DNA of 64,000 nucleotides from an uncultured Clostridia bacterium (GTDB lineage: Bacteria > Bacillota > Clostridia > Christensenellales > Aristaeellaceae), in NCBI GenBank assembly GCA_946411525.1, contig CAMKEI010000006.1, positions 1-64,000 of the forward strand. The letters are read 5' to 3'. Below, piece by piece: positions 1-64,000 of this stretch. The first letter of the stretch is position 1; the number at the start of each line of letters is the position of its first letter. The translations under genes were made by a program, and so were the position numbers. A model generated the notes under the pieces. That model did not search any database, was not told the origin of the DNA, and saw nothing but the letters and a program-made list of their open reading frames with translations.

Positions 1-265
1 GGCTTTGCCAGAAGAGCTTGTTATTGAACATGTCAATATAGTTCTTCAGGCCTACCATTTTGGCTTTTTCTATGGGCTGCCCCATCGGCCAGGAGGTAAA
101 GCTGGAATAGATGGACATTCCGAAGGGGATCACAACGAAGATCAGCATTCCGATCAGCGGAATGGCAATCAGTGCGTATCCCCAGAGCGCATCCTTCTGG
201 CGGTAGTTCAGGCCCCGCTGGCGGAGATCAGGTGCCGCCACGCGCTTACCTGCTGTCTGCTGCAT
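1..265 (-). CDS. Sugar ABC transporter permease, N-terminal part (runs off left edge)
   Basis: Reverse-strand translation MQQTAGKRVAAPDLRQRGLNYRQKDALWGYALIAIPLIGMLIFVVIPFGMSIYSSFTSWP is typical of a MalF/UgpA-type permease; lies just downstream of the solute-binding protein. Confidence 0.85.
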   Translation of the reverse strand, partial: MQQTAGKRVAAPDLRQRGLNYRQKDALWGYALIAIPLIGMLIFVVIPFGMSIYSSFTSWPMGQPIEKAKMVGLKNYIDMFNNKLFWQS

Positions 266-378
266 ATTTTCTGCCTTTCTTTCAAATCACAGGTCGGTCC
301 GGTCAGTGAACAGCTTGAATGAAGAGAAGGAGGAGGGGGATCCCTCCTCCTTCGAAAAAAGGAGTATTCCCGGGTTGA

Positions 379-1845
379 TCAGGGTTTCATGGCTTCCATA
401 TCGTCGATGGAATCCTGCAGCAGCATCTGGGCGTTATCCTGAATGGATTCGCAGTACTCACGGCAGCTCATGGGCTGTACGCCGGCATCTTTCTGCTCGT
501 AGTAACTCCACACGGAACCAACGCCGCTGATGAAGCCTTCAGAATACCAGAGGGCATTCCAGGTGGGAACGGTGGGAACGCGGTGGCCGTTCTGTCCCTG
601 CAGCATCCGCACGAATACCACACGGCTTTCCGGGAAGTAGCTGTCATCGGTCAGATATTCACCTTCCGCCATGGAAACGATGTTCGGCAGCTGTCCGCCC
701 TTCTTTGCCAGGAAGCGCTGTACGTCTTCATTGGCGCTCATCTGGTAGGCAAATTTGGCGGCCAGTTCCGGATACCTGGACTTGGCGCTTACGCAGAAAC
801 CGACGGAGTCCACGCGGCCGGCCCATTTATCCTGGCGCTCTTCGATGGGCAGATCCTTGTAGGAATCGCTGATGGGCCAGGGAGCCACGTCAAAGTCGAA
901 CCAGCTCTTGCCGGGGTTAACCGCTTCGTCGTCCTCAATAGCCTGGAAGGCGGCCACATCCCAGGTGCCGCAGGGGAAGTAGGCGCAGCGGCCGGCCAGG
1001 AATTTCAGGTAACCGGAGGTTTCGTCTGTGGAGGATCCGGATCCGCCCAGTTCAACGATTTTCATGAAACCTTCATAACCTTCAATGAACTTGTCGCTGC
1101 TGAACAGCACTTCAGTCGCGTCTTCGTTCAGGTATTCACCGCCGGCGCCCCAGATGAAAGGCGGCAGGGTGAAGTCTTCCCACAGATGGGTGCCGTAAAC
1201 CTGTTTGGAACCGGCGGTCTCGGGCAGCGTGGGATCTTCGAAGGTCAGGATCTTGCACAGGTTCGCGAATTCTGTGAAAGTGTAAACCGGCAGGTTGCCG
1301 TTCTCATCGATTTCGGGATAGAAGGGCAGGATACCGTCATCAATCGCCTTGCGGATCTCAGCGTCGCGCTTTTTGATGATCGCTTTGTTCACAGTCATGG
1401 AAACCGCGGAGAAGTCCTTGGGCAGGCCGTAGATCTTGCCTTCGCCCATGGTGTTGGTCTCGGCATCGTACTTATACAGGTTCAGGGCTTCCGGCCAGAT
1501 GGTATTCAGAGTGGAAACATCCAGCAGTTCATCCAAGGGTGCCACAGCTTCAGTCCAGACGCGTTTGCGGACGTCTGCCAGGCCGAGGTAAAAGACGTCG
1601 GGAGCGTTGCCCGCGGTCAGGGAAGCTTCCAGCTCGGGCCAGTACTGATCGCCGGATACGCGGAAGTCAACGATGCAGTTGTTCTCTTCCTCGAACTGTT
1701 TGATCACTTCTTCGTACATGGCCTTTTCATGTTCCTGGGCGAAGGTGTTCACAACGATGGTGGGTTTGTCGTCTGCCACCGCGATCACCGTCCACAGGGC
1801 GGACAGCATGCATACGGTCAGCAGCACAGCCAGCAGTTTCTTCAT
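379..1845 (-). CDS. Extracellular solute-binding protein of a sugar ABC transporter
   Basis: 488 aa; signal peptide MKKLLAVLLTVCMLSALWTVIAVA; family 1 SBP-like sequence (NAPDVFYLGLADV, FLAGRCAYFPCGTWD). Confidence 0.9.
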   Translation of the reverse strand: MKKLLAVLLTVCMLSALWTVIAVADDKPTIVVNTFAQEHEKAMYEEVIKQFEEENNCIVDFRVSGDQYWPELEASLTAGNAPDVFYLGLADVRKRVWTEAVAPLDELLDVSTLNTIWPEALNLYKYDAETNTMGEGKIYGLPKDFSAVSMTVNKAIIKKRDAEIRKAIDDGILPFYPEIDENGNLPVYTFTEFANLCKILTFEDPTLPETAGSKQVYGTHLWEDFTLPPFIWGAGGEYLNEDATEVLFSSDKFIEGYEGFMKIVELGGSGSSTDETSGYLKFLAGRCAYFPCGTWDVAAFQAIEDDEAVNPGKSWFDFDVAPWPISDSYKDLPIEERQDKWAGRVDSVGFCVSAKSRYPELAAKFAYQMSANEDVQRFLAKKGGQLPNIVSMAEGEYLTDDSYFPESRVVFVRMLQGQNGHRVPTVPTWNALWYSEGFISGVGSVWSYYEQKDAGVQPMSCREYCESIQDNAQMLLQDSIDDMEAMKP

Positions 1846-1903
1846 GGTTTGGTTCCTCCTTTTTATTCTGAAGAGCGTTGGTCGCTCAACATTCCGCTGG
1901 TTA

Positions 1904-1917
1904 CATTAACGTTAATG
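1904..1917. promoter_or_regulatory. LacI-family operator, perfect palindrome CATTAACGTTAATG
   Basis: 14-bp perfect dyad upstream of the SBP gene; near-copies at 1961-1984 and 2145-2158. Confidence 0.8.
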
Positions 1918-1960
1918 CTTACGGGGAAAAGAAAACTTGATGATGTCTTATCTGGTAAGG

Positions 1961-1984
1961 ATTAACGTTATCATTATCGTTAAT
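1961..1984. promoter_or_regulatory. Second operator-like region ATTAACGTTATCATTATCGTTAAT
   Basis: ATTAACG ... CGTTAAT arms around a central segment; same core as 1904-1917. Confidence 0.6.
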
Positions 1985-2144
1985 GTTCCGTTCGATTGCA
2001 TTGTATCATCCGACTGATACATCTGTCAACCCCTGTTTTCAGTTTTTTTTTATTTTTTTACCATCCGGTTCCGGCGCTCCCCGCCTCTGTTTTTTTCCGG
2101 TTCTGCGTTGACATTTCTTCTGCCGGCATGATAGGATAATTTAA

Positions 2145-2158
2145 CATGAACGTTAATG
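2145..2158. promoter_or_regulatory. LacI-family operator near the regulator start (CATGAACGTTAATG)
   Basis: One-mismatch copy of the 1904-1917 palindrome, 14 bp before the lacI-like ATG. Confidence 0.7.
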
Positions 2159-2171
2159 GAGGTCGATCGCC

Positions 2172-3161
2172 ATGACAAGGCAGAAAGGCCGTATAACCCT
2201 TTCCGATATTGCTGCCGCTACTGGTTTTACAGTCAATACGGTTTCACGGGCATTGAAAAACAAAGATGATATCTCACGGGAAACCTGTGAGCTTATTCAG
2301 AATAAAGCCAAGGAAATGGGCTATGTCCGCAATTATCTGGCCAGTTCCCTCCGTTCCGGCAGAACCAGGACCCTTGCCATGATTGCGGGCTCCATGATCA
2401 ACCCCTTCTATGCCATCCTGGCCGACCTGATCCAGCAGGAGGCCGCCCGCCTTGGGTACAGCCTGTTTATCCTCTGTTCCCGGGATAATCCCGACGCAGA
2501 GCTGCAGGCAGTGGAAATGGCCCTTTCCCGCCAGGTGGACGGCGTGCTCATTACCCCCTGCTCCTTTGATTCCCCTGCGCTTTCCACGCTTCGCAATTCA
2601 AAGGTTCCCTTTGTTCTGCTCAGCCGCTACCAGGAGAATACAGCGGATGACTGTGTTTACTGCAATGACGGGGAAGGCGGTTATCTGGCCGGAAAATATC
2701 TGCTGGACTCCGGTCACAGAAAACTGGCTATGCTGTCCTACCGCCAGGTGGTTTTTTCCTCAAAAGAACGTTTTTCTGGTTTCCGCCGTGCCTGTGCAGA
2801 AGCGGGTATCCCGGAGCAGGATGTCTTTTATGCCTGCCCCGAAGATCCTGCCGCTGTCCTTCCCCAGCTTCAGGCATGGCTGTCCATGGGTGTCACCGGT
2901 CTGTTCTCCTTCTGTGATGTGGAAGCATGGAACACCATCACGCTGCTGGACAGCGCCGGTATCCGTGTGCCCGGCGATCTGACGGTTGTCGGCTTTGACA
3001 ATATCCTTGGATATGTCCAGTTCCCCAAACCTATTCCTTCCGTTGACTGCCATCTGCAGGAGGAAGCCTGCGCGGCGATCGATCTGATCCGTAAGCGGAT
3101 TCATGATCCCTCGCTCCCACCGCAGCAGCTCCGGCTGCCGGTATCATTCATCCAGCGCTGA
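2172..3161 (+). CDS. LacI family transcriptional regulator
   Basis: N-terminal HTH ITLSDIAAATGFTVNTVSRALKNKDDIS, periplasmic-binding-protein-like sensor domain. Confidence 0.95.
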   Translation: MTRQKGRITLSDIAAATGFTVNTVSRALKNKDDISRETCELIQNKAKEMGYVRNYLASSLRSGRTRTLAMIAGSMINPFYAILADLIQQEAARLGYSLFILCSRDNPDAELQAVEMALSRQVDGVLITPCSFDSPALSTLRNSKVPFVLLSRYQENTADDCVYCNDGEGGYLAGKYLLDSGHRKLAMLSYRQVVFSSKERFSGFRRACAEAGIPEQDVFYACPEDPAAVLPQLQAWLSMGVTGLFSFCDVEAWNTITLLDSAGIRVPGDLTVVGFDNILGYVQFPKPIPSVDCHLQEEACAAIDLIRKRIHDPSLPPQQLRLPVSFIQR

Positions 3162-3194
3162 ACTTTTTCAGATCATAAACTTCTCTTCGCCCTC

Positions 3195-3229
3195 TTGACT
3201 TTTTTAAAAAAGCACAATATTATTGTGCT
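3195..3229 (+). promoter_or_regulatory. SigA-type promoter with palindromic operator over the -10
   Basis: TTGACT (3195-3200), 17 bp, TATTAT (3218-3223); perfect dyad AGCACAATA-T-TATTGTGCT at 3211-3229 covers the -10. Confidence 0.75.
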
Positions 3230-3292
3230 ATAAGACGACAAATGTGTGTATTGCATATATTTATTGTGTTTTTATGTGAGAGGAGAGAAGTA

Positions 3293-5287
3293 ATGGAACA
3301 GGTTGCAAGAGAATACACTGACTGGGCGGAGGAGGAGCTGTCCGCCGGGGAAGACCCGGTATCGGAGCTGCTTCACATGCGAACGGATGAAGCCCGCAGT
3401 CCCGCGCAGACCTGGCTGATGCCTGTGGTGGAAGATATGGACCGCTGCATCCGGAACCGCTTTTTCCCCCGCATCCTGCAGGAGATGAACGCCCGCCTGG
3501 CAGGCGGGGAGCTGAGCCTGCTGCTCGGCCGGGCCGTGGTTTCGGAACGGCTTTATCCCCGGGACCTGGAGGTCGGGAACGTTTCCTGCTGGCGCCTGAA
3601 CCGGACCGATTTCCTGGCCGACGTCAACATAACCGTCTCCCTCGCGGTCTCGGATGCCGGGCGGGACGTGCCCGGCCGTTTCGGTTTCTGCCTGAGCCTG
3701 TGGTTCTGCACGGAAGAAGAGTTCAGCTTTGATGTGCAGGAACTGCGCCTTGCGGAAAACAGGCCGGACCGCAGCTTCTGGAGGCTCGACCGCTTCCTGG
3801 TTCCGATCCTCCGGGAGGACGAAATCGAAACCGGCGCGGAACGCCTCTGGGAAGACCTCTGTCCGGATATGAAAGACCCGAAGGAGCGCAGCGCCCTGCA
3901 GCTGGCGGAAAAGCTCGGGCTGAAGGTCTGCGAAATGCGCCTTCACTGCCAGAACCACACCCGCAGCCTCCTCTTTTTCCGGGAGGGCAGCGTCCTCACC
4001 CAGGCGGAAACGCGCTCCGGGGATGCGGATTTCCCCCTTCCTGTTTCCCGCTCGGTCCCGGCGAACACCATCGTGCTGAATACCGCCGTCCGGTCTGAAT
4101 GCCGGGATCTGGACATCCTCCACGAATGTATCCACTATGAGTGGCATCTCCTTTTCTACCGGCTCCAGAAGCTAATGAGCACCAATCAGCAGGAGATCCG
4201 CTATACCGCCGTGCGAAACACCGTCGGCCGGCCGAACGCCGATCCGCTCCGCTTTATGGAGCATCAGGCATGCAGCGGCAGCATCGCGCTGCTTCTGCCC
4301 CAGAATCTCATCCGGTTCCGCGCGTGGAATCTGTTCCAGGAGGCGGACACATATCCCTCCGTCAACGGCTATCTGAATCATCCGGGCTTCCGCTGGGACC
4401 GGGTGATCCGCCGCATGTCGGACGAATTTGCCGTTCCCCGCACTACGCTGCGCCGCCGGCTTGTGCAGCTGGGGCACCCCGCCGCGAAAGGCGCCGTCAA
4501 CTACGTTGACGGCAGGTACATTACGCCTTTCGCTTTTTCCGGGGAACATCCGTCCCAGGGGCAGTCCACCCTCGTCATCAGCCGCAGGTCGATGACTGAC
4601 CTGTATCACCGCAGCAGCGAGTTCCGCCAGCTTATGAGCCGCGGGGACTTTGTCTGGGCGGACGGGCATATCTGCCTGAATGATTCCCAGTTTGTCCGGC
4701 CCACGGATGACGGCGCCCGGCTGACCCCCTGGGCAAACGCGCACACGGACGCCTGCTGTCTCCGGTTTGAAAAAGTCTGGCTGCAGGAGAACGAGGAAAC
4801 CTTCTGGCTTTTCGGCACGCTGAACAGCAGTGAGGAGTACGTCCGGGAATACGACCGTTTCCTGGACCGCCGGCTCAGCCTGACCTCCCGGGAGCGGCTG
4901 AACCGGCGCAACCGGCTGATGGCATCCATGCCGACCGCTTTTTCTGACGCGCTGGTCTATCTGATGGAGAGCCGGGACGAAGGCCGGGTCACCGTGGAAG
5001 AGCTCGCCGCCCTTGCCCACATCTCGGAAAGAACCGTTTCCCGGTACCGGAACGCCGGTCAGACCTCCTACAATCCGGACGTGGTCGTCGCCGTCTGCAT
5101 CGCCCTTCACCTGCCGCCCTGGCTCTCCCGCCTGATGCTGGACAAGGCCGGTTTCTCAGTCAAGAGCTACGGTCCCCGCGGCTATTACGGCGAGATTCTG
5201 GACTGCTGCTTCATGGACACCATTCCCGAAGTGCAGGACTATCTCCGTTCCGCAGGCTATCCGGAGCTCCGCCTGCAGGAGTCATGA
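3293..5287 (+). CDS. ImmA/IrrE-like (HExxH) metallopeptidase with C-terminal HTH domain
   Basis: DILHECIHYEWHL gives a HExxH motif; C-terminal VTVEELAALAHISERTVSRYRNAG resembles an HTH; start at 3293 follows GAGGAGAGAAGTA. Confidence 0.7.
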   Translation: MEQVAREYTDWAEEELSAGEDPVSELLHMRTDEARSPAQTWLMPVVEDMDRCIRNRFFPRILQEMNARLAGGELSLLLGRAVVSERLYPRDLEVGNVSCWRLNRTDFLADVNITVSLAVSDAGRDVPGRFGFCLSLWFCTEEEFSFDVQELRLAENRPDRSFWRLDRFLVPILREDEIETGAERLWEDLCPDMKDPKERSALQLAEKLGLKVCEMRLHCQNHTRSLLFFREGSVLTQAETRSGDADFPLPVSRSVPANTIVLNTAVRSECRDLDILHECIHYEWHLLFYRLQKLMSTNQQEIRYTAVRNTVGRPNADPLRFMEHQACSGSIALLLPQNLIRFRAWNLFQEADTYPSVNGYLNHPGFRWDRVIRRMSDEFAVPRTTLRRRLVQLGHPAAKGAVNYVDGRYITPFAFSGEHPSQGQSTLVISRRSMTDLYHRSSEFRQLMSRGDFVWADGHICLNDSQFVRPTDDGARLTPWANAHTDACCLRFEKVWLQENEETFWLFGTLNSSEEYVREYDRFLDRRLSLTSRERLNRRNRLMASMPTAFSDALVYLMESRDEGRVTVEELAALAHISERTVSRYRNAGQTSYNPDVVVAVCIALHLPPWLSRLMLDKAGFSVKSYGPRGYYGEILDCCFMDTIPEVQDYLRSAGYPELRLQES

Positions 5288-5385
5288 GATCAGTTCATGA
5301 TAATTTATGTTTTCTCCGGAACTTTTCTGAAAGATGAACGTCATATATAATGGAATCCCAAAGAAATGATAAAGGAGAAATCATT

Positions 5386-6090
5386 ATGCGCAGGATTATC
5401 GCACTGTTTCTGATTCTTTCGTTGTCCCTGGGACTGGCTTCCGCCCTGGCGGAGCAGACCGTCATCGTATCCGGCACCGGCGAAACCCTGGTGACCGCCG
5501 ACACCGCCGTCGTCTCCGTCGGCGTGAACGTCCGGAAATCCGACGCCCTGAAAGCCCAGTCCGGCGCGAATGAGGTCATCGCCTCCATCCGTGCCGCGCT
5601 GACAGGCGCCGGCTTCAGCGAGGAGGATATCAGCACCGGCTATATCAACCTCTACGCCGTCTATGACTACAGCAGGGATGTTGAGGAGATTGTGGCGTAC
5701 AACGCCTCTTCCACCCTTGCCGTCAAGGTCACGGACATGAGCCGTGTGGGCGAAGTGATCGACCTGGCGTTCGGCGCCGGGGCGAACACGCTGGACGGTG
5801 TCTCCTTCTCCGTATCCGACGATACCGCCGCCCGGGCCGAATCCCTGAAAGCCGCCGTCGCGAACGCGAAGGACAAGGCCGCGATCCTCGCGGAGGCCGC
5901 GGGCCTGGGCAGGATCGAGATCGCCTCCATCCAGGAGGGAAACGTCTACAGCTTTGACAGCGGGGTGAACAATTTCTCCCGCAAGTCCTTCGGCAACGTG
6001 GAAGAGGCGGAAATGGACGTCGCCACTGTCGTCCGCGCAGCAAAAATCTGCGTCTCCGCCACGGTAACGGTCACGTTTGTCGTGAAATAA
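5386..6090 (+). CDS. SIMPL (DUF541) domain-containing exported protein
   Basis: Signal peptide MRRIIALFLILSLSLGLASALA then VIVSGTGETLVTADTAVVSVGVNVR, typical SIMPL N-terminus; RBS AAAGGAG. Confidence 0.88.
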   Translation: MRRIIALFLILSLSLGLASALAEQTVIVSGTGETLVTADTAVVSVGVNVRKSDALKAQSGANEVIASIRAALTGAGFSEEDISTGYINLYAVYDYSRDVEEIVAYNASSTLAVKVTDMSRVGEVIDLAFGAGANTLDGVSFSVSDDTAARAESLKAAVANAKDKAAILAEAAGLGRIEIASIQEGNVYSFDSGVNNFSRKSFGNVEEAEMDVATVVRAAKICVSATVTVTFVVK

Positions 6091-6107
6091 CCGTTATATG
6101 AAAAACA

Positions 6108-6136
6108 GCCGCCGTCCGATGGACGGCGGCCTTTTC
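6108..6136 (+). terminator. Rho-independent terminator
   Basis: GCCGCCGTCC-GAT-GGACGGCGGC followed by CTTTTC. Confidence 0.75.
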
Positions 6137-6154
6137 ATGTTCAGGGAGAAGGCG

Positions 6155-6526
6155 TTATCCCTGTTCCGGCACGGCGAACTGGCCGGCCTGCAGCTCAAAG
6201 ATATTGGTGATCCGGGCATTTCCCTGCAGATCCGCGTAGATATACACCAGCGCCCAGGCGGGAACGGCGTCCGGCACAACTGCCGTAATCTGGCAGAGGA
6301 TGCAGTAATTGGTCCCGGCGACCAGCTGGGTAGCCAGCAGGGCGACCGGTGTGTAATTCGCGCCGACCAGACCGTCCATGGCCTTGTCAAAGGCCGCCTG
6401 CGCTTCCGCGGGCAGGGCGGCGGCTTCCGCGGGTACGGTCTCCCAGCCTCCGACCATCTCAGCAGACACAGGGAGCGCCAGGATCAGCAGACAGATTGCT
6501 GTCAAAAGAGCGATTGCTTTCTTCAT
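6155..6526 (-). CDS. Small secreted cystatin-like protein
   Basis: MKKAIALLTAICLLILALPVSA signal peptide; GGWE near the mature N-terminus; ATQLVAGTNYCILCQI matches the cystatin QxVxGxNY motif. Confidence 0.65.
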   Translation of the reverse strand: MKKAIALLTAICLLILALPVSAEMVGGWETVPAEAAALPAEAQAAFDKAMDGLVGANYTPVALLATQLVAGTNYCILCQITAVVPDAVPAWALVYIYADLQGNARITNIFELQAGQFAVPEQG

Positions 6527-6900
6527 GATCAAAACCTCCTTACTCTTGGCGGGAATATCCTTCCCGCACCTGTTGATACGCAGCGGCGGCGTGGCTGGCA
6601 GTTCCGCTTCAGGATCCATTCCACTGCCTTATACTTAACGTTTTTCATGGCCGCCTGATTCCGGAAAGCACACGACGCGCTCTGTCTTCCTTCTGCTTTC
6701 CCTGAACCATAAGGCTTCACGGTCTCCCCGCAGTCCGGCCCGCCCGTTTCCATTTTTTCGCGCATCGGGCGGAAACGCCGGCCCGCAGGCGTTTTCCGTA
6801 TTTCCCCGTTCTCCTGACAGTTCCTGAAAAAGGACGTGCTGCGTCAGGGTGTTTTTCTCTTTTCCGCTGTATGGTCTTTACAGCAAAGGAGGAGAACAGA

Positions 6901-7152
6901 ATGTATCGGAAAGATTATCACCGGAACCGTCCCGAACTGAATGACAGCGGCTGCATACGCCTGATAGAAGCCATCGTCCGGCGGGCGGCGGAAGACTATC
7001 TCCGCGCCCGGCAGCGCCTGCCGGGCCGAAAAGCCGCGGCGCGGGTCAGGGAAACAACAGCGTTCTTCCGCTCGGATTACTTCCGCCGCCTGACCGGGGT
7101 GCAGGGAGATATACTCCTCCGGAAAATCCGGGAGGAGGCGAAAAAAAAATGA
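6901..7152 (+). CDS. Hypothetical protein upstream of a RinA/DUF1492-like regulator
   Basis: Short ORF with GGAGG RBS; stop overlaps the next start (ATGA). Confidence 0.6.
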   Translation: MYRKDYHRNRPELNDSGCIRLIEAIVRRAAEDYLRARQRLPGRKAAARVRETTAFFRSDYFRRLTGVQGDILLRKIREEAKKK

Positions 7153-7574
7153 CTTCACGGGAATACCTTGAACGGCCCGAAACGCTGCGGCTGGAAATCC
7201 GCCGGAAACAGCTGCGGGTAGAAACCCTGCGCCGTCTCTCCACGCGCTTCTCCGCCCGGCTCGGCGACGCGCGGGTCCTGGTTTCCCCGGATCCGTCCAG
7301 GATGCAGGCCTTCCTGGCCGAAGCCGTGGATGAGGAGCGGGAAATCCGCCGGCTGGAAGAAGCGCGGAATCAGGCGGTAGCCGATACCGCCCTGCTCATT
7401 TCCGGCCTGCCGGATGAACAGATGGTCCGGATCATGGAACTGCGCTATCTGGACAGATATACCTGGGAGGAAATCACGGACCGGATGGGCTGCTGCGCCA
7501 GCCGGATCTACCGGCTTCACCGGCAGGCCCTGGAGCTGCTCACGCCTCCCCCGGATGTCCCGGATCCGGCTTGA
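7149..7574 (+). CDS. Phage-type RinA/DUF1492-like sigma-70 region 4-like regulator
   Basis: Coiled-coil N-terminus then EQMVRIMELRYLDRYTWEEITDRMGCCASRIYRLHRQALELL, typical of phage late-gene activators. Confidence 0.65.
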   Translation: MTSREYLERPETLRLEIRRKQLRVETLRRLSTRFSARLGDARVLVSPDPSRMQAFLAEAVDEEREIRRLEEARNQAVADTALLISGLPDEQMVRIMELRYLDRYTWEEITDRMGCCASRIYRLHRQALELLTPPPDVPDPA

Positions 7575-7656
7575 AAAAACAGGTGGATTCTTTTGCGAAA
7601 TCAGGTATAATGATCTCAGCAGACAGCAAACAGAAAAGAAAAGGGAGGTTCCGCTT

Positions 7657-8781
7657 ATGTCAGATTCATTCCGTCCCAATCCGTTCCGTCTTGCCTTCGG
7701 CCTGATGCGTCTGCCGAAAAACCCGGACGGCAGCATCGACGTGCCCCAGGTCTGCGAAATGGCGGACCGGTTCATCGCTGCCGGCGGCACCTATTTCGAC
7801 ACCGCCTACGTCTATGACGGCGGCGACAGTGAAAAAGCATTTAAATCCGCTGTAGCGGACCGTTATCCCCGGGACGCCTATACCATCGCCACCAAGCTGA
7901 ACGCCGCCATCGGCTGCACAGACGAACAGAGCGCAAAGGACGAGTTCAGGATCTCCCTGGAACGCACCGGCGCGGGTTTCTTCGACTATTACCTGCTGCA
8001 CGCCATGCAGCTCTCCACCTACCAGAAATATGACGAATACGGCCTGTGGGATTTCGTGAAGGAGCAGAAGGCCAAAGGGCTCATCCGCCACTGGGGGTTC
8101 TCCTTCCATGCGACGCCGGACCTGCTGGAAAAACTGCTGGACGAGCATCCGGACGCGGAATTCGTCCAGCTGCAGATCAACTACGCAGACTGGGAAAACC
8201 CCGGCGTCGCATCCCGTCGCAACTGGGAGATCTGCCGGGAGCGGGGTAAGCCGGTCATGATTATGGAACCGGTGAAGGGCGGTATCCTGGCCGATCCGAT
8301 CCCGGCCGTCCGGGAAATCTATGACGCTTACGGCGCGGATGTATCCTACGCCAGCTGGGCCCTGCGCTTTGCCGCCGGGCTGGAAGGGGTTCATGCCGTG
8401 CTCAGCGGCATGAGCAGCATTGCCCAGATGGATGATAACCTGAAGACCATGAAGGATTTCCGCCCGCTGGACGAGCGGGAAACGGAACTGATCCGCCGGG
8501 CCCAGAAGGCACTGGACGCGGATAAGTCCATTCCCTGCACCGCCTGCCATTACTGCACCAAGGGCTGCCCGATGGAGATCCCGATCCCCGAGATCTTCAA
8601 CGTCATTAACCGGCGGAAAGGCAGCCCGGAATTCCGGACCGTCCGGGAATACGGCATCGTCACAGCCGGCCGGGGAAAAGCCAGCGACTGCGTCGCCTGC
8701 GGCCAGTGCGAGCGCGTCTGCCCCCAGGGGCTGAAGATCATTTCCCTCCTGCGGCAGTGCCGGGAAGCGCTGGAAAAGTAA
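7657..8781 (+). CDS. Aldo/keto reductase with C-terminal 4Fe-4S ferredoxin domain
   Basis: AKR motifs (GGTYFDTAYVYDGGDSE) and CTACHYCTKGCP / CVACGQCERVCPQ clusters; GGGAGG RBS. Confidence 0.92.
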   Translation: MSDSFRPNPFRLAFGLMRLPKNPDGSIDVPQVCEMADRFIAAGGTYFDTAYVYDGGDSEKAFKSAVADRYPRDAYTIATKLNAAIGCTDEQSAKDEFRISLERTGAGFFDYYLLHAMQLSTYQKYDEYGLWDFVKEQKAKGLIRHWGFSFHATPDLLEKLLDEHPDAEFVQLQINYADWENPGVASRRNWEICRERGKPVMIMEPVKGGILADPIPAVREIYDAYGADVSYASWALRFAAGLEGVHAVLSGMSSIAQMDDNLKTMKDFRPLDERETELIRRAQKALDADKSIPCTACHYCTKGCPMEIPIPEIFNVINRRKGSPEFRTVREYGIVTAGRGKASDCVACGQCERVCPQGLKIISLLRQCREALEK

Positions 8782-8820
8782 CGCGGCATTCAACCCTGAA
8801 AAATCGGGAGATTATCAGTA

Positions 8821-9426
8821 ATGCGTGAAGAAGCAGAACAGTACGTGATCAGCGCCGTTACCGGAAAGCCGGACTGGCCGCGTATTCCGGAGCTCAGGGT
8901 AAACCGGGTCCTGTGGAAACCGGATTGCGGAATCCGCGCCTTCGGGCAGTTCAGCCACGACGCGGAGTATCTGTATGTGCATCTGCGTGCGGAAGAGAAA
9001 AAAATCAGGGCGGAGTATACCGCTCCCCTGTCCCCGGTATACCGGGACAGCTGCCTGGAATTCTTTTTCATGCCGGCCGGGGATGACCGGTACTTCAATA
9101 TCGAGATCAACCCGAACGGCTGCCCCCTGATCGGTTTCGGGCGCAGCCGGGCCGACCGCGTCCTGCTTGCGCGGCAGGACATGCCGGAACTGTTCGGGAT
9201 CCGTACGGCGCGGACAGGAAACGGGTGGGAAGTGTATTACCGGATTCCCTGTTCTTTCCTGCGCCTCTTCCTGCCCGGCTTTTCCCTCGCCGGTACGTTC
9301 CGGGCCAACGTGTATAAATGCGGCGACCTGACCGAACAGGAACACTATCTGTCCTGGAACCCCGTCGTCTCCGAAACTCCGGATTTTCACAGGCCGTGTG
9401 ATTTCGGCCGGATGGTGTTCGCATAA
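8821..9426 (+). CDS. CBM9-like carbohydrate-binding family protein
   Basis: YRDSCLEFFFMPAGDDRYFNIEINPNG and FRANVYKCGDLTEQEHYLSWNPV resemble CBM9-like proteins. Confidence 0.75.
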   Translation: MREEAEQYVISAVTGKPDWPRIPELRVNRVLWKPDCGIRAFGQFSHDAEYLYVHLRAEEKKIRAEYTAPLSPVYRDSCLEFFFMPAGDDRYFNIEINPNGCPLIGFGRSRADRVLLARQDMPELFGIRTARTGNGWEVYYRIPCSFLRLFLPGFSLAGTFRANVYKCGDLTEQEHYLSWNPVVSETPDFHRPCDFGRMVFA

Positions 9427-9467
9427 AAAAGCCGGGAAGTCTCGGATTCCCGGTCAGACTTTATCCC

Positions 9468-9490
9468 GGAGACGGTTTCCGTCTCCTTTT
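9468..9490 (+). terminator. Rho-independent terminator
   Basis: GGAGACGG-TTT-CCGTCTCC then TTTTC. Confidence 0.7.
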
Positions 9491-9624
9491 CATTTGTTTT
9501 CGGTCTGTCCTCTGCGGCATGGCAGGAAGACCGTCAGCATTGCTTTATCTGGACTTTTCCGGAGCAATATGGTAAATTGAAAGGTACCGGATATACTGCT
9601 GACATTAAAAGAGGTGCTGCCTTC

Positions 9625-12342
9625 ATGAATCTTCAGGGATTGTCCAGGAGCGCAGTTGAGGAGAGCCGCCGGAAATACGGCGCCAACACGCTGACCCGGA
9701 TCCCTCCGACCCCGATGTGGAAAAGGATCCTGGAAGGATTCAGGGATCCGATGATCTCCATCCTCTGCGTGGCGCTGATCATCCAGGTCATCCTGTTCGT
9801 TCTGGGAAAAAACTGCCTGAAAGTCATGCCCGACGCGGATACGCAGTGGTACGAGCCCGTCGGCGTGCTTATCGCCATCCTGATCGCCAACGGCGTGGCT
9901 TCCGTATCTGAGAGCCGGCAGGAAGGCAAGGCTTCCGCCCTCAAGGCGGAGGAGGAGGCCCGGGAGACAGCCAAGGTCGTCCGGGAAGGCGTCCTGCAGG
10001 AAATTCACGCCAGCGAGGTCGTCGTCGGCGATATCATCTACCTGCAGGCCGGCGACAAGATCCCCGCGGACGGCGAAATGATCGAGGGCCGGCTGAAGGT
10101 CGACCAGGCCACGCTGAACGGCGAGACGGAGGAGGCCACCAAGATTGCCCCGGACGGAAAACCCGGATATGATCCCCGGGATCTCCTGAACAGGCATTAT
10201 CTATACCGCGGTACCGTCGTGTGCGGCGGCGAAGGCTATGCGGAAATCGCCGAGGTCGGCGACCGGACCCTGTTCGGCGAGCTCGCCCTGGAAGTGCAGG
10301 AAACCACCCGCAAAACCCCGCTCCAGGTCAAGCTCGGCAAACTGGCCAACCAGATTTCCACCTTCGGATATGTCGGCGCCATCGCGATCATCATCGCGAT
10401 CATGCTCAAAACCTTCCTCACCGGCGATCCCGCCAGCAGGCCGGACAACTTCGCCGAATGGGTTGAGCTGATCATCAACGCCTTCACCGTGGCGGTCACG
10501 ATCATCGTCTGCGCGGTGCCGGAGGGTCTCCCGATGCTGACCTCCATCCTGCTGAGCTATCAGAGCCTGCGGATGGCGAAGGATAACGTGCTCGTCCGGA
10601 AAATCAACGGTCTTGAAACCGCCGGCAGCCTCAGCATCCTCTTCAGCGACAAAACCGGCACCATTACCGAAGGCCGCCTCTCCGTGGTGGAAGTGGCGAC
10701 CGGCAGTCTCCGGTCCTGGTCCCGTCTGCAGTTTGACGATATCAGTCCGAAGCTCATGGACGAGATCGTCGTCGGTGCCGGCGTAAACAACAGCGCCGCC
10801 GCCTCGGACGGAAATATCATCGGAGGCAACAGCACAGACCGGGCTCTTATGTCTTTTCTGGCGGACTGCCGGGTCACGGACCGGATCGGTGAGGCGGAAG
10901 TAAAACATTTTGAAGCTTTCAATTCCGCCAAAAAGACGTCCAGCGTCACCGTTGATCGCGGCGGCGCAGCCGTCACCTATATCAAGGGCGCCCCGGAAAA
11001 GATCCTGGACCGCTGCACCGCCTGTCTGGATGAAAACGGACAGTCCAGGCCCCTGGACAGCACCGTCAGTCTGACCGCCTATATCGACGCCCAGGCCGGG
11101 CGTTCCATGCGTATGCTGGCCGTGGCGAAATGCGAAGGCGGGGATCCCGAGGCTTCCGGCCTGACCCTGATCTGCGTCCTGTCCATCCGGGACAACGTCC
11201 GGAAGGAAGCTGCCGACGCCATCCGGGAAGTGCAGGGCGCCGGTATCCAGGTCGTCATGGTCACCGGCGACCGCCGGGAGACCGCCGTGGCGATTGCCAC
11301 GGAAGCAGGCCTGCTGAAAGACCCGGAGGACGTGGCGCTGACCAGCGCCGAGATGGCCGAAATGAGCGACGAAGCGCTCAAGGAAATCCTGCCCCGCCTG
11401 CGGGTGGTTGCCCGGGCGCTGCCCACGGACAAGAGCCGCCTGGTCCGGATCTGCCAGGAACTGGATATGGTCGTCGGCATGACCGGCGACGGCGTGAACG
11501 ATTCCCCCGCCCTGAAAAAAGCGGACGTAGGCTTTGCGATGGGCTCCGGCACCGAGGTTGCCAAGGAAGCCGGCGATATCACCATCCTGGACGACAACTT
11601 CTCTTCCATCGAAAAGGCCATCCTCTACGGCCGGACGATGTTCCGGAGCATCCGGAAGTTCCTGATCTTCCAGCTGACCGTCAACGTCGCAGCCGTGCTG
11701 ACCTGCTTCCTCGCGCCGCTGCTGGGAGAGAACATGATCATGACCGTCATCCAGCTGCTGCTGGTCAACCTGGCCATGGACACCCTGGCTGCCATTGCCT
11801 TCGGCAGCGAGCCGGCGCTGAAGGAATACATGCAGGCGAAGCCGATCCCGCGCCAGGAGAACATCGTTACGAACAAAATGCTCGTAAAGATCCTCCTGGC
11901 CGCCACGCTGATCACCGCGTCCTGCCTGGCCATCCGCTTCGTGCAGCCTTTCTTCCTGAACCTCTTCGGCAGGGGGGATCTGTATACGGCCAGCACCGGG
12001 CTGCATAATCCCGCCAGGACGGCCATGAGTACCTATCTGAATTCCGCGGTCTTCGCCACCTTCATGATGGCCATCACCTTCAACGGATTCTGTGCCCGGA
12101 CCGAGCACCTGAACATCCTGAAGCATATTGAAAAGAACCGGAGTTTCCGGCTGGTCATGGGCGCCATCTTCCTGCTGCAGTTCGTCTTCGTCACCTTCGG
12201 CGGCGACGTGCTTCACGTCACCCCGCTGAACGCCGTCACCTGGCTCATCTGCCTGCTGATCGCCTTCCTCGTCATCCCGGCCGATCTGATCCGAAAGATT
12301 CTCGTCCGGAACCGGGAAAGGAGACAGAATGTACAGCAGTAA
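9625..12342 (+). CDS. Calcium-translocating P-type ATPase (PMCA-like)
   Basis: SDKTGTITEGR phosphorylation motif, TGDGVNDSPALKKADVGFAMG hinge; start after GAGGTG RBS. Confidence 0.92.
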   Translation: MNLQGLSRSAVEESRRKYGANTLTRIPPTPMWKRILEGFRDPMISILCVALIIQVILFVLGKNCLKVMPDADTQWYEPVGVLIAILIANGVASVSESRQEGKASALKAEEEARETAKVVREGVLQEIHASEVVVGDIIYLQAGDKIPADGEMIEGRLKVDQATLNGETEEATKIAPDGKPGYDPRDLLNRHYLYRGTVVCGGEGYAEIAEVGDRTLFGELALEVQETTRKTPLQVKLGKLANQISTFGYVGAIAIIIAIMLKTFLTGDPASRPDNFAEWVELIINAFTVAVTIIVCAVPEGLPMLTSILLSYQSLRMAKDNVLVRKINGLETAGSLSILFSDKTGTITEGRLSVVEVATGSLRSWSRLQFDDISPKLMDEIVVGAGVNNSAAASDGNIIGGNSTDRALMSFLADCRVTDRIGEAEVKHFEAFNSAKKTSSVTVDRGGAAVTYIKGAPEKILDRCTACLDENGQSRPLDSTVSLTAYIDAQAGRSMRMLAVAKCEGGDPEASGLTLICVLSIRDNVRKEAADAIREVQGAGIQVVMVTGDRRETAVAIATEAGLLKDPEDVALTSAEMAEMSDEALKEILPRLRVVARALPTDKSRLVRICQELDMVVGMTGDGVNDSPALKKADVGFAMGSGTEVAKEAGDITILDDNFSSIEKAILYGRTMFRSIRKFLIFQLTVNVAAVLTCFLAPLLGENMIMTVIQLLLVNLAMDTLAAIAFGSEPALKEYMQAKPIPRQENIVTNKMLVKILLAATLITASCLAIRFVQPFFLNLFGRGDLYTASTGLHNPARTAMSTYLNSAVFATFMMAITFNGFCARTEHLNILKHIEKNRSFRLVMGAIFLLQFVFVTFGGDVLHVTPLNAVTWLICLLIAFLVIPADLIRKILVRNRERRQNVQQ

Positions 12343-12928
12343 AAAGAAAGGCCTCCGGCTTTCCTTCAATGCGCCGGTCACACTCGTGTTCGTGGGGCTT
12401 TGCGTCGCGGCCCGGCTGATCGATATGCTCACCGGCGGCGCCGCCAACCGCGCCGTCTTCAGCGTATACGGCTCCTCCATGGCCAATCCGCTGACCTATG
12501 TCCGCTGCGTCGCCCATGTGCTGGGCCACGCAAGCTGGAGCCACCTGATCGGCAATATGATGTATATCCTGATCCTCGGCCCGATGATCGAGGAGAAGTA
12601 CGGCCCGAAAAGCACGGCGGCTATCATCCTCATCACGGCAGTCGTTACGGGAATCATCAACATGGTTCTCTTCCCGCGGGTCATGCTGCTGGGCGCCAGC
12701 AGCGTGGTCTTCGCCTTTATCCTGATGTCCTCCATTACCGTACGGGAGGACAACACGATCCCGGTCACCTTCATCCTGGTCGCGCTGCTGTACCTTGGCC
12801 AGCAGGTCTGGCAGGGCGTCACAGAAAAGGACAATATCTCCCAGATGGCCCACATCGCCGGCGGCGCCGTCGGCTCGGTGATGGGTTTCCTGTTGAGCAA
12901 GGCAGAAAGAAAAAGCCGTTCCCGCTGA
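12329..12928 (+). CDS. Rhomboid family intramembrane serine protease
   Basis: HASWSHLIGNMMYI, LLGASSVVFAFI (catalytic Ser) and MAHIAGGAVGSVMGF (catalytic His). Confidence 0.85.
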   Translation: MYSSKKKGLRLSFNAPVTLVFVGLCVAARLIDMLTGGAANRAVFSVYGSSMANPLTYVRCVAHVLGHASWSHLIGNMMYILILGPMIEEKYGPKSTAAIILITAVVTGIINMVLFPRVMLLGASSVVFAFILMSSITVREDNTIPVTFILVALLYLGQQVWQGVTEKDNISQMAHIAGGAVGSVMGFLLSKAERKSRSR

Positions 12929-12941
12929 GGGAACGGCCTTC
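12915..12941 (+). terminator. Rho-independent terminator
   Basis: GCCGTTCCC-GCTGA-GGGAACGGC followed by CTTCTCTTTCT. Confidence 0.55.
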
Positions 12942-12955
12942 TCTTTCTCTCCGCT

Positions 12956-14284
12956 TTATTCGCTGAACGCCCGACGGTACAGAACCAGCGCCAGTCCCGC
13001 ACTCAGCGCGTCCGCTGTCAGCTGCGCGGCAAGAAAACCCTGATAGCCGGCAGCGGCTGTCAGGATCAGGAATACCGCGACAAACAGCAGTCCCTGCCTG
13101 CTCAGCGACATAATCAGCGCCTGGAGCGCTTTTCCGCATGCCTGGAACACACAGGTATACAGCAGTACAATTGCGCAGAATACCATGCCGGCCACCAGCC
13201 AGCGCATCATGAGCGTTCCGTCCGCGATGATCACGGGATCGTTGATAAATACGCCCATCAGGGGTTTCGCCAGCAGGAATACCGCCAGGGATTCGACAGC
13301 GGCAAGCCCGAACAGGAACATGGTGCAGAACCGAAGCAGCTGCCTGAGCTTATTCCGGTTCCCCGATCCGTACAGGAAACCGAACAGCGGGACTCCGCCG
13401 AAGGAAAAACCCACAAGGACCAGCATCACAATCATCGTCACCTTCATCACGATGCCGAGTGCGGCAATCTTGTCGTCTCCGTTGGGCAGGGGCCGCAGAT
13501 ACTGGTTCATGAACACCATACAGACGCTGGACGCGATGTTTGTCAGTGCCGCAGTAAAACCGATGCTGAAGATCTGGCCGAACTCGTTTCTGTCCACATG
13601 GGACTCGCGGACCTTCACAGACAGTACGCTGCTCTTTCTCAGGACAAAGAACAGACACATCGCGTCTGTCAGCGTATATCCAAGGACCGTTGCCAGCGCA
13701 GCGCCCCACGCGCCCCAGCCGAGCCCGCTGATGAAGATCGGATCAAGCACAATATTCAGCAGCGATCCTGATACGGTGCATACCATTGACAGCGTGGACA
13801 TTCCCTCGCTGCGCATCAGGTTGGTGTGGATAAAGGAAAGGATCACCAGCGGCGCGCCGGCCGCAATGACCAGATAGTAGGATTCCGCGTGGCTGACCGT
13901 GTTCGGACTGGCACCCAGCAGATCCAGCATCGGCCGGCGCAGCAGGAGCAGCGGAACGGCAATGACGATCCCGGTCAGGATGGACAGGTAAAAACAGAAA
14001 GCGCTGACGCGCCGTACACTTCCCGGATCGTTTTTGCCGAGCAGGCGCGCGATCAGCGAACTGCCGCCCTGGCCGTAGATGTTGCCGATCGCCATGAGCG
14101 CGGTAAACAGCGGCGCGCACAGGGACACGCCCGCGACAAGCATGGCGTCGTTGGTCTTGGCGATAAAGTAGGTATCCGCCAGGTTATAGATCAGCGTGAT
14201 TACCAGGCCGAACACCACCGGCAGCGCCATTTTAAAGTATGTGGGAATCAGCCGTTCCGTGTCGAAGATCTTTTTTTCACTCAT
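12956..14284 (-). CDS. MATE family efflux transporter
   Basis: 442 aa, multiple TM segments, YNLADTYFIAKTNDAMLVAGVSLCAP typical MATE N-terminus. Confidence 0.92.
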   Translation of the reverse strand: MSEKKIFDTERLIPTYFKMALPVVFGLVITLIYNLADTYFIAKTNDAMLVAGVSLCAPLFTALMAIGNIYGQGGSSLIARLLGKNDPGSVRRVSAFCFYLSILTGIVIAVPLLLLRRPMLDLLGASPNTVSHAESYYLVIAAGAPLVILSFIHTNLMRSEGMSTLSMVCTVSGSLLNIVLDPIFISGLGWGAWGAALATVLGYTLTDAMCLFFVLRKSSVLSVKVRESHVDRNEFGQIFSIGFTAALTNIASSVCMVFMNQYLRPLPNGDDKIAALGIVMKVTMIVMLVLVGFSFGGVPLFGFLYGSGNRNKLRQLLRFCTMFLFGLAAVESLAVFLLAKPLMGVFINDPVIIADGTLMMRWLVAGMVFCAIVLLYTCVFQACGKALQALIMSLSRQGLLFVAVFLILTAAAGYQGFLAAQLTADALSAGLALVLYRRAFSE

Positions 14285-14310
14285 TGTTCCTTGCCTTCAG
14301 GCATTCCCGT

Positions 14311-14754
14311 TTACCGCCCCAGCCGGATCCGGCGGCGTTCCAGCGCGGCGGCGTACTCCTGTTTTTCCTCGTTCGTTTCCGGGATGAAGGCCGGAATCTG
14401 AACAGGCTTGTCTTCATCGTCGATGGCGACAAACACAAGGTATGCGCGGTTGATCAGCTCCCGGCTGCCGTCCAGGCGCTCCACCATGCTGTCCACCCGT
14501 ACTTCCAGCGACGTGTTTCCGGTCCAGGTCACCACCGCTTCCTGCACCACGGTGTCGTTCAGGTACGCGGGCTTGAGGAAGTTCAGGTTGTCGATGCATA
14601 CGGTGGTCACCGCCTGCCCGGTATAGCGGCGGGCCGCCACAGCGCCGATCACGTCGATCCACGCCATGATCTGGCCGCCGAAAAGTCTCGGTTTCGCGTA
14701 TCCGTTGCAGTGCTGGGGCATCACGATCTGTACGGCGGTCGTCTTCTCTGTCAT
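14311..14754 (-). CDS. Acyl-CoA thioesterase (hotdog fold)
   Basis: NGYAKPRLFGGQIMAWIDVIGAVAARRYTGQAVTTVCIDNLNFLKPA, typical YciA/BACH-like hotdog. Confidence 0.88.
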   Translation of the reverse strand: MTEKTTAVQIVMPQHCNGYAKPRLFGGQIMAWIDVIGAVAARRYTGQAVTTVCIDNLNFLKPAYLNDTVVQEAVVTWTGNTSLEVRVDSMVERLDGSRELINRAYLVFVAIDDEDKPVQIPAFIPETNEEKQEYAAALERRRIRLGR

Positions 14755-14854
14755 GGCTGTCTTCCTCCGTTTTCCTTTTCTCAACCCGGATAATATATCC
14801 TCGCCCTCCGCAAGCGCAGGCGGTCTCCGCCTGAAGAGCCCTGCCGGAACCCGC

Positions 14855-15112
14855 TTACATGCGGAAATCATCCTCCGTTACCGGATAATCATCGTCCTTT
14901 TCCCGGCCGATGCGCAGCAGCCCGACAATCCCCAGCACGCAGACCGCGGCGATCCCCAGGCGTTTGAGTCCTTCCCAGACAAAGGGGAACATGAACATCG
15001 TAAACAGGCAGTAGCACCCGCCCAGTGCGAAAGCGATAATCAGGATGAATTTAACAATCATTCCGACCGTTCCGCCAAGCACCTTCAGAATATCCCTAAT
15101 CATATCTTTCAC
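14855..15112 (-). CDS. Small membrane protein, hypothetical
   Basis: 85 aa, two predicted hydrophobic segments. Confidence 0.6.
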   Translation of the reverse strand: MKDMIRDILKVLGGTVGMIVKFILIIAFALGGCYCLFTMFMFPFVWEGLKRLGIAAVCVLGIVGLLRIGREKDDDYPVTEDDFRM

Positions 15113-15156
15113 GACCTTGCAATCAGTTTATCGAAGGAAATACGGCCCTTTTCGTT

Positions 15157-15714
15157 TCACTCCGTGTCTTCCGCCAGCGCCAGGAGCATCGCTCCGTTTT
15201 CCTGCAGCCATTTCTGGTGCCGCCGGTAATCCGGCAGCGCTTTCTCCATTTCAGCGTAGAACTTTGCGGAATGGTTCATATGCTTCCGGTGGCACAGCTC
15301 GTGCACCACGATGCTGTCGATCACCCCGTCAGGCGCCAGCATCAGCAGGCAGTTGAAATTCAGGTTCCCTTTCGCGGAGCAGCTCCCCCACCGGGTCTTC
15401 TGGCAGCGGATGGTAATCTTTCCGTAATCCACGCCGATCAGCGGCGCGTAGTACGCCGCCCGCTCCGGAAACACCCTGCGGGCCTTTTCCGCCAGTTCCG
15501 CGATCTCCGCCGGCGTCAGCCTGCGCAGTCCGGCTTTCGCCTGCTCCAGCGCCCGGGACTGCATCATGTGCTTTTCCAGCCACCGCCGGTGCTTCTCCAG
15601 GAAGCTGCGTATTTCCGCGTCCGTCGTCCGCAGCGGCGCGCGGATTTCCAGCTGTCCCTGCCGGATCTGCGCGGACAGCGTCTTCCGCCGGCTCCGGATA
15701 ATTTTGTATTCCAT
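15157..15714 (-). CDS. YgjP-like (DUF45) metallopeptidase
   Basis: MEYKIIRSRRKTLSAQIRQGQLEIRAP ... RWGSCSAKGNLNFN ... VVHELCHRKHMNHSAKF. Confidence 0.93.
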   Translation of the reverse strand: MEYKIIRSRRKTLSAQIRQGQLEIRAPLRTTDAEIRSFLEKHRRWLEKHMMQSRALEQAKAGLRRLTPAEIAELAEKARRVFPERAAYYAPLIGVDYGKITIRCQKTRWGSCSAKGNLNFNCLLMLAPDGVIDSIVVHELCHRKHMNHSAKFYAEMEKALPDYRRHQKWLQENGAMLLALAEDTE

Positions 15715-15715
15715 C

Positions 15716-16207
15716 TCAGTAAAACCTCAGCGCCGGGAAGGAGAGCGCCATCATCAGGTAGCCTTCGTTCACTATCTCAAAAAACGTGGTCCTGAAGTAC
15801 GGCTCCACGTCCATATTCTTCGGCGGAATCCATTCGGCTTCAGCGATCCGCTCCGTCATGGCCGTCACCGGCATCAGCGGTTTGCCGAACAGGTAGATCC
15901 CGTTCCGGATCTCCGCGTGGACGGAAGCCTCCGCCGTCCTGACCTCATACTTTCCGGGCTGCCAGAATACGATCCGGTAGACTTCCAGGCCGGTCCTGTT
16001 GTCCTTGATCTGCCGGCTGGTGCCCGGAACAATCATGCTGTCGATCCCGAACTGGCTGTACCAGCAGATTTCCCCGCCTTCGATCAGCACAGGCGAGGAA
16101 GCCGCAAAGACCGCGCTGACGGAACCGATCCGGTTCCGCCCGGCGTCATAGAACTCATAGCCCCACCGTCCTGTCCCGGACAGGCGGTACGTGATGATCT
16201 CCGTCAT
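15716..16207 (-). CDS. Hypothetical protein, possibly LURP-one/Tubby-C-like
   Basis: Intact ORF ending 1 bp before the downstream peptidase start; beta-rich sequence. Confidence 0.55.
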   Translation of the reverse strand: MTEIITYRLSGTGRWGYEFYDAGRNRIGSVSAVFAASSPVLIEGGEICWYSQFGIDSMIVPGTSRQIKDNRTGLEVYRIVFWQPGKYEVRTAEASVHAEIRNGIYLFGKPLMPVTAMTERIAEAEWIPPKNMDVEPYFRTTFFEIVNEGYLMMALSFPALRFY

Positions 16208-16239
16208 GTTCCCTTCCTCTGCCGGTATGCCTTAAGTCA

Positions 16240-17085
16240 TCATACCACAGTTCCGGTCATGCTGTCTGCACAGCTTTTCAGTTTTTTCGCCACCGCGTCC
16301 TCATCATTGCCGCCGATCACCTCCGTCGCGGCGGCCTTCAGTTCGTCCAGCGCGTTCGCGACCGCGTATGCTTCGTCCGCGGCGCCGAACATGCTCATGT
16401 CGTTCACCGAGTCCCCGAAGACCACCAGCTTCCGGAACCCGTACCGTTCCTTCATCTTCAGAATCGCTTTGGCCTTGGTCCGGTTCCGCGGACAGATTTC
16501 CACCCAGTACTCGTCCCAGTAGGTATCCTTCTGGAAAAGGCTTTCCCAGCAGTCATACTGCCGGACCCTTTCATACACCGGCCTGATTTTCTCCTTCTCG
16601 TCAATCAGGGTGACGTATCCCGGCTCCCCGCGGAACAGGCCGCCGAAGGAGTCCACCGGCATCATCCGGGGATCATCCGCGTAATAATCCACATATTTCT
16701 GGAATCCGGGCGTATGCTTCCCCGGCAGAAATGTCTTATACATCTCATCGCCCATAAAGCAGGAGACAAATCCGCATTCCGGCAGTTCCGGCAGCAGTTC
16801 CTTCAGCAGCCGTACCTCGTCCTCCGTGAAAAGCGCCTTCTCCAGGTGCTTTCCGGTGGCGTTGTCCGCCAGCACGCATCCGTTCCGGGTAATGACCGGC
16901 AGCTCCAGCCGCAGGCCTGCGGTGATGGTCCGCGCGCTTTCGACGGACCGGGCCGTGGCGTAGGTGAAAGCAATCCCCTGTTCCACCAGTTCGTTGATTA
17001 GCCGGACCGTATAGGGCGAGAGCGTCCCGTCGCTGCGCATCAGCGTACCGTCCAGGTCCGAAACATACAGGCAATCTTTCCTCAT
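16240..17085 (-). CDS. HAD family hydrolase (Cof-like)
   Basis: LYVSDLDGTLMRSDGTLSPYT and VVFGDSVNDMSMFGAADEAYAVANA motifs. Confidence 0.93.
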   Translation of the reverse strand: MRKDCLYVSDLDGTLMRSDGTLSPYTVRLINELVEQGIAFTYATARSVESARTITAGLRLELPVITRNGCVLADNATGKHLEKALFTEDEVRLLKELLPELPECGFVSCFMGDEMYKTFLPGKHTPGFQKYVDYYADDPRMMPVDSFGGLFRGEPGYVTLIDEKEKIRPVYERVRQYDCWESLFQKDTYWDEYWVEICPRNRTKAKAILKMKERYGFRKLVVFGDSVNDMSMFGAADEAYAVANALDELKAAATEVIGGNDEDAVAKKLKSCADSMTGTVV

Positions 17086-17113
17086 ATGTTTATCATACCA
17101 TAGATCCCGCGCA

Positions 17114-17141
17114 CAAAAAAGCCTGCCTTTTCAGGCAGGCT
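17114..17141 (-). terminator. Rho-independent terminator (minus strand)
   Basis: AGCCTGCCT-TTTC-AGGCAGGCT with A-run on plus strand (T-run on minus). Confidence 0.75.
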
Positions 17142-17166
17142 GTGTATTAATGCGGTCGTCAGAAGT

Positions 17167-18159
17167 TCAGCCCTGTCCTCCCAGACCCGAGTTGTATTCG
17201 AATTCCTCGATCTCGCCGGTCTCCACATTCACGAACACGTTGTAATAGCCGTCTTTCTGTTCATGGGCCCGGGGTTCCCCGTTAACCATCTGCCCGACAG
17301 TCAGAGGCTGGTACAGCAGGTATTCCACCTTGAAGCAGGGCTTCCCGCCGATCATTTCATACCAGCTGTTGTCACCGGCTTCCTCCGTGCTGGTATACAG
17401 TTCCATCCGGGAAACCTGCTCCTCGTTCAGGCCGTAGTTGCTGATGATGAATTCCCGGCCGGTGGCGACCATCTCGTCCACCGGGATCTTCCTCGCCTCC
17501 ATGGCCGCGGTCTTGTCCGCCTCGCGCCGTTCGTAGTATTGCTCTGCAGTTTCTTCTGCTGCTTCAGCCTGGGCCTGCCGGCTTTCATCCGTGAGGCCGT
17601 GGGCCTCGGCGATCTCCGCGGCGCGGTCCAGATAAGCCTGCTTGCGCTTTTCGTCCATGCAGTCCTCGAGCATCTGCTTCAGCTGGTCCAGTCCCCAGGC
17701 TTCCGACGCGTAGCCGCCTGAGGTATCCTCCCCGTCATGGCTCCAGCTGATCTCCGCCTTGCCGTCTTTCACCACAGCCGTATAGGTTCCCACCGCGTAA
17801 TCCATGTCCCCGGCGCCGGTATAGGTCACCCGGACCGTACCGTCCTCCAGGACTTCCTGTTCCCGGCCGAAAAAGGTCATCATTTCCGCGGTGATCCCGT
17901 ATTTTGCCTCCAGCGCCCGGTCGGCGGTCCGCGCCGCGTCGGCGCGGGGGGAAAGCAGCAGGCCCGTTGCCAGGGCCGCCGCGGCCAGCAGGACCAGAAT
18001 CATCGCAAACACAAAACCGACAGATACTTTTTTCTTCATAACAGGTTCCTCCTCCTGAGCGATACGGTACTGCACGGCTGCGCGGCAGGACGGCCGTTCA
18101 TCCAGAAAGGAGAGCCGATTGTCCATCGCGGACTGAATGGTTTTCCTATTCGTCTTCAA
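17167..18159 (-). CDS. Putative anti-sigma factor / membrane-anchored regulator with PepSY-like tail
   Basis: Start overlaps stop of the ECF sigma gene; short cytosolic N-terminus, one TM segment, large external part. Confidence 0.6.
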   Translation of the reverse strand: MKTNRKTIQSAMDNRLSFLDERPSCRAAVQYRIAQEEEPVMKKKVSVGFVFAMILVLLAAAALATGLLLSPRADAARTADRALEAKYGITAEMMTFFGREQEVLEDGTVRVTYTGAGDMDYAVGTYTAVVKDGKAEISWSHDGEDTSGGYASEAWGLDQLKQMLEDCMDEKRKQAYLDRAAEIAEAHGLTDESRQAQAEAAEETAEQYYERREADKTAAMEARKIPVDEMVATGREFIISNYGLNEEQVSRMELYTSTEEAGDNSWYEMIGGKPCFKVEYLLYQPLTVGQMVNGEPRAHEQKDGYYNVFVNVETGEIEEFEYNSGLGGQG

Positions 18160-18652
18160 AGTACCAGTCCTCCAGTTCCTTTTTCAGTATCGCTTTCGCT
18201 TTCTTCAAACGATAATTGATCGTTGATCGGGGGATCCTCAGCACCTTTGCCATCTCTTTCAGCGTCATTCCCTGATACCAGTGCAGCAGCGTCACTTCCT
18301 TCAGTTCGGCCGGCAGTGCCAGCACCGCACGCGTAACGGTGTCGTCCTGTTCGTCCCAGGAAGCTGTGCCTTCCGGCAGGGCGTCCGGGGTTACAGACCG
18401 GTCTGTATTCCGTGCCCAGGCGCTCTTCATCAGGTCCTTGCAGGTGTTGATCGCGATGCGCGTCAGCCAGGTCTTATCCTCCGCTTCGCCGCGAAAACGG
18501 CCGTAGTTTTTCCAGGCCTTGAAAAATGTTTCCTGTACTGCGTCTTCCGCCAGCGCGGCGTCACAGAGATAGGCGAAGCACAGCCGCAGCAGCGGTTTTT
18601 CCCAGCTTGTGATGGCGGCATCCAGCCACGCCCGGCGCGGATCCTGGTTCAA
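18146..18652 (-). CDS. ECF-type RNA polymerase sigma factor
   Basis: DAALAEDAVQETFFKAWKNYGRFRGEAEDKTWLTRIAINTCKDLMKS and LKEVTLLHWYQGMTLKEMAKVLRIPRSTINYRLKKAKAIL; TTG start preceded by AAAGGAGGG (alternative ATG at 18673). Confidence 0.93.
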   Translation of the reverse strand: MNQDPRRAWLDAAITSWEKPLLRLCFAYLCDAALAEDAVQETFFKAWKNYGRFRGEAEDKTWLTRIAINTCKDLMKSAWARNTDRSVTPDALPEGTASWDEQDDTVTRAVLALPAELKEVTLLHWYQGMTLKEMAKVLRIPRSTINYRLKKAKAILKKELEDWYFEDE

Positions 18653-18782
18653 CGCGCTCCCTCCTTTCAACACTCATTAGACGAAAGATCTCTGAAGACA
18701 GGCCAGCCTGACCGGAAATTTTTTTCTGTTCCTCCGCAAAAGAAACAAAGCCCTGCCTGCGCAGGGCTCTGCCGGCACGCGC

Positions 18783-19490
18783 TCAGTCCGCGTAGAACGC
18801 GCGCAGATCGTCCAGTCTAAGCAGCATCGGGCTTCCTCCGCCCGCCGCTCCCGTATCAATGTCGATCCAGGTATCGGTCACGAACATCCGGCCCCTCTCC
18901 CCGTAGTACTGCGTCGGCGTATGTCCGAGGACCACCAGCATACCCTCCCGGTATCTTTCTCCCGCGCCGGGCCGGGTCCACACCAGGTCGTCCGTGCTGT
19001 AGTCATCCGGCGTTTTCTCCGGGCTGAACCCGTTCAGCCCTCCATGAACCAGCAGGAACCGTTTCCCCGGCACCGCCAGCTCCGTGTAAAGCGGCGCCGA
19101 CCGGACATAATCCAGCAGTCTCGCGAATTCGTCCGGATCGTCTCCCTTCAGTTTCACCAGGTTCTCGACCGTGACGAGGCATCCGTTCCTGTGCCAGCGC
19201 AGCAGGCAGCGTTCCTGCTCCGGACTCAGGTCCCTCAGGTTCAGCAGGTCTGCGTCCTCGTCAAATAAAAAACCGCAGTCCAGCATCATGATCTCGTGAT
19301 TGCCTTTGATCAGGGTCACGTTTTCCCGGCGCATCATCCACCGCAGCATGGCCACGCCGCCGTCGCCGTTCCGGTCGATCACGTCCCCGATCACATACAG
19401 CCGGTCAGACGCGGAAAAGCCTGCCTTTTCCAGCAGGCGGAGAAAAGAATCCAGGGGATATCCGTGGATGTCCGATGTCGCGAAGATCAT
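18783..19490 (-). CDS. Metallophosphoesterase (serine/threonine phosphatase-like)
   Basis: SDIHGYPLDSF, VIGDVIDRNGDGG, GNHEIM motifs. Confidence 0.93.
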   Translation of the reverse strand: MIFATSDIHGYPLDSFLRLLEKAGFSASDRLYVIGDVIDRNGDGGVAMLRWMMRRENVTLIKGNHEIMMLDCGFLFDEDADLLNLRDLSPEQERCLLRWHRNGCLVTVENLVKLKGDDPDEFARLLDYVRSAPLYTELAVPGKRFLLVHGGLNGFSPEKTPDDYSTDDLVWTRPGAGERYREGMLVVLGHTPTQYYGERGRMFVTDTWIDIDTGAAGGGSPMLLRLDDLRAFYAD

Positions 19491-19732
19491 ACCTTTGCTC
19501 CGATTATCTTTTCCTTTTCCGCATGGCTCATCCGTTTGATGTGCCATTCCCGGCTGAGCGCGTCGTGCCGGTTTTCATATGCTTCCGCATAGACCAGTTC
19601 GACCGGCAGCCGGGAACGGGTGTACTTCGCCCCGTGTCCGCTGTTGTGCGCCGTGAGGCGGGCCTCCGGATCCGTCGTCCATCCGCAGTACAGGCTTCCG
19701 TCCGCGCAGCGGAGAAGATAGACATAATTCAT
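19487..19732 (-). CDS. GIY-YIG nuclease family protein
   Basis: MNYVYLLRCADGSLYCGWTTDPEARLTAHNSGHGAKYTRSRLPVELVY, YhbQ-like; 4-bp overlap with downstream gene. Confidence 0.95.
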   Translation of the reverse strand: MNYVYLLRCADGSLYCGWTTDPEARLTAHNSGHGAKYTRSRLPVELVYAEAYENRHDALSREWHIKRMSHAEKEKIIGAKV

Positions 19733-19734
19733 CT

Positions 19735-19968
19735 TCAGCTTCCGGACAGGCTGTCCGCCGCGTCGATCAGGTCGTGCAGCATGTTGATCCGGTCTTCCCA
19801 CTCGTAGTACGCTTCCTCTTCCTCATCGATGTCGGGCTCGAACGTTTCCATTTCATCCAGCGTCTCCAGCAGTTTTTCCCTGAATTCCGCCAGCGTTTCC
19901 CGGTCCATCTCCGCCAGGAGGGATTCGTCCAGGTCGTCAATCTCGGACGGATCAAACGGCGTCGCCAT
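19735..19968 (-). CDS. Small acidic hypothetical protein
   Basis: Intact ORF in a tightly packed minus-strand cluster. Confidence 0.55.
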   Translation of the reverse strand: MATPFDPSEIDDLDESLLAEMDRETLAEFREKLLETLDEMETFEPDIDEEEEAYYEWEDRINMLHDLIDAADSLSGS

Positions 19969-19984
19969 CTCCGTTTCCTCCTTC

Positions 19985-20359
19985 TCAGTCCCAGATCCAC
20001 ACAAATCCGGTTTCGCCGTCATCGCGCACCCACCAGATCTTGTTCTGGTCCACCCGGACAAAACAGGCTTCCGTCCTGTCCGGCATCTTCGCGGCGATTT
20101 CCTCCGGCGTGATGTTTCCGCCCATCGGAGACTGGACATAAATCTCCAGTTTCTTTGCCCTGATCTTCTTTGCGGGCTTTTTCTCCTCTTCCATACGGAC
20201 CTCCACGCCGAACACCTGCCAGATTTTGTCTGCGACCCGGTCGCTGATTTTCATCCGGCCGTTTTCCAGCTGGCCGGCCGTGCTCGGGCTGATGCCGATC
20301 AGCCTCGCAAACTGAGCCTGTGTCAGTTTCCTGGATACACGCAGTTCTTTAATCGTCAT
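19985..20359 (-). CDS. XRE-family HTH protein fused to a DUF6465-like domain
   Basis: ELRVSRKLTQAQFARLIGISPSTAGQLENGR HTH; KKLEIYVQSPMGGNITPEEIAAKMP C-terminal domain. Confidence 0.8.
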   Translation of the reverse strand: MTIKELRVSRKLTQAQFARLIGISPSTAGQLENGRMKISDRVADKIWQVFGVEVRMEEEKKPAKKIRAKKLEIYVQSPMGGNITPEEIAAKMPDRTEACFVRVDQNKIWWVRDDGETGFVWIWD

Positions 20360-20500
20360 TTTCTTTCTCTCCGGTATCAGTTGATCGTTATGTTTTTTTC
20401 CGACAGACTTCCCTTTTTTATTTTATCATATATCCCCAAAAGAGGAAAGACCTCCGGATCATTCCGGAGGATCCGGTCCTCACTTTTTCGGGGCGCCGGT

Positions 20501-21106
20501 TCAGAGGTTCTGCAGCGCCATCAGGGCCAGGCAGATCAGGAGCGTACCGATAAGCATCCCCGTAAAGGAAACCGGCCATTTCCCTCCCTTGTTGAATCCG
20601 TAGAAATCGTCCCAGCGTTTTCCTTCCGGCGCGTACAGGATTTTGTACAGGTAAAGCGGCCCGTAGCACGCGACCGGCGCCAAGCCCCACAGGCACTGCG
20701 GAAAGGACATCCCCCGCCTCTCAAACAGGCAGAAGGAAACCAGTGCCGCCAGCGGCGTCAGCAGATGCATGAACAGATTGTAAGGCCCTTTCAGCAGCAC
20801 GTCATACCAGTCTTTTCCGACGCTCGGCGCCAGGAAAAGAAACACCGTCAGCATGGTGACCGTCACCGCCGCTGTCCCGATATACTTCAGGGTCCACACC
20901 CACAGGGGCAGATCCCCCGCGAGGCGGGCTGCCGCCGTCAGCAGGGCCGTCGCAGCACACAGCGCGTTGCTCTGGCAGGTATAGAAGCGGAACGCGGACT
21001 TTCCCCGTTCCGGCACCCACGCGCCGTCCTTGCGGAAAACGCATACCACCAGCACCAGCGTAACCAGGAAGATCAGGAGATTCAGGATCACGTCCGCAGT
21101 GATCAT
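20501..21106 (-). CDS. Pr6Pr-like membrane protein
   Basis: About 6 TM segments; FYTCQSNALCAATALLTAAARL. Confidence 0.55.
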   Translation of the reverse strand: MITADVILNLLIFLVTLVLVVCVFRKDGAWVPERGKSAFRFYTCQSNALCAATALLTAAARLAGDLPLWVWTLKYIGTAAVTVTMLTVFLFLAPSVGKDWYDVLLKGPYNLFMHLLTPLAALVSFCLFERRGMSFPQCLWGLAPVACYGPLYLYKILYAPEGKRWDDFYGFNKGGKWPVSFTGMLIGTLLICLALMALQNL

Positions 21107-21558
21107 GCCCAGCTCACCTTCCCCTCGATCTTCCGGACCAGCGCCTCCAGGCCGGCCCGGTCCTCCGGGCTGAACCGGTCCTTCACCGGGCTGTCAATAT
21201 CCAGCACCGCCCGGACCCGCCCGTTTTCATGAACCGGGATGACAATTTCCGATTCCGACGCACTGTCACAGGCGATATGCCCCGGAAACTGGTGCACATC
21301 CGGCACCGTGACCGTTTCATCCCGGAAGGCTGCCGTGCCGCACACGCCCTTCCCCGGCGCGATATGGATGCACGCCGGCTTTCCCTGGAAAGGACCGACC
21401 GTCAGCCTGCCGTCCCTCATCAGGTAAAACCCGGCCCAGTTCAGATCCGGAAGCGTATCCATAATCAATGAAGAGATATTGCTGAACGCCGCCACATACC
21501 ACGGTTCCGCCTCCAGCATACCCTCCGCCTGTCCGGCCAGCGTCTGATAATCCGTCAT
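21103..21558 (-). CDS. msrC: GAF domain protein, free methionine-(R)-sulfoxide reductase-like
   Basis: GKPACIHIAPGKGVCGTAAFRDETVTVPDVHQFPGHIACDSASESEIVIPV carries the conserved fRMsr Cys pattern. Confidence 0.88.
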   Translation of the reverse strand: MTDYQTLAGQAEGMLEAEPWYVAAFSNISSLIMDTLPDLNWAGFYLMRDGRLTVGPFQGKPACIHIAPGKGVCGTAAFRDETVTVPDVHQFPGHIACDSASESEIVIPVHENGRVRAVLDIDSPVKDRFSPEDRAGLEALVRKIEGKVSWA

Positions 21559-22421
21559 GCCGTTTCCTCCGTGTTCAGCAGTCTGTTCCCTTTTCCTTTC
21601 GCCAGCCAGATGTTGTATGCCAGGATGGAGCAGACAACGATCACCGACCCGACGACCGAGAGCGCCGTAATCCGCTCCCCGTAAAACGCTGCCACCAGCA
21701 GCGGGTTCATAATCGGCTCCATCCCGGTGATCAGGCTCGCGGTCACCGGCGGCGTGTTCCGTATCCCGATGGAGAAAAGGATATACGCGCCACCCACCTG
21801 GACGACGCCCAGGGCAATCACCGAAGCCATCACCGACGATGAAAAGTCCGTCTCGCGCAGGCAGAGCGGCGTAAGCGCCAGTCCGGCGGCCAGCTGGCCG
21901 AGAAAGCAGGACGAGATCGCGTCCGCTTTTTCTCCCGTGTTCATCATGAATACGCTGGCGTAGCAGATGCCGGACAGGACCGCCAGCACGTTCCCCGCCA
22001 GGTTTCCCGCCCTGATCCCGTCCACAAAGAACAGCACCACGCCCAGCAGCACCAGGAAGCAGACAAGCAGATCCACCCTGCCCGGTTTCTGGCGATAGAT
22101 CAGCGCCATAAACAGGATCACGAACACCGGCGCCGTAAACTGAAGCACGATCGTATTCGCCGCGGTGGTCATCTTGTTCGCCATGGCGAACAGCGTCGTC
22201 ACGCCGATCATCGACAGCGCGCCGATCAGGACCCGGCGGCTGAAGACGATCCTGTGCCCTGAAACAAGCAGATAGATGCCGATCACTGCCGAACCGATCA
22301 GATTCCGGGCCCCGTTGATCGCCAGTCCCGACCAGGGAATCAGCTTGATGAACAGGCCTCCCGTACTGAAACACACGGAGGCCAGGAAAACAAGCAATAC
22401 CGACCTGCGGTCCTCTTTCAT
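21555..22421 (-). CDS. EamA/DMT family transporter
   Basis: About 10 TM segments; FSTGGLFIKLIPWSGLAINGARNLIG typical EamA start. Confidence 0.92.
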   Translation of the reverse strand: MKEDRRSVLLVFLASVCFSTGGLFIKLIPWSGLAINGARNLIGSAVIGIYLLVSGHRIVFSRRVLIGALSMIGVTTLFAMANKMTTAANTIVLQFTAPVFVILFMALIYRQKPGRVDLLVCFLVLLGVVLFFVDGIRAGNLAGNVLAVLSGICYASVFMMNTGEKADAISSCFLGQLAAGLALTPLCLRETDFSSSVMASVIALGVVQVGGAYILFSIGIRNTPPVTASLITGMEPIMNPLLVAAFYGERITALSVVGSVIVVCSILAYNIWLAKGKGNRLLNTEETA

Positions 22422-22541
22422 CGCCGAAACTACCTCACACGCCAACATCAGTTTATAATGTTATCATATACTTTCAAAAAGAAAAAGCCCGCCGGATTGC
22501 TCCGGAAGGCCGCGGGACAGGATCCCCGTCCCGTTTTTTCT

Positions 22542-22571
22542 TTGACTGAAAACGCTTCCCTCTGGTAGAAT
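22542..22571 (+). promoter_or_regulatory. SigA-type promoter
   Basis: TTGACT-18 bp-TAGAAT upstream of the 22600 start. Confidence 0.6.
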
Positions 22572-22599
22572 GGAAAAAAAGAAAAAAAGGAGCTTTCCG

Positions 22600-23436
22600 A
22601 TGGCCAATATGATTATGCGATTCCCCGGCGGCCTGCCCAAGGCGCTGACCCTGAGCTACGACGACGGCGTCGAACAGGATGAACAGCTGATCGCGATCGT
22701 TGAGAAATACGGTCTGAAAGGCACCTTCAACATCAACAGCGGATGCTTTCCGCCGGAAGACGTGTCATACGCTCCCGGAACCATTCACCGGCGTATGCCC
22801 CTGACCCGGCTGAAGGAGGTATACGCGAAGAGCAGTTGGGAGATTGCCGCCCATGCCTTTACCCACGCTTCCCTGGTCGGGCTGCCTCCGAATATCGCGA
22901 CGGAGGAGGTGCTTCGGGACCGGAAGGAGCTGGAAGACGCTTTCGGCACCGTGGTCCGGGGCTTTGCCTATCCCTTCGGCGCTTTCGACGACCGGAGTGT
23001 CGGAATTCTGAAGAACTGCGGGATATGCTACGCGCGAACCGTGCAGTCCACCCATGATTTCCACCTGCCCCAGGACTGGCTCAGGCTGCCGGCAACGTGC
23101 CACCATAACGACCCGGAGCTCATGAACCTCGCCGACCGGTTCGTTTCCATAAAGAACTGGTGGGATCCGATGCTCTTCTACCTATGGGGCCACAGCTATG
23201 AGTTTGAAGCGCTCGGCAACTGGAATGTAATCGAGGCGTTTGCTGAAAAAGTCAGCGGCAAACCGGATATCTGGTACGCAACCAATATTGAAATCTATGA
23301 TTACTGCGAAGCGTTCAGCCGGCTGGTCTTCAATACCGCCATGAATGTCTGCGTCAATCCGAGCGCCAGGGATCTCTGGTTCGCGTACGGCGAAAAGGAA
23401 GTACATGTGCCCGCCGGCGGCACCGTTTCATTCTGA
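22600..23436 (+). CDS. Polysaccharide deacetylase family protein
   Basis: ALTLSYDDGVEQDEQLIAIVEKYGLKGTFNINSG and WEIAAHAFTHASL motifs; AAGGAG RBS. Confidence 0.9.
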   Translation: MANMIMRFPGGLPKALTLSYDDGVEQDEQLIAIVEKYGLKGTFNINSGCFPPEDVSYAPGTIHRRMPLTRLKEVYAKSSWEIAAHAFTHASLVGLPPNIATEEVLRDRKELEDAFGTVVRGFAYPFGAFDDRSVGILKNCGICYARTVQSTHDFHLPQDWLRLPATCHHNDPELMNLADRFVSIKNWWDPMLFYLWGHSYEFEALGNWNVIEAFAEKVSGKPDIWYATNIEIYDYCEAFSRLVFNTAMNVCVNPSARDLWFAYGEKEVHVPAGGTVSF

Positions 23437-23464
23437 TTCCGCGCTTCCCGGCAGGCCCGTTCCC

Positions 23465-24538
23465 TTATTGCCGGTTCTCCCGCAGGAGCGCCGTGATCGC
23501 GTCCCCTGTCTCACCGGTCGTCGCGCTCCCGCCCAGATCCGGCGTAAGCGTCTTTCTCTCGCTCAGCAGCGTCTCGATCGCCGCCAGGACCTTCCGGCCC
23601 CATGCTTCATGGCCGAAGAAGTCCAGGATCTGCGAAGCGGACCAGACCGCGGCGATCGGGTTAGCCACGCCGCGTCCCGCGATGTCCGGAGCGGAGCCGT
23701 GAATCGGCTCGAACATGGAGGGATACTTCCTCTCCGGATTCAGGTTCGCGCCTGCGGCCAGTCCGAGCCCGCCGGTGATCGCGGCGCCCAGGTCTGTCAG
23801 GATATCCCCGAACAGATTGCTCGTCACCACGATTTCGAACCGTTTCGGATCCCGCACCATGAACATGCTCGCCGCGTCGACAAGGTATGAGTAGGTTTTG
23901 ACGTCCGGGTAATCCTTTCCTACTTCTTTGAAAATCTGATCCCAGAAAACCATGGAATAATTGAGGGCGTTTCCCTTGCTGATGGAGGAAAGCGTCTTCT
24001 TTTCCTTTCTGGCCAGTTCATACGCGTAGCGGATCACCCGTTCGCACCCGACGCGTGAAAATACGCCGTTCTGGATCACGACCTCGTTCGGCTGGTCCTT
24101 ATAAAGCCAGGCCCCGCTTCCCGCGTATTCCCCCTCGCTGTTCTCCCGGATAAAGGTCATGTCGATTTCCCCGGGGCCGACGCCTTTCAGCGGGCACGGC
24201 GCGCCGCGGAGCAGCTTTACCGGCCGAAGGTTGATGTACTGGTCAAAGCCTTTCCGGATCGCCAGCAGAAGGCCCCACAGCGAAATATGATCCGGAACGC
24301 CCGGCGCTCCGACAGCTCCGAGGTAAATTGCGTCAAAACCTTTCAGCCTTTCGATGCCGTCCTCGTCCATCATGACGCCGTTCCTGAGATAATACTCGCA
24401 TCCCCAGGGGAACTCCGTCCAGTCAAAGCGGAAGCCTCCGTCCAGCTCCGCGACGGCATTCAGCACCTTGACGCCTTCCGCGATCACCTCCGGGCCGATG
24501 CCGTCCCCGGGAATGGATGCCATCCGGTACGTTTTCAT
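23465..24538 (-). CDS. Tartrate/D-malate dehydrogenase-type (isocitrate/isopropylmalate dehydrogenase family)
   Basis: IPGDGIGPEVIAEGVKVL; FDAIYLGAVGAPGVPDHISLWGLLLAIRKGFDQYINLRPVKLL; FEPIHGSAPDIAGRGVANPIA. Confidence 0.9.
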   Translation of the reverse strand: MKTYRMASIPGDGIGPEVIAEGVKVLNAVAELDGGFRFDWTEFPWGCEYYLRNGVMMDEDGIERLKGFDAIYLGAVGAPGVPDHISLWGLLLAIRKGFDQYINLRPVKLLRGAPCPLKGVGPGEIDMTFIRENSEGEYAGSGAWLYKDQPNEVVIQNGVFSRVGCERVIRYAYELARKEKKTLSSISKGNALNYSMVFWDQIFKEVGKDYPDVKTYSYLVDAASMFMVRDPKRFEIVVTSNLFGDILTDLGAAITGGLGLAAGANLNPERKYPSMFEPIHGSAPDIAGRGVANPIAAVWSASQILDFFGHEAWGRKVLAAIETLLSERKTLTPDLGGSATTGETGDAITALLRENRQ

Positions 24539-24609
24539 TCTGTTCTCCTTTCTTTCCGTTCCTCATGCCACGGAATCCCTCTTACGGTCTGTATGGTTTT
24601 CAGTTTCCC

Positions 24610-25455
24610 TTATGCTTTTCCTTCCGACCCGAACAGGCGGATCTTTTCCCTGACGACGGCCTTCATGGCCTCGATTTCATAGGGAATCAGGCCGGTCATG
24701 CTTCCGGCTCCGTTCTGAAGGCCGGTCCCGATCCCGGCCTTTCCGGCTTTGTCGAGATCAGTGAAAATGTTGATCTTGCAGATACCTTTCCTCACGGCAG
24801 TGCGGAAATCATCGTCCGCCAGGCCGCTGCCGCCGTGAAGCACCAGGGGAAGGCCGGTGCGCTTCGCGATGACCTCAATCCGCTCAAAATCCAGCTTCGG
24901 CGGGAATTTGTAATCACCGTGGGCGTTTCCCACGGCCACCGCCAGGGAATCGATCCCCGTGCGGCGGACGTAGTCCTCCGCCACCTCCGGATCGGTATAG
25001 AAATCGCTGGGCTTTTCCAGCTTCCCGGCGCCTTCGTTGTCGCCTACGTGGCCCAGCTCTCCCTCCACGGTGACGCCCATGGCGTGGCAGATTGTCACCA
25101 TGCCGGCCACCTTTTCCGCGTTGGTTTCATAGTCCGCCGTGGAGCAGTCGTACATCACCGAAGTAAAACCCAGCCGCAGCGCTTCCATGCACTTCTCAAA
25201 CGTCAGGCCGTGGTCGTAGTGGACGCAGACCGGAACGCCGGCGCGCTTCGCCATGGGAATCAGGTAATCCGCCACGTTTTCCAGCGGCATGGCGGGCAGG
25301 AGGATCTCGGCGGTGCCGACCATCACAGGCGCATGAAGCTCTTCCGCCGCCCCGATCACGGCCTGCGCCATTTCCACGTTGACGGCGTTGAAAAAACCTA
25401 CGCCGTACCCTCCCTTTTTCGCCGGCAGGAGGATCTCATTCATGTTGACCAGCAT
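24610..25455 (-). CDS. Class II fructose-bisphosphate (ketose-bisphosphate) aldolase family
   Basis: VPVCVHYDHGLTFEKCMEALRLGFTSVMYDCS and PLVLHGGSGL Zn/substrate motifs. Confidence 0.93.
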   Translation of the reverse strand: MLVNMNEILLPAKKGGYGVGFFNAVNVEMAQAVIGAAEELHAPVMVGTAEILLPAMPLENVADYLIPMAKRAGVPVCVHYDHGLTFEKCMEALRLGFTSVMYDCSTADYETNAEKVAGMVTICHAMGVTVEGELGHVGDNEGAGKLEKPSDFYTDPEVAEDYVRRTGIDSLAVAVGNAHGDYKFPPKLDFERIEVIAKRTGLPLVLHGGSGLADDDFRTAVRKGICKINIFTDLDKAGKAGIGTGLQNGAGSMTGLIPYEIEAMKAVVREKIRLFGSEGKA

Positions 25456-25474
25456 TGTCAGCCCTCTTTTCTGT

Positions 25475-26584
25475 TTACATGGTTTCCCAGCCGGCGCTGA
25501 TTCTTCCGGCCAGCTCCTCGATGGATTTCAGCCCGCTGAGCGCGTCATAGGCCGTCACGCAGCAGGCTCCTTCCGCCGCGGCGAGCGCGGCGCATTCTGC
25601 CGGCCCGTAACCCCGCAGCACTCCTGTCAGGAAGGCCGCGATGCTGGTATCTCCCGCGCCGGTTCCGGAGCGGACGGTATCCGCCCTGAAGCAGGGCTGG
25701 ATCCCCTCCCGGTCAGCCCAGGCCTCCGTGTCCTGCGGCAGCCTGGCGCCTGTCGACGCAAGCGCTTCCGCGCGTGCGGTTTTATATACCATCCCGCTCG
25801 TGCCGCACTTGATCAGCACGGCCCGGCAGCCCATGGAGATCAGTTCCTCCGCCAGCGGCAGCGCCTCCCTGCGGACATCCAGGCCTTCGGTGATATCCCC
25901 GCCTGTGTTCAGCCGGTCAAACCGCTCCCGGTCCAGCATGAAGCACAGTTCCTCAAAGGAAGGAACAAAGAAATCCACATCGGGCAGCACCGAACGGAGC
26001 AGCCCCCGCCAGTCCACCTGTCCCGCCTCGCTGCCCGGGTCCACCGCCGCCAGGTCCAGGCTTGTGGCGATGCCGTGCGCTTTCATGCGGCGGAACATCT
26101 TCTTGAGTTCCTCCCCGCCGTTGATATACATGTTCCGCATCAGCGGCGGATAACCGAAGTGGAAGAGCGCCGCGTCCTCCAGCGACGCTTCCGGGATGTC
26201 CGCGTCGGAGAAACTGCCGTTGGCGCCGGGATTGTGAAGGAAGATCCGGTCATAGCCGGGAATCGCCAGCACCACGGAATACGAGGTTGAACTCCCTGCG
26301 TCCTCGATCAGTCCGCCCGCGCCGTATGCGGCGGCGATGTTCTTCACCGCCTCGCCGAAAGCGTCCTTCCCGATCTTGCCCAGCAGTTCCACTTCGTTTC
26401 CCAGGAGTTTCAGGGCAAGGCCCGTGTTGGCGACGCTGCCGCCGGTATGGACGTCGGCGGCTTCCATGGTCAGGAGTTTCCCCGGCTGGAGAAGCGCCTC
26501 AATCGTCTGTCCCCTGACCGTATCCGGGAAGACAGGCGTGATATCCAGGCATATATGCCCGGCTGAAATGATTTTCCGCGCCAT
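25475..26584 (-). CDS. PfkB family carbohydrate kinase
   Basis: TGGSVANTGLALKLLGNEVELLGKIGKDAFG and RSGTGAGDTSIAAFLTGVL signature motifs. Confidence 0.93.
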   Translation of the reverse strand: MARKIISAGHICLDITPVFPDTVRGQTIEALLQPGKLLTMEAADVHTGGSVANTGLALKLLGNEVELLGKIGKDAFGEAVKNIAAAYGAGGLIEDAGSSTSYSVVLAIPGYDRIFLHNPGANGSFSDADIPEASLEDAALFHFGYPPLMRNMYINGGEELKKMFRRMKAHGIATSLDLAAVDPGSEAGQVDWRGLLRSVLPDVDFFVPSFEELCFMLDRERFDRLNTGGDITEGLDVRREALPLAEELISMGCRAVLIKCGTSGMVYKTARAEALASTGARLPQDTEAWADREGIQPCFRADTVRSGTGAGDTSIAAFLTGVLRGYGPAECAALAAAEGACCVTAYDALSGLKSIEELAGRISAGWETM

Positions 26585-26679
26585 CCTGCTCACCTTTCGG
26601 AAACAGAACCGTCCGCAGGGAACTGTCCTGTTGTTTTCTGCAATTCAGTTGCCGGATCAGATCAGAATACGCCGATTGT

Positions 26680-27810
26680 TTACGCGGCGTCATCCAGTTC
26701 CTCTTCTTCATACCAGGGAGCGTCCGACCAGTCCCGCTCCTGATACTGTTCCTCGGCTTTCGTGATTCCTTCCTCATAGATTTGGGCAAAGTCGTTCTTC
26801 ATGGAAACCGGAATATATCCTTTCTCCCGGTAATCCGCCGACTTGGTCTCCCAGTCCTGGGTGCCCCATTCCCGAACGTTATCGTCGGCCACAATCATGT
26901 ACGCCTGGGCCGGATACTGGTTCCTGCTGTCGATCGTGTAGTTCATCATGCTGGTGTCGCTGCCGCTGTTTCCGAAGGCCAGCACCGGGCGCTGCCCGAT
27001 CTCTCTTTCAATATAAATGGACTTGTTGCCGTTCAGATTCTTCTGGATGAATCCTCCGGTCAGCACCAGCTCGTCGCCGTTTTCGTATTTGAAATTCAGG
27101 TTCGACGGTTCGGTTTCATGCCCTTTCTGTTTCACTTCGAAATCCGTGCCGATCACGTGGTTCGGCGTGACGTAATCCTTAATGGGGGAATTCGCCACGA
27201 TCGCCCGGGTCGTCGTGCGCTCCGTCCCGCTGATCACATAGATCGTGAAGCCGTTCTCATACAGGTACTTCACCAGTTCCGCCATGGGGAGATAGAAATT
27301 GTCGATATACCGCATGTTGTTGAAACTGGCGGTTTTCTTCTGCCCGAATTCGACGGCGTACTGAAAAAACTCCTCCATCGTCATCCCGGCGTAGGCTTTG
27401 GCAAAGTTCCTCGCCAGCGTTTCATCCGCGAGATATCCCGGCCTGATGTCCGCGGCTGTCCGTTTCAGTTCGTCCGACACCCGTTCCGGATGATCATCCA
27501 GGCAGTACTCGATGAACATCATGGTGTCGTAATAGGTGTAATACGTTTCGCAGGTCAGCGTTCCGTCCATGTCAAATACGGCTATCCGGTCCTTTTCGGG
27601 AATATAGCCGGCTGTGTTTTTCGGGTCGGTCACGGCGGACACATAGTCCCGGAGGCTCTGCGCCACGGCTGAACCCGGCGTCCAGTAGGCGGTCAGCGGC
27701 GTTGCCTGTTTTCCGGGCAGCCAGATCAGGGCAGCCGCGACGGCAGCCGCGGCGAGGAGCAGTACAATACCGACGATGACAGCTGTTTTCACTTTTTTAT
27801 TGTTTTTCAT
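26680..27810 (-). CDS. HAD family phosphatase with N-terminal membrane anchor
   Basis: RIAVFDMDGTLTCETYYTYYDT; FGNSGSDTSMMNYT. Confidence 0.85.
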   Translation of the reverse strand: MKNNKKVKTAVIVGIVLLLAAAAVAAALIWLPGKQATPLTAYWTPGSAVAQSLRDYVSAVTDPKNTAGYIPEKDRIAVFDMDGTLTCETYYTYYDTMMFIEYCLDDHPERVSDELKRTAADIRPGYLADETLARNFAKAYAGMTMEEFFQYAVEFGQKKTASFNNMRYIDNFYLPMAELVKYLYENGFTIYVISGTERTTTRAIVANSPIKDYVTPNHVIGTDFEVKQKGHETEPSNLNFKYENGDELVLTGGFIQKNLNGNKSIYIEREIGQRPVLAFGNSGSDTSMMNYTIDSRNQYPAQAYMIVADDNVREWGTQDWETKSADYREKGYIPVSMKNDFAQIYEEGITKAEEQYQERDWSDAPWYEEEELDDAA

Positions 27811-27935
27811 TTTCTGTTGTCTCCTTTTCTGTCTGACAGAATCATATCATATTTTTCCAAAAAGAAAAATGCTTCCAAAGCGAAATGCTTCAGAAGCTGC
27901 TTTTCCGTGTCTTTCCCGCGGCGGGCTGTACAATG

Positions 27936-29816
27936 TCAGTTCGCCGGGGAAGCCGTTTCCGTCCCGCCCGCCCCAGGATCCGTTATAAATGAAAGCTGTT
28001 CACCGTGCACAGCGTCTTTCTCAGTCCTGCGCAGCTGGTCAAAATACTTCTTATGGGTGCTTTCCAGGACCGACCTGAAACCGGCGTCTCCGGTTTTGTC
28101 CAGGGTTTCCAGGAACAGATGCTCCTTCGAAGCCAGCTCCGGATGGATCCGGACCAGTGTGGCCATGCCGGTATTGGAGCAGGTGCCGGCGACCCGTTTG
28201 TACTCCGCCATCAGGTTGGAAAAGATCGCGTCCGCCAGCAGGGAGCATTCTCCGGCGCTCATCCTGTTGAAGTGGTTCCGCGTCATTTCACTGATCAGGT
28301 CGTTCGCGACGTGGACCTTCGGTTCGATGGCTGCCGCCGCTTCCTCGCTCCGCTCCCCGAAAGCCTTCTCCGCGTCGCTGAGAATATCCTGAATCAGGTC
28401 CTGGAGAACCGTCAGTTCCTTCCTGCAGGCGTCGGAAAAACCGGTATTGTTTGCGGACAGCTTTGATGCGACGCCGGCGATATTGACCGCCTGATCCCCC
28501 AGGCGTTCAAACTCCGTGGACACTTTATAATACTGGTTCAGCATGGAAACATGAAGATCGCTCTGCAGGTGCGGGAGCAGTTCCACCAGGTAGCGGCTCA
28601 GATGGTCTGTCAGCCGGTCAACCTGCATTTCCTCTGCGTCGATCTCCTCCTGCCGCGCCGCGCTGAACTCCTCCAGCTGCTTCTGGGCCCTTCCGAGGTT
28701 TTCCCTGGAGATCCGGAACATCGTCAGCAGCACGTTATAACAGCTTTGAAGAGCAATGGCCGGCGTGGTAAAAAACACGGGATTCAGCGCCTTGATCAGT
28801 TCGCCGTGCGGATCGGCCTTTTCTTTTTCCTTCCGGACGATCCGGTCGCTCATTTTCTCATACACCCGGAGCATGGGGAACAGGCAGACGGCGCAGGCCA
28901 GGTTAAAGATCGTATTGGTGTTGGCGATCATGCCGGAATTCACGGTGGCGTCCCAAAGCCCGTCCAGCAGGCCGAGCCGGTGGACGATCGTAATCACGAC
29001 CAGCACCAGGACCGTCTTGCTCAGATTAAACAGGATGTTCACGATACCGACCCGCCTGGCCTCCCGGTTCGCGCCGATGGAACAGACGATGGCCGTCGTG
29101 ACGCAGTCGCCCAGATAGATGCCGACGATCACGGAATAAATCGCCTTGAACGTCAGGAAACCGGTTGCGGAAAAAGCCTGAAGGATACCGACCGTCGCCG
29201 ATGAGCTCTGGAGCACGAATGCCACGCCCGCGCCGGTCAGGTAGCCCAGGAACGGATTGCTGCCCAGTCCGGAGAAGAGCTGCTCCACAATACCGGATTC
29301 CTGCAGGGCCTTTACCGCGCTGGTCATGTTCAGCAGGCCGGAAAACAGAATCCCGAATCCGATGGCGATGTTCCCGATGGATCTGGAATTCCGGAACAAT
29401 CCGGTCATGATCAGGACAATCCCCAGAATCAGGGCAAGCGGGGCAAGCGTGGACGGCTGAAAAAAGCGGAGAACGGACGATTCCCCCGATGCGTTGATGT
29501 CCAGCAGCCGGATGATCTGCCCGGTCACTGTTGTGCCCACGTTGGCCCCGACGATAATGCCCAGCGACTGGCGCAGGGAAAGGATCCCCGCTCCGACCAG
29601 ACCGGATGTGATCACGATGGTCGCCGTGGAAGACTGGATCAGCGCGGTGATCGCGATTCCCAGCACGAAAGCCTTCAGCGCGTTGTCGGTCACCTTCTCC
29701 ATGACCGTCTTGAACGTGCCCGAAGAATTCTCCTTCAGGGAATCACCCATCAGGCGCATCCCGTACAGGAACATTGCCAGGCCGCCGAGCAGCGACAGGA
29801 TGTCAAAAAAGTTCAT
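27936..29816 (-). CDS. Na/Pi cotransporter family protein with PhoU-like C-terminus
   Basis: LGGLAMFLYGMRLMGDSLKENSSGTFK; repeated QSSTATIVITSGLV / QSSSATVGILQAFS; helical C-terminal domain. Confidence 0.95.
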   Translation of the reverse strand: MNFFDILSLLGGLAMFLYGMRLMGDSLKENSSGTFKTVMEKVTDNALKAFVLGIAITALIQSSTATIVITSGLVGAGILSLRQSLGIIVGANVGTTVTGQIIRLLDINASGESSVLRFFQPSTLAPLALILGIVLIMTGLFRNSRSIGNIAIGFGILFSGLLNMTSAVKALQESGIVEQLFSGLGSNPFLGYLTGAGVAFVLQSSSATVGILQAFSATGFLTFKAIYSVIVGIYLGDCVTTAIVCSIGANREARRVGIVNILFNLSKTVLVLVVITIVHRLGLLDGLWDATVNSGMIANTNTIFNLACAVCLFPMLRVYEKMSDRIVRKEKEKADPHGELIKALNPVFFTTPAIALQSCYNVLLTMFRISRENLGRAQKQLEEFSAARQEEIDAEEMQVDRLTDHLSRYLVELLPHLQSDLHVSMLNQYYKVSTEFERLGDQAVNIAGVASKLSANNTGFSDACRKELTVLQDLIQDILSDAEKAFGERSEEAAAAIEPKVHVANDLISEMTRNHFNRMSAGECSLLADAIFSNLMAEYKRVAGTCSNTGMATLVRIHPELASKEHLFLETLDKTGDAGFRSVLESTHKKYFDQLRRTEKDAVHGEQLSFITDPGAGGTETASPAN

Positions 29817-29833
29817 AAATCCTCCGTGTTGTC

Positions 29834-32506
29834 TCAGTCATTCCCCTGTCCGTCGTCCGTCCGGCTGCCGGAACTGTTCCGTTTCCGCAGCGCCCTGCGG
29901 CGGACGGCCTTTTCGGCTTCCACCACGGGAATGACCGCCAGCGCCAGGCCCATGGCCGCCAGGTACTCCGCCAGCGTGATGGGTTTGAATGAGAACGCCG
30001 TGTTCAGGAACGGCACGAAAATCACGGCCGCAGTGATCAGCAGGGAAAACGCCAGGGTGCCCCACAGCCAGAGATTCTGTTTTTTCAGGCTGAACAGGGA
30101 CATGGTGCGGGAGCGCATGTTGAAGGAGTGGAAAATCTCAATCATGCTCAGGGTCAGGAATGCCATGGTCATCCCCGCGGGTGATTCTGCAATGGCCCAG
30201 GTTCCGCTTTCCATCCAGTGCCCGGCGAAGTAGCTGAAGACCGTCACGGCGGCGATAACCAGTCCCTGGAAGGCGATATCGAAACCCAGTCCATCAGCGA
30301 AGATGCTTTCCTTCCTGCTCCGCGGCGGACGTTCCATCACGTTCTTTTCCGCGTCCTCCATCCCGAGGGCGATCGCCGGCAGCGTGTCGGTAATCAGGTT
30401 GATCCACAGGATATGCACGGGCTTTAAAATGGAAAAGCCCATCAGCGTCGCGGAAAACACCGCCAGCACCTCCGCCAGGTTGGCGGAAAGGAGGAACTGG
30501 ATTGCTTTCCGGATGTTGTCATAGATGCGGCGGCCTTCAGCCACGGCGGAAACGATCGTGGCAAAATTATCGTCCGTCAGGATCATGTCCGCCACGGATT
30601 TCGTCACGTCGGTGCCGGTAATGCCCATGCCCACGCCGATATCCGCGCTCTTGATGGCCGGCGCGTCGTTGACGCCGTCCCCGGTCATGGCGGTCACTTT
30701 CCCCAGGGCTTTCCATGCGTTCACGATCCGTACCTTATTCTCCGGCTGAACACGGGCATAGACGGAGTACCGCCGTACATCGTTCGCAAAGGCTTCGTCC
30801 GGAACAGCGTCCAGTTCGGCGCCGGTAATCGCCGCCTGGCCGGGCTTGAGGATGCCCAGCTCCCGGGCAATCGCCATCGCGGTATCCTTATGGTCGCCGG
30901 TAATCATGATCGGACGGACGCCCGCATCCCGGCACCTGCGGATGGCGTCCCTCACTTCCGGGCGGATGGGGTCGATCATCCCGCACATGCCGATCCAGGT
31001 CAGGTCCTGTTCCAGCTCGCCCGGATCGTTCGACGCGGGCCGCTCGTCATAGATCCGCTGCGCTGCGCCCAGGACGCGGAGCGCCTGGTCGGCCATCGTC
31101 TTGTTTGCTTCCAGGATCTGCGCCTTGTGTTTTTCCGTAATCGGAACAGCCTGACCCTTCTGCCAGATCCGCGTGCAGCGGCGCAGCACCTCATCCGGTG
31201 CGCCTTTCGTAAACTGGATGAATCCGTCCCCGGCGTGCGTCCGGTGCAGCGTGGACATCATCTTGCGGACTGAATCAAAGGGTGCCTCATCAACCCGCGG
31301 CAGATCCGCGGCCAGTTTGTTTTTCGGCAGCCCGTTCCTGTTGGCGTCGTTGACAAGCGCGCACTCGGTGGCTTCCCCCACCGCCTCCCCGTCTTCCAGT
31401 TCCGCGTCGGAACACAGGGCCATGGCTGTCATCAGCAGCTGCTCGTCTCCGGTAACCTTCCGGACAACAGTCATCCTGTTCTGGGTCAGGGTGCCGGTCT
31501 TGTCCGAGCAGATGACCTGGGTGCAGCCCAGCGTCTCCACCGCCGTCAGTTTCCGGATAATCGCGTTGTTTTTGCTCATTCTGGTCACGCCGATGGAAAG
31601 CAGCACCGTAACCACCGCGCTCAGTCCTTCGGGGATGGCCGCCACAGCCAGGGAAACGGCGATCATAAATGTGTCCAGGACAGCCTTCCCGCCGTTCCGT
31701 ACCAGATTGATGATAAAAACGAAGGCGCAGATCACCAGGATCATGGCGGACAGTTTCCGGGACAGTTCGTTGAGTTTGACCTGCAGGGGCGTTTCCTCAT
31801 CCTTCGCGCTGGACAATGCGTCGGCAATCGCGCCCATTTCCGTATCCATACCGGTGCCGGTAACCACCGCGAGCCCGCGCCCGTAGGTCACGATGGATCC
31901 CATGTAGACCATGTTCTTCCGGTCGCCCAGCGGCACATCCCCGTTATCGGCGGCTTCAAGCGCCTCTCTCTGTTTTTCCACGTCCGTGGATTCGCCGGTC
32001 AGGGCAGCCTCCTGTGTTTTCATGGAGGCGCACTCCACGATCCTGGCGTCCGCCGGAACGGCGTCGCCCGCTTCCAGGATCAGCAGGTCGCCCCGGACCA
32101 CCTCGTCCGCCCGGACCGTCTTCTGGTGACAGCCGCGGATAACCTTCGCCGTGGCCGCGGCAGCCTGCTGCAGCGCTTCAATGGCCGCTTCCGCCTTGCT
32201 TTCCTGGTAGACGCCGAGGCACGCGTTGATCAGGACCACCGCCAGAATAATGATCGTATCGGTCAGGCTCTCGTGAGCGTATACGGCCGTAACCGCGCTG
32301 ACGACCGCGGCAATCATCAGCACGACGGTCATCGGATCCTTCAGCTCGTCCAGAAACTTTTTCAGCAGGCTGTCCTTTTTGCCTTCCTTCAGCCTGTTCG
32401 GGCCGTCCCGGTCAAGCCTCGCCGCCGCTTCCTCGTCATCCAGTCCCTGCATGGATGAGGCCAGTTCCTCCAGAACAGCCTCCCGTTCCTCAAGATACGG
32501 TTTCAA
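29834..32506 (-). CDS. Cation-translocating (Ca2+-type) P-type ATPase
   Basis: CSDKTGTLTQNRMTVV, TGDGVNDAPAIKSADIGVGMGITGTDV; TTG start after GGAGGGCAGGAAGA. Confidence 0.94.
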   Translation of the reverse strand: MKPYLEEREAVLEELASSMQGLDDEEAAARLDRDGPNRLKEGKKDSLLKKFLDELKDPMTVVLMIAAVVSAVTAVYAHESLTDTIIILAVVLINACLGVYQESKAEAAIEALQQAAAATAKVIRGCHQKTVRADEVVRGDLLILEAGDAVPADARIVECASMKTQEAALTGESTDVEKQREALEAADNGDVPLGDRKNMVYMGSIVTYGRGLAVVTGTGMDTEMGAIADALSSAKDEETPLQVKLNELSRKLSAMILVICAFVFIINLVRNGGKAVLDTFMIAVSLAVAAIPEGLSAVVTVLLSIGVTRMSKNNAIIRKLTAVETLGCTQVICSDKTGTLTQNRMTVVRKVTGDEQLLMTAMALCSDAELEDGEAVGEATECALVNDANRNGLPKNKLAADLPRVDEAPFDSVRKMMSTLHRTHAGDGFIQFTKGAPDEVLRRCTRIWQKGQAVPITEKHKAQILEANKTMADQALRVLGAAQRIYDERPASNDPGELEQDLTWIGMCGMIDPIRPEVRDAIRRCRDAGVRPIMITGDHKDTAMAIARELGILKPGQAAITGAELDAVPDEAFANDVRRYSVYARVQPENKVRIVNAWKALGKVTAMTGDGVNDAPAIKSADIGVGMGITGTDVTKSVADMILTDDNFATIVSAVAEGRRIYDNIRKAIQFLLSANLAEVLAVFSATLMGFSILKPVHILWINLITDTLPAIALGMEDAEKNVMERPPRSRKESIFADGLGFDIAFQGLVIAAVTVFSYFAGHWMESGTWAIAESPAGMTMAFLTLSMIEIFHSFNMRSRTMSLFSLKKQNLWLWGTLAFSLLITAAVIFVPFLNTAFSFKPITLAEYLAAMGLALAVIPVVEAEKAVRRRALRKRNSSGSRTDDGQGND

Positions 32507-33837
32507 TCTTCCTGCCCTCCTTGGTCGTTTATGCTGAAAATCAGGCTGATCCGGGTTCCGGCGCCCGGCTCGCTTTCCAGTTCCACGCGCGCGCCGTGAT
32601 ACTGTGCCCCGTGCTTAACAATGGACAGTCCGAGCCCTGTGCCTCCGATTTCCTTGGAGTGGCTCTTGTCCACCCGGTAAAACCGCTCGAATACCCGCTT
32701 CTGATGCTCCGGCGGGATACCGATACCGGTATCCCCGACAGTCAGGCAGGCCTCTCCCGCCTGACCGGTAACGCTTACGGAAACGCTGCCTCCCGGGTGG
32801 TTATACTTGATTGCGTTGTCGCAGAGATTGTATACCATCTCGCTGAGCAGCTGATAAACGCCGGATATGACGGTCCGGCTGCCGGCCAGATGCAGTTCGA
32901 TCCCCTGCGTTTCCGCCAGCGGACGGAGGCTGTCCAGCACCTGTCCGGCCAGTTCGTACAGATCCACAGGCTCCAGTTCCGGACCGACCGCTTCCTCATC
33001 CAGCTTTGAGAGCTTGATGATATCGTCAATCAGGACGATCAGCCGCTGTGATTCCTTATAGATGTCCCTGGAGAATTCCTGTACCTTGCTGTCTTCCACA
33101 ACGCCCTCCGCCATCAGCTCCGCAAAGCCGGATATGGACGTCAGGGGCGTCTTCAGTTCATGGGACACATTGGCGGAGAACTCCCGGCGCAGCGCTTCCC
33201 GGCGGTCTGATTCCTCCTGGATGGTCTGTTTCTGTTCCTGGATTCTCCTGATCAGCGGAGACAGTTCCGGATAGGTATTCAGGTCGGGATTGTCCAGGTC
33301 CAGGCTGTTGATGGGTTTGACGATCTGCCTGGCGACACGGAACGACAGTACGGCGGAGATCAGCAGCACCAGCACCAGCAGCACGAGCACAGGGCTGACC
33401 GTCAGCCACGCTTCCCGAACGGCGCTGAGCGGGCGGCTCAGGCGCAGGATGGTTCCGTCATCGCACTTCAGCGCGTAGTACATGGTGGATTCCCCGCTGC
33501 TCTCGGACGTCCTGATCCCCTGGCCCTCCCCGGAGGACATGGCGGCCCGTACCTCCGCGCATTCCTTCTGGTTGGCGATCGGAAGCGGAAACTCACTGTC
33601 ATAGAGAACGCCGCCGTCCCCGTCAATCCAGGTCACCCGGTTGACCTGGCCCAGAGAGCTGAGATATTCCGTTCCGCCAAGCAGCATGCCCTGTTCCGCA
33701 TAGACGGCTTCCTGCTGGAGCGCGGCATAGGTCTCCTCCATCGTTTGCGTGTACTGTACCAGAAAGACAAGCCCCGCGCACATCAGCAGAACCAGCAGCC
33801 CCACCAGAAAGGTATTGCGGAAGATTGTCCTTGTCAT
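32503..33837 (-). CDS. Sensor histidine kinase (PhoR-like)
   Basis: FSANVSHELKTPLTSISGFAELM; GDTGIGIPPEHQKRVFERFYRVDKSHSKEIGGTGLGLSIVKH. Confidence 0.95.
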   Translation of the reverse strand: MTRTIFRNTFLVGLLVLLMCAGLVFLVQYTQTMEETYAALQQEAVYAEQGMLLGGTEYLSSLGQVNRVTWIDGDGGVLYDSEFPLPIANQKECAEVRAAMSSGEGQGIRTSESSGESTMYYALKCDDGTILRLSRPLSAVREAWLTVSPVLVLLVLVLLISAVLSFRVARQIVKPINSLDLDNPDLNTYPELSPLIRRIQEQKQTIQEESDRREALRREFSANVSHELKTPLTSISGFAELMAEGVVEDSKVQEFSRDIYKESQRLIVLIDDIIKLSKLDEEAVGPELEPVDLYELAGQVLDSLRPLAETQGIELHLAGSRTVISGVYQLLSEMVYNLCDNAIKYNHPGGSVSVSVTGQAGEACLTVGDTGIGIPPEHQKRVFERFYRVDKSHSKEIGGTGLGLSIVKHGAQYHGARVELESEPGAGTRISLIFSINDQGGQED

Positions 33838-34520
33838 ACCGGATCCTCCGATATCTGATACCCGATGCCGCGCACTGTCTGAATATAGCTGCCGGCCCTG
33901 CCCAGTTTGACCCGCAGTGTCCGGATATGCACGTCCAGCGTCCGGTTTTCCCGTTCCGCGCCAAGCCCCCAGATCCGGTCCAGCAGGATTTCCCTGGTCA
34001 GAACCAGTCCGCGGTTTTCCATCAGCAACTGCAGCAGCATATATTCTTTATAGGTCAGTATCACAGGCGCGCCGTCCACCTGAACCTCATGGCGCTCCGG
34101 GCAGATACACAGGGAGCCCAGCCGGTAAACGGAGGTATCAGGTTTGTGTTCCGCCCGTCTCAGCACCGCCCGGACGCGGGCAACCAGCTCCATGATGCCA
34201 AAGGGTTTGGAAATATAATCGTCCGCTCCCGCGTCCAGGCCCGCCACCCTGTCATATTCCGTATTCTTCGCGGTCAGCATGATCACCGGAAGGCCGGCTG
34301 TCGCTGTATTGGCCCGCAGCCGTTTCAGGATCGAGATACCGTCTTCTCCGGGAAGCATAATATCCAGAAGAATCAGTCCGGGCGTTTTCTCTTCGACAGC
34401 CGGCCAGAACTGATCGGGCGTTTCAAATCCCCGGGCTTCATAGCCCTGGCTTTCAAGGGCGTAAACCACCAGCTTTCGGATGCTCTCGTCATCCTCCAGA
34501 AGATAGATCAAGATGCTCAC
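33834..34520 (-). CDS. OmpR/PhoB-family response regulator
   Basis: Receiver domain (LILLDIMLPGEDGIS) plus winged-helix C-terminus; GTG start; overlaps HK start. Confidence 0.95.
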   Translation of the reverse strand: MSILIYLLEDDESIRKLVVYALESQGYEARGFETPDQFWPAVEEKTPGLILLDIMLPGEDGISILKRLRANTATAGLPVIMLTAKNTEYDRVAGLDAGADDYISKPFGIMELVARVRAVLRRAEHKPDTSVYRLGSLCICPERHEVQVDGAPVILTYKEYMLLQLLMENRGLVLTREILLDRIWGLGAERENRTLDVHIRTLRVKLGRAGSYIQTVRGIGYQISEDPV

Positions 34521-34573
34521 CTCATATTTATCGTAACACTGTCTTTATCTGCTGAACAGATTCTCCCGGTCGA

Positions 34574-34590
34574 TTTAACATAGATTTAAC
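34574..34590. promoter_or_regulatory. PhoP/PhoB-box-like 11-bp direct repeat
   Basis: TTTAACATAGATTTAAC: two TTTAAC units spaced 11 bp apart upstream of the RR gene. Confidence 0.5.
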
Positions 34591-34671
34591 GCAAACCGGA
34601 TGATGAATTTAATATACCGGCAGTACATTCAATAAGGACATTGCGGAAAACAGCAGGAACGTGGACTTTTC

Positions 34672-34941
34672 ATGCGGCACCAGCGCGTATCTCTTTATGT
34701 GGAGTGGACTGAAGAAGCGGATCCGGATACGGTTCGGAATCTGCTGTGCTCCCATGGGATACGCATTATCGGGATTGACTGGGACACAGACCTGAAACGT
34801 ACTCCGTGCCTTGTCCCCAGGCGTGAAAACGCCGTATTCCGGTTCCGTATGAATCAGCAGGTTCCCTTTCATGCATTGCTTTCTGAAGTGGCCATGCTTC
34901 CGGGTGTTTATTCCGTAAGCGAAATAAAAAGTTTTTTCTGA
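34672..34941 (+). CDS. Small protein with possible ACT/MgtC-C-terminal-like fold
   Basis: 89 aa ORF; FRFRMNQQVPFHALLSEVAMLPGVYSVSEIKSFF resembles the tail of MgtC-like ACT domains; no clear RBS. Confidence 0.35.
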   Translation: MRHQRVSLYVEWTEEADPDTVRNLLCSHGIRIIGIDWDTDLKRTPCLVPRRENAVFRFRMNQQVPFHALLSEVAMLPGVYSVSEIKSFF

Positions 34942-34993
34942 CAAAGCATATTCCCGGGAAAACTGTAAAGCGTGTCTGCCTGCAGTAAAACAG

Positions 34994-35020
34994 CCCTCCG
35001 GAACAATCCGGAGGGTTGTT
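34994..35020. terminator. Rho-independent terminator (likely bidirectional)
   Basis: CCCTCCGGA-ACAA-TCCGGAGGG flanked by A- and T-rich tails. Confidence 0.6.
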
Positions 35021-35076
35021 TACGCAATTGCTGTCTGCAATTCTGTCCCGGAGCCGTCTCCCTCTTTCCCGGATCC

Positions 35077-35631
35077 TCAGCCCTTTTCCAGCAGGGACCG
35101 GATCACCCCGGCCGTCTGCGCCGCGCAGGCTTCCACGCCCGCAGGCGTCAGGTGGATATGATCCTCCCCGATCATCTCTTCCTTCGCCGGCGCGACGACC
35201 GCATACAGGTCGTTGACCGCTGCGTTCTCCTCCGCCGCGACCTTTCGGAGGATATCGTTGTACAGCAGGATATCCCCGTGATCCCCGTGCATGGTCGGCG
35301 TCGTCGTGGCGATCACGATGGCCAGGTCCGGCCGGATCAGCTTCCGGAGAACCCGGCAGATCCGGTGACAGGTCTCCTCGTACAGGTCCGGCGGATAGAA
35401 ATGCCGCCCTTCCTGGTAGTCGTCGCCCATATCCCACAGTCCGCAGTTCCACTGCACCAGGTCCGGCACGGGCAGCGTCGGCAGCCAGAAGCGCAGGGAG
35501 TTCAGCGTATATCCGCTCCAGCGCCCGTTTTCCTCCGGGCCTGATACTTCGGCGATTTCCGCCAGCTTCTCCCCCACCGCCGGCAGATACTGCATCCGGA
35601 TGGAATCTCCCAGCAAAAGAACCTGTTTCAT
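35077..35631 (-). CDS. SGNH/GDSL hydrolase family protein
   Basis: VLLLGDSIRMQYLP, VQWNCGLWDMG, DHIHLTPAGVE motifs. Confidence 0.92.
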   Translation of the reverse strand: MKQVLLLGDSIRMQYLPAVGEKLAEIAEVSGPEENGRWSGYTLNSLRFWLPTLPVPDLVQWNCGLWDMGDDYQEGRHFYPPDLYEETCHRICRVLRKLIRPDLAIVIATTTPTMHGDHGDILLYNDILRKVAAEENAAVNDLYAVVAPAKEEMIGEDHIHLTPAGVEACAAQTAGVIRSLLEKG

Positions 35632-35905
35632 TGTGCACCCCGTCGTTTCTTTGCGGCGCCTCTCCCCGCGCTTCCGGCCGCCGCGTCACTTGGTTTTCAA
35701 ACCATCCATGTCATAAGATCAGTGTGACCTGTATGGTTCATATATTTTACTATATTCCCGTGTGTCTCCGCAAACAGAAATTCCCCGCCCGGCTTTTCAC
35801 CCGTCAGGTCTCCGGCGCGGGTTTTCACCGCGTACAGGATTCCGGAGCAGGCGCAGCGAAATAAATAACCATACGGAAAACTCCTGATGACATGGGGGAT
35901 ATATC

Positions 35906-36916
35906 ATGAAGAAAATCCTGATCATCCATACAGGCGGCACCATCGGCATGTTCCCGACCGAGCGCGGGTACGCGCCTTCAAAGGAAGCCTTTCATGCGGC
36001 GCTTTCGTCGATTCCGGAACTGTCGGCGCCCGCCATGCCGGCATGGGACCTGATCGACATGGACCCGCTGCTGGATTCATCCAATATCGCCGTAAATGAA
36101 TGGAACCGGATCGGTTCCCTGATTGCCGGCCATTACAGCCTGTATGACGGTTTTGTTGTGCTTCACGGGACGGACACGATGGCCTATACCGCTTCCGCGC
36201 TGTCCTTCATGCTGCAGAACAGCGCCAAACCCGTGATCCTGACCGGTTCGCAGATCCCGCTGTGTGAGCTCAGGAACGACGCCCGCGACAACCTGCTGAC
36301 GTCGCTCCTGATCGCCGCGGACGACAGGGTCCATGAAGTATGCCTGTACTTCGGCGGAAAGCTTCTGCGGGGAAACAGGAGCATGAAGTATTCCGCGGAC
36401 GACCTGATCGCTTTTGAGTCTCCCAATTATCCGTCCCTGGCGGATGTGGGAATCGATATCAGATATCATCCCTCCGCCCTGCTCCCGCCGTCCGGCGGCG
36501 GGTTCTCCCTTCAGCCGTTTGAAAACGTGCCGATCGGCGTCATCAAGGTATTCCCGGGCATTCAGTTCGAACTGTTCGACGCCGTCATGACGGAAAGGCT
36601 CCGGGGGATCGTCATCGAGACGTTCGGCGCGGGCAATATCCCGGGCAGCGAAAAAGCGCTTCTTCCGATTATCCGGAAGGCGACCGAAAACGGGACGGTG
36701 ATGGTGATCTGTTCCCAGTGCCCGCACGGAACCGTGACGCTCGGGGCTTACGAGACGTCCGTGACGCTGCGCGGCGCAGGCGCCGTCAGCGGATACGACC
36801 TGACCACCGAAGCCGCCGTCGCCAAACTGTATTACCTGTTCAGCAGGGGCCTGTCCGGAGAAGAGATCAAAGCCGGAATGGAACGGAACCTGTGCGGAGA
36901 AATGACCGTGATCTGA
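35906..36916 (+). CDS. ansA: Type I L-asparaginase
   Basis: ILIIHTGGTIGMFPTERGYAP and GFVVLHGTDTMAYTASALSFML; full-length 336 aa. Confidence 0.93.
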   Translation: MKKILIIHTGGTIGMFPTERGYAPSKEAFHAALSSIPELSAPAMPAWDLIDMDPLLDSSNIAVNEWNRIGSLIAGHYSLYDGFVVLHGTDTMAYTASALSFMLQNSAKPVILTGSQIPLCELRNDARDNLLTSLLIAADDRVHEVCLYFGGKLLRGNRSMKYSADDLIAFESPNYPSLADVGIDIRYHPSALLPPSGGGFSLQPFENVPIGVIKVFPGIQFELFDAVMTERLRGIVIETFGAGNIPGSEKALLPIIRKATENGTVMVICSQCPHGTVTLGAYETSVTLRGAGAVSGYDLTTEAAVAKLYYLFSRGLSGEEIKAGMERNLCGEMTVI

Positions 36917-37080
36917 CCTTCCCTGCCTGGCAGCATTGATTCCCGGCCCCGGAAAGCGGGCCGGGAATCGCAATATCAGCCCGAACGCTGAATACGGATC
37001 ATATTCCTGCTGACTTTTCTGGAAAATTGTGTTTTGATACATGCTGATGCAATACAACTGAAAACGAGGAGCACCCATCC

Positions 37081-37214
37081 ATGAAAAAGCTGTCTTCTAT
37101 ATTTTTATATTTTTATGTATCCTGACAGCCTTCGTGCTGTTCTCCCTGTCCGCGGGGCCGGCGCCGGCGGAACCGGAAGATCAGTGTTCCATCCCTGCGA
37201 TAAACGTGATATAA
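37081..37214 (+). pseudogene. Small exported-protein ORF broken by an 8-bp tandem duplication (TATATTTT x2)
   Basis: GAGGAG RBS then ATGAAAAAGCTGTCTTCTATATTTTTATATTTTTATG; removing one 8-bp copy gives MKKLSSIFLCILTAFVLFSLSAGPAPAEPEDQCSIPAINVI*. Confidence 0.5.
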
Positions 37215-37309
37215 TATTTGTTTGGAAAGCGGAATGAAAACGCATGCCGTTTCGTTTGATTGACAGAAAGCGGCGGACGGCCCCGACTGCGAAAGGTGGA
37301 TGATGAAGC

Positions 37310-38311
37310 ATGTCCCAGAAAATAGTGAAAACATTTCTCCCGCTCCTGATGGCGGTGATCCTTGTGTTCACCGCGATTCCCGCGTTTGCGGACGGCCCTG
37401 TCCAGGCCGCCGGACAGACGCAGGAACAGAATCAGGAACAAAATCAGGAACAGAATCAGGAACAGAATCAGGAAGAGGAAAAAGTCGAGCTGTATGCCGT
37501 GGTCAAGCTGACGCCTTCCGGCAGAATCAATCTGCGCCGGTACGCCTCCGCCGCGTCTGAACGGCTGGCCGTGATTGAGCCGGGCACCTGGGGCAAGGTG
37601 CTGGCAAACCTCGGACAGTGGGCGATGCTCGAGATCAACGGACTCGTCGGATATATGAGCACTTACTATCTCGATTTCTACCTGGGTACCAACCCCCTGG
37701 ACTACTCAACCGCGCCGTATCTGCAGCCCGCAACGGCGACCGTTCCCACTACGGTTTACCCGACCTACCCGACGACCTACCCGACGACCTACCCGACGAC
37801 CTATCCGACCTACCCGACTTATCCCGAATATGATCCGTATTATTACGAACGGGTCACCTGGCCGATCGTTGAGCATACGACCATGTATGTCGCGACGTCC
37901 AACGGCGGCCGGCTGAACCTGCGGTACCGGCCCACAACGGATTCCGCCCGGGCAGGCTCCTACGCCTTCGGCACCGCGGTTACGGTCCTGAACCGGTCCG
38001 GCGACTGGGCTTACGTCACCGTCAACGGACAGACCGGCTTTATGATGCTGTGCTTCCTGTCCTACACGCAGCCTGCTCCTCCGGCTCCGCCCGAACCGGT
38101 GACGCCGGTCGGAACGGCGACGGTGATCAATCCCAACGGCGGCTACTATGTCAACTTCAGATCCAGCCGGACGACGGAAACCAACAGTAATGTCATCGCG
38201 CGGATTCCTGTCGGCACGGTGGTGGATGTGCTGGAATGGGACAGGTGGTACACCAGGGTTTCCTACAACGGAAAAGTCGGATACATTGTAAGCACTTATC
38301 TGTCTCACTGA
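37310..38311 (+). CDS. Exported multi-SH3-domain protein with QNQE and YPT repeats
   Basis: Signal peptide; three bacterial SH3-like units (RINLRRYAS..., RLNLRYRPT..., YVNFRSSRT...) and two low-complexity linkers. Confidence 0.85.
   Translation: MSQKIVKTFLPLLMAVILVFTAIPAFADGPVQAAGQTQEQNQEQNQEQNQEQNQEEEKVELYAVVKLTPSGRINLRRYASAASERLAVIEPGTWGKVLANLGQWAMLEINGLVGYMSTYYLDFYLGTNPLDYSTAPYLQPATATVPTTVYPTYPTTYPTTYPTTYPTYPTYPEYDPYYYERVTWPIVEHTTMYVATSNGGRLNLRYRPTTDSARAGSYAFGTAVTVLNRSGDWAYVTVNGQTGFMMLCFLSYTQPAPPAPPEPVTPVGTATVINPNGGYYVNFRSSRTTETNSNVIARIPVGTVVDVLEWDRWYTRVSYNGKVGYIVSTYLSH
37429..37475 (+). repeat. Coding tandem repeat, ~12-bp unit CAGGAACAGAAT
   Basis: QEQNQEQNQEQNQEQNQEE within the SH3 protein. 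Confidence 0.85.
37758..37826 (+). repeat. Coding tandem repeat, unit TACCCGACGACC
   Basis: YPTYPTTYPTTYPTTYPTYPTYPEY linker. Confidence 0.85.
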
Positions 38312-38323
38312 CAGGCAACAGGA

Positions 38324-38357
38324 AAAGCTGCCGGAACAGCCTTCCGGCAGCTTTTTT
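38324..38357 (+). terminator. Rho-independent terminator
   Basis: AGCTGCCGGAA-CAGCC-TTCCGGCAGCT then TTTTT. Confidence 0.8.
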
Positions 38358-38400
38358 ATCCGCCGCTTCCCCGCCGCTCCGTGCCGGCAGCGGTTAACGG

Positions 38401-38429
38401 TTGAAGCGGCCGGAAGATGCTGATACAAT
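38401..38429 (+). promoter_or_regulatory. SigA-type promoter TTGAAG-17-TACAAT
   Basis: Consensus-like hexamers with 17-bp spacer upstream of the 38488 start. Confidence 0.7.
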
Positions 38430-38487
38430 ACACAAAGCAAAAAAAGCACGGACGCGGAAGCGTCCGGAAGAAAGGAAGGAACCCCAG

Positions 38488-39117
38488 ATGAAAAAACTGA
38501 TCGGACTGATGCTGGCAGTGATGATGCTGGCGGCGCTGGCCGCTCCGGCCATGGCGGAAAGCCAGGGAACAGAGATGTATGTCTATACCGGAAACGGCAA
38601 AAACCTGCTCGTCCGCTCCAGCATGTCCACGACGGAAGACAATGTTGTCGACAGCCTGCCCTACGGCACCAAAGTGTTTGCCTACGGCAGCCCCCAGCCC
38701 GGCTGGACCTATATTGAGTACGGCGGAAAGAGCGGCATGCGTTATGTGATGTCCCGTTTCCTGGTCAGGTACAAGCCCGCGCCCTACCAGCCGTCCTCTT
38801 CGTCCTCTTCCTCGTCTTCGTCCTCTTCCGCGGCGAACCCGAAGGCCTTTGACAGCAGAGAAGCTGTCACCGTTGAACAGATCAACACCCTGCTCGTTTC
38901 CGCGAAATCGGTTGAACCCTACACTGTAACGGTCCGTCCCATCCGCGCCAGCGGCTGGGTCTACCTGCGCTGGCTTCCGAGCCGGCATTCTGCGCAGATC
39001 GCCACCTACGGCGCGAACACGCAGCTGACGGTCATCGCCGAGCTGAAGGACTGGTACCAGGTGGAGGATCCCGCCACCGGCAAGGTCGGGTTTGTCTACA
39101 AGAACTATATCCAGTAA
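38488..39117 (+). CDS. Exported SH3-domain protein with poly-Ser linker
   Basis: Signal peptide MKKLIGLMLAVMMLAALAAPAMA; two SH3-like units flank a 12-Ser run. Confidence 0.85.
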   Translation: MKKLIGLMLAVMMLAALAAPAMAESQGTEMYVYTGNGKNLLVRSSMSTTEDNVVDSLPYGTKVFAYGSPQPGWTYIEYGGKSGMRYVMSRFLVRYKPAPYQPSSSSSSSSSSSSAANPKAFDSREAVTVEQINTLLVSAKSVEPYTVTVRPIRASGWVYLRWLPSRHSAQIATYGANTQLTVIAELKDWYQVEDPATGKVGFVYKNYIQ

Positions 39118-39150
39118 TCCGGATGCAGAACAGAGAAGGAGATGAACATC

Positions 39151-39678
39151 ATGAAAAGAATCATCGCGCTGGCCCTGAGCCTGATGCTGATCCTGAGCGC
39201 CGCTGCCGTACTGGCTGACGAAGCGGCGGAAAAAACCGAACTGGGCGCCCTGGAGGCGTTTTCAATCCGGAGCGTTATTCCGGAAGGCTACAGCTTCAGC
39301 CTCATGGTCTCCACCGGCCAGACCCTGGTCGGCCTCCTGGGCGGCGGAGAAGAAGCCCCTTCCATCACCGTCTCAATCTCGTACAACGAAGAGTACACCG
39401 GTGTGGAACGCTTCAACGACGTGGATGAAGCCACCGTACAGGAAATCAGGGACAGTTTTCTGGACATGGACGAAGTGGCTTTTGAGGACCTTGAGACCGC
39501 GTACGGCACCAGACTGCTGAAGGTCACCCAGGCCAACAGGACTTTTGCCGATATCTACACCATCTACAAGGGCTATGAGCTGGAATTCGTTGTCACCGCC
39601 CAGGGCGAAGTGACGGACGCGGACATTCAGATGCTGGTGGACTTCATCAGCGACATGGACTTTGTCCCCGTGGAATAA
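39151..39678 (+). CDS. Exported hypothetical protein
   Basis: Signal peptide MKRIIALALSLMLILSAAAVLA; RBS AGAAGGAG; likely cotranscribed with 38488 gene. Confidence 0.7.
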   Translation: MKRIIALALSLMLILSAAAVLADEAAEKTELGALEAFSIRSVIPEGYSFSLMVSTGQTLVGLLGGGEEAPSITVSISYNEEYTGVERFNDVDEATVQEIRDSFLDMDEVAFEDLETAYGTRLLKVTQANRTFADIYTIYKGYELEFVVTAQGEVTDADIQMLVDFISDMDFVPVE

Positions 39679-39704
39679 ACCCGCGAAGCCGAATATCAAT
39701 GATC

Positions 39705-39740
39705 CGTTCCGCGCGGCGTCTGCCGCGCGGAACGCTTTTT
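39705..39740 (+). terminator. Rho-independent terminator
   Basis: GTTCCGCGCGGC-GTCT-GCCGCGCGGAAC then GCTTTTT. Confidence 0.85.
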
Positions 39741-39859
39741 CCCCGGTCTGAATCTTCCCGGCGGTCTGGCGCGCACGGCCCCGTCATGGTATATTAATGG
39801 GAGAGCGCCGGCGCCGTACCTGCTGCGGGCGGAACGGCGGGGAAAAGGAAGTGTTGCAG

Positions 39860-41047
39860 ATGCAGTACCGGAAGGATCGATACGGCAGGGACCTGTCCGT
39901 GCTGGGGTTCGGCTGTATGCGTTTCACGAAAAAAGGAAACGCCCTCGACCTGGATAAGGCGGAGCGGGAGATCATGGCTGCCTACCGGGCAGGCGTGAAT
40001 TATTATGATACCGCGTATATTTATCCGGGCAGCGAGGAACTGCTGGGAACCGTACTGGCGCGGAACGGGATCCGCGGTCAGGTCAGCGTCGCCACGAAGC
40101 TTCCCCAGTATATGATGAGGAATATCTCCGGCGTCGAAAAAACGTTCCGGGAGGAACTGACCCGCCTGCGGACGGATTATATTGACTACTACCTGATGCA
40201 TATGCTCACGGACCTGGCCCAGTGGATCCGGCTGAAGGATATGGGCATCCTGGACTGGATCAGGGAAAAGAAGGCGTCCGGGGCTATCCGGAACATCGGC
40301 TTCTCCTATCACGGGAATACGGAGAATTTCCTGAAGATCCTGGAGGATTACGACTGGGATTTCTGCCAGATCCAGTATAACTACCTGGACGAACACACCC
40401 AGGCAGGCGTCCGGGGCCTGAAGGCGGCTGCGGCAAAAGGAATCCCGGTCATCATCATGGAGCCGCTCCGGGGCGGCAAACTGGTTCAGATGCTTCCGCC
40501 GGACGCGAAAAAGCTGATGGCGGAAAACAGCCGGGGCTGGTCGCCTGCGGCCTGGGCTTTCCGGTGGCTGTATAACCAGCCGGAAGTGACAGTGGTCCTG
40601 TCCGGCATGAATTCGCTGGAAATGGTCGCGGAGAACACGGCCACCGCTGAAGCGGCCCGCGCCGGGGAACTGACGGACGCGGATCTGGAACTGATCGGCC
40701 GGGTGAAGGAAATCATCCGCAGCGGGGAGAAAGTGGGCTGTACCGGATGCCGGTACTGCATGCCCTGCCCGAAGGGCGTGGACATCCCCGGGATCTTCCG
40801 CTGCTATAACGCGATGTATACGGAAGGAAAAAACGACGGCCGGTTCCAGTTCGCCCAGACGGTGGGCATGACGAAGCAGCCTGCCTTCGCGACCCAATGC
40901 GTCGGATGCGGGAGATGTGAAAGCCACTGCCCACAGTCCATTCCGATCCGGGAAAAGCTGAAGGAGGCGGACAGGGCGCTGCGCCCGCTGCCGTTCAGGA
41001 TCGGAATCGGGATCGTCCGGGCATTCATGCTGCGGAAAGGCAGATAA
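39860..41047 (+). CDS. Aldo/keto reductase with C-terminal 4Fe-4S ferredoxin domain
   Basis: GVNYYDTAYIYPGSEE; CTGCRYCMPCPKGVDIP and CVGCGRCESHCPQSIPI clusters. Confidence 0.93.
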   Translation: MQYRKDRYGRDLSVLGFGCMRFTKKGNALDLDKAEREIMAAYRAGVNYYDTAYIYPGSEELLGTVLARNGIRGQVSVATKLPQYMMRNISGVEKTFREELTRLRTDYIDYYLMHMLTDLAQWIRLKDMGILDWIREKKASGAIRNIGFSYHGNTENFLKILEDYDWDFCQIQYNYLDEHTQAGVRGLKAAAAKGIPVIIMEPLRGGKLVQMLPPDAKKLMAENSRGWSPAAWAFRWLYNQPEVTVVLSGMNSLEMVAENTATAEAARAGELTDADLELIGRVKEIIRSGEKVGCTGCRYCMPCPKGVDIPGIFRCYNAMYTEGKNDGRFQFAQTVGMTKQPAFATQCVGCGRCESHCPQSIPIREKLKEADRALRPLPFRIGIGIVRAFMLRKGR

Positions 41048-41107
41048 CCGGGCGGTTCCCGCGGGGAGCCGGCGCCGGAGAAACCATGAACAAGGAGTTC
41101 GGAAGAC

Positions 41108-41824
41108 ATGAACATCAGCCTCGCCCTGCTGCTCTTTTCCCTGGTCGTCCTTCTGTACTGGGTCATCACGGAACTGTTTACCTTCTTCTTCCGCCTGACC
41201 GGGCTGCCGGCCGAGAAAGCACGTTTCCAGGTGATTTCGCTGCTGACCGGCACGGGCTTTACCACGAGGGAGAGCGAGATCGTCATGTCCTCCCGGAAGC
41301 GCCGCCGGCTCGCGCGGATTACCATGCTCTTCGGATATGTGTTCAATATCACGATCGTATCCGCGTTCATCAACGTGTTTTTGTCCATGAAGGTCATTGA
41401 GGTCGGATATGAGCTTTTCAGCTTCCTGCTCCCCCTGGGGACAATCGCCCTGATCTTCGTTTTCATGCGCGTTCCGAAAATCCACGCCTGGGGGGAGAAC
41501 CTGCTCCGGCGGATCGCGGACCGGATCTTTGACCGGAAGGAAACGTTCAACGCCATCATGCTGGTGGACAACATCGGTTCCGAATCCATCGCCCAGGTCG
41601 TGCTCCGCCATATTCCGGAGGAATACCGGGGATTAACCCTCGCGGAGACCGGGCTGCGCGCGGAAACCGGCATCCTGGTCATGCTGGTCGGGCGCGGCAG
41701 CGGCAAGCCCGTGGCGGCCCGGGCGGACACCGTATTTGAGGCCGGAGACAAGCTGACCGTCTTCGGGGACTATCAGACCATCTGCAAAACCTTCCACGCG
41801 CGGGAGCATTTCGCGGACGACTGA
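41108..41824 (+). CDS. Membrane protein with TrkA-C (RCK_C) domain
   Basis: N-terminal TM segments, ISLLTGTGFTTRESEIV; C-terminal GLTLAETGLRAETGILVMLVGRGSG...DTVFEAGDKLTVFGDYQ. Confidence 0.8.
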   Translation: MNISLALLLFSLVVLLYWVITELFTFFFRLTGLPAEKARFQVISLLTGTGFTTRESEIVMSSRKRRRLARITMLFGYVFNITIVSAFINVFLSMKVIEVGYELFSFLLPLGTIALIFVFMRVPKIHAWGENLLRRIADRIFDRKETFNAIMLVDNIGSESIAQVVLRHIPEEYRGLTLAETGLRAETGILVMLVGRGSGKPVAARADTVFEAGDKLTVFGDYQTICKTFHAREHFADD

Positions 41825-42048
41825 GCGGACGGCCGGAGCGGCGGGAAGCCCCGGCCCCGGCACAGGCCGGATCAGCTGCATGGTCCGGCTTTTGTCATGC
41901 CTGATTTCCTGCGGATTCTCCTTCCGGCAGCCCGCCGGCCGGCAGTTGCGGAACAGCGGAAGTCCATGTAAAATACCGGTAAAGAAACATCCCGGGGTTG
42001 CAGGTGCGCGGATCCCGGAAAACAGGAAACCGGAACGGAGGTTTTCCG

Positions 42049-43134
42049 ATGACGGCGTTTGCAAACAGCCTGACAACAAACATCATCGTAACCATTCTGA
42101 TGCTGCTCATGGTCTTTCTGCTGCCCTGGCTGGACCGCCGGATCTGCAGAAGGCTCGGGCTGAACCTGCAGGGCGGCGTCAGCGCCAACCCGCAGGCGGA
42201 AAGGCTGCTCCGGATGCGCCGGATCCTGCTGTACGCGGTTTTCGGGCTGTACCTGCTCGCCGTTGCGTATATCGTTTTCTTCTCCCGTTCCGCCACCAAG
42301 GATTACCAGGTGCATATCGCCCTGTTCTCAGACCTGAAGAACGCCGTCCGGATCGATTTCGGATTCCTCGGGTTTATCAAAACGGTCTTTACCGACGGCT
42401 TCCGGGTGGCCGCCTCGCATGTCCGGATCGAGAAGGCGGAGGACATCGCGCAGGTCTACATGAACGTCATGCTGTTCGTGCCGATGGGTTACCTGCTGCC
42501 CTACCTGTTCGGATGGTTCAGGGCAAAGGTGCGGTGCCGCCCTGCGCTGGCCTGTTTTATCATCGCTTTGCTGATCGAAAACCTGCAGCTGATCTTCCGC
42601 CGCGGATTTTACGATATGGACGACCTGGTCGCCAACACTGCCGGCGGAATCCTCGGCCAGTTCCTGTATATTTCCGTGGCCTATGTGGTGACTCATCCGG
42701 ACTGGCGGAAGGAACGGAAATCCTACCGGCGGTGGAAGCGGAACGCCCGGACCCGCACGCTCTACCCCTTCGCGCGCCGGATGGGGCTGACGCGCACCAC
42801 CCTGCGCGCCTCTGATGAGGAAGCCGTCTGGGATTTCTATGTGATGAAACTGGGGTTCCGCCTGATCAGGCAGATCGTTCCCCTGGATTCCCCCGGCACG
42901 GACATGCTGCTGCAGATAGGGAATATGCAGGCAGAAATCCGCTGCGCCAACACGGAAGAGGCCATCCCGCCGCAGACGCTGACCCTGTCAGTACGCAGGC
43001 TTCCGCCGGTCATCCGGCGGCTGAGGGAAAACGGTATCCCTGTCAGCGAAATCACCCAGGACAGGTATTCCGGCCGGCGCTGCGTCAGCCTGTCCGGACC
43101 GGACGGCGTCACGATCCTGATCATTGAAGGCTGA
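42049..43134 (+). CDS. VanZ-like membrane protein with C-terminal VOC/glyoxalase-like domain
   Basis: VYMNVMLFVPMGYLLPYLF...ALLIENLQLIFRRGFYDMDDLVANTAGGILG (VanZ) then TLRASDEEAVWDFYVMKLGFRLI (VOC). Confidence 0.75.
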   Translation: MTAFANSLTTNIIVTILMLLMVFLLPWLDRRICRRLGLNLQGGVSANPQAERLLRMRRILLYAVFGLYLLAVAYIVFFSRSATKDYQVHIALFSDLKNAVRIDFGFLGFIKTVFTDGFRVAASHVRIEKAEDIAQVYMNVMLFVPMGYLLPYLFGWFRAKVRCRPALACFIIALLIENLQLIFRRGFYDMDDLVANTAGGILGQFLYISVAYVVTHPDWRKERKSYRRWKRNARTRTLYPFARRMGLTRTTLRASDEEAVWDFYVMKLGFRLIRQIVPLDSPGTDMLLQIGNMQAEIRCANTEEAIPPQTLTLSVRRLPPVIRRLRENGIPVSEITQDRYSGRRCVSLSGPDGVTILIIEG

Positions 43135-43151
43135 TTTTTTTGCGCGCGTTA

Positions 43152-43188
43152 CTGCCATCCTCTCCTGCTGCTGCGTATATACAGGTGC
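43152..43188 (+). promoter_or_regulatory. Promoter-like repeated element, copy 1
   Basis: CTGCCATCC-N13-CGTATATACAGGTGC upstream of PepSY gene. Confidence 0.65.
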
Positions 43189-43246
43189 CGGCACGATGAC
43201 GGCCGGTGAAAGAGAACGAACCACTTGAGCGGAGGAGAAAGAGAAA

Positions 43247-43585
43247 ATGAAGAAACTGATCGCATGTATCGCAGCAATCATGATGATGGCCGGCGTCTTT
43301 GCCGCCGTTGCGTCTGCTGAAGAAGTGAAGCTGACCCGGGAAGAAGCCGTTCAGGTGGTTCTGGACTACGCCGGGCTGAAGGAAGAGCAGGTTGTTTTCA
43401 CCAAGGTAAGGACGGACTGGGACGACGGCCGCCAGATCTGGGAAATTGACTTCGTCTTCGACGGCGTTGAGTACGAATTCGACGTGGACTTCTACACCGG
43501 CAGAATCCTGGAAGCCGACATGGACCGTGCCGACCGGGATTACGACCGGGACTACGATTGGGACGACTGGTTCGACTTCGACTGA
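43247..43585 (+). CDS. Exported PepSY-domain protein
   Basis: Signal peptide; VKLTREEAVQVVLDYAGL...WEIDFVFDGVEYEFDVDFYTGRILE. Confidence 0.88.
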   Translation: MKKLIACIAAIMMMAGVFAAVASAEEVKLTREEAVQVVLDYAGLKEEQVVFTKVRTDWDDGRQIWEIDFVFDGVEYEFDVDFYTGRILEADMDRADRDYDRDYDWDDWFDFD

Positions 43586-43709
43586 ATCTAACGGATCCCT
43601 TTCCTCCTTTTCAGCCCGGACTGCCGGATGGCAGCCCGGGCTTTTTTCTGCTCCGGGCACGGCGTCCGGAAAAAGGTCCGGAAAAAACGCCGGAAAAAGC
43701 GCCGGTCCG

Positions 43710-43746
43710 CTGCCACCCACTCCTGCCGGCGCGTATATACATGTGC
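43710..43746 (+). promoter_or_regulatory. Promoter-like repeated element, copy 2
   Basis: CTGCCACCC-N13-CGTATATACATGTGC. Confidence 0.65.
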
Positions 43747-43799
43747 CGGCGGGAAGCCGCCGGATCTCCAGGGAAACCGATGCAAAGGAGTTGCGTAAA

Positions 43800-44063
43800 A
43801 TGGACACGATGATGAAATACAACCCGGCAGGAGCTGAGAATATCACGATCCGCTGCAGGAACCGGATCAACTGGTTCAGGGTCGTGATCCTGACGCTGGC
43901 CTACACCCTGATCGGCTGGCTGGCCTTCGGCCTCTTCAGCACGCTGCTTGAAAACTCCCTGACCTTCTGGCAGGCGCTCATCACGCCGCTCGCGCTGATC
44001 TTCCTGGCGATGGATCTTGTCGCCACATTTGTCAGCACAAAGAATCAGAACGGCGGCCGGTAA
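43800..44063 (+). CDS. Small membrane protein, hypothetical
   Basis: MDTMMKYNPAGAENITIRCRNRINWFRVVILTLAYTLIGWLAFGLF..., two TM segments. Confidence 0.65.
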   Translation: MDTMMKYNPAGAENITIRCRNRINWFRVVILTLAYTLIGWLAFGLFSTLLENSLTFWQALITPLALIFLAMDLVATFVSTKNQNGGR

Positions 44064-44096
44064 ACAACAGCCGGTAACAAAATTTCCCGGACCGCA

Positions 44097-44133
44097 CTGC
44101 CACCCTCCCGGATGGCTGCGTATATACAGGTGC
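44097..44133 (+). promoter_or_regulatory. Promoter-like repeated element, copy 3
   Basis: CTGCCACCC-N13-CGTATATACAGGTGC. Confidence 0.65.
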
Positions 44134-44205
44134 AGCGAGCAAAACAGCTCCTGCTGAAAGAAAAAAGCAACCGCCCCTCCGGGGCGCTGAAAGGAAGGAA
44201 ATCCC

Positions 44206-44760
44206 ATGAAGAAGATGCTCAGTATCGCCATTATCCTGGTTACAGTATTTGCCCTGATGATCCCCGCCTTCGCCTCCGCCGGTGGATATGAAGAAACGGA
44301 CATGTGGGTCAACTGCGAGAACGGTAAGAAGCTGAATGTCCGTTCAGAGGCCAGCACGGCCGGCCGGGTCATCACCCAGCTTCCCTGCGGCACAAAGGTA
44401 CACGTTGATTACAGCTGCGGCAACGGCTGGGTTGCCATCAGCGACTATCACTACTCCGGTTACGTTCAGGCGAAGTTCCTGGTTGCCACCAAGCCCGGCA
44501 AGTATGAGATTACTGAACGGGACGACAACTTCGTCGCGCTGAGGAACCCCTACATTGTCACCGCGAAAGCCCTGAATAACAAGACTGACCGCAGCGTCGG
44601 CCTGCGCGTGAAGCCCAACAAGACAGCCAGCGCCATCCGCCGCCTGACAGCCGGAGATCAGCTTCAGGTGATCGCCCGGGGCAAGGTGTGGAGCAAGGTC
44701 ATCGACCTGCAGACCGGCAGGACCGGCTATGTGGCGAATGACTACATCCAGAAGGCTTGA
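44206..44760 (+). CDS. Exported SH3-domain protein
   Basis: Signal peptide; KKLNVRSEASTAGRVITQLPCGTKVHVDYSCGNGWVAI and second SH3-like unit. Confidence 0.88.
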   Translation: MKKMLSIAIILVTVFALMIPAFASAGGYEETDMWVNCENGKKLNVRSEASTAGRVITQLPCGTKVHVDYSCGNGWVAISDYHYSGYVQAKFLVATKPGKYEITERDDNFVALRNPYIVTAKALNNKTDRSVGLRVKPNKTASAIRRLTAGDQLQVIARGKVWSKVIDLQTGRTGYVANDYIQKA

Positions 44761-44777
44761 GCGTACGGGAGAGCAGC

Positions 44778-45008
44778 ATGAGAAAGGAACTGACGCTGGA
44801 AGAAATAGCCGCTGAAACCGGTATCGACAAAGCGGCGGAATGCCTGGCGGATTACCTGGCCTGCAGACGCGCTCTCCTTGAGGAATACGGTCAGGAACAC
44901 TTCCTGGATCTGTACAGCGTGGTTCCTGAACCGGACCGGAAGAAGCTGGACTACCTGATGAGCAGGTACGCCGTGGAAGCCAGGAAAAAGGAACAGAACA
45001 TCGCCTGA
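44778..45008 (+). CDS. Small hypothetical protein
   Basis: MRKELTLEEIAAETGIDKAAECLADYLACRRALLEEYG...; preceded by GAGAG. Confidence 0.55.
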   Translation: MRKELTLEEIAAETGIDKAAECLADYLACRRALLEEYGQEHFLDLYSVVPEPDRKKLDYLMSRYAVEARKKEQNIA

Positions 45009-45060
45009 ATTGTCCCGGATCACGCGGCAGCAGAACAGCCGCGGCAGAAATAAAATCCCT

Positions 45061-45090
45061 CGTCCGCGCAGCAATGCGCGGACGTTTTCT
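45061..45090 (+). terminator. Rho-independent terminator
   Basis: CGTCCGCGC-AGCAAT-GCGCGGACG then TTTTCT. Confidence 0.75.
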
Positions 45091-45123
45091 GTCGGGAGTC
45101 CTTCCCCTCCTGCCGGCCGGGAG

Positions 45124-45152
45124 TTGAAAAGCAGCACGTGTAATGATATAAT
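45124..45152 (+). promoter_or_regulatory. SigA-type promoter TTGAAA-17-TATAAT
   Basis: Near-consensus hexamers, 17-bp spacer, upstream of the 45274 gene. Confidence 0.8.
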
Positions 45153-45273
45153 TTCTTAGTTTCAGAATTGATCCGTCCAAGTACAGAACAACGGGCACGA
45201 AGCTTTTTCAGAGACGCCCGGTCCGGGCTTCCCCGGTGGGTCACATATCTTCCGGAAGGGGATGCGGCCGCAG

Positions 45274-46488
45274 ATGAGAGACTGCTACGAGCTTTCGACC
45301 AACGCTTATTTTTTCTATCTGGAACAGGAACAGAAATCCTGGATGTCCGGCCGGGTGCTTTTTGACGCCCCGGTTGACGTTCCTCTCCTTCAGAAAGCCG
45401 CCGATGAACTGTTCCGGGCCATGCCCTTCCTTTCTGTCAGGAAGGAAGTCCCGCCGGAGGGAGACCGGTATGTGCTGGTTCCCTGCAGCCTGCCGTTCCG
45501 CGTCACGGACCGGTCGGAAAAAACCTCGCCGGAAAGCCGGGAAAGCGGCGGAGCCCTGATCTCCGTGTCCTGTGAGGGCAGCGCGCTTTACCTGGAAATG
45601 TCCCACGCCCTGACCGACGGCTGCGGGTTTGTCGCCGTCATGCGGTACCTGGTCATCCGCTACCTGTCCCTGCTGTGGGATGATCAGCCGGAACCTGCCG
45701 GTTCCTTCAGTCAGTCCTTCCCGTATGATTACGCCGATCCGCTTGATTCCGTCCCGGAAACCGCAGACAGGTTTGAGTTCGCCTGTCCCCGCGTTCAGGT
45801 CTTTGAGGAAGGGGAACTGGACCCCGGAAACCTCCGCTCCTTTTCCCTTGCCTGCGACGAAAAGGCGGTCACGGATCTCGCCAGGGATGCTGAAGGCAGT
45901 TTTTCCGGGGTGCTCGCCGGCGCGCTGGGCAGCGCGCTGACAGCCTGCAAATCCGGAACGGAACCTGTCGTCGTCACCTGCCCGATGAACATGCGCGGCG
46001 CCCTCGGATGCAGGCAGACCCTGCAGAACTGCACCCAGAGCATGCGGTACGTTTTCCCCGCTGCGATGGAAAAATACACTTTTCAGCAGCGGCTGTCCCT
46101 CCTGAAGGGTCAGCTGTATATCCAGCGGTCGGAGGAATACTGCCTCCCCCGGTTCGCGGAGTGGCGCGCCCAGCTGCAGGCGCTTCGGTCCATCCCGACC
46201 ATCTCCGGAAAGGCGGAAGCCCTGCGCGCGTCGATTCAGCTTTCCCCCTTCCCGATCGTATCTGACCTGGGGACCGTCGATTTCGGAAAAGGGAATCCGC
46301 ATGTCCGGAATATCCGGATTGCATACCCCGTCGCCGGAAGTGCGGGAATCCTCCTCGTCGCCCACCGTTTCGAAGGCCGGTGCCGCCTGGATATCTCCTC
46401 CGCGGTCCGCAGCGGCCTCTGGCTGGATCACTTCCGCCGGATCCTGGCCGGTGCCGGCGTCGAAAACGAACTGATCGAAACCCCCTGA
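45274..46488 (+). CDS. Condensation/alcohol-acetyltransferase-like acyltransferase
   Basis: LYLEMSHALTDGCGFVAVMRYLVIRYL carries HxxxDG motif of the CoA-dependent acyltransferase/condensation superfamily. Confidence 0.7.
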   Translation: MRDCYELSTNAYFFYLEQEQKSWMSGRVLFDAPVDVPLLQKAADELFRAMPFLSVRKEVPPEGDRYVLVPCSLPFRVTDRSEKTSPESRESGGALISVSCEGSALYLEMSHALTDGCGFVAVMRYLVIRYLSLLWDDQPEPAGSFSQSFPYDYADPLDSVPETADRFEFACPRVQVFEEGELDPGNLRSFSLACDEKAVTDLARDAEGSFSGVLAGALGSALTACKSGTEPVVVTCPMNMRGALGCRQTLQNCTQSMRYVFPAAMEKYTFQQRLSLLKGQLYIQRSEEYCLPRFAEWRAQLQALRSIPTISGKAEALRASIQLSPFPIVSDLGTVDFGKGNPHVRNIRIAYPVAGSAGILLVAHRFEGRCRLDISSAVRSGLWLDHFRRILAGAGVENELIETP

Positions 46489-46514
46489 CCGGGGGGGGGA
46501 CGGAGTTGAAAATA

Positions 46515-48338
46515 ATGAAGTTTCGGATACCTGGGGGAAAGTCTTCCCACGGAATCGTGGAGCGCCTGCTGGACAAGGCGACGCAGGTCAGGATCATCAA
46601 TGAGATCGCCAATTACGCAGCCACGCTCATCGACGCGATCCTCATCACCCGTTACCTCGGCAGCGACGCCGTGTCGGCGTATGGACTGGCGATGCCCGCC
46701 TTCGTGTTTCTGCCCGCCCTGGGCGGAACGATTGCCAACGGCGTCAATAAGCTTTGCGGAAACAGCATCGGAAGCGGCGATCTCGAAACGACGAACAAGG
46801 CTTTCTCCAGCAGCCTGATCGGTGGAATCTCACTTTCCCTCCTCCCGATGTTCCTGCTGCTGTTCTTATCCATGCCGCTGGGCGTCGTGCTGGGCGCCGC
46901 GGGCTCCGCAAGCGGTCTTCAGGTGCAGGTCAGTGATTATCTGCGTGGCATGGCTCCCGGTGCCCCTGCCTTTGTGCTGATCATGATCCTGATTCCTTTC
47001 ATGCAGATCAACGGGGATCATACCCTCCTGACAGCCGCTGTGACGGGAATGTCCGTACTGGACATCATCTTCGACCTGCTGTGTGTTTTCGTCTTCAGGG
47101 GCGGCCTTTTCGGCATGGCGCTCGCTTCTTCACTGAGCTACTGGGCGGCGGCGCTGGTGATGAGCGCGTCCTTCCTGAAAAAAGAGCGGGTGATCCGTTT
47201 CCGTTTCGGGGACTGGGACGGACACCTGTTCTACAGCGTGCTTTCCCAGGGCATCCCGTATATTATCCGCCAGGGCTGCAACCTGCTCCGTTCCCTGGGC
47301 CTGAACCAGGTGGTGGTTCATCTTCTGCCGGTCGGGACGCTGCCCGTCTATTCCGTCGTCTCCAGCATGCAGCGGGTCATCTACACGCCCGGTTCGGGCA
47401 TCGGGGACGGCACCCTGCTGGTTTCAAGCATGATGTACGGCGAAGAGGACCGGCATGCCCTCGGAAGAACGCTGCAGGAAGGAATCAGGCTGTCCTTCCT
47501 GCTGAACGGCTTCGTCGTTGCCGCCGGGCTGATCTTTGCCCCGCTGGTGATGTCCCTGTACCTGGCTTCCGATCCTGCCCTGATCCAGCCGGCAGCCGCC
47601 GGCCTGCGGCTGGCGGTGCTCAGCGCGATCCCGTTTTCCGTACAGATCATGTACCGAAGCTATCTTCAGGGGATCAACCGCCCGTCTGAAGTGGTCCTGA
47701 TGACGGTACACAACGAACTGATCCTGCCCCTGTTCTCAGCCTTTATCCTGTCCTTGCTCCTGTCCGTCACCGGTTTCTGGCTCTCGTTTACAATCCAGGA
47801 ATTACTGACGCTCCTCATGCTGTTCTTCATCATCCGGAAAAAAAGCGGCAAAAACCGGATCGGCTGGGAAACCCTCACGATGCTCCCGCCGGAATTCGGC
47901 GTTCCGGAAGAGTGCCGGATTTCCTGCCGGATCAGAAGTCAGGAGGACGTGCTCCGCTTTTCGGAGCAGGTCCAGCAGTTCTGCGTTCAGAAGCGGCAGG
48001 ACGAGCGCAGCGCCATGATCCTGGCGCTGTGTGTCGAGGAAATCGGCGTCAACATCTTCAAGTTCGGCATGACGCAGCAGCACCAGCACTGCGAGATCCT
48101 GCTGTATTATTCAGCCGGCAGGTGGACCCTCCGCTTCCGGGACGACTGTGACGCGTTCGATCCGGTATCCTACCTGAAATCCTTTGAGACGGAGGAGCCG
48201 GGCAACCGTTTCGGTCTCCGCCTGGCGCTTTCCCTGGCCCGTGAAGCGGTGTATATCCGTTCCATGAACATCAACAACCTGCGGATCCGGATCTCTCCCG
48301 CGGAAGAGGCGGCGCCTGCTCTGCCGCCGGACCCGTAA
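46515..48338 (+). CDS. MATE-type transporter fused to C-terminal RsbW/SpoIIAB-like HATPase domain
   Basis: Multi-TM MATE-like region (IDAILITRYLGSDAVSAYGLAMPAFVF) then MILALCVEEIGVNIFKFG and WTLRFRDDCDAFDP, ATPase-like boxes. Confidence 0.75.
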   Translation: MKFRIPGGKSSHGIVERLLDKATQVRIINEIANYAATLIDAILITRYLGSDAVSAYGLAMPAFVFLPALGGTIANGVNKLCGNSIGSGDLETTNKAFSSSLIGGISLSLLPMFLLLFLSMPLGVVLGAAGSASGLQVQVSDYLRGMAPGAPAFVLIMILIPFMQINGDHTLLTAAVTGMSVLDIIFDLLCVFVFRGGLFGMALASSLSYWAAALVMSASFLKKERVIRFRFGDWDGHLFYSVLSQGIPYIIRQGCNLLRSLGLNQVVVHLLPVGTLPVYSVVSSMQRVIYTPGSGIGDGTLLVSSMMYGEEDRHALGRTLQEGIRLSFLLNGFVVAAGLIFAPLVMSLYLASDPALIQPAAAGLRLAVLSAIPFSVQIMYRSYLQGINRPSEVVLMTVHNELILPLFSAFILSLLLSVTGFWLSFTIQELLTLLMLFFIIRKKSGKNRIGWETLTMLPPEFGVPEECRISCRIRSQEDVLRFSEQVQQFCVQKRQDERSAMILALCVEEIGVNIFKFGMTQQHQHCEILLYYSAGRWTLRFRDDCDAFDPVSYLKSFETEEPGNRFGLRLALSLAREAVYIRSMNINNLRIRISPAEEAAPALPPDP

Positions 48339-48410
48339 CCGCCGCGCCGCGGCAGGAAAAGAACGCGGCACAGGACCCTGCAGCCCGGCCGTTTTACCGG
48401 GCCGTTCCGG

Positions 48411-48436
48411 CAGGGGCGGGACACCGCCCTGTTTTT
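48411..48436 (+). terminator. Rho-independent terminator
   Basis: CAGGGGCGG-GACA-CCGCCCTG then TTTTT. Confidence 0.7.
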
Positions 48437-48460
48437 GGGTGTGATTATTTCCGCGCAGCC

Positions 48461-48486
48461 GAAACAGGAAGCCCCGGAAGTCCGTC
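48461..48486 (+). promoter_or_regulatory. ECF-type promoter candidate GAAAC-N17-CGTC(TAATA)
   Basis: GAAAC at 48461-48465 and CGTC at 48483-48486 upstream of the 48530 gene. Confidence 0.45.
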
Positions 48487-48529
48487 TAATACACGGCAGA
48501 ACATTTTGACGGTAAAGGAGTTTTGAACC

Positions 48530-49681
48530 ATGAAAAAAATGATCGGCCTGATTCTTGCGGTAATCATACTGTTTATGTCGGTTGCCCTGGCGGAGGATCT
48601 GTCCGCCATGACGGACGCGGAACTGAAGGCGCTTCTGCTGGATGTGTATGAGGAACTGCAGAGCCGGGGATTCAATTATATCCGGAGCACGGTCGTCAGC
48701 GTCCCGGAGGACGAGGCGCTGGCTGACCGGATCACGGAGTTCTATATCAGATGGAGCGCGAACGACCTGGACGGCATGCTGGAATTGTGCGATCCCGCCT
48801 GGAAGGCGGAGCAGGAGAATCTGAAAACCGCGCTGTTCGCCATCCTGGCAAACCGGACGCCCCTCGTCTTTGCTGTTGAGGCGCCCTGTGGCGAAACAGA
48901 CGGCACCGGCACGGCAGTCGTCACCGCGCGGATAGACAGGCATAACGGTATGGATCCGCTGGATTACATTCATAACATTGTGATGAGAAAGGCGTCGGAC
49001 GGGCTGTGGTACATGGATCCCCGGTGCCTGCTGACCTATGAACCGGTTTATGCGGACAAGCAGGAAGAGCCGACGCCGGAACCGGCGGTTTCCGTCTCCT
49101 CCGCCGGTGAAGACATGCCGGATGCGCTGCTGTTCTATGTGCCGGAGGGCGGCGAATACTACCACCTGGACGATAACTGCCGGCGGGTGGCCGAAAAGTA
49201 CCTGCCGATGACCGGCGTCTTTTCCTTCCATGAGCTGAACTATGACGAATATAAGGACCTGAAGCCCTGTGGGGTCTGCGGTGCGCCGTCACGGGACGAT
49301 GCCCCGGCGCCGGCCGGTTTCTTCCTGAAGATATACGACAACAGCGGCCTGGAAAACGTCTCCTGCCTGCGGGCGGATATCTGTGTGGGTGACCGGTCCC
49401 TGGGCTTTATCTGTTCCTGTCCGGACCCGGGAGAGGATTATTACCGTTTCCCGATCGAAGCGTCTGCGCAGGAAGACCTGAAGGATATGCGCGTCGAGCT
49501 GTTCTATGTGGTGTCCGGCCTGGCGCCGGAGGAGGCGGTCCTTGCGGTGATGGCGGAACCCTCCGCAGTGGAAGAGCATAAGCTGACGGCGCTGGATTTC
49601 ATCCCGGAAGCCGGGGCAACCTGCGTCCTGAGCCTGGAGGCGGACGGCGCGGGCGGCTTCACGCTGACGCCGGCCGAATAA
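48530..49681 (+). CDS. Exported protein with Cys/His putative metal site, hypothetical
   Basis: Signal peptide MKKMIGLILAVIILFMSVALA; YYHLDDNCRRVAEKYLP...LKPCGVCGAP. Confidence 0.7.
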   Translation: MKKMIGLILAVIILFMSVALAEDLSAMTDAELKALLLDVYEELQSRGFNYIRSTVVSVPEDEALADRITEFYIRWSANDLDGMLELCDPAWKAEQENLKTALFAILANRTPLVFAVEAPCGETDGTGTAVVTARIDRHNGMDPLDYIHNIVMRKASDGLWYMDPRCLLTYEPVYADKQEEPTPEPAVSVSSAGEDMPDALLFYVPEGGEYYHLDDNCRRVAEKYLPMTGVFSFHELNYDEYKDLKPCGVCGAPSRDDAPAPAGFFLKIYDNSGLENVSCLRADICVGDRSLGFICSCPDPGEDYYRFPIEASAQEDLKDMRVELFYVVSGLAPEEAVLAVMAEPSAVEEHKLTALDFIPEAGATCVLSLEADGAGGFTLTPAE

Positions 49682-49857
49682 GCGGCCGGCAGCGGTGGCC
49701 GGCTCAGCCGGACAGATTTGCCTTTGAAACAATTACGGGAAAACAGACAGGAACCAGGAAACAGATCATTTAAACGTTCACCGCCCGGATTTGCTGTTAA
49801 TGCCCGGACTGCACCTGCAGCCCGGGCTTCTTTTCGGTCTTCCCTGCGGCGGCGTCA

Positions 49858-49893
49858 TATAAAAAGCCGCACCCCGGAGGCTGCGGCATAAGG
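49858..49893 (-). terminator. Terminator-like hairpin for the minus-strand gene
   Basis: GCCGCA...TGCGGC stem with AAAAA on plus strand. Confidence 0.5.
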
Positions 49894-49908
49894 CCGGAAT
49901 CGTTATTC

Positions 49909-50424
49909 TCAGTATACGCGCTTCACCAGGAACAGGTCGAACAGGCCGTTAACCAGGAAAGACGCCCCGATGAAGATCATGATCGCGTTGGCGATAATCC
50001 CCGGACGCATCACGATCAGCACGCCAAGCGCGATGATCACGACGCCCATGATGACGGCAATAATCCGGTTCTCCTTATCCACGCCCGCCGCCGCCAGATG
50101 GCTGAGGCCGTTCAGAATCAGGAAAACTCCCATGAGTGTCGGGAAAAAGTCCACAATCCCTTCCGCGCAGGTAATCAGGATGATTCCCGCCAGGATGGCA
50201 AGGCCTGCGATGATCAGGTCCGTCTTCAGCGTCGCCGTGGTGTCCGGCCGGATCAGGTTGATCGCCAGGTAAGCAATCCCGCCGGTAAGGATCAGGCCGC
50301 CGATAATCTTCACCAGAAGATCCAGCGCCGCCCTGCGGGCAATAATGATCACAATGCCCAGCGCCACGCTTACCAGCGCGTTGATGGTCTTGTTCTTCAG
50401 CATTTCCCTGAATCTGTACTCCAT
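49909..50424 (-). CDS. HdeD/DUF308 family membrane protein
   Basis: Repeated short TM helices; VSVALGIVIIIARRAALDLLVKIIGGLILTGGIAYL. Confidence 0.85.
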   Translation of the reverse strand: MEYRFREMLKNKTINALVSVALGIVIIIARRAALDLLVKIIGGLILTGGIAYLAINLIRPDTTATLKTDLIIAGLAILAGIILITCAEGIVDFFPTLMGVFLILNGLSHLAAAGVDKENRIIAVIMGVVIIALGVLIVMRPGIIANAIMIFIGASFLVNGLFDLFLVKRVY

Positions 50425-50563
50425 GACATATGCCTTCTTTCATCATCCGGCTTTCCCCTGCAGAAATCCGGTTATTCCCGGGGCCTGTTATACGCTGTAT
50501 CCATGCGGCTGTCAATCATGGATTACGAAAACGATCCCCTGCGGCGTTCCCGGATCCCGGGGC

Positions 50564-51736
50564 TTATTTCCTGCTGTGCCCTTCCCGCATGAAGATATAC
50601 TCCCCGGCAAACGCCATGGTGCCGTCCGCCCTGACGCCGACGCAGTAATCGTAACCGGTGCCGATGTCTGTGATATCCGTCCAGCCGGAAAGATCCGGCG
50701 GCGTTACGCCGGCCATGCCGGCGGAAAGGACCGTCCCGTCCTGTTTCAGGCCCAGGACCCACCGGTCCCCGATGACAACCTTCTTCATCCCGGTCCAGTT
50801 CCCGATGATCCGGGCCAGTTCCTCCGGCGCGGCCAGGACCGTTCCGTCTTTCCGGACTGCGGCGTAAGCGGCGCGGTATTTCCGCGTGGCGGGAGTAAAC
50901 ATGCAGGAGGACGCTTCCAGGCTGGCGATGTCCGTCCAGTTCGCCCAGTCCGCTTCCGTATCCAGGCTCTCGTCTTCCTGGACGAATACCGTGCCGTCGT
51001 CCATCAGGAGGATGCAGCGGCAGCCGTTGTCCTGGATATCCATCACGCGGGCCAGGTCTTCCGGGCCGGGCGCGCGGGGATAGATCCAGTTGCCGGAAAC
51101 CTCTTCCTCGCCCCGCAGCAGTCGGCCGTCCGTCGAGATGCCGAAAATCCATTCGTCTCCCCCGACCAGCCGCAGCCTGTGTTTGCCCAGGATGCCGTAA
51201 GGCGTGGAGTCCGCGTGATAGATTCCGTCTTTATCCAGTGCGTAATATTCCAGGCCGAGGGTACAGAAACCCGCCTGCCGGATATCGTGAAGTCCGTTCA
51301 TCCAGTTCCGGAATTCGGTCCAGCCTCCGTCATCCGCCGTATGGATCCCGGTTCCCGCCGCCGCCACCGTGCCGTCCTTCCGCAGGACGATCATGCCTGT
51401 TACGGACGCGCTCACAGATTCAGCGCCGTACCAGATCTTTTCCCCGGCGTCGATAAACTCCGCCTTCATCCAGCCGGTATAGTCCACGTTGGTGTAGTCG
51501 ACGTGGAGTCCGGCGTTGATCTCATACCAGAGCACGCCCTTGCTGTCCGTTCTGGAATCGCGGATCCAGACGCAGGTATCCCGCGGCAGCCGGACGATCG
51601 TTTTCCCGCCGACGCCCCGGCGCAGCGCCACGTCCGTGTTGTTCACGAAGCCGAAACCCAGCGTTTCCGCCGAAGCGGCTGAAACAGCGGTGAACAGGAT
51701 TGCGAAACAACAAACCAGAACGGTCAGTTTTTTCAT
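50564..51736 (-). CDS. Exported SH3-like plus RCC1-like repeat protein
   Basis: Signal peptide; GVGGKTIVRLPRDTCVWIRDS; repeated IVLRKDGTVAAAG / AAVRKDGTVLAAP / LGLKQDGTVLSAG / VGVRADGTMAFAG. Confidence 0.75.
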   Translation of the reverse strand: MKKLTVLVCCFAILFTAVSAASAETLGFGFVNNTDVALRRGVGGKTIVRLPRDTCVWIRDSRTDSKGVLWYEINAGLHVDYTNVDYTGWMKAEFIDAGEKIWYGAESVSASVTGMIVLRKDGTVAAAGTGIHTADDGGWTEFRNWMNGLHDIRQAGFCTLGLEYYALDKDGIYHADSTPYGILGKHRLRLVGGDEWIFGISTDGRLLRGEEEVSGNWIYPRAPGPEDLARVMDIQDNGCRCILLMDDGTVFVQEDESLDTEADWANWTDIASLEASSCMFTPATRKYRAAYAAVRKDGTVLAAPEELARIIGNWTGMKKVVIGDRWVLGLKQDGTVLSAGMAGVTPPDLSGWTDITDIGTGYDYCVGVRADGTMAFAGEYIFMREGHSRK

Positions 51737-51843
51737 GATTCCCCGTGTCAGCCGGTGATACCGGGCGCGTTCTCCCATATTCATCGTCCTCCATACCCTT
51801 TACCATAACAGACGAAGAAACCGGCCGTCCTGTTCCTGTTTCC

Positions 51844-53784
51844 TTATTTCTTCCGTACCCTGAAGAAGACCGCGGCCAGCGGTGGAAGGACGATTTCGCA
51901 GGAGAAGGGATGCGCTTCCTGGGGAAGTTCCTCCGCGTGGAGAACGGTGCCGTTGTAGAGGTTGCTGCCGCCGAATTCCGCCCTGTCGGAATTGAGGATT
52001 TCGGTCAGTTCACAGTCAAAGGGCAGGCCGATCCGGTAATTCAGGTAGGGCTGCGGCGTGAAGTTCACCGCGCAGACGACGCAGCTGTCCCCGTCGTCGG
52101 AACGCATGACCGCCACCACGCTGCGCTGGTTGTCGTTCACGTTCAGCCATTTGAATCCGTCCCAGCTGTCGTCGATCCTGTGCATGGCGGGTTCCCCGCT
52201 GTACAGTCTGTTCAGCGCTTTCATGTATTTCTGCAGTTCGGGATGCCGCTCATACCCGAGCAGGAACCAGTCAAGCTGCTGATAGTCCCGCCATTCCACG
52301 AACTGGCCGAATTCCCCGCCCATGAACAGCAGTTTCTTGCCGGGATGCGCCATATAATACCCGTACAGCGCGCGCAGGCTGGCGAACTTCTGCCACAGGT
52401 CGCCGGGCTGCTTATCGATCATGGAGCGCTTGCAGTGAACCACTTCGTCGTGGGAGAAGGGCAGCACATAGTTTTCGCTGAACGCGTACATCATGGAAAA
52501 AGTGATTTTGTCATGGTGATACTGCCGGTAAATCGGATCCAGGCCGATGTAGGAAAGGATATCGTTCATCCAGCCCATGTTCCACTTGAAGCTGAAGCCC
52601 AGGCCGCCGTCCGCGATGGGATGGGTCACCTTGGGAAACGCGGTGGATTCCTCCGCCACGGTGATCGCGCCGGGGCACTCCCTGCTGACGGTTTCATTGA
52701 ATTTCTGCAGGAAGCTCACCGCTTCCAGGTTTTCATGCCCGCCGTACTGATTGGGTACCCACTGGCCCGGTTCCTTGCCGAAATCCAGGTACAGCATACA
52801 GCTGACCGCGTCGCAGCGCAGGCCGTCGGCGTGGTACTCCCTGAGCCAGAAAAGCGCGTTGGACAGCAGGAAGCTGACCGCCTCCCCCCGGGCGTAGTCG
52901 AACAGCAGCGTTCCCCATTGCGGCATTTCCGCGCGGCGGGAGTCGGCATGCTCATAGCAGGGCGTTCCGTCGAACAGGCGCAGCCCCGCCTCGTCCTTGG
53001 GGAAGTGGGCGGGCACCCAGTCGAGAATCACCCCGATGCCCGCCTGGTGCAGCCGGTCTACCAGGACCCGGAGCTGGTCCGGCGTACCGTAGCGGGATGT
53101 CGGCGCGTAATAGCCGATCACCTGGTAGCCCCAGGAGCCGTCAAAAGGATGCTCCATCACCGGCATGAATTCCACATGCGTATAGCCCATATCCTGCAGA
53201 TAGGGAACCAGCAGGTCGGCAATCTCGGCGTAATTCAGGACGCGTCCGTCCTCTCCCCTGTGCCAGGTACCCAGGTGCATTTCATAGATGTTCATGGGCT
53301 CGCGGCAGGGCGTTTTCCCCTTCCGCGCTTCCATCCACTCGTTGTCGTTCCACTGATACTCCGACAGGTTCCGCAGTTTGCTGCCGTTGCTGGGCCGCAT
53401 TTCCATTTCAAAGCCGTATGGATCGGCCCGCATGTGCCATTCCCCGTTGGCGCAGAGAATGTCGTATTTATAGGTGCGGAGCAGTTCCGCTGCTTCGGGG
53501 CTGCCGTCCTTTTCCGGATCCTCCCCGGGGCGGAACATCGCGTCCGGCAGCCGCAGCTCCCAGATGCCGTCGTACTGCTTGACCATGGGAAAGGCTTCCC
53601 TGTCCCAGTTGCAGAACCCGCCCACGAGGGAAACCCGCTGGGCGTTGGGCGCCCAGACGGAGAAATGCCATTTCAGTTCCCCGTCTTCCTCCACGGGATG
53701 CGCGCCCAGAAAGTCATACGCGTCCGCGCAGCTCCCCATATGAAAGCTTTCACGCCGCTGGCCGTCCGGCGGATTGTACCACAT
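51844..53784 (-). CDS. glgB: 1,4-alpha-glucan branching enzyme
   Basis: GAHPVEEDGELKWHFSVWAPNAQRVSLVGGFCNWD; YTHVEFMPVMEHPFDGSWGYQVIGYYAPTSRYG; DGLRCDAVSCMLY. Confidence 0.96.
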   Translation of the reverse strand: MWYNPPDGQRRESFHMGSCADAYDFLGAHPVEEDGELKWHFSVWAPNAQRVSLVGGFCNWDREAFPMVKQYDGIWELRLPDAMFRPGEDPEKDGSPEAAELLRTYKYDILCANGEWHMRADPYGFEMEMRPSNGSKLRNLSEYQWNDNEWMEARKGKTPCREPMNIYEMHLGTWHRGEDGRVLNYAEIADLLVPYLQDMGYTHVEFMPVMEHPFDGSWGYQVIGYYAPTSRYGTPDQLRVLVDRLHQAGIGVILDWVPAHFPKDEAGLRLFDGTPCYEHADSRRAEMPQWGTLLFDYARGEAVSFLLSNALFWLREYHADGLRCDAVSCMLYLDFGKEPGQWVPNQYGGHENLEAVSFLQKFNETVSRECPGAITVAEESTAFPKVTHPIADGGLGFSFKWNMGWMNDILSYIGLDPIYRQYHHDKITFSMMYAFSENYVLPFSHDEVVHCKRSMIDKQPGDLWQKFASLRALYGYYMAHPGKKLLFMGGEFGQFVEWRDYQQLDWFLLGYERHPELQKYMKALNRLYSGEPAMHRIDDSWDGFKWLNVNDNQRSVVAVMRSDDGDSCVVCAVNFTPQPYLNYRIGLPFDCELTEILNSDRAEFGGSNLYNGTVLHAEELPQEAHPFSCEIVLPPLAAVFFRVRKK

Positions 53785-54000
53785 ATCACCAGTCCTCCTG
53801 TCTTTTTTCTGTGGGATGGTTTAGTCAGAACCGCGCAGAATCACGGTTTGCCGGTAAAAGATGAACTTGTCGCTGTCATGTCCTGATCCTTCTGAATCTT
53901 ACCACACCGGCCGGAAAAAGGAAAGGCGTTCATCCCTGTTCATCTTTCCGGTCCCGCGCGCCGCGTCCGTCCGGTCAGGCGTGCTGTACGGGATATCGGA

Positions 54001-55236
54001 TTATTCCTGATACTTTTCCATCACCTGTCTGATCGCCCCTTCAATATACATATGCCCGCTGACCGCCAGCGTCATGGACGAGATGTCGGCCTTTTCCGGC
54101 GGATCGTCCACGGCGGCTTCCCACTTCCTGTACGCCGCGTTCCGGTGCATATCCACCACCACCGCATAGGTGGTGGTCCGGTACGCCGCCGCCGAGCGTT
54201 CCGGCCCGGAATAATATCCGACCTGCAGGTTCTCGGCATAAATAATCACAAATGTATCCGCCTCCGACAGGCTTTTCGCCAGCAGCTCGTCCGGGACGTC
54301 ATAGAAATGCCCGTTGTACTTCAGTTCGGAAAGGGAATCATTATATGAACCGTTTTCCGTCCAGATCCCGAAAACCAGTTTCCCGGTTGCCACAGGCTGT
54401 CCGGGCAGTTCATCCATGCCGCTGTAATAATACTCCCTGATCATGTTCCTGATGCTGTCCCGGTCTTCCTCATACTGCGCTTCGGCGGCCGCCGCTGAAG
54501 CCGCGTTCTTCAGCAGGTCGTTGTATTCACTGGATTTCACCCATGCCGGATCAATACGGGCTTCACTGATCTCAATCACCGGGCGGACGCCTCTGTTGAC
54601 ATACATGGCCGTTTGTTCCCATTTCAGATCACCGCCCGCCTGGACGCAGTGGGCTCCCGTGTTTGATTTCGAGTACGACCTCAGCCACCACTCCGTGCTG
54701 CCGTCTTTGTCCGCATGAAACGACCGGCTGACAGATTCGGAAGCCGGACCGGCCAGCAGCTGTTTCGATTTGAAAAAGTATTGTTCACAGTCGTCATAGC
54801 TCAGGAGATAGACCTGGTCCTGCGTATCATTGCCGGGCTTGACCTTTGCGTTCAGCGTCCTTTTCTCCGGTGCGGGTACGGTGACCGTGTTCAGCAGCGC
54901 CTGTTCCCCGGCGGAAAAGGCCGCGTTTTTGAACTCATTGTTCAGCCACGCCCTCAGGGAGCTGGATTCCCAGGTGGCGGATTCTTTCATTCCCTCGTTG
55001 TACGGCATTGCTGCCAGGACGCGTCTGCTGAGCAGCGTTGCGTTTCCGCCCTGCAGGTCAAGAACGATCCACTCGATTTCCTCCGGGCCGTTCCCTTCGT
55101 CGGCGTCCTGCTCAAAGCGGCCGAAGGTCACGATATCGCCCACGGCAGGGGAATCTTCCGCCTCCGCGGAGATCATCCATGAAAAAACCAGACCGAGGAT
55201 TAACAGAACCGCAATCAGAACCGGACATTTTTTCAT
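54001..55236 (-). CDS. Exported DUF6273-like domain protein
   Basis: IVTFGRFEQDADEGNGPEEIEWIVLDLQGGNATLLSRRVLAAMPYN...SSLRAWLNNEFKNAAFS. Confidence 0.8.
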   Translation of the reverse strand: MKKCPVLIAVLLILGLVFSWMISAEAEDSPAVGDIVTFGRFEQDADEGNGPEEIEWIVLDLQGGNATLLSRRVLAAMPYNEGMKESATWESSSLRAWLNNEFKNAAFSAGEQALLNTVTVPAPEKRTLNAKVKPGNDTQDQVYLLSYDDCEQYFFKSKQLLAGPASESVSRSFHADKDGSTEWWLRSYSKSNTGAHCVQAGGDLKWEQTAMYVNRGVRPVIEISEARIDPAWVKSSEYNDLLKNAASAAAAEAQYEEDRDSIRNMIREYYYSGMDELPGQPVATGKLVFGIWTENGSYNDSLSELKYNGHFYDVPDELLAKSLSEADTFVIIYAENLQVGYYSGPERSAAAYRTTTYAVVVDMHRNAAYRKWEAAVDDPPEKADISSMTLAVSGHMYIEGAIRQVMEKYQE

Positions 55237-55321
55237 ATGAGCCGCCTCCCGCAGACTGTGCGTATTGTTTTTCAAAGCAAGGATCACTGTATGTATCATA
55301 TCATATCGGAGCAAAAAGAAA

Positions 55322-55353
55322 AAGCCTTCCGGATGACGTTCCGGAAGGCTTTC
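55322..55353 (-). terminator. Rho-independent terminator (minus strand)
   Basis: AGCCTTCCGGA-TGACGT-TCCGGAAGGCT with A-rich tail on plus strand. Confidence 0.7.
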
Positions 55354-55369
55354 GGCTGCATGCCGGCGC

Positions 55370-57331
55370 TTATTTGTTTATCTGGCCCGGGATATGGGGA
55401 TAAAGACCGCACCAGCAGCTTTCGCCGTCTTTGTACATCTGCAGATAGATATCCATGCCGGCCGTTTTCAGCTGATAGGTCACGGTGGCTTCCGTGTCGA
55501 AGGACGGATCGTTGGACCAGTCTTCCAGGATTTCCTCCGCGGAAATCTTCAGGGTCCTGTCTGCCCATTTCTGTGCCGCAGCCCGGTATTCCTCATCGGT
55601 CAGTTCAGCCAGGTAACCGGATTCCCTTGGATAGCTGAGGAAGACACAGGACAGTCTCAGGCCGATCGTTTGGGTGAAATACGGCGTCTGATAAACGATC
55701 ATGCTTTCCGGATTTCCGTCTGCGGATTTTTTTTCTCCGGCAGGGAAGGAATAATCGGTGCGGTACTGGACATAGGATCCGGTTCTGTCCCTGGAAAAGC
55801 CGGTTGTGGTCATTTCCGCCGGAAGGTTCAGGATTTCCTGCAGTAAATGCCTGGCGCTGCTGTCAACGAGGTCCTGATCGAGATCCCGTACCGGTTCTGC
55901 CGATTCGGCCGCTTCTTCCGTTTCGGCTGCTTCTTCCGCGCCGGTTCCGGCAGAGCCTGTCAGCACCCAGTCGTCAAACTCGGTGGCATAATCCCGGTCA
56001 TAGACGCAGCACTGGCAGTACCGCGCGTCGGCTTCATACATTTCCAGGCAGACAAGCCATTCGGTGGTCAGCAGCCGGTACTGTACGGTTCCCCAGTCCT
56101 CAAGCCGTTCGTCGAAGGCCCATTCCGACAGGATATCCTCTTCCGGAATCAGCAGGTACTTCTCCGCCCACCGCTGCGCGGATGCCGTCAGTTCTTCCGC
56201 GCTGCATCTGGCCCCGCTGCCGGATCCGTCTGCATAGGGGTAATCGATCATGACCCGGACCACAACCGGTTCCTCAGGGAAACTCTCCCCTCTCTTGGTC
56301 AGATCCTGCTCAACCATCACGCTTTCGGGTGTTTCTTCCGGCGAGTCGTACATTCCGTCACAGGATTTGCTGTCGATACGGAAACTGTTCCTGTATTCGA
56401 TATAATTCTCGCTGTACGCGTACCGGCTCTCGTCTGTGGCGGTCATGGACAGCGGCAGGGGGAACAGTTTGTGCGCGTACTGCCTGGCCTTCTTTTCCAG
56501 CAGGTCCGGCCGGATCTCCCATTCAGTTTCTTGCGCGAAGGCAAAGGCCGCCAGCTCATTGTCGGTCATGGCCCTGTAGGGATAAAAGCAGAAGGGCTCA
56601 AGGTAATCGTAGGCGGCATACTCGTATCCGGGCATCTGAGCCAGCGTGGATCGGCAGCTGGACGGGGCGGTGAAGGATTCCCTGTCCAGTATGCCGCTGC
56701 GGATCATCTTCTGGAGCTCCGCCATGCGGTTCTGTTCGTCTCCGGTCAGTCTCCGGGTCGCGGGATTGTACAGCCGGGACCTGCCGCGCGTGCAGTTTGT
56801 GCCGTCCAGCGAATCCGGATCGAAGGGAATCCCTAGCTCATCAAAGGCGGCGATCAGGCTCAGAAGCTGATCCCGGTTCATCTGGAAGTTGGGAAGAATC
56901 ACATAGAAGGTCCTGCCGCAGAAGTCTTCCGGGTCCAGCGCATAAACCCCGGCCTCGAACACTCTTTCCTGGTTCGCGTAGTGCCGGTCTTCAAACGCGG
57001 CCTGTTCCCCCGCGTCCCGGGCAGCCAGGAGTTCCCGTACCGTTGCCAGTTCCGCGTCCGTCAGCCGCGGGTAGTTCAGCTGCTCCGATTCCGCTGTGGT
57101 CCCGCGCTGCGGAAGGATACCGACAGCGGGAAGGTAGGAACCGTCGTCCTGGACCTCCTCCTCCTCTTCCGGCAGTTCTTCGTCCGTGTCGCCGCCGGCC
57201 TCTTCCGGCAGGCTGATCTCCGGTGCGGGTTCCAGTGTGTCTTCCGTAACCGCCAGGGCGGAGAAAGGGAACAGGGTCAGTGCCAGCAGAACCGCCAGCA
57301 GGGATGTGAATGAATGATTGAATCTGAACAT
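55370..57331 (-). CDS. Large exported hypothetical protein
   Basis: Signal peptide; acidic linker; two related repeats (W(A/T)EKYLLIPEEDILSEWAFD / WADRTLKISAEEILEDWSND). Confidence 0.75.
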   Translation of the reverse strand: MFRFNHSFTSLLAVLLALTLFPFSALAVTEDTLEPAPEISLPEEAGGDTDEELPEEEEEVQDDGSYLPAVGILPQRGTTAESEQLNYPRLTDAELATVRELLAARDAGEQAAFEDRHYANQERVFEAGVYALDPEDFCGRTFYVILPNFQMNRDQLLSLIAAFDELGIPFDPDSLDGTNCTRGRSRLYNPATRRLTGDEQNRMAELQKMIRSGILDRESFTAPSSCRSTLAQMPGYEYAAYDYLEPFCFYPYRAMTDNELAAFAFAQETEWEIRPDLLEKKARQYAHKLFPLPLSMTATDESRYAYSENYIEYRNSFRIDSKSCDGMYDSPEETPESVMVEQDLTKRGESFPEEPVVVRVMIDYPYADGSGSGARCSAEELTASAQRWAEKYLLIPEEDILSEWAFDERLEDWGTVQYRLLTTEWLVCLEMYEADARYCQCCVYDRDYATEFDDWVLTGSAGTGAEEAAETEEAAESAEPVRDLDQDLVDSSARHLLQEILNLPAEMTTTGFSRDRTGSYVQYRTDYSFPAGEKKSADGNPESMIVYQTPYFTQTIGLRLSCVFLSYPRESGYLAELTDEEYRAAAQKWADRTLKISAEEILEDWSNDPSFDTEATVTYQLKTAGMDIYLQMYKDGESCWCGLYPHIPGQINK

Positions 57332-57347
57332 GCGTTAATCGCTCCTT

Positions 57348-58709
57348 TCATTCACAGGATACCTGATCCGCTGTTTCAGTGTCTTCACACGGATGTAACG
57401 GGAGTGTAAACTCGACGGTCGTTCCCTTGCCGGGTTCGCTCCGGATTTCAAGCGACGTTCCGTGCAGCCCGGCGATAGCTTCGCAGATCGCCAGGCCCAG
57501 GCCGGCGCCGCCGGAAGCCCGGGTCCGGGCCGGATCGGCCTTCCAGAAGGGCTCCCTGCACTGCTTCACTTCTTCGGCCGTCATGCCCTTGCCTTCATCC
57601 GCGACGGTGAATCCCCGGGGATGCAGGGTGACCCGCACAGGTGTTTCCGTCCCGCTCTTCAGGGCGTTGTTCACAAGGTTGCGCATCAGCTGGATGATCA
57701 GGGAACGGTCCGCTGTGACGTCGGAATCGTCCCCGGCGAGCTCCGCCTCCGGCGTGACCGCCAGGGCTTCCACGGCGGCTTCCTTCAGGGAAAAGCTTTC
57801 CACGTTCAGTCCGGCGCCGTTCATCTGCGTCAGCTTCATCAGGTTCGCGTCCATATCGGACAGCCGGCGGGACTCCTTCACGATCAGGTCGCACATCTCG
57901 TTCCGCAGCGCCTCGTCCGCCGTATCATTCTGGATCAGCCGCGCGGCGCTGATCACAGAGGTCAGCGGCGTGCGCATCTCGTGAGCCAGGGCGTCGATGA
58001 GCTGCTGGCGCTGCCTGGCCTCTTCCCGGAGGGATTCCTCCCTTTTTTCCACGGCGTCGTTCATGGCGACGAACGCGTCGGTCAGTTTCCCGATCTCGTC
58101 CTGTTTCCCGGAAGGCTTCAGGCTGAAGGGCTCCCCGCTGCGAACGGCGTCCGCGGAGCGGGAGAGGGTGCTGAGCCTCCGGGTGATCCCGCGGGAAATC
58201 AGCAGGGACAGCGCCGCCGCCAGGATGATCCCGCCCACGCAGATCAGCGCGCCGTAGGTGATCTGCCGGCGGCGCGCGTCATAGAATCCGGAGAAGTCCG
58301 AGACAGTAATCAGCCGGATCCGGTCGTTCAGGGGATGGATCACGTACATCTCCTCGTCCCCGGAGGACAGGCAGGTGGAACGTTCCGTGGCGTCCAGGAA
58401 TCCGGAATAGCGCTCCGGCAGTCCCTCGTCCAGGGGCGTCCCGTCCAGGTAAACCAGAATCCGCAGGTGGCCCGCGCCGAACTGCTGCACGATTTTCTGC
58501 GCCGACTGCCCGATCGCGGCTTCTTCACTCTCCGTGCTGCGGCGGACCTCCATCATCAGGGCCCGGGCGATGGCGGCCTCCTCGTGAAGGGCGCTTTCCC
58601 GGGCGTTGGTCACGGACTGCTGAAAACTCCGGTCGACCTGCAGGTACAGCGACGCGGGCAGGATCAGCAGGAGCAGCAGGAGCATGCCGGAGATAATCTG
58701 TTTTCTCAT
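57348..58709 (-). CDS. Sensor histidine kinase
   Basis: HAMP-like, LIDALAHEMRTPLTSVISAARLIQ, GGAGLGLAICEAIAGLHG. Confidence 0.95.
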   Translation of the reverse strand: MRKQIISGMLLLLLLILPASLYLQVDRSFQQSVTNARESALHEEAAIARALMMEVRRSTESEEAAIGQSAQKIVQQFGAGHLRILVYLDGTPLDEGLPERYSGFLDATERSTCLSSGDEEMYVIHPLNDRIRLITVSDFSGFYDARRRQITYGALICVGGIILAAALSLLISRGITRRLSTLSRSADAVRSGEPFSLKPSGKQDEIGKLTDAFVAMNDAVEKREESLREEARQRQQLIDALAHEMRTPLTSVISAARLIQNDTADEALRNEMCDLIVKESRRLSDMDANLMKLTQMNGAGLNVESFSLKEAAVEALAVTPEAELAGDDSDVTADRSLIIQLMRNLVNNALKSGTETPVRVTLHPRGFTVADEGKGMTAEEVKQCREPFWKADPARTRASGGAGLGLAICEAIAGLHGTSLEIRSEPGKGTTVEFTLPLHPCEDTETADQVSCE

Positions 58710-59362
58710 ACGTCCTCCCGGAACCGATAACCGTATCGGATGATGGTCTCAATCTTGTCCGCCCCGATTTTCCCCCGAAGCCGCTGGACGTGGACGTCCA
58801 CGGTGCGGGTCTCGCCGGTATAGTGGTATCCCCACACGGCGCCCAGCAGTTCCTCCCGGCTCAGGGCGGTCCTGCCGGCGTCGATCAGGGCCTTCAGCAG
58901 GTTGAATTCCAGCGTGGTCAGCGATACGGGTTCGCCGTTCCTCCAGACTTCCCGTGTTTCGAAGTTGACCCGGAGGTCGCCCCGCTCATAGACGGCGCTG
59001 TCGGCGCGGGTACGTTTCAGCACGTTTTCCACCCGGGCAATCAGCTCCGCCGGCTCAAAGGGTTTCAGGATATAGTCGTAGGCGCCCATGCGAAGCCCCC
59101 GTACCCGGTCCGGCACGGCGGTCTTTGCGGTCAGGAAGATGACGGGGATCCCGGCGCGGATCAGGTCCTCCCCCAGGGAGAATCCGTCCTCCCCGGGCAT
59201 CATGACGTCCAGCAGCGCCAGGGCCGGTTTCTCCTTCCGGAGCTCGTCCCGGGCGCAGGCTGCGTCCTCCAGTTCCTTCACGTTATAGCCGGCCAGCTGC
59301 AGATGCATGCCGGTAAGCCGCCGGATAGCCGGTTCGTCTTCCACCAGGAATATCGTCTCCAC
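58706..59362 (-). CDS. OmpR-family response regulator
   Basis: (M)ETIFLVEDEPAIRRL receiver and winged-helix; GTG start after AAAGGACG; overlaps HK. Confidence 0.93.
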   Translation of the reverse strand: METIFLVEDEPAIRRLTGMHLQLAGYNVKELEDAACARDELRKEKPALALLDVMMPGEDGFSLGEDLIRAGIPVIFLTAKTAVPDRVRGLRMGAYDYILKPFEPAELIARVENVLKRTRADSAVYERGDLRVNFETREVWRNGEPVSLTTLEFNLLKALIDAGRTALSREELLGAVWGYHYTGETRTVDVHVQRLRGKIGADKIETIIRYGYRFREDV

Positions 59363-59546
59363 GGGCGTTCGTCCTTTCCGTTCAATGATCCGGTATGATT
59401 GTACCATCATATGGCGGATCCGGATGTAACAAAACTGTAAAACCTGTAAAGGATGCTTTTGACGTTCCCCGTTTCATTTGGTATGATGTAATATAGACAG
59501 TATTGTTTCCATATTTGCTTTCTGAAAACCGGATAAGGAGGTCCTC

Positions 59547-60431
59547 ATGAAAATCGCGTTTATCGGCCTGGGCGTCATGGGAAAACCCATGGCGAAAAAC
59601 CTGCTCAAAGCCGGCCATCAGCTGTTTGTTTACGCCCGCAAAGCAGCGGTTCTGGAGGAAATGAAAGCGGCGGGCGCCGCGGTGTGCGCCTCCGCGTCGG
59701 ATACCGTCAGGGACGTCGACCTGGTCATCACCATGCTGCCCAACAGCCCCAACGTGAAGAGCGTCATGCTGGAGGACGACCGGCTGGCGGAGAAAATGCC
59801 CCGGACCGCCGCCTACATCGACTGCTCTTCCATCAATCCCGCGGCTTCCCGTGAGATCGCCGCCAGGCTGGCTGAATACGGAATCGACATGCTGGACGCG
59901 CCTGTATCCGGCGGAGAGCCCAAGGCGGTGGACGGCACCCTGGCCTTCATGGTGGGCGGTAAGGAAGAGGTATTCAACCGGTTCAGGCCCGTCCTGGAAG
60001 CCATGGGTTCCTCCGTGGTGCGCTGCGGGGAAGTCGGCGCGGGCAATGTGACAAAGCTTTGCAACCAGACGATCGTGGCCGTGAATATCGCCGCCCTGGC
60101 GGAAGCCCTGCAGATGGGCCAGATGTTCGGCGCGGAGCCGCAGAAGATCTTTGACGCCGTCAAAGGCGGGCTGGCCGGCAGCACCGTCATGAACGCCAAG
60201 GCGCCCATGATGATGGATCAGGACTTCCGGCCCGGCTTCCGGATCGACCTGCACATCAAGGACCTGAACAACGTCGTCGAAGCAGCCCGGGCTGTGGACG
60301 CGCCGATCCCGCTGACCCAGAGCGTGCTGGAAATGATGAAGGTCCTCCATCACGACGGGGACGGGGGCTGTGACCACAGCGCGCTGCTCAGGTACTATCA
60401 GAAGCTGTCAGGGGAAACCCTTCACCGCTGA
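59547..60431 (+). CDS. NAD(P)-dependent beta-hydroxyacid dehydrogenase (tartronate-semialdehyde-reductase type)
   Basis: KIAFIGLGVMGKPMAKNLLKAGHQLFVYAR; DAPVSGGEPKAVDGTLAFMVGG; GAGNVTKLCNQ. Confidence 0.93.
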   Translation: MKIAFIGLGVMGKPMAKNLLKAGHQLFVYARKAAVLEEMKAAGAAVCASASDTVRDVDLVITMLPNSPNVKSVMLEDDRLAEKMPRTAAYIDCSSINPAASREIAARLAEYGIDMLDAPVSGGEPKAVDGTLAFMVGGKEEVFNRFRPVLEAMGSSVVRCGEVGAGNVTKLCNQTIVAVNIAALAEALQMGQMFGAEPQKIFDAVKGGLAGSTVMNAKAPMMMDQDFRPGFRIDLHIKDLNNVVEAARAVDAPIPLTQSVLEMMKVLHHDGDGGCDHSALLRYYQKLSGETLHR

Positions 60432-60565
60432 CCTCCTGCCGGCACCCGGCGTCCGCAGAGGGCTGCGGTGCCGCGGCTGTTGTTTTTGATCCCGAAAACC
60501 TGTAAAATACGTTCAAAGAACAAAACCATCCCCGCAGTCTACAGGAAAGAGAGCAGGGATACCCT

Positions 60566-60898
60566 ATGAAAAAGATGCTTTTCCCGCTGAAGCCCGATCT
60601 CCGGAAAAAGGAAGAGCGGATCATTCTCAGCGTCGTTAACAATCTTTTTTCGGTATCGCTTATTTCCCTGATGACGGTTCTGGTCGGAACAATCCTGGAC
60701 GGACTGATTACCATACGCCTCCGCGACGACTGCAAAGCCTTCGACGCCACCCGGCGCGACGCGATCATGCATCCGGAAGACAACCTTTCCAACGTCGGCA
60801 TCCGGATCCTGAACTCCATCGCGAAGGATATCAACTACTACAGCACCCTGGATATGAACTACCTGACGATGCACATCAGGCAGGGCAGTACCTCATGA
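60566..60898 (+). pseudogene. Apparent internally deleted relative of the MATE-HATPase fusion
   Basis: N-terminal MATE-like stretch SLISLMTVLVGTILDGLIT joins directly to IRLRDDCKAFDATRRDAIMHPEDN...NNVGIRIL-like ATPase end, matching RFRDDCDAFDPVSYLKSF in the 46515 gene. Confidence 0.6.
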
Positions 60899-61646
60899 AC
60901 ACTTCCAGCGCCTGTTCCAGGCAGGCCGGGGAAGCCGCCAGGATCGCCGCGGACCGGTCATAATCCATCTCCTGCCCGGGCGGCATCAGCACGCAGCCGC
61001 CCGCTTCCTGCACGATCAGGCTCCCGGCGGCATAATCCCACGGCTTCAGCCTCAGTTCATAAAAGACCTCATGCCTGCCGCAGGCCAGATTCGCCAGGTC
61101 CAGCGCGGCGGATCCGCTTCTGCGGATATCCGCGCACCGGTGCAGGAACTCCTTCGCCATGTCCATTCCGGCGTCTTCCAGTTCCTCGTAATACGGCGCC
61201 GTCCCGACTGCCACGAGCGCCTCGCGGAAAGGCCTGTCCGACACACGGATCGGACGGTCGTTCAGGAAAGCTCCGGAACCGGCTTCCGCGTAGAACAGTT
61301 CTTTTGAGTACGGCTGCCAGATCAGGCCGGTCACCGGTTTCTTCTGCCTGCACAGCGCGACGGACACCGCCGAAAAATGATAATCGTGAATCATATTCGT
61401 GGTGCCGTCCAGCGGATCCACAATCCATGTCGGCTCGTCCGTCAGCGCCCGGTTTTCCTTCTCTTCGCCGATAAACTTCGATCCGGGCAGCAGGCCGCAG
61501 AGCTTTTCCTCCAGGAAAGCCTGGACTTTGCAGTCAATATTGGTGACGTAATTGGCGTGCCCTTCCTTGCTCGTCACGCTGGTGAGCTGTCTTTCCAGAA
61601 AGAACTCCCCGGCGTCTTTCACGATGCGGATCAACTCTTCTTTCAC
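60876..61646 (-). CDS. Inositol monophosphatase family protein
   Basis: KFIGEEKENRALTDEPTWIVDPLDGTTNMIHDYHFSAVSVAL; LKPWDYAAGSLIVQEAGG; GTG start. Confidence 0.95.
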   Translation of the reverse strand: MKEELIRIVKDAGEFFLERQLTSVTSKEGHANYVTNIDCKVQAFLEEKLCGLLPGSKFIGEEKENRALTDEPTWIVDPLDGTTNMIHDYHFSAVSVALCRQKKPVTGLIWQPYSKELFYAEAGSGAFLNDRPIRVSDRPFREALVAVGTAPYYEELEDAGMDMAKEFLHRCADIRRSGSAALDLANLACGRHEVFYELRLKPWDYAAGSLIVQEAGGCVLMPPGQEMDYDRSAAILAASPACLEQALEVFMRYCPA

Positions 61647-61805
61647 GGTATCCGTCCTTTCACGCAATTCAAAGTCAGGCGAATGAAACGATGCTCTTTT
61701 TTCTGTGTTTCATCATACCATATCCCTGTTAAAAGAAAAAGGGCTCCGAAGCGCATGGCTCCGGAGGCCTTCCTCCCGTCTGACAGTTCCCATGGGCAAA
61801 GGAAA

Positions 61806-61828
61806 ACCCCGGGGAAACGTCCCCGGGG
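61806..61828 (-). terminator. Terminator for the 61839 gene (minus strand)
   Basis: CCCCGGGGA-AACG-TCCCCGGGG with A-run on plus strand. Confidence 0.6.
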
Positions 61829-61838
61829 CGTCGTCAGT

Positions 61839-62009
61839 TCAGTTCTTTTTCCGGACCAGTGCGTAGGCCAGCATCACAAGCACGGCAATAACGCCGATCT
61901 TGCCGAGCCGGTAAAGAACGACGCTCGCCAGCCTCAGCGGACCGCCCAGAAGCAGTATGATCACCAGGGCCGCGAGAATGATCAGGCCCATGTTCCAGCT
62001 CTTGCTCAT
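61839..62009 (-). CDS. Small membrane protein, hypothetical
   Basis: MSKSWNMGLIILAALVIILLLGGPLRLASVVLYRLGKIGVIAVLVMLAYALVRKKN with GGAGGG RBS. Confidence 0.65.
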   Translation of the reverse strand: MSKSWNMGLIILAALVIILLLGGPLRLASVVLYRLGKIGVIAVLVMLAYALVRKKN

Positions 62010-62226
62010 CTGTTTTCCCTCCGTTTGCCGCACCGCAGCCGGCCACAGCCGCCGGCAGGATGCCCTTCGAAGTATCCGGGAATACTGAAACGTCCCCGGC
62101 ACGGTACAAGCATACCGTACCCGGGACGTGAAAAACAGGATTGTTTCAGCGGAATAAGGGCGTCTATTTTTCCGGAACCGTCCCCCGGGCGGAGTCACTG
62201 CCCGCCGGCAGCATTGCAGATCCCGC

Positions 62227-62257
62227 TTGACTTAGAGTAAACTTTATACCGTAGCAT
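62227..62257 (+). promoter_or_regulatory. MerR-type promoter candidate (19-bp spacer)
   Basis: TTGACT (62227-62232), 19 bp, TAGCAT (62252-62257), with dyad-like CTTAGAGTAAACTTTATA in the spacer. Confidence 0.45.
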
Positions 62258-62325
62258 AGATACAGAAACAGAAAGATCGCATATCCCCCCGCCGGGCAGC
62301 CGGACAGACTGAAGGAGGCAGGACA

Positions 62326-63627
62326 ATGAAAACGCTTTACCTCGAATGCAACATGGGCGCAGCCGGCGATATGCTGACCGCCGCGCTGCTGGAGCTGACG
62401 GAAGACCGGCAGGCCTTCCTGGACAAAATGAACAGCCTTGGCCTTCCGGGCGTAACGGTCGCGGCCGAGCCCTCCGTAAAATGCGGTATCACCGGAACGC
62501 ATATGCGGGTCACAGTCAGCGGCGCCGAAGAAGAATCGGAAGACGTGGATCTTCACGATCATCCTCATGAGCACGAACATGAACATGAACATGAGCATGA
62601 ACATGAGCATGAACATCATCACCACAATCACGGGGAGCATGATCACCATCACGGGGAGCATGACCACGAACACAGTCACAGCCATCATCACCACGCGTCG
62701 ATGCGGGATATCGAAGAAATCATCGGCGGGCTGGATGTTTCGGAAAAGGTCAGGGAAGACGCCCTGGCCGTATACCGCCTGATTGCGGACGCGGAAAGCC
62801 GGGTGCACGGCCGGCCTGTCACGGAGATTCACTTCCATGAAGTCGGATCCATGGACGCCGTTGCGGACGTGGTCGGCGTATGCCTGCTCATGGAAATGCT
62901 GTCCCCTGACCGGATCGTCGTCTCTCCGGTACATACCGGCAGCGGTTTTGTCCGCTGTGCGCACGGCGTCCTGCCGGTGCCGGCACCTGCCACCGCGCTG
63001 ATCCTGCAGGGCATCCCCTCCTACGGCGGGGCTGTCAAAGGCGAACTGTGCACTCCGACCGGAGCCGCGCTGCTGAAGCACTTCGCCTGCCGGTTCGGAG
63101 ACCGGCCCGTCATGGCCGTTGAAGCCATCGGCTACGGCATGGGCAAAAAAGACTTCGACCAGGCGAACTGCGTACGCGCCTTCCTGGGCGAAGCCGAAGG
63201 AAAAGCGGATATCGTCACCAAACTGGAATGCAATATCGACGATATGACCGGGGAAAGTATCGGCTTCGCCATGGAACGGCTGTTCGCCGCCGGCGCGCTG
63301 GACGTCTATACCCAGTCCATCGGCATGAAAAAGAACCGCCCGGGCATCCTGCTGTCCGTCATCTGCAGGCCTGCGGACGCGGACGGCATTGCCCGGGAAA
63401 TCATGAAACATACCGCCACGCTCGGCATCCGCCGCCAGACCCTGGACCGGTATGTGCTGGATCGCAGAATGGAAACCGTCAGCACCTCCTACGGAGAAGT
63501 ACGGATCAAGCACGCCTCCGGCATGGGCGTCGACCGCGTCAAGCCGGAGTTCGACGACCTTGCCGCGCTGGCCAAAGAGCACAATGTGTCCCTGGAAGAA
63601 ATCCGGAATGCCGTGATGAAAGCGTAA
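62326..63627 (+). CDS. larC: Nickel-pincer cofactor biosynthesis protein LarC
   Basis: MKTLYLECNMGAAGDMLTAALLEL; FHEVGSMDAVADVVG; His-rich insert; TKLECNIDDMTGESIGFAMERLFAAGALDVYTQSIGMKKNRPGILLSVIC. Confidence 0.93.
   Translation: MKTLYLECNMGAAGDMLTAALLELTEDRQAFLDKMNSLGLPGVTVAAEPSVKCGITGTHMRVTVSGAEEESEDVDLHDHPHEHEHEHEHEHEHEHEHHHHNHGEHDHHHGEHDHEHSHSHHHHASMRDIEEIIGGLDVSEKVREDALAVYRLIADAESRVHGRPVTEIHFHEVGSMDAVADVVGVCLLMEMLSPDRIVVSPVHTGSGFVRCAHGVLPVPAPATALILQGIPSYGGAVKGELCTPTGAALLKHFACRFGDRPVMAVEAIGYGMGKKDFDQANCVRAFLGEAEGKADIVTKLECNIDDMTGESIGFAMERLFAAGALDVYTQSIGMKKNRPGILLSVICRPADADGIAREIMKHTATLGIRRQTLDRYVLDRRMETVSTSYGEVRIKHASGMGVDRVKPEFDDLAALAKEHNVSLEEIRNAVMKA
62562..62700 (+). repeat. His-rich coding tandem repeat (GARCATGAACAT-like)
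   Basis: HEHEHEHEHEHEHEHHHHNHGEHDHHHGEHDHEHSHSHHHH within LarC. Confidence 0.85.
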
Positions 63628-63653
63628 TCATCCGGGAAGCACCGGACAGGCCG

Positions 63654-64000
63654 TCACCGGGGCAGATTCCGCTCTTCCTCATCGATTTTCGCCATCATAT
63701 CGCGCATCCGGGACAGCGCCTGATCGCTTTCCTCTGTGGCGACCGATTCCTTTTCCTTCCCTGCGTGCATCATAATGACATGGGTCAGCGACATGCTCAG
63801 CCAAAGGAAAAACTGCTCCGTTTTCCGCTGCATATCCGTCCCGGCGCAGATGGAATTGCCCTGCAGCAGGCTCTCTATATTGTTGGCTGTCTGATTATAC
63901 TCTTCGTCGGAGCTGTAAATCGTTCTCCAGGATTCCGTCACTTCCGTACGGTATCGGTCGTACAGGGTCACGATATCCAGACTGCATTTCCGTTTGTTGA
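63654..64000 (-). CDS. Hypothetical protein, 5' part beyond window
   Basis: Open frame runs to the right edge (NKRKCSLDIVTLYDRYRTEV...). Confidence 0.5.
   Translation of the reverse strand, partial: NKRKCSLDIVTLYDRYRTEVTESWRTIYSSDEEYNQTANNIESLLQGNSICAGTDMQRKTEQFFLWLSMSLTHVIMMHAGKEKESVATEESDQALSRMRDMMAKIDEEERNLPR

Follow-up and report, generated by a model that had tools for sequence, protein, structure and literature searches.

The window, a 64-kb stretch of DNA, carries at 46515–48338 (+) a gene that encodes a MATE transporter fused to an RsbW/SpoIIAB-type (HATPase_c_2) domain. It is a single open reading frame of 607 aa (ATG at 46515, stop codon ending at 48338). A first-pass annotation of the same DNA had proposed both these coordinates and this domain composition; the former were borne out by the reading frame, and the latter by Pfam MatE and HATPase_c_2 matches, AlphaFold modeling, and a fold search. 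A putative ribosome-binding site (GGAG at 46502–46505) lies 9 nt 5′ of the ATG, and the gene starts 26 nt past the stop codon of an upstream gene (45262–46488, +), with which it is probably co-transcribed. The upstream gene encodes a 408-aa protein without a Pfam family, in which the motif SHALTDG, read by eye, resembles the HHxxxDG of condensation/acetyltransferase enzymes. A conserved link between the two genes was considered and rejected: relatives of the 408-aa gene occur in 10 other genomes, none of them at the fusion loci examined.

The transporter domain comprises residues ~14–444 (46554–47846, +) and has 12 predicted transmembrane helices, which in the AlphaFold model run from H14–48 to H390–444. 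Two stretches matching Pfam MatE (5.7e-25) span the two six-helix bundles, and the NCBIfam model TIGR00797 (matE) matched at 1.8e-34, under the curated cut-off of that model. Profile matches in PDB were DinF-BH and PfMATE, with E-values down to 7e-48. Asp40 in helix 1 (46632–46634, +) aligns with the conserved helix-1 Asp of both proteins, the DinF-BH position being Asn in entry 5c6n, and is at least 90% conserved across the fusion family. In MATE transporters, the helix-1 Asp is used in ion coupling. The window protein thus shares the transporter core and this Asp with DinF-type proteins and PfMATE (4lz6, 3vvn, 3w4t); unlike it, those proteins end after helix 12 and have no cytoplasmic domain. 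Modeled with AlphaFold at full length (pLDDT 90, pTM 0.91), the window protein shows a defined arrangement of its domains.

The tail (residues ~466–594; 47910–48296, +) matched HATPase_c_2 at 5.7e-5 when the whole protein was searched and at 4e-6 when the tail was searched by itself, which fell 0.1 bit short of the Pfam cut-off; all 58 tails in the family alignment matched the same family (best, 4.9e-17). This excludes a tail without an HATPase_c match, an outcome that the first-pass annotation had named as fatal to its proposal. Modeled alone, the tail adopted an RsbW-type fold (pLDDT 87). In a fold search with this model, 16 of the 17 PDB matches at E ≤ 0.001 were RsbW-type anti-sigma factors, the best structural matches being UsfX, SpoIIAB, and RsbW; Foldseek matches to 8ih8, 1l0o, 1th8, and 6m37 had a probability of 1.0, indicating a GHKL fold of the anti-sigma type. 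A single-sequence search of PDB with the tail gave no match, so that profile and fold searches were needed to identify it; the best hit of the profile search in PDB was RsbW (0.0033).

The source genome is a 2.45-Mb draft (85% complete, 113 contigs) with five full-length copies of the fusion, four besides the window copy (25–32% identity). Matches were found in 31 of 61 related genomes, the source included, with up to seven copies per genome, and at least 566 relatives were confirmed in GTDB genomes; the 80 among the matches listed came mostly from rumen and gut Clostridia MAGs. The fusion is thus no isolated case but a member of a large multi-copy family. Across 399 evenly sampled Bacillota genomes, MATE proteins with a tail were rare but came from several families: the profile of the window protein's group, subfamily I, found five genomes besides the source, and that of subfamily II two more. 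Subfamily II (L178–L186) and subfamily III (L222, L224, L225) are two further divergent tailed groups in the same genus. The subfamily III tails are very degenerate and have no Pfam match, and they were assigned by a conserved EE motif and small home-made profiles, whose E-values are approximate. In the tree, tailed proteins cluster together on long branches, compatible with one or several fusion events, and the window protein forms a long branch inside subfamily I. A free-standing 140-aa protein without a MATE part (L223:4670–5089, genome G020) is nearest to the fused tails and may be a split or precursor form.

The N box of the window tail, E508-E509-x-x-x-N513 (48036–48053, +), retains the catalytic Glu (E509) and the Mg-binding Asn (N513); it is invariant in alignment A3, and both residues are present in all 109 subfamily I tails. 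The G1 box, D543-D-C545-D-A-F-D-P550 (48141–48164, +), has Cys in place of Gly, and the G2 box, F566-G567-L-R-L (48210–48224, +), has lost its first Gly, with the lid shortened to 17 residues versus 21. Over six box positions, the window protein reads E-N-D-C-R-G, versus E-N-D-G-G-G in 62 of 62 separate kinases; neither the G1 (DxG) nor the G2 (GxG) glycine pattern of RsbW/SpoIIAB kinases is found in it. The RsbW/SpoIIAB-like boxes of the first-pass annotation need one correction: LRFRDDCDAFDP departs from a normal G1 box, with Cys at the first Gly position of DxGxG, and G2 lacks its first Gly.

Erosion of the boxes is common in the family. Scored by the common patterns, a complete box set is found in none of the 109 subfamily I tails and in none of the nine subfamily II tails. 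E, N, and D are universal in subfamily I, in which the G1 Gly is replaced by Cys in 97% of tails (Gly in 62/62 separate kinases), the first G2 Gly is retained in ~10%, and the lid has 13–19 residues versus 21. All nine subfamily II tails lack the Mg-binding Asn, and subfamilies II and III have lost this Asn plus other residues with an unchanged operon context. A distant member, L209, is nearly canonical, with a full lid and GGLG, its G1 Gly being replaced by Ala. The fused tails are under purifying selection despite their eroded ATP boxes: tail dN/dS was 0.03–0.42 for computable pairs, close to that of the MATE part, and this holds for subfamilies II and III too. Three cysteines, Cys490, Cys506, and Cys545 in window numbering, co-occur in 102 of the 109 subfamily I tails, two of them at positions where separate kinases have Ala and Gly. 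The GTDB locus set was picked by the subfamily I peptides [RK]DDCx[AP]F[DN]P or LC[IVL]EE[MI][AT]xN, and cysteine and box counts for this set are partly conditioned on that search pattern; the same Cys is present in nearly all of 33 members (L001–L036) from a full-length search made with no peptide pattern.

We examined the genes flanking the 80 loci, most of them from draft MAGs and only 58 flanked by 1.5 kb or more of sequence on each side. A same-strand STAS, SpoIIE, or separate kinase gene lay within 3 kb at 32 loci (median gap, 8 bp), and no partner genes adjoined the other 48. STAS was found at 27 of the 80 loci, SpoIIE (PP2C phosphatase) at 15, and all three genes at nine. A separate intact kinase was encoded at 19 of the 32 linked loci and, in another set, at eight of the nine loci of subfamily II; none was detected in the stretch examined for the remaining one, L184. 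Within 3 kb of the fusions, STAS, SpoIIE, and kinase domain matches numbered 74 on the same strand and 0 on the opposite strand in 417 kb; beyond 3 kb, there were eight and four, respectively, in 729 kb. In 14 genomes of the genus, a same-strand SpoIIE or STAS gene lay within 3.5 kb of 16 of 45 tailed versus two of 104 untailed MATE genes (Fisher p = 5e-8), the untailed set being those among the matches listed, with the weakest hits left out. Fusions from distant Bacillota families gave the same picture: all seven had STAS and/or SpoIIE within 4 kb, with SpoIIE near six and only STAS in the stretch examined for L218, and neither gene was found near two MATE loci without a tail that this search also returned. 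The clearest layouts are a tandem SpoIIE-kinase-STAS-tailed MATE array (L222, L224) and STAS-SpoIIE-fusion-(STAS-APH-kinase) (L040, L049). The phosphoacceptor Ser is retained in at least 98 of 103 partner STAS proteins. Thus, the STAS partners expected in the first-pass annotation are strongly linked to relatives, together with SpoIIE, but not to the window copy: no STAS or SpoIIE gene occurs anywhere in the 64-kb window. Other contigs of the source genome encode two SpoIIE and three STAS domains together with a single strong canonical kinase domain, so that any switching of the window copy would take place in trans.

Several neighbors deserve mention. The SpoIIE partners are membrane or sensor proteins in their own right (dCache, HAMP); one adjoining a fusion (L053:1713–3890) has a dCache_1 domain, which may be an extracellular input. 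At L040:11789–13381 and ~10 similar loci, a single protein that adjoins the fusion combines STAS, an APH/TIGR02172-like kinase, and a canonical RsbW-type domain. An unannotated family of ~200 aa (alignment A6) directly follows many STAS genes (L192:1718–2332, L116:8638–9225, L068:9373–9987, and others); it has no Pfam match, and its EE motif, LRLLTEEMMGMM, resembles an N box without the Asn.

A sigma output encoded nearby was sought with a sigma-factor profile, which recovered sigma genes at their expected positions in spoIIA operons, and was rejected. The only same-strand sigma gene within 3 kb of a fusion was that of L064, which belongs to a separate spoIIA-type operon. At L002, L021, and L025, an ECF sigma gene lies 42–63 bp away in convergent orientation. 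Apart from L064, no sigma target was found encoded with the switch set at the fusion loci.

Given that its nucleotide boxes have decayed and that relatives have intact kinases alongside, the fused tail would be likelier to serve as a docking pseudokinase than as an active kinase, and its designation as an "ATPase" in the first-pass annotation is no longer favored. As E, N, and D persist in subfamily I and L209 has a full lid and GGLG, ATP binding or STAS phosphorylation may survive in some tails. We propose, with a probability of roughly 0.55, that a partner-switching system has the window protein, a transporter of the MATE family, as its output, and that docking of STAS on the tail gates transport. 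The transporter is placed at the output because STAS, kinase, and phosphatase form a complete switch without the tail, no sigma target is present, and the transporter carries a non-canonical RsbW-like domain. In this scheme, sensor-linked SpoIIE phosphatases would dephosphorylate STAS and the separate kinase would rephosphorylate it; one of the two forms of STAS would bind the RsbW-like tail on the cytoplasmic side and thereby open or block the transporter. The tail would act as a docking or gating pseudokinase rather than as the kinase of the switch, and for the window copy the partners would come from other contigs. Gene linkage does not fix the direction of signaling. Between the "membrane-bound sensor" and the "regulated exporter" suggested by the first-pass annotation, the latter fits better.

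Partner switching is known mainly for the control of sigma factors, with a few other outputs. RsbW, SpoIIAB, and UsfX share with the window protein the fold and sequence profile of the tail and the linkage to STAS and SpoIIE; in the window protein, by contrast, the tail is joined to a 12-helix transporter, the G1 and G2 glycines are replaced, the lid is shortened, and no cognate sigma gene accompanies the operon. Non-sigma outputs, such as type III secretion under Bordetella BtrU/V/W and the Vibrio SypE/SypA system, have been reviewed (PMC8256260); these systems likewise comprise STAS, a kinase, and a PP2C phosphatase and have an output instead of, or alongside, a sigma factor, but here the transporter itself carries the HATPase-like domain. 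SulP/SLC26 proteins also bear a partner-switching domain at the C terminus of a transporter (PMC8256260); theirs is STAS, the substrate of the kinase, and not a kinase-like partner, and the transporter fold differs. A full-text search, the coverage of which left out many subscription papers, turned up neither a MATE-HATPase_c_2 fusion nor a transporter as the target of a partner switch, in agreement with the first-pass view that this architecture has no described function. There is an even chance, in our judgment, that the family represents an undescribed class of signaling-gated transporters, in which a partner switch acts directly on a transporter via a pseudo-RsbW tail, so that export would be controlled rapidly, after translation, and with no need for a sigma factor. 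If the tail does gate transport, the reach of this phosphorylation switch would extend to direct action on a membrane transporter, and there would be a reason why abundant rumen Clostridia hold up to seven such copies. The family would also offer a testable case of a kinase domain that became a regulated docking domain, with L209 as a natural intermediate and subfamilies II and III as the extremes.

The alternative that survives best, although we consider it rather doubtful, is that the MATE domain senses a substrate and controls an active kinase tail that phosphorylates STAS, with the output, sigma or other, lying elsewhere: a partner-switching counterpart of CbrA. Fusions of a transporter with a GHKL-fold domain in one polypeptide are already known in the SLC5-STAC histidine kinases CbrA and CrbS (PMC7096432, PMC13022988, PMC5715377), STAS genes are linked to the fusions, and the catalytic Glu, Asn, and Asp are kept in subfamily I, with L209 nearly canonical. 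However, an intact kinase is often encoded in the same operon, subfamilies II and III occupy the same operons despite the loss of the N-box Asn and more, and there is almost no sigma gene nearby. CbrA and CrbS are SLC5 proteins with a DHp domain and a response regulator, and the window protein, a MATE core plus HATPase_c_2 only, has none of the SLC5, STAC, DHp, and response regulator features; its tail is of the RsbW type and its partner would be STAS. On the strength of the near-canonical tail of L209, some members may nevertheless work in this way.

That the tail serves only to bring STAS, kinase, or phosphatase to the membrane or to hold it there, without gating transport, appears improbable. 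Such a role would suit ATP boxes that are eroded within a conserved fold, and SpoIIE partners that are membrane or sensor proteins; a tether, however, has no need for a MATE core that keeps its helix-1 Asp and family conservation under purifying selection like that on the tail, nor does it account for the defined domain arrangement of the model. It is more improbable still that the window protein is an ordinary MATE exporter whose tail is a functionless relic. Although the protein is divergent, its window has no STAS or SpoIIE, and a seemingly decayed copy lies at 60566–60898, every family-invariant tail residue is present (F489, E508, E509, N513, D543, F548, P550, G567, and N587) in an intact frame, and STAS, SpoIIE, and a kinase domain are encoded elsewhere in the genome. 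Finally, an assembly or annotation error joining two genes, which the first-pass annotation had raised and which a fragmented draft might invite, was rejected as having a negligible chance, given four paralogues, matches in half of the related genomes, and the recurrence of this domain order across hundreds of independently assembled genomes, other families and the one-contig genome G075 among them.

The preferred reading, a partner switch gating a transporter, has possible parallels in the same gene clusters. Directly upstream of a MATE-HATPase fusion, L048:4673–6292 encodes an SDF (sodium:dicarboxylate) symporter (SDF, 2e-23). A home-made profile, and no other search, picked up an HATPase-like region at its N terminus, so this protein is possibly a second transporter type with such a domain. 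STAS-condensation domain fusions (L219:3251–4888, L218:325–1944) and an NRPS module with A, PCP, and C domains (L218:1948–5592) sit between STAS and the MATE-HATPase gene, which hints at a peptide-like substrate in the L218/L219 family. A nonribosomal peptide as the general substrate was rejected, AMP-binding genes being near a few loci only (L056, L068, L072, L218). Two further open reading frames of the window may be recorded. The 110-aa frame at 60566–60898 (+) joins a MATE-like helix 1 (ILDGLIT) straight to the last ~57 residues of a tail (RLRDDCKAFD...) and is either an internally deleted further MATE-HATPase copy or an assembly error. At 41998–43134, one frame combines a VanZ domain with a glyoxalase/bleomycin-resistance-type domain.
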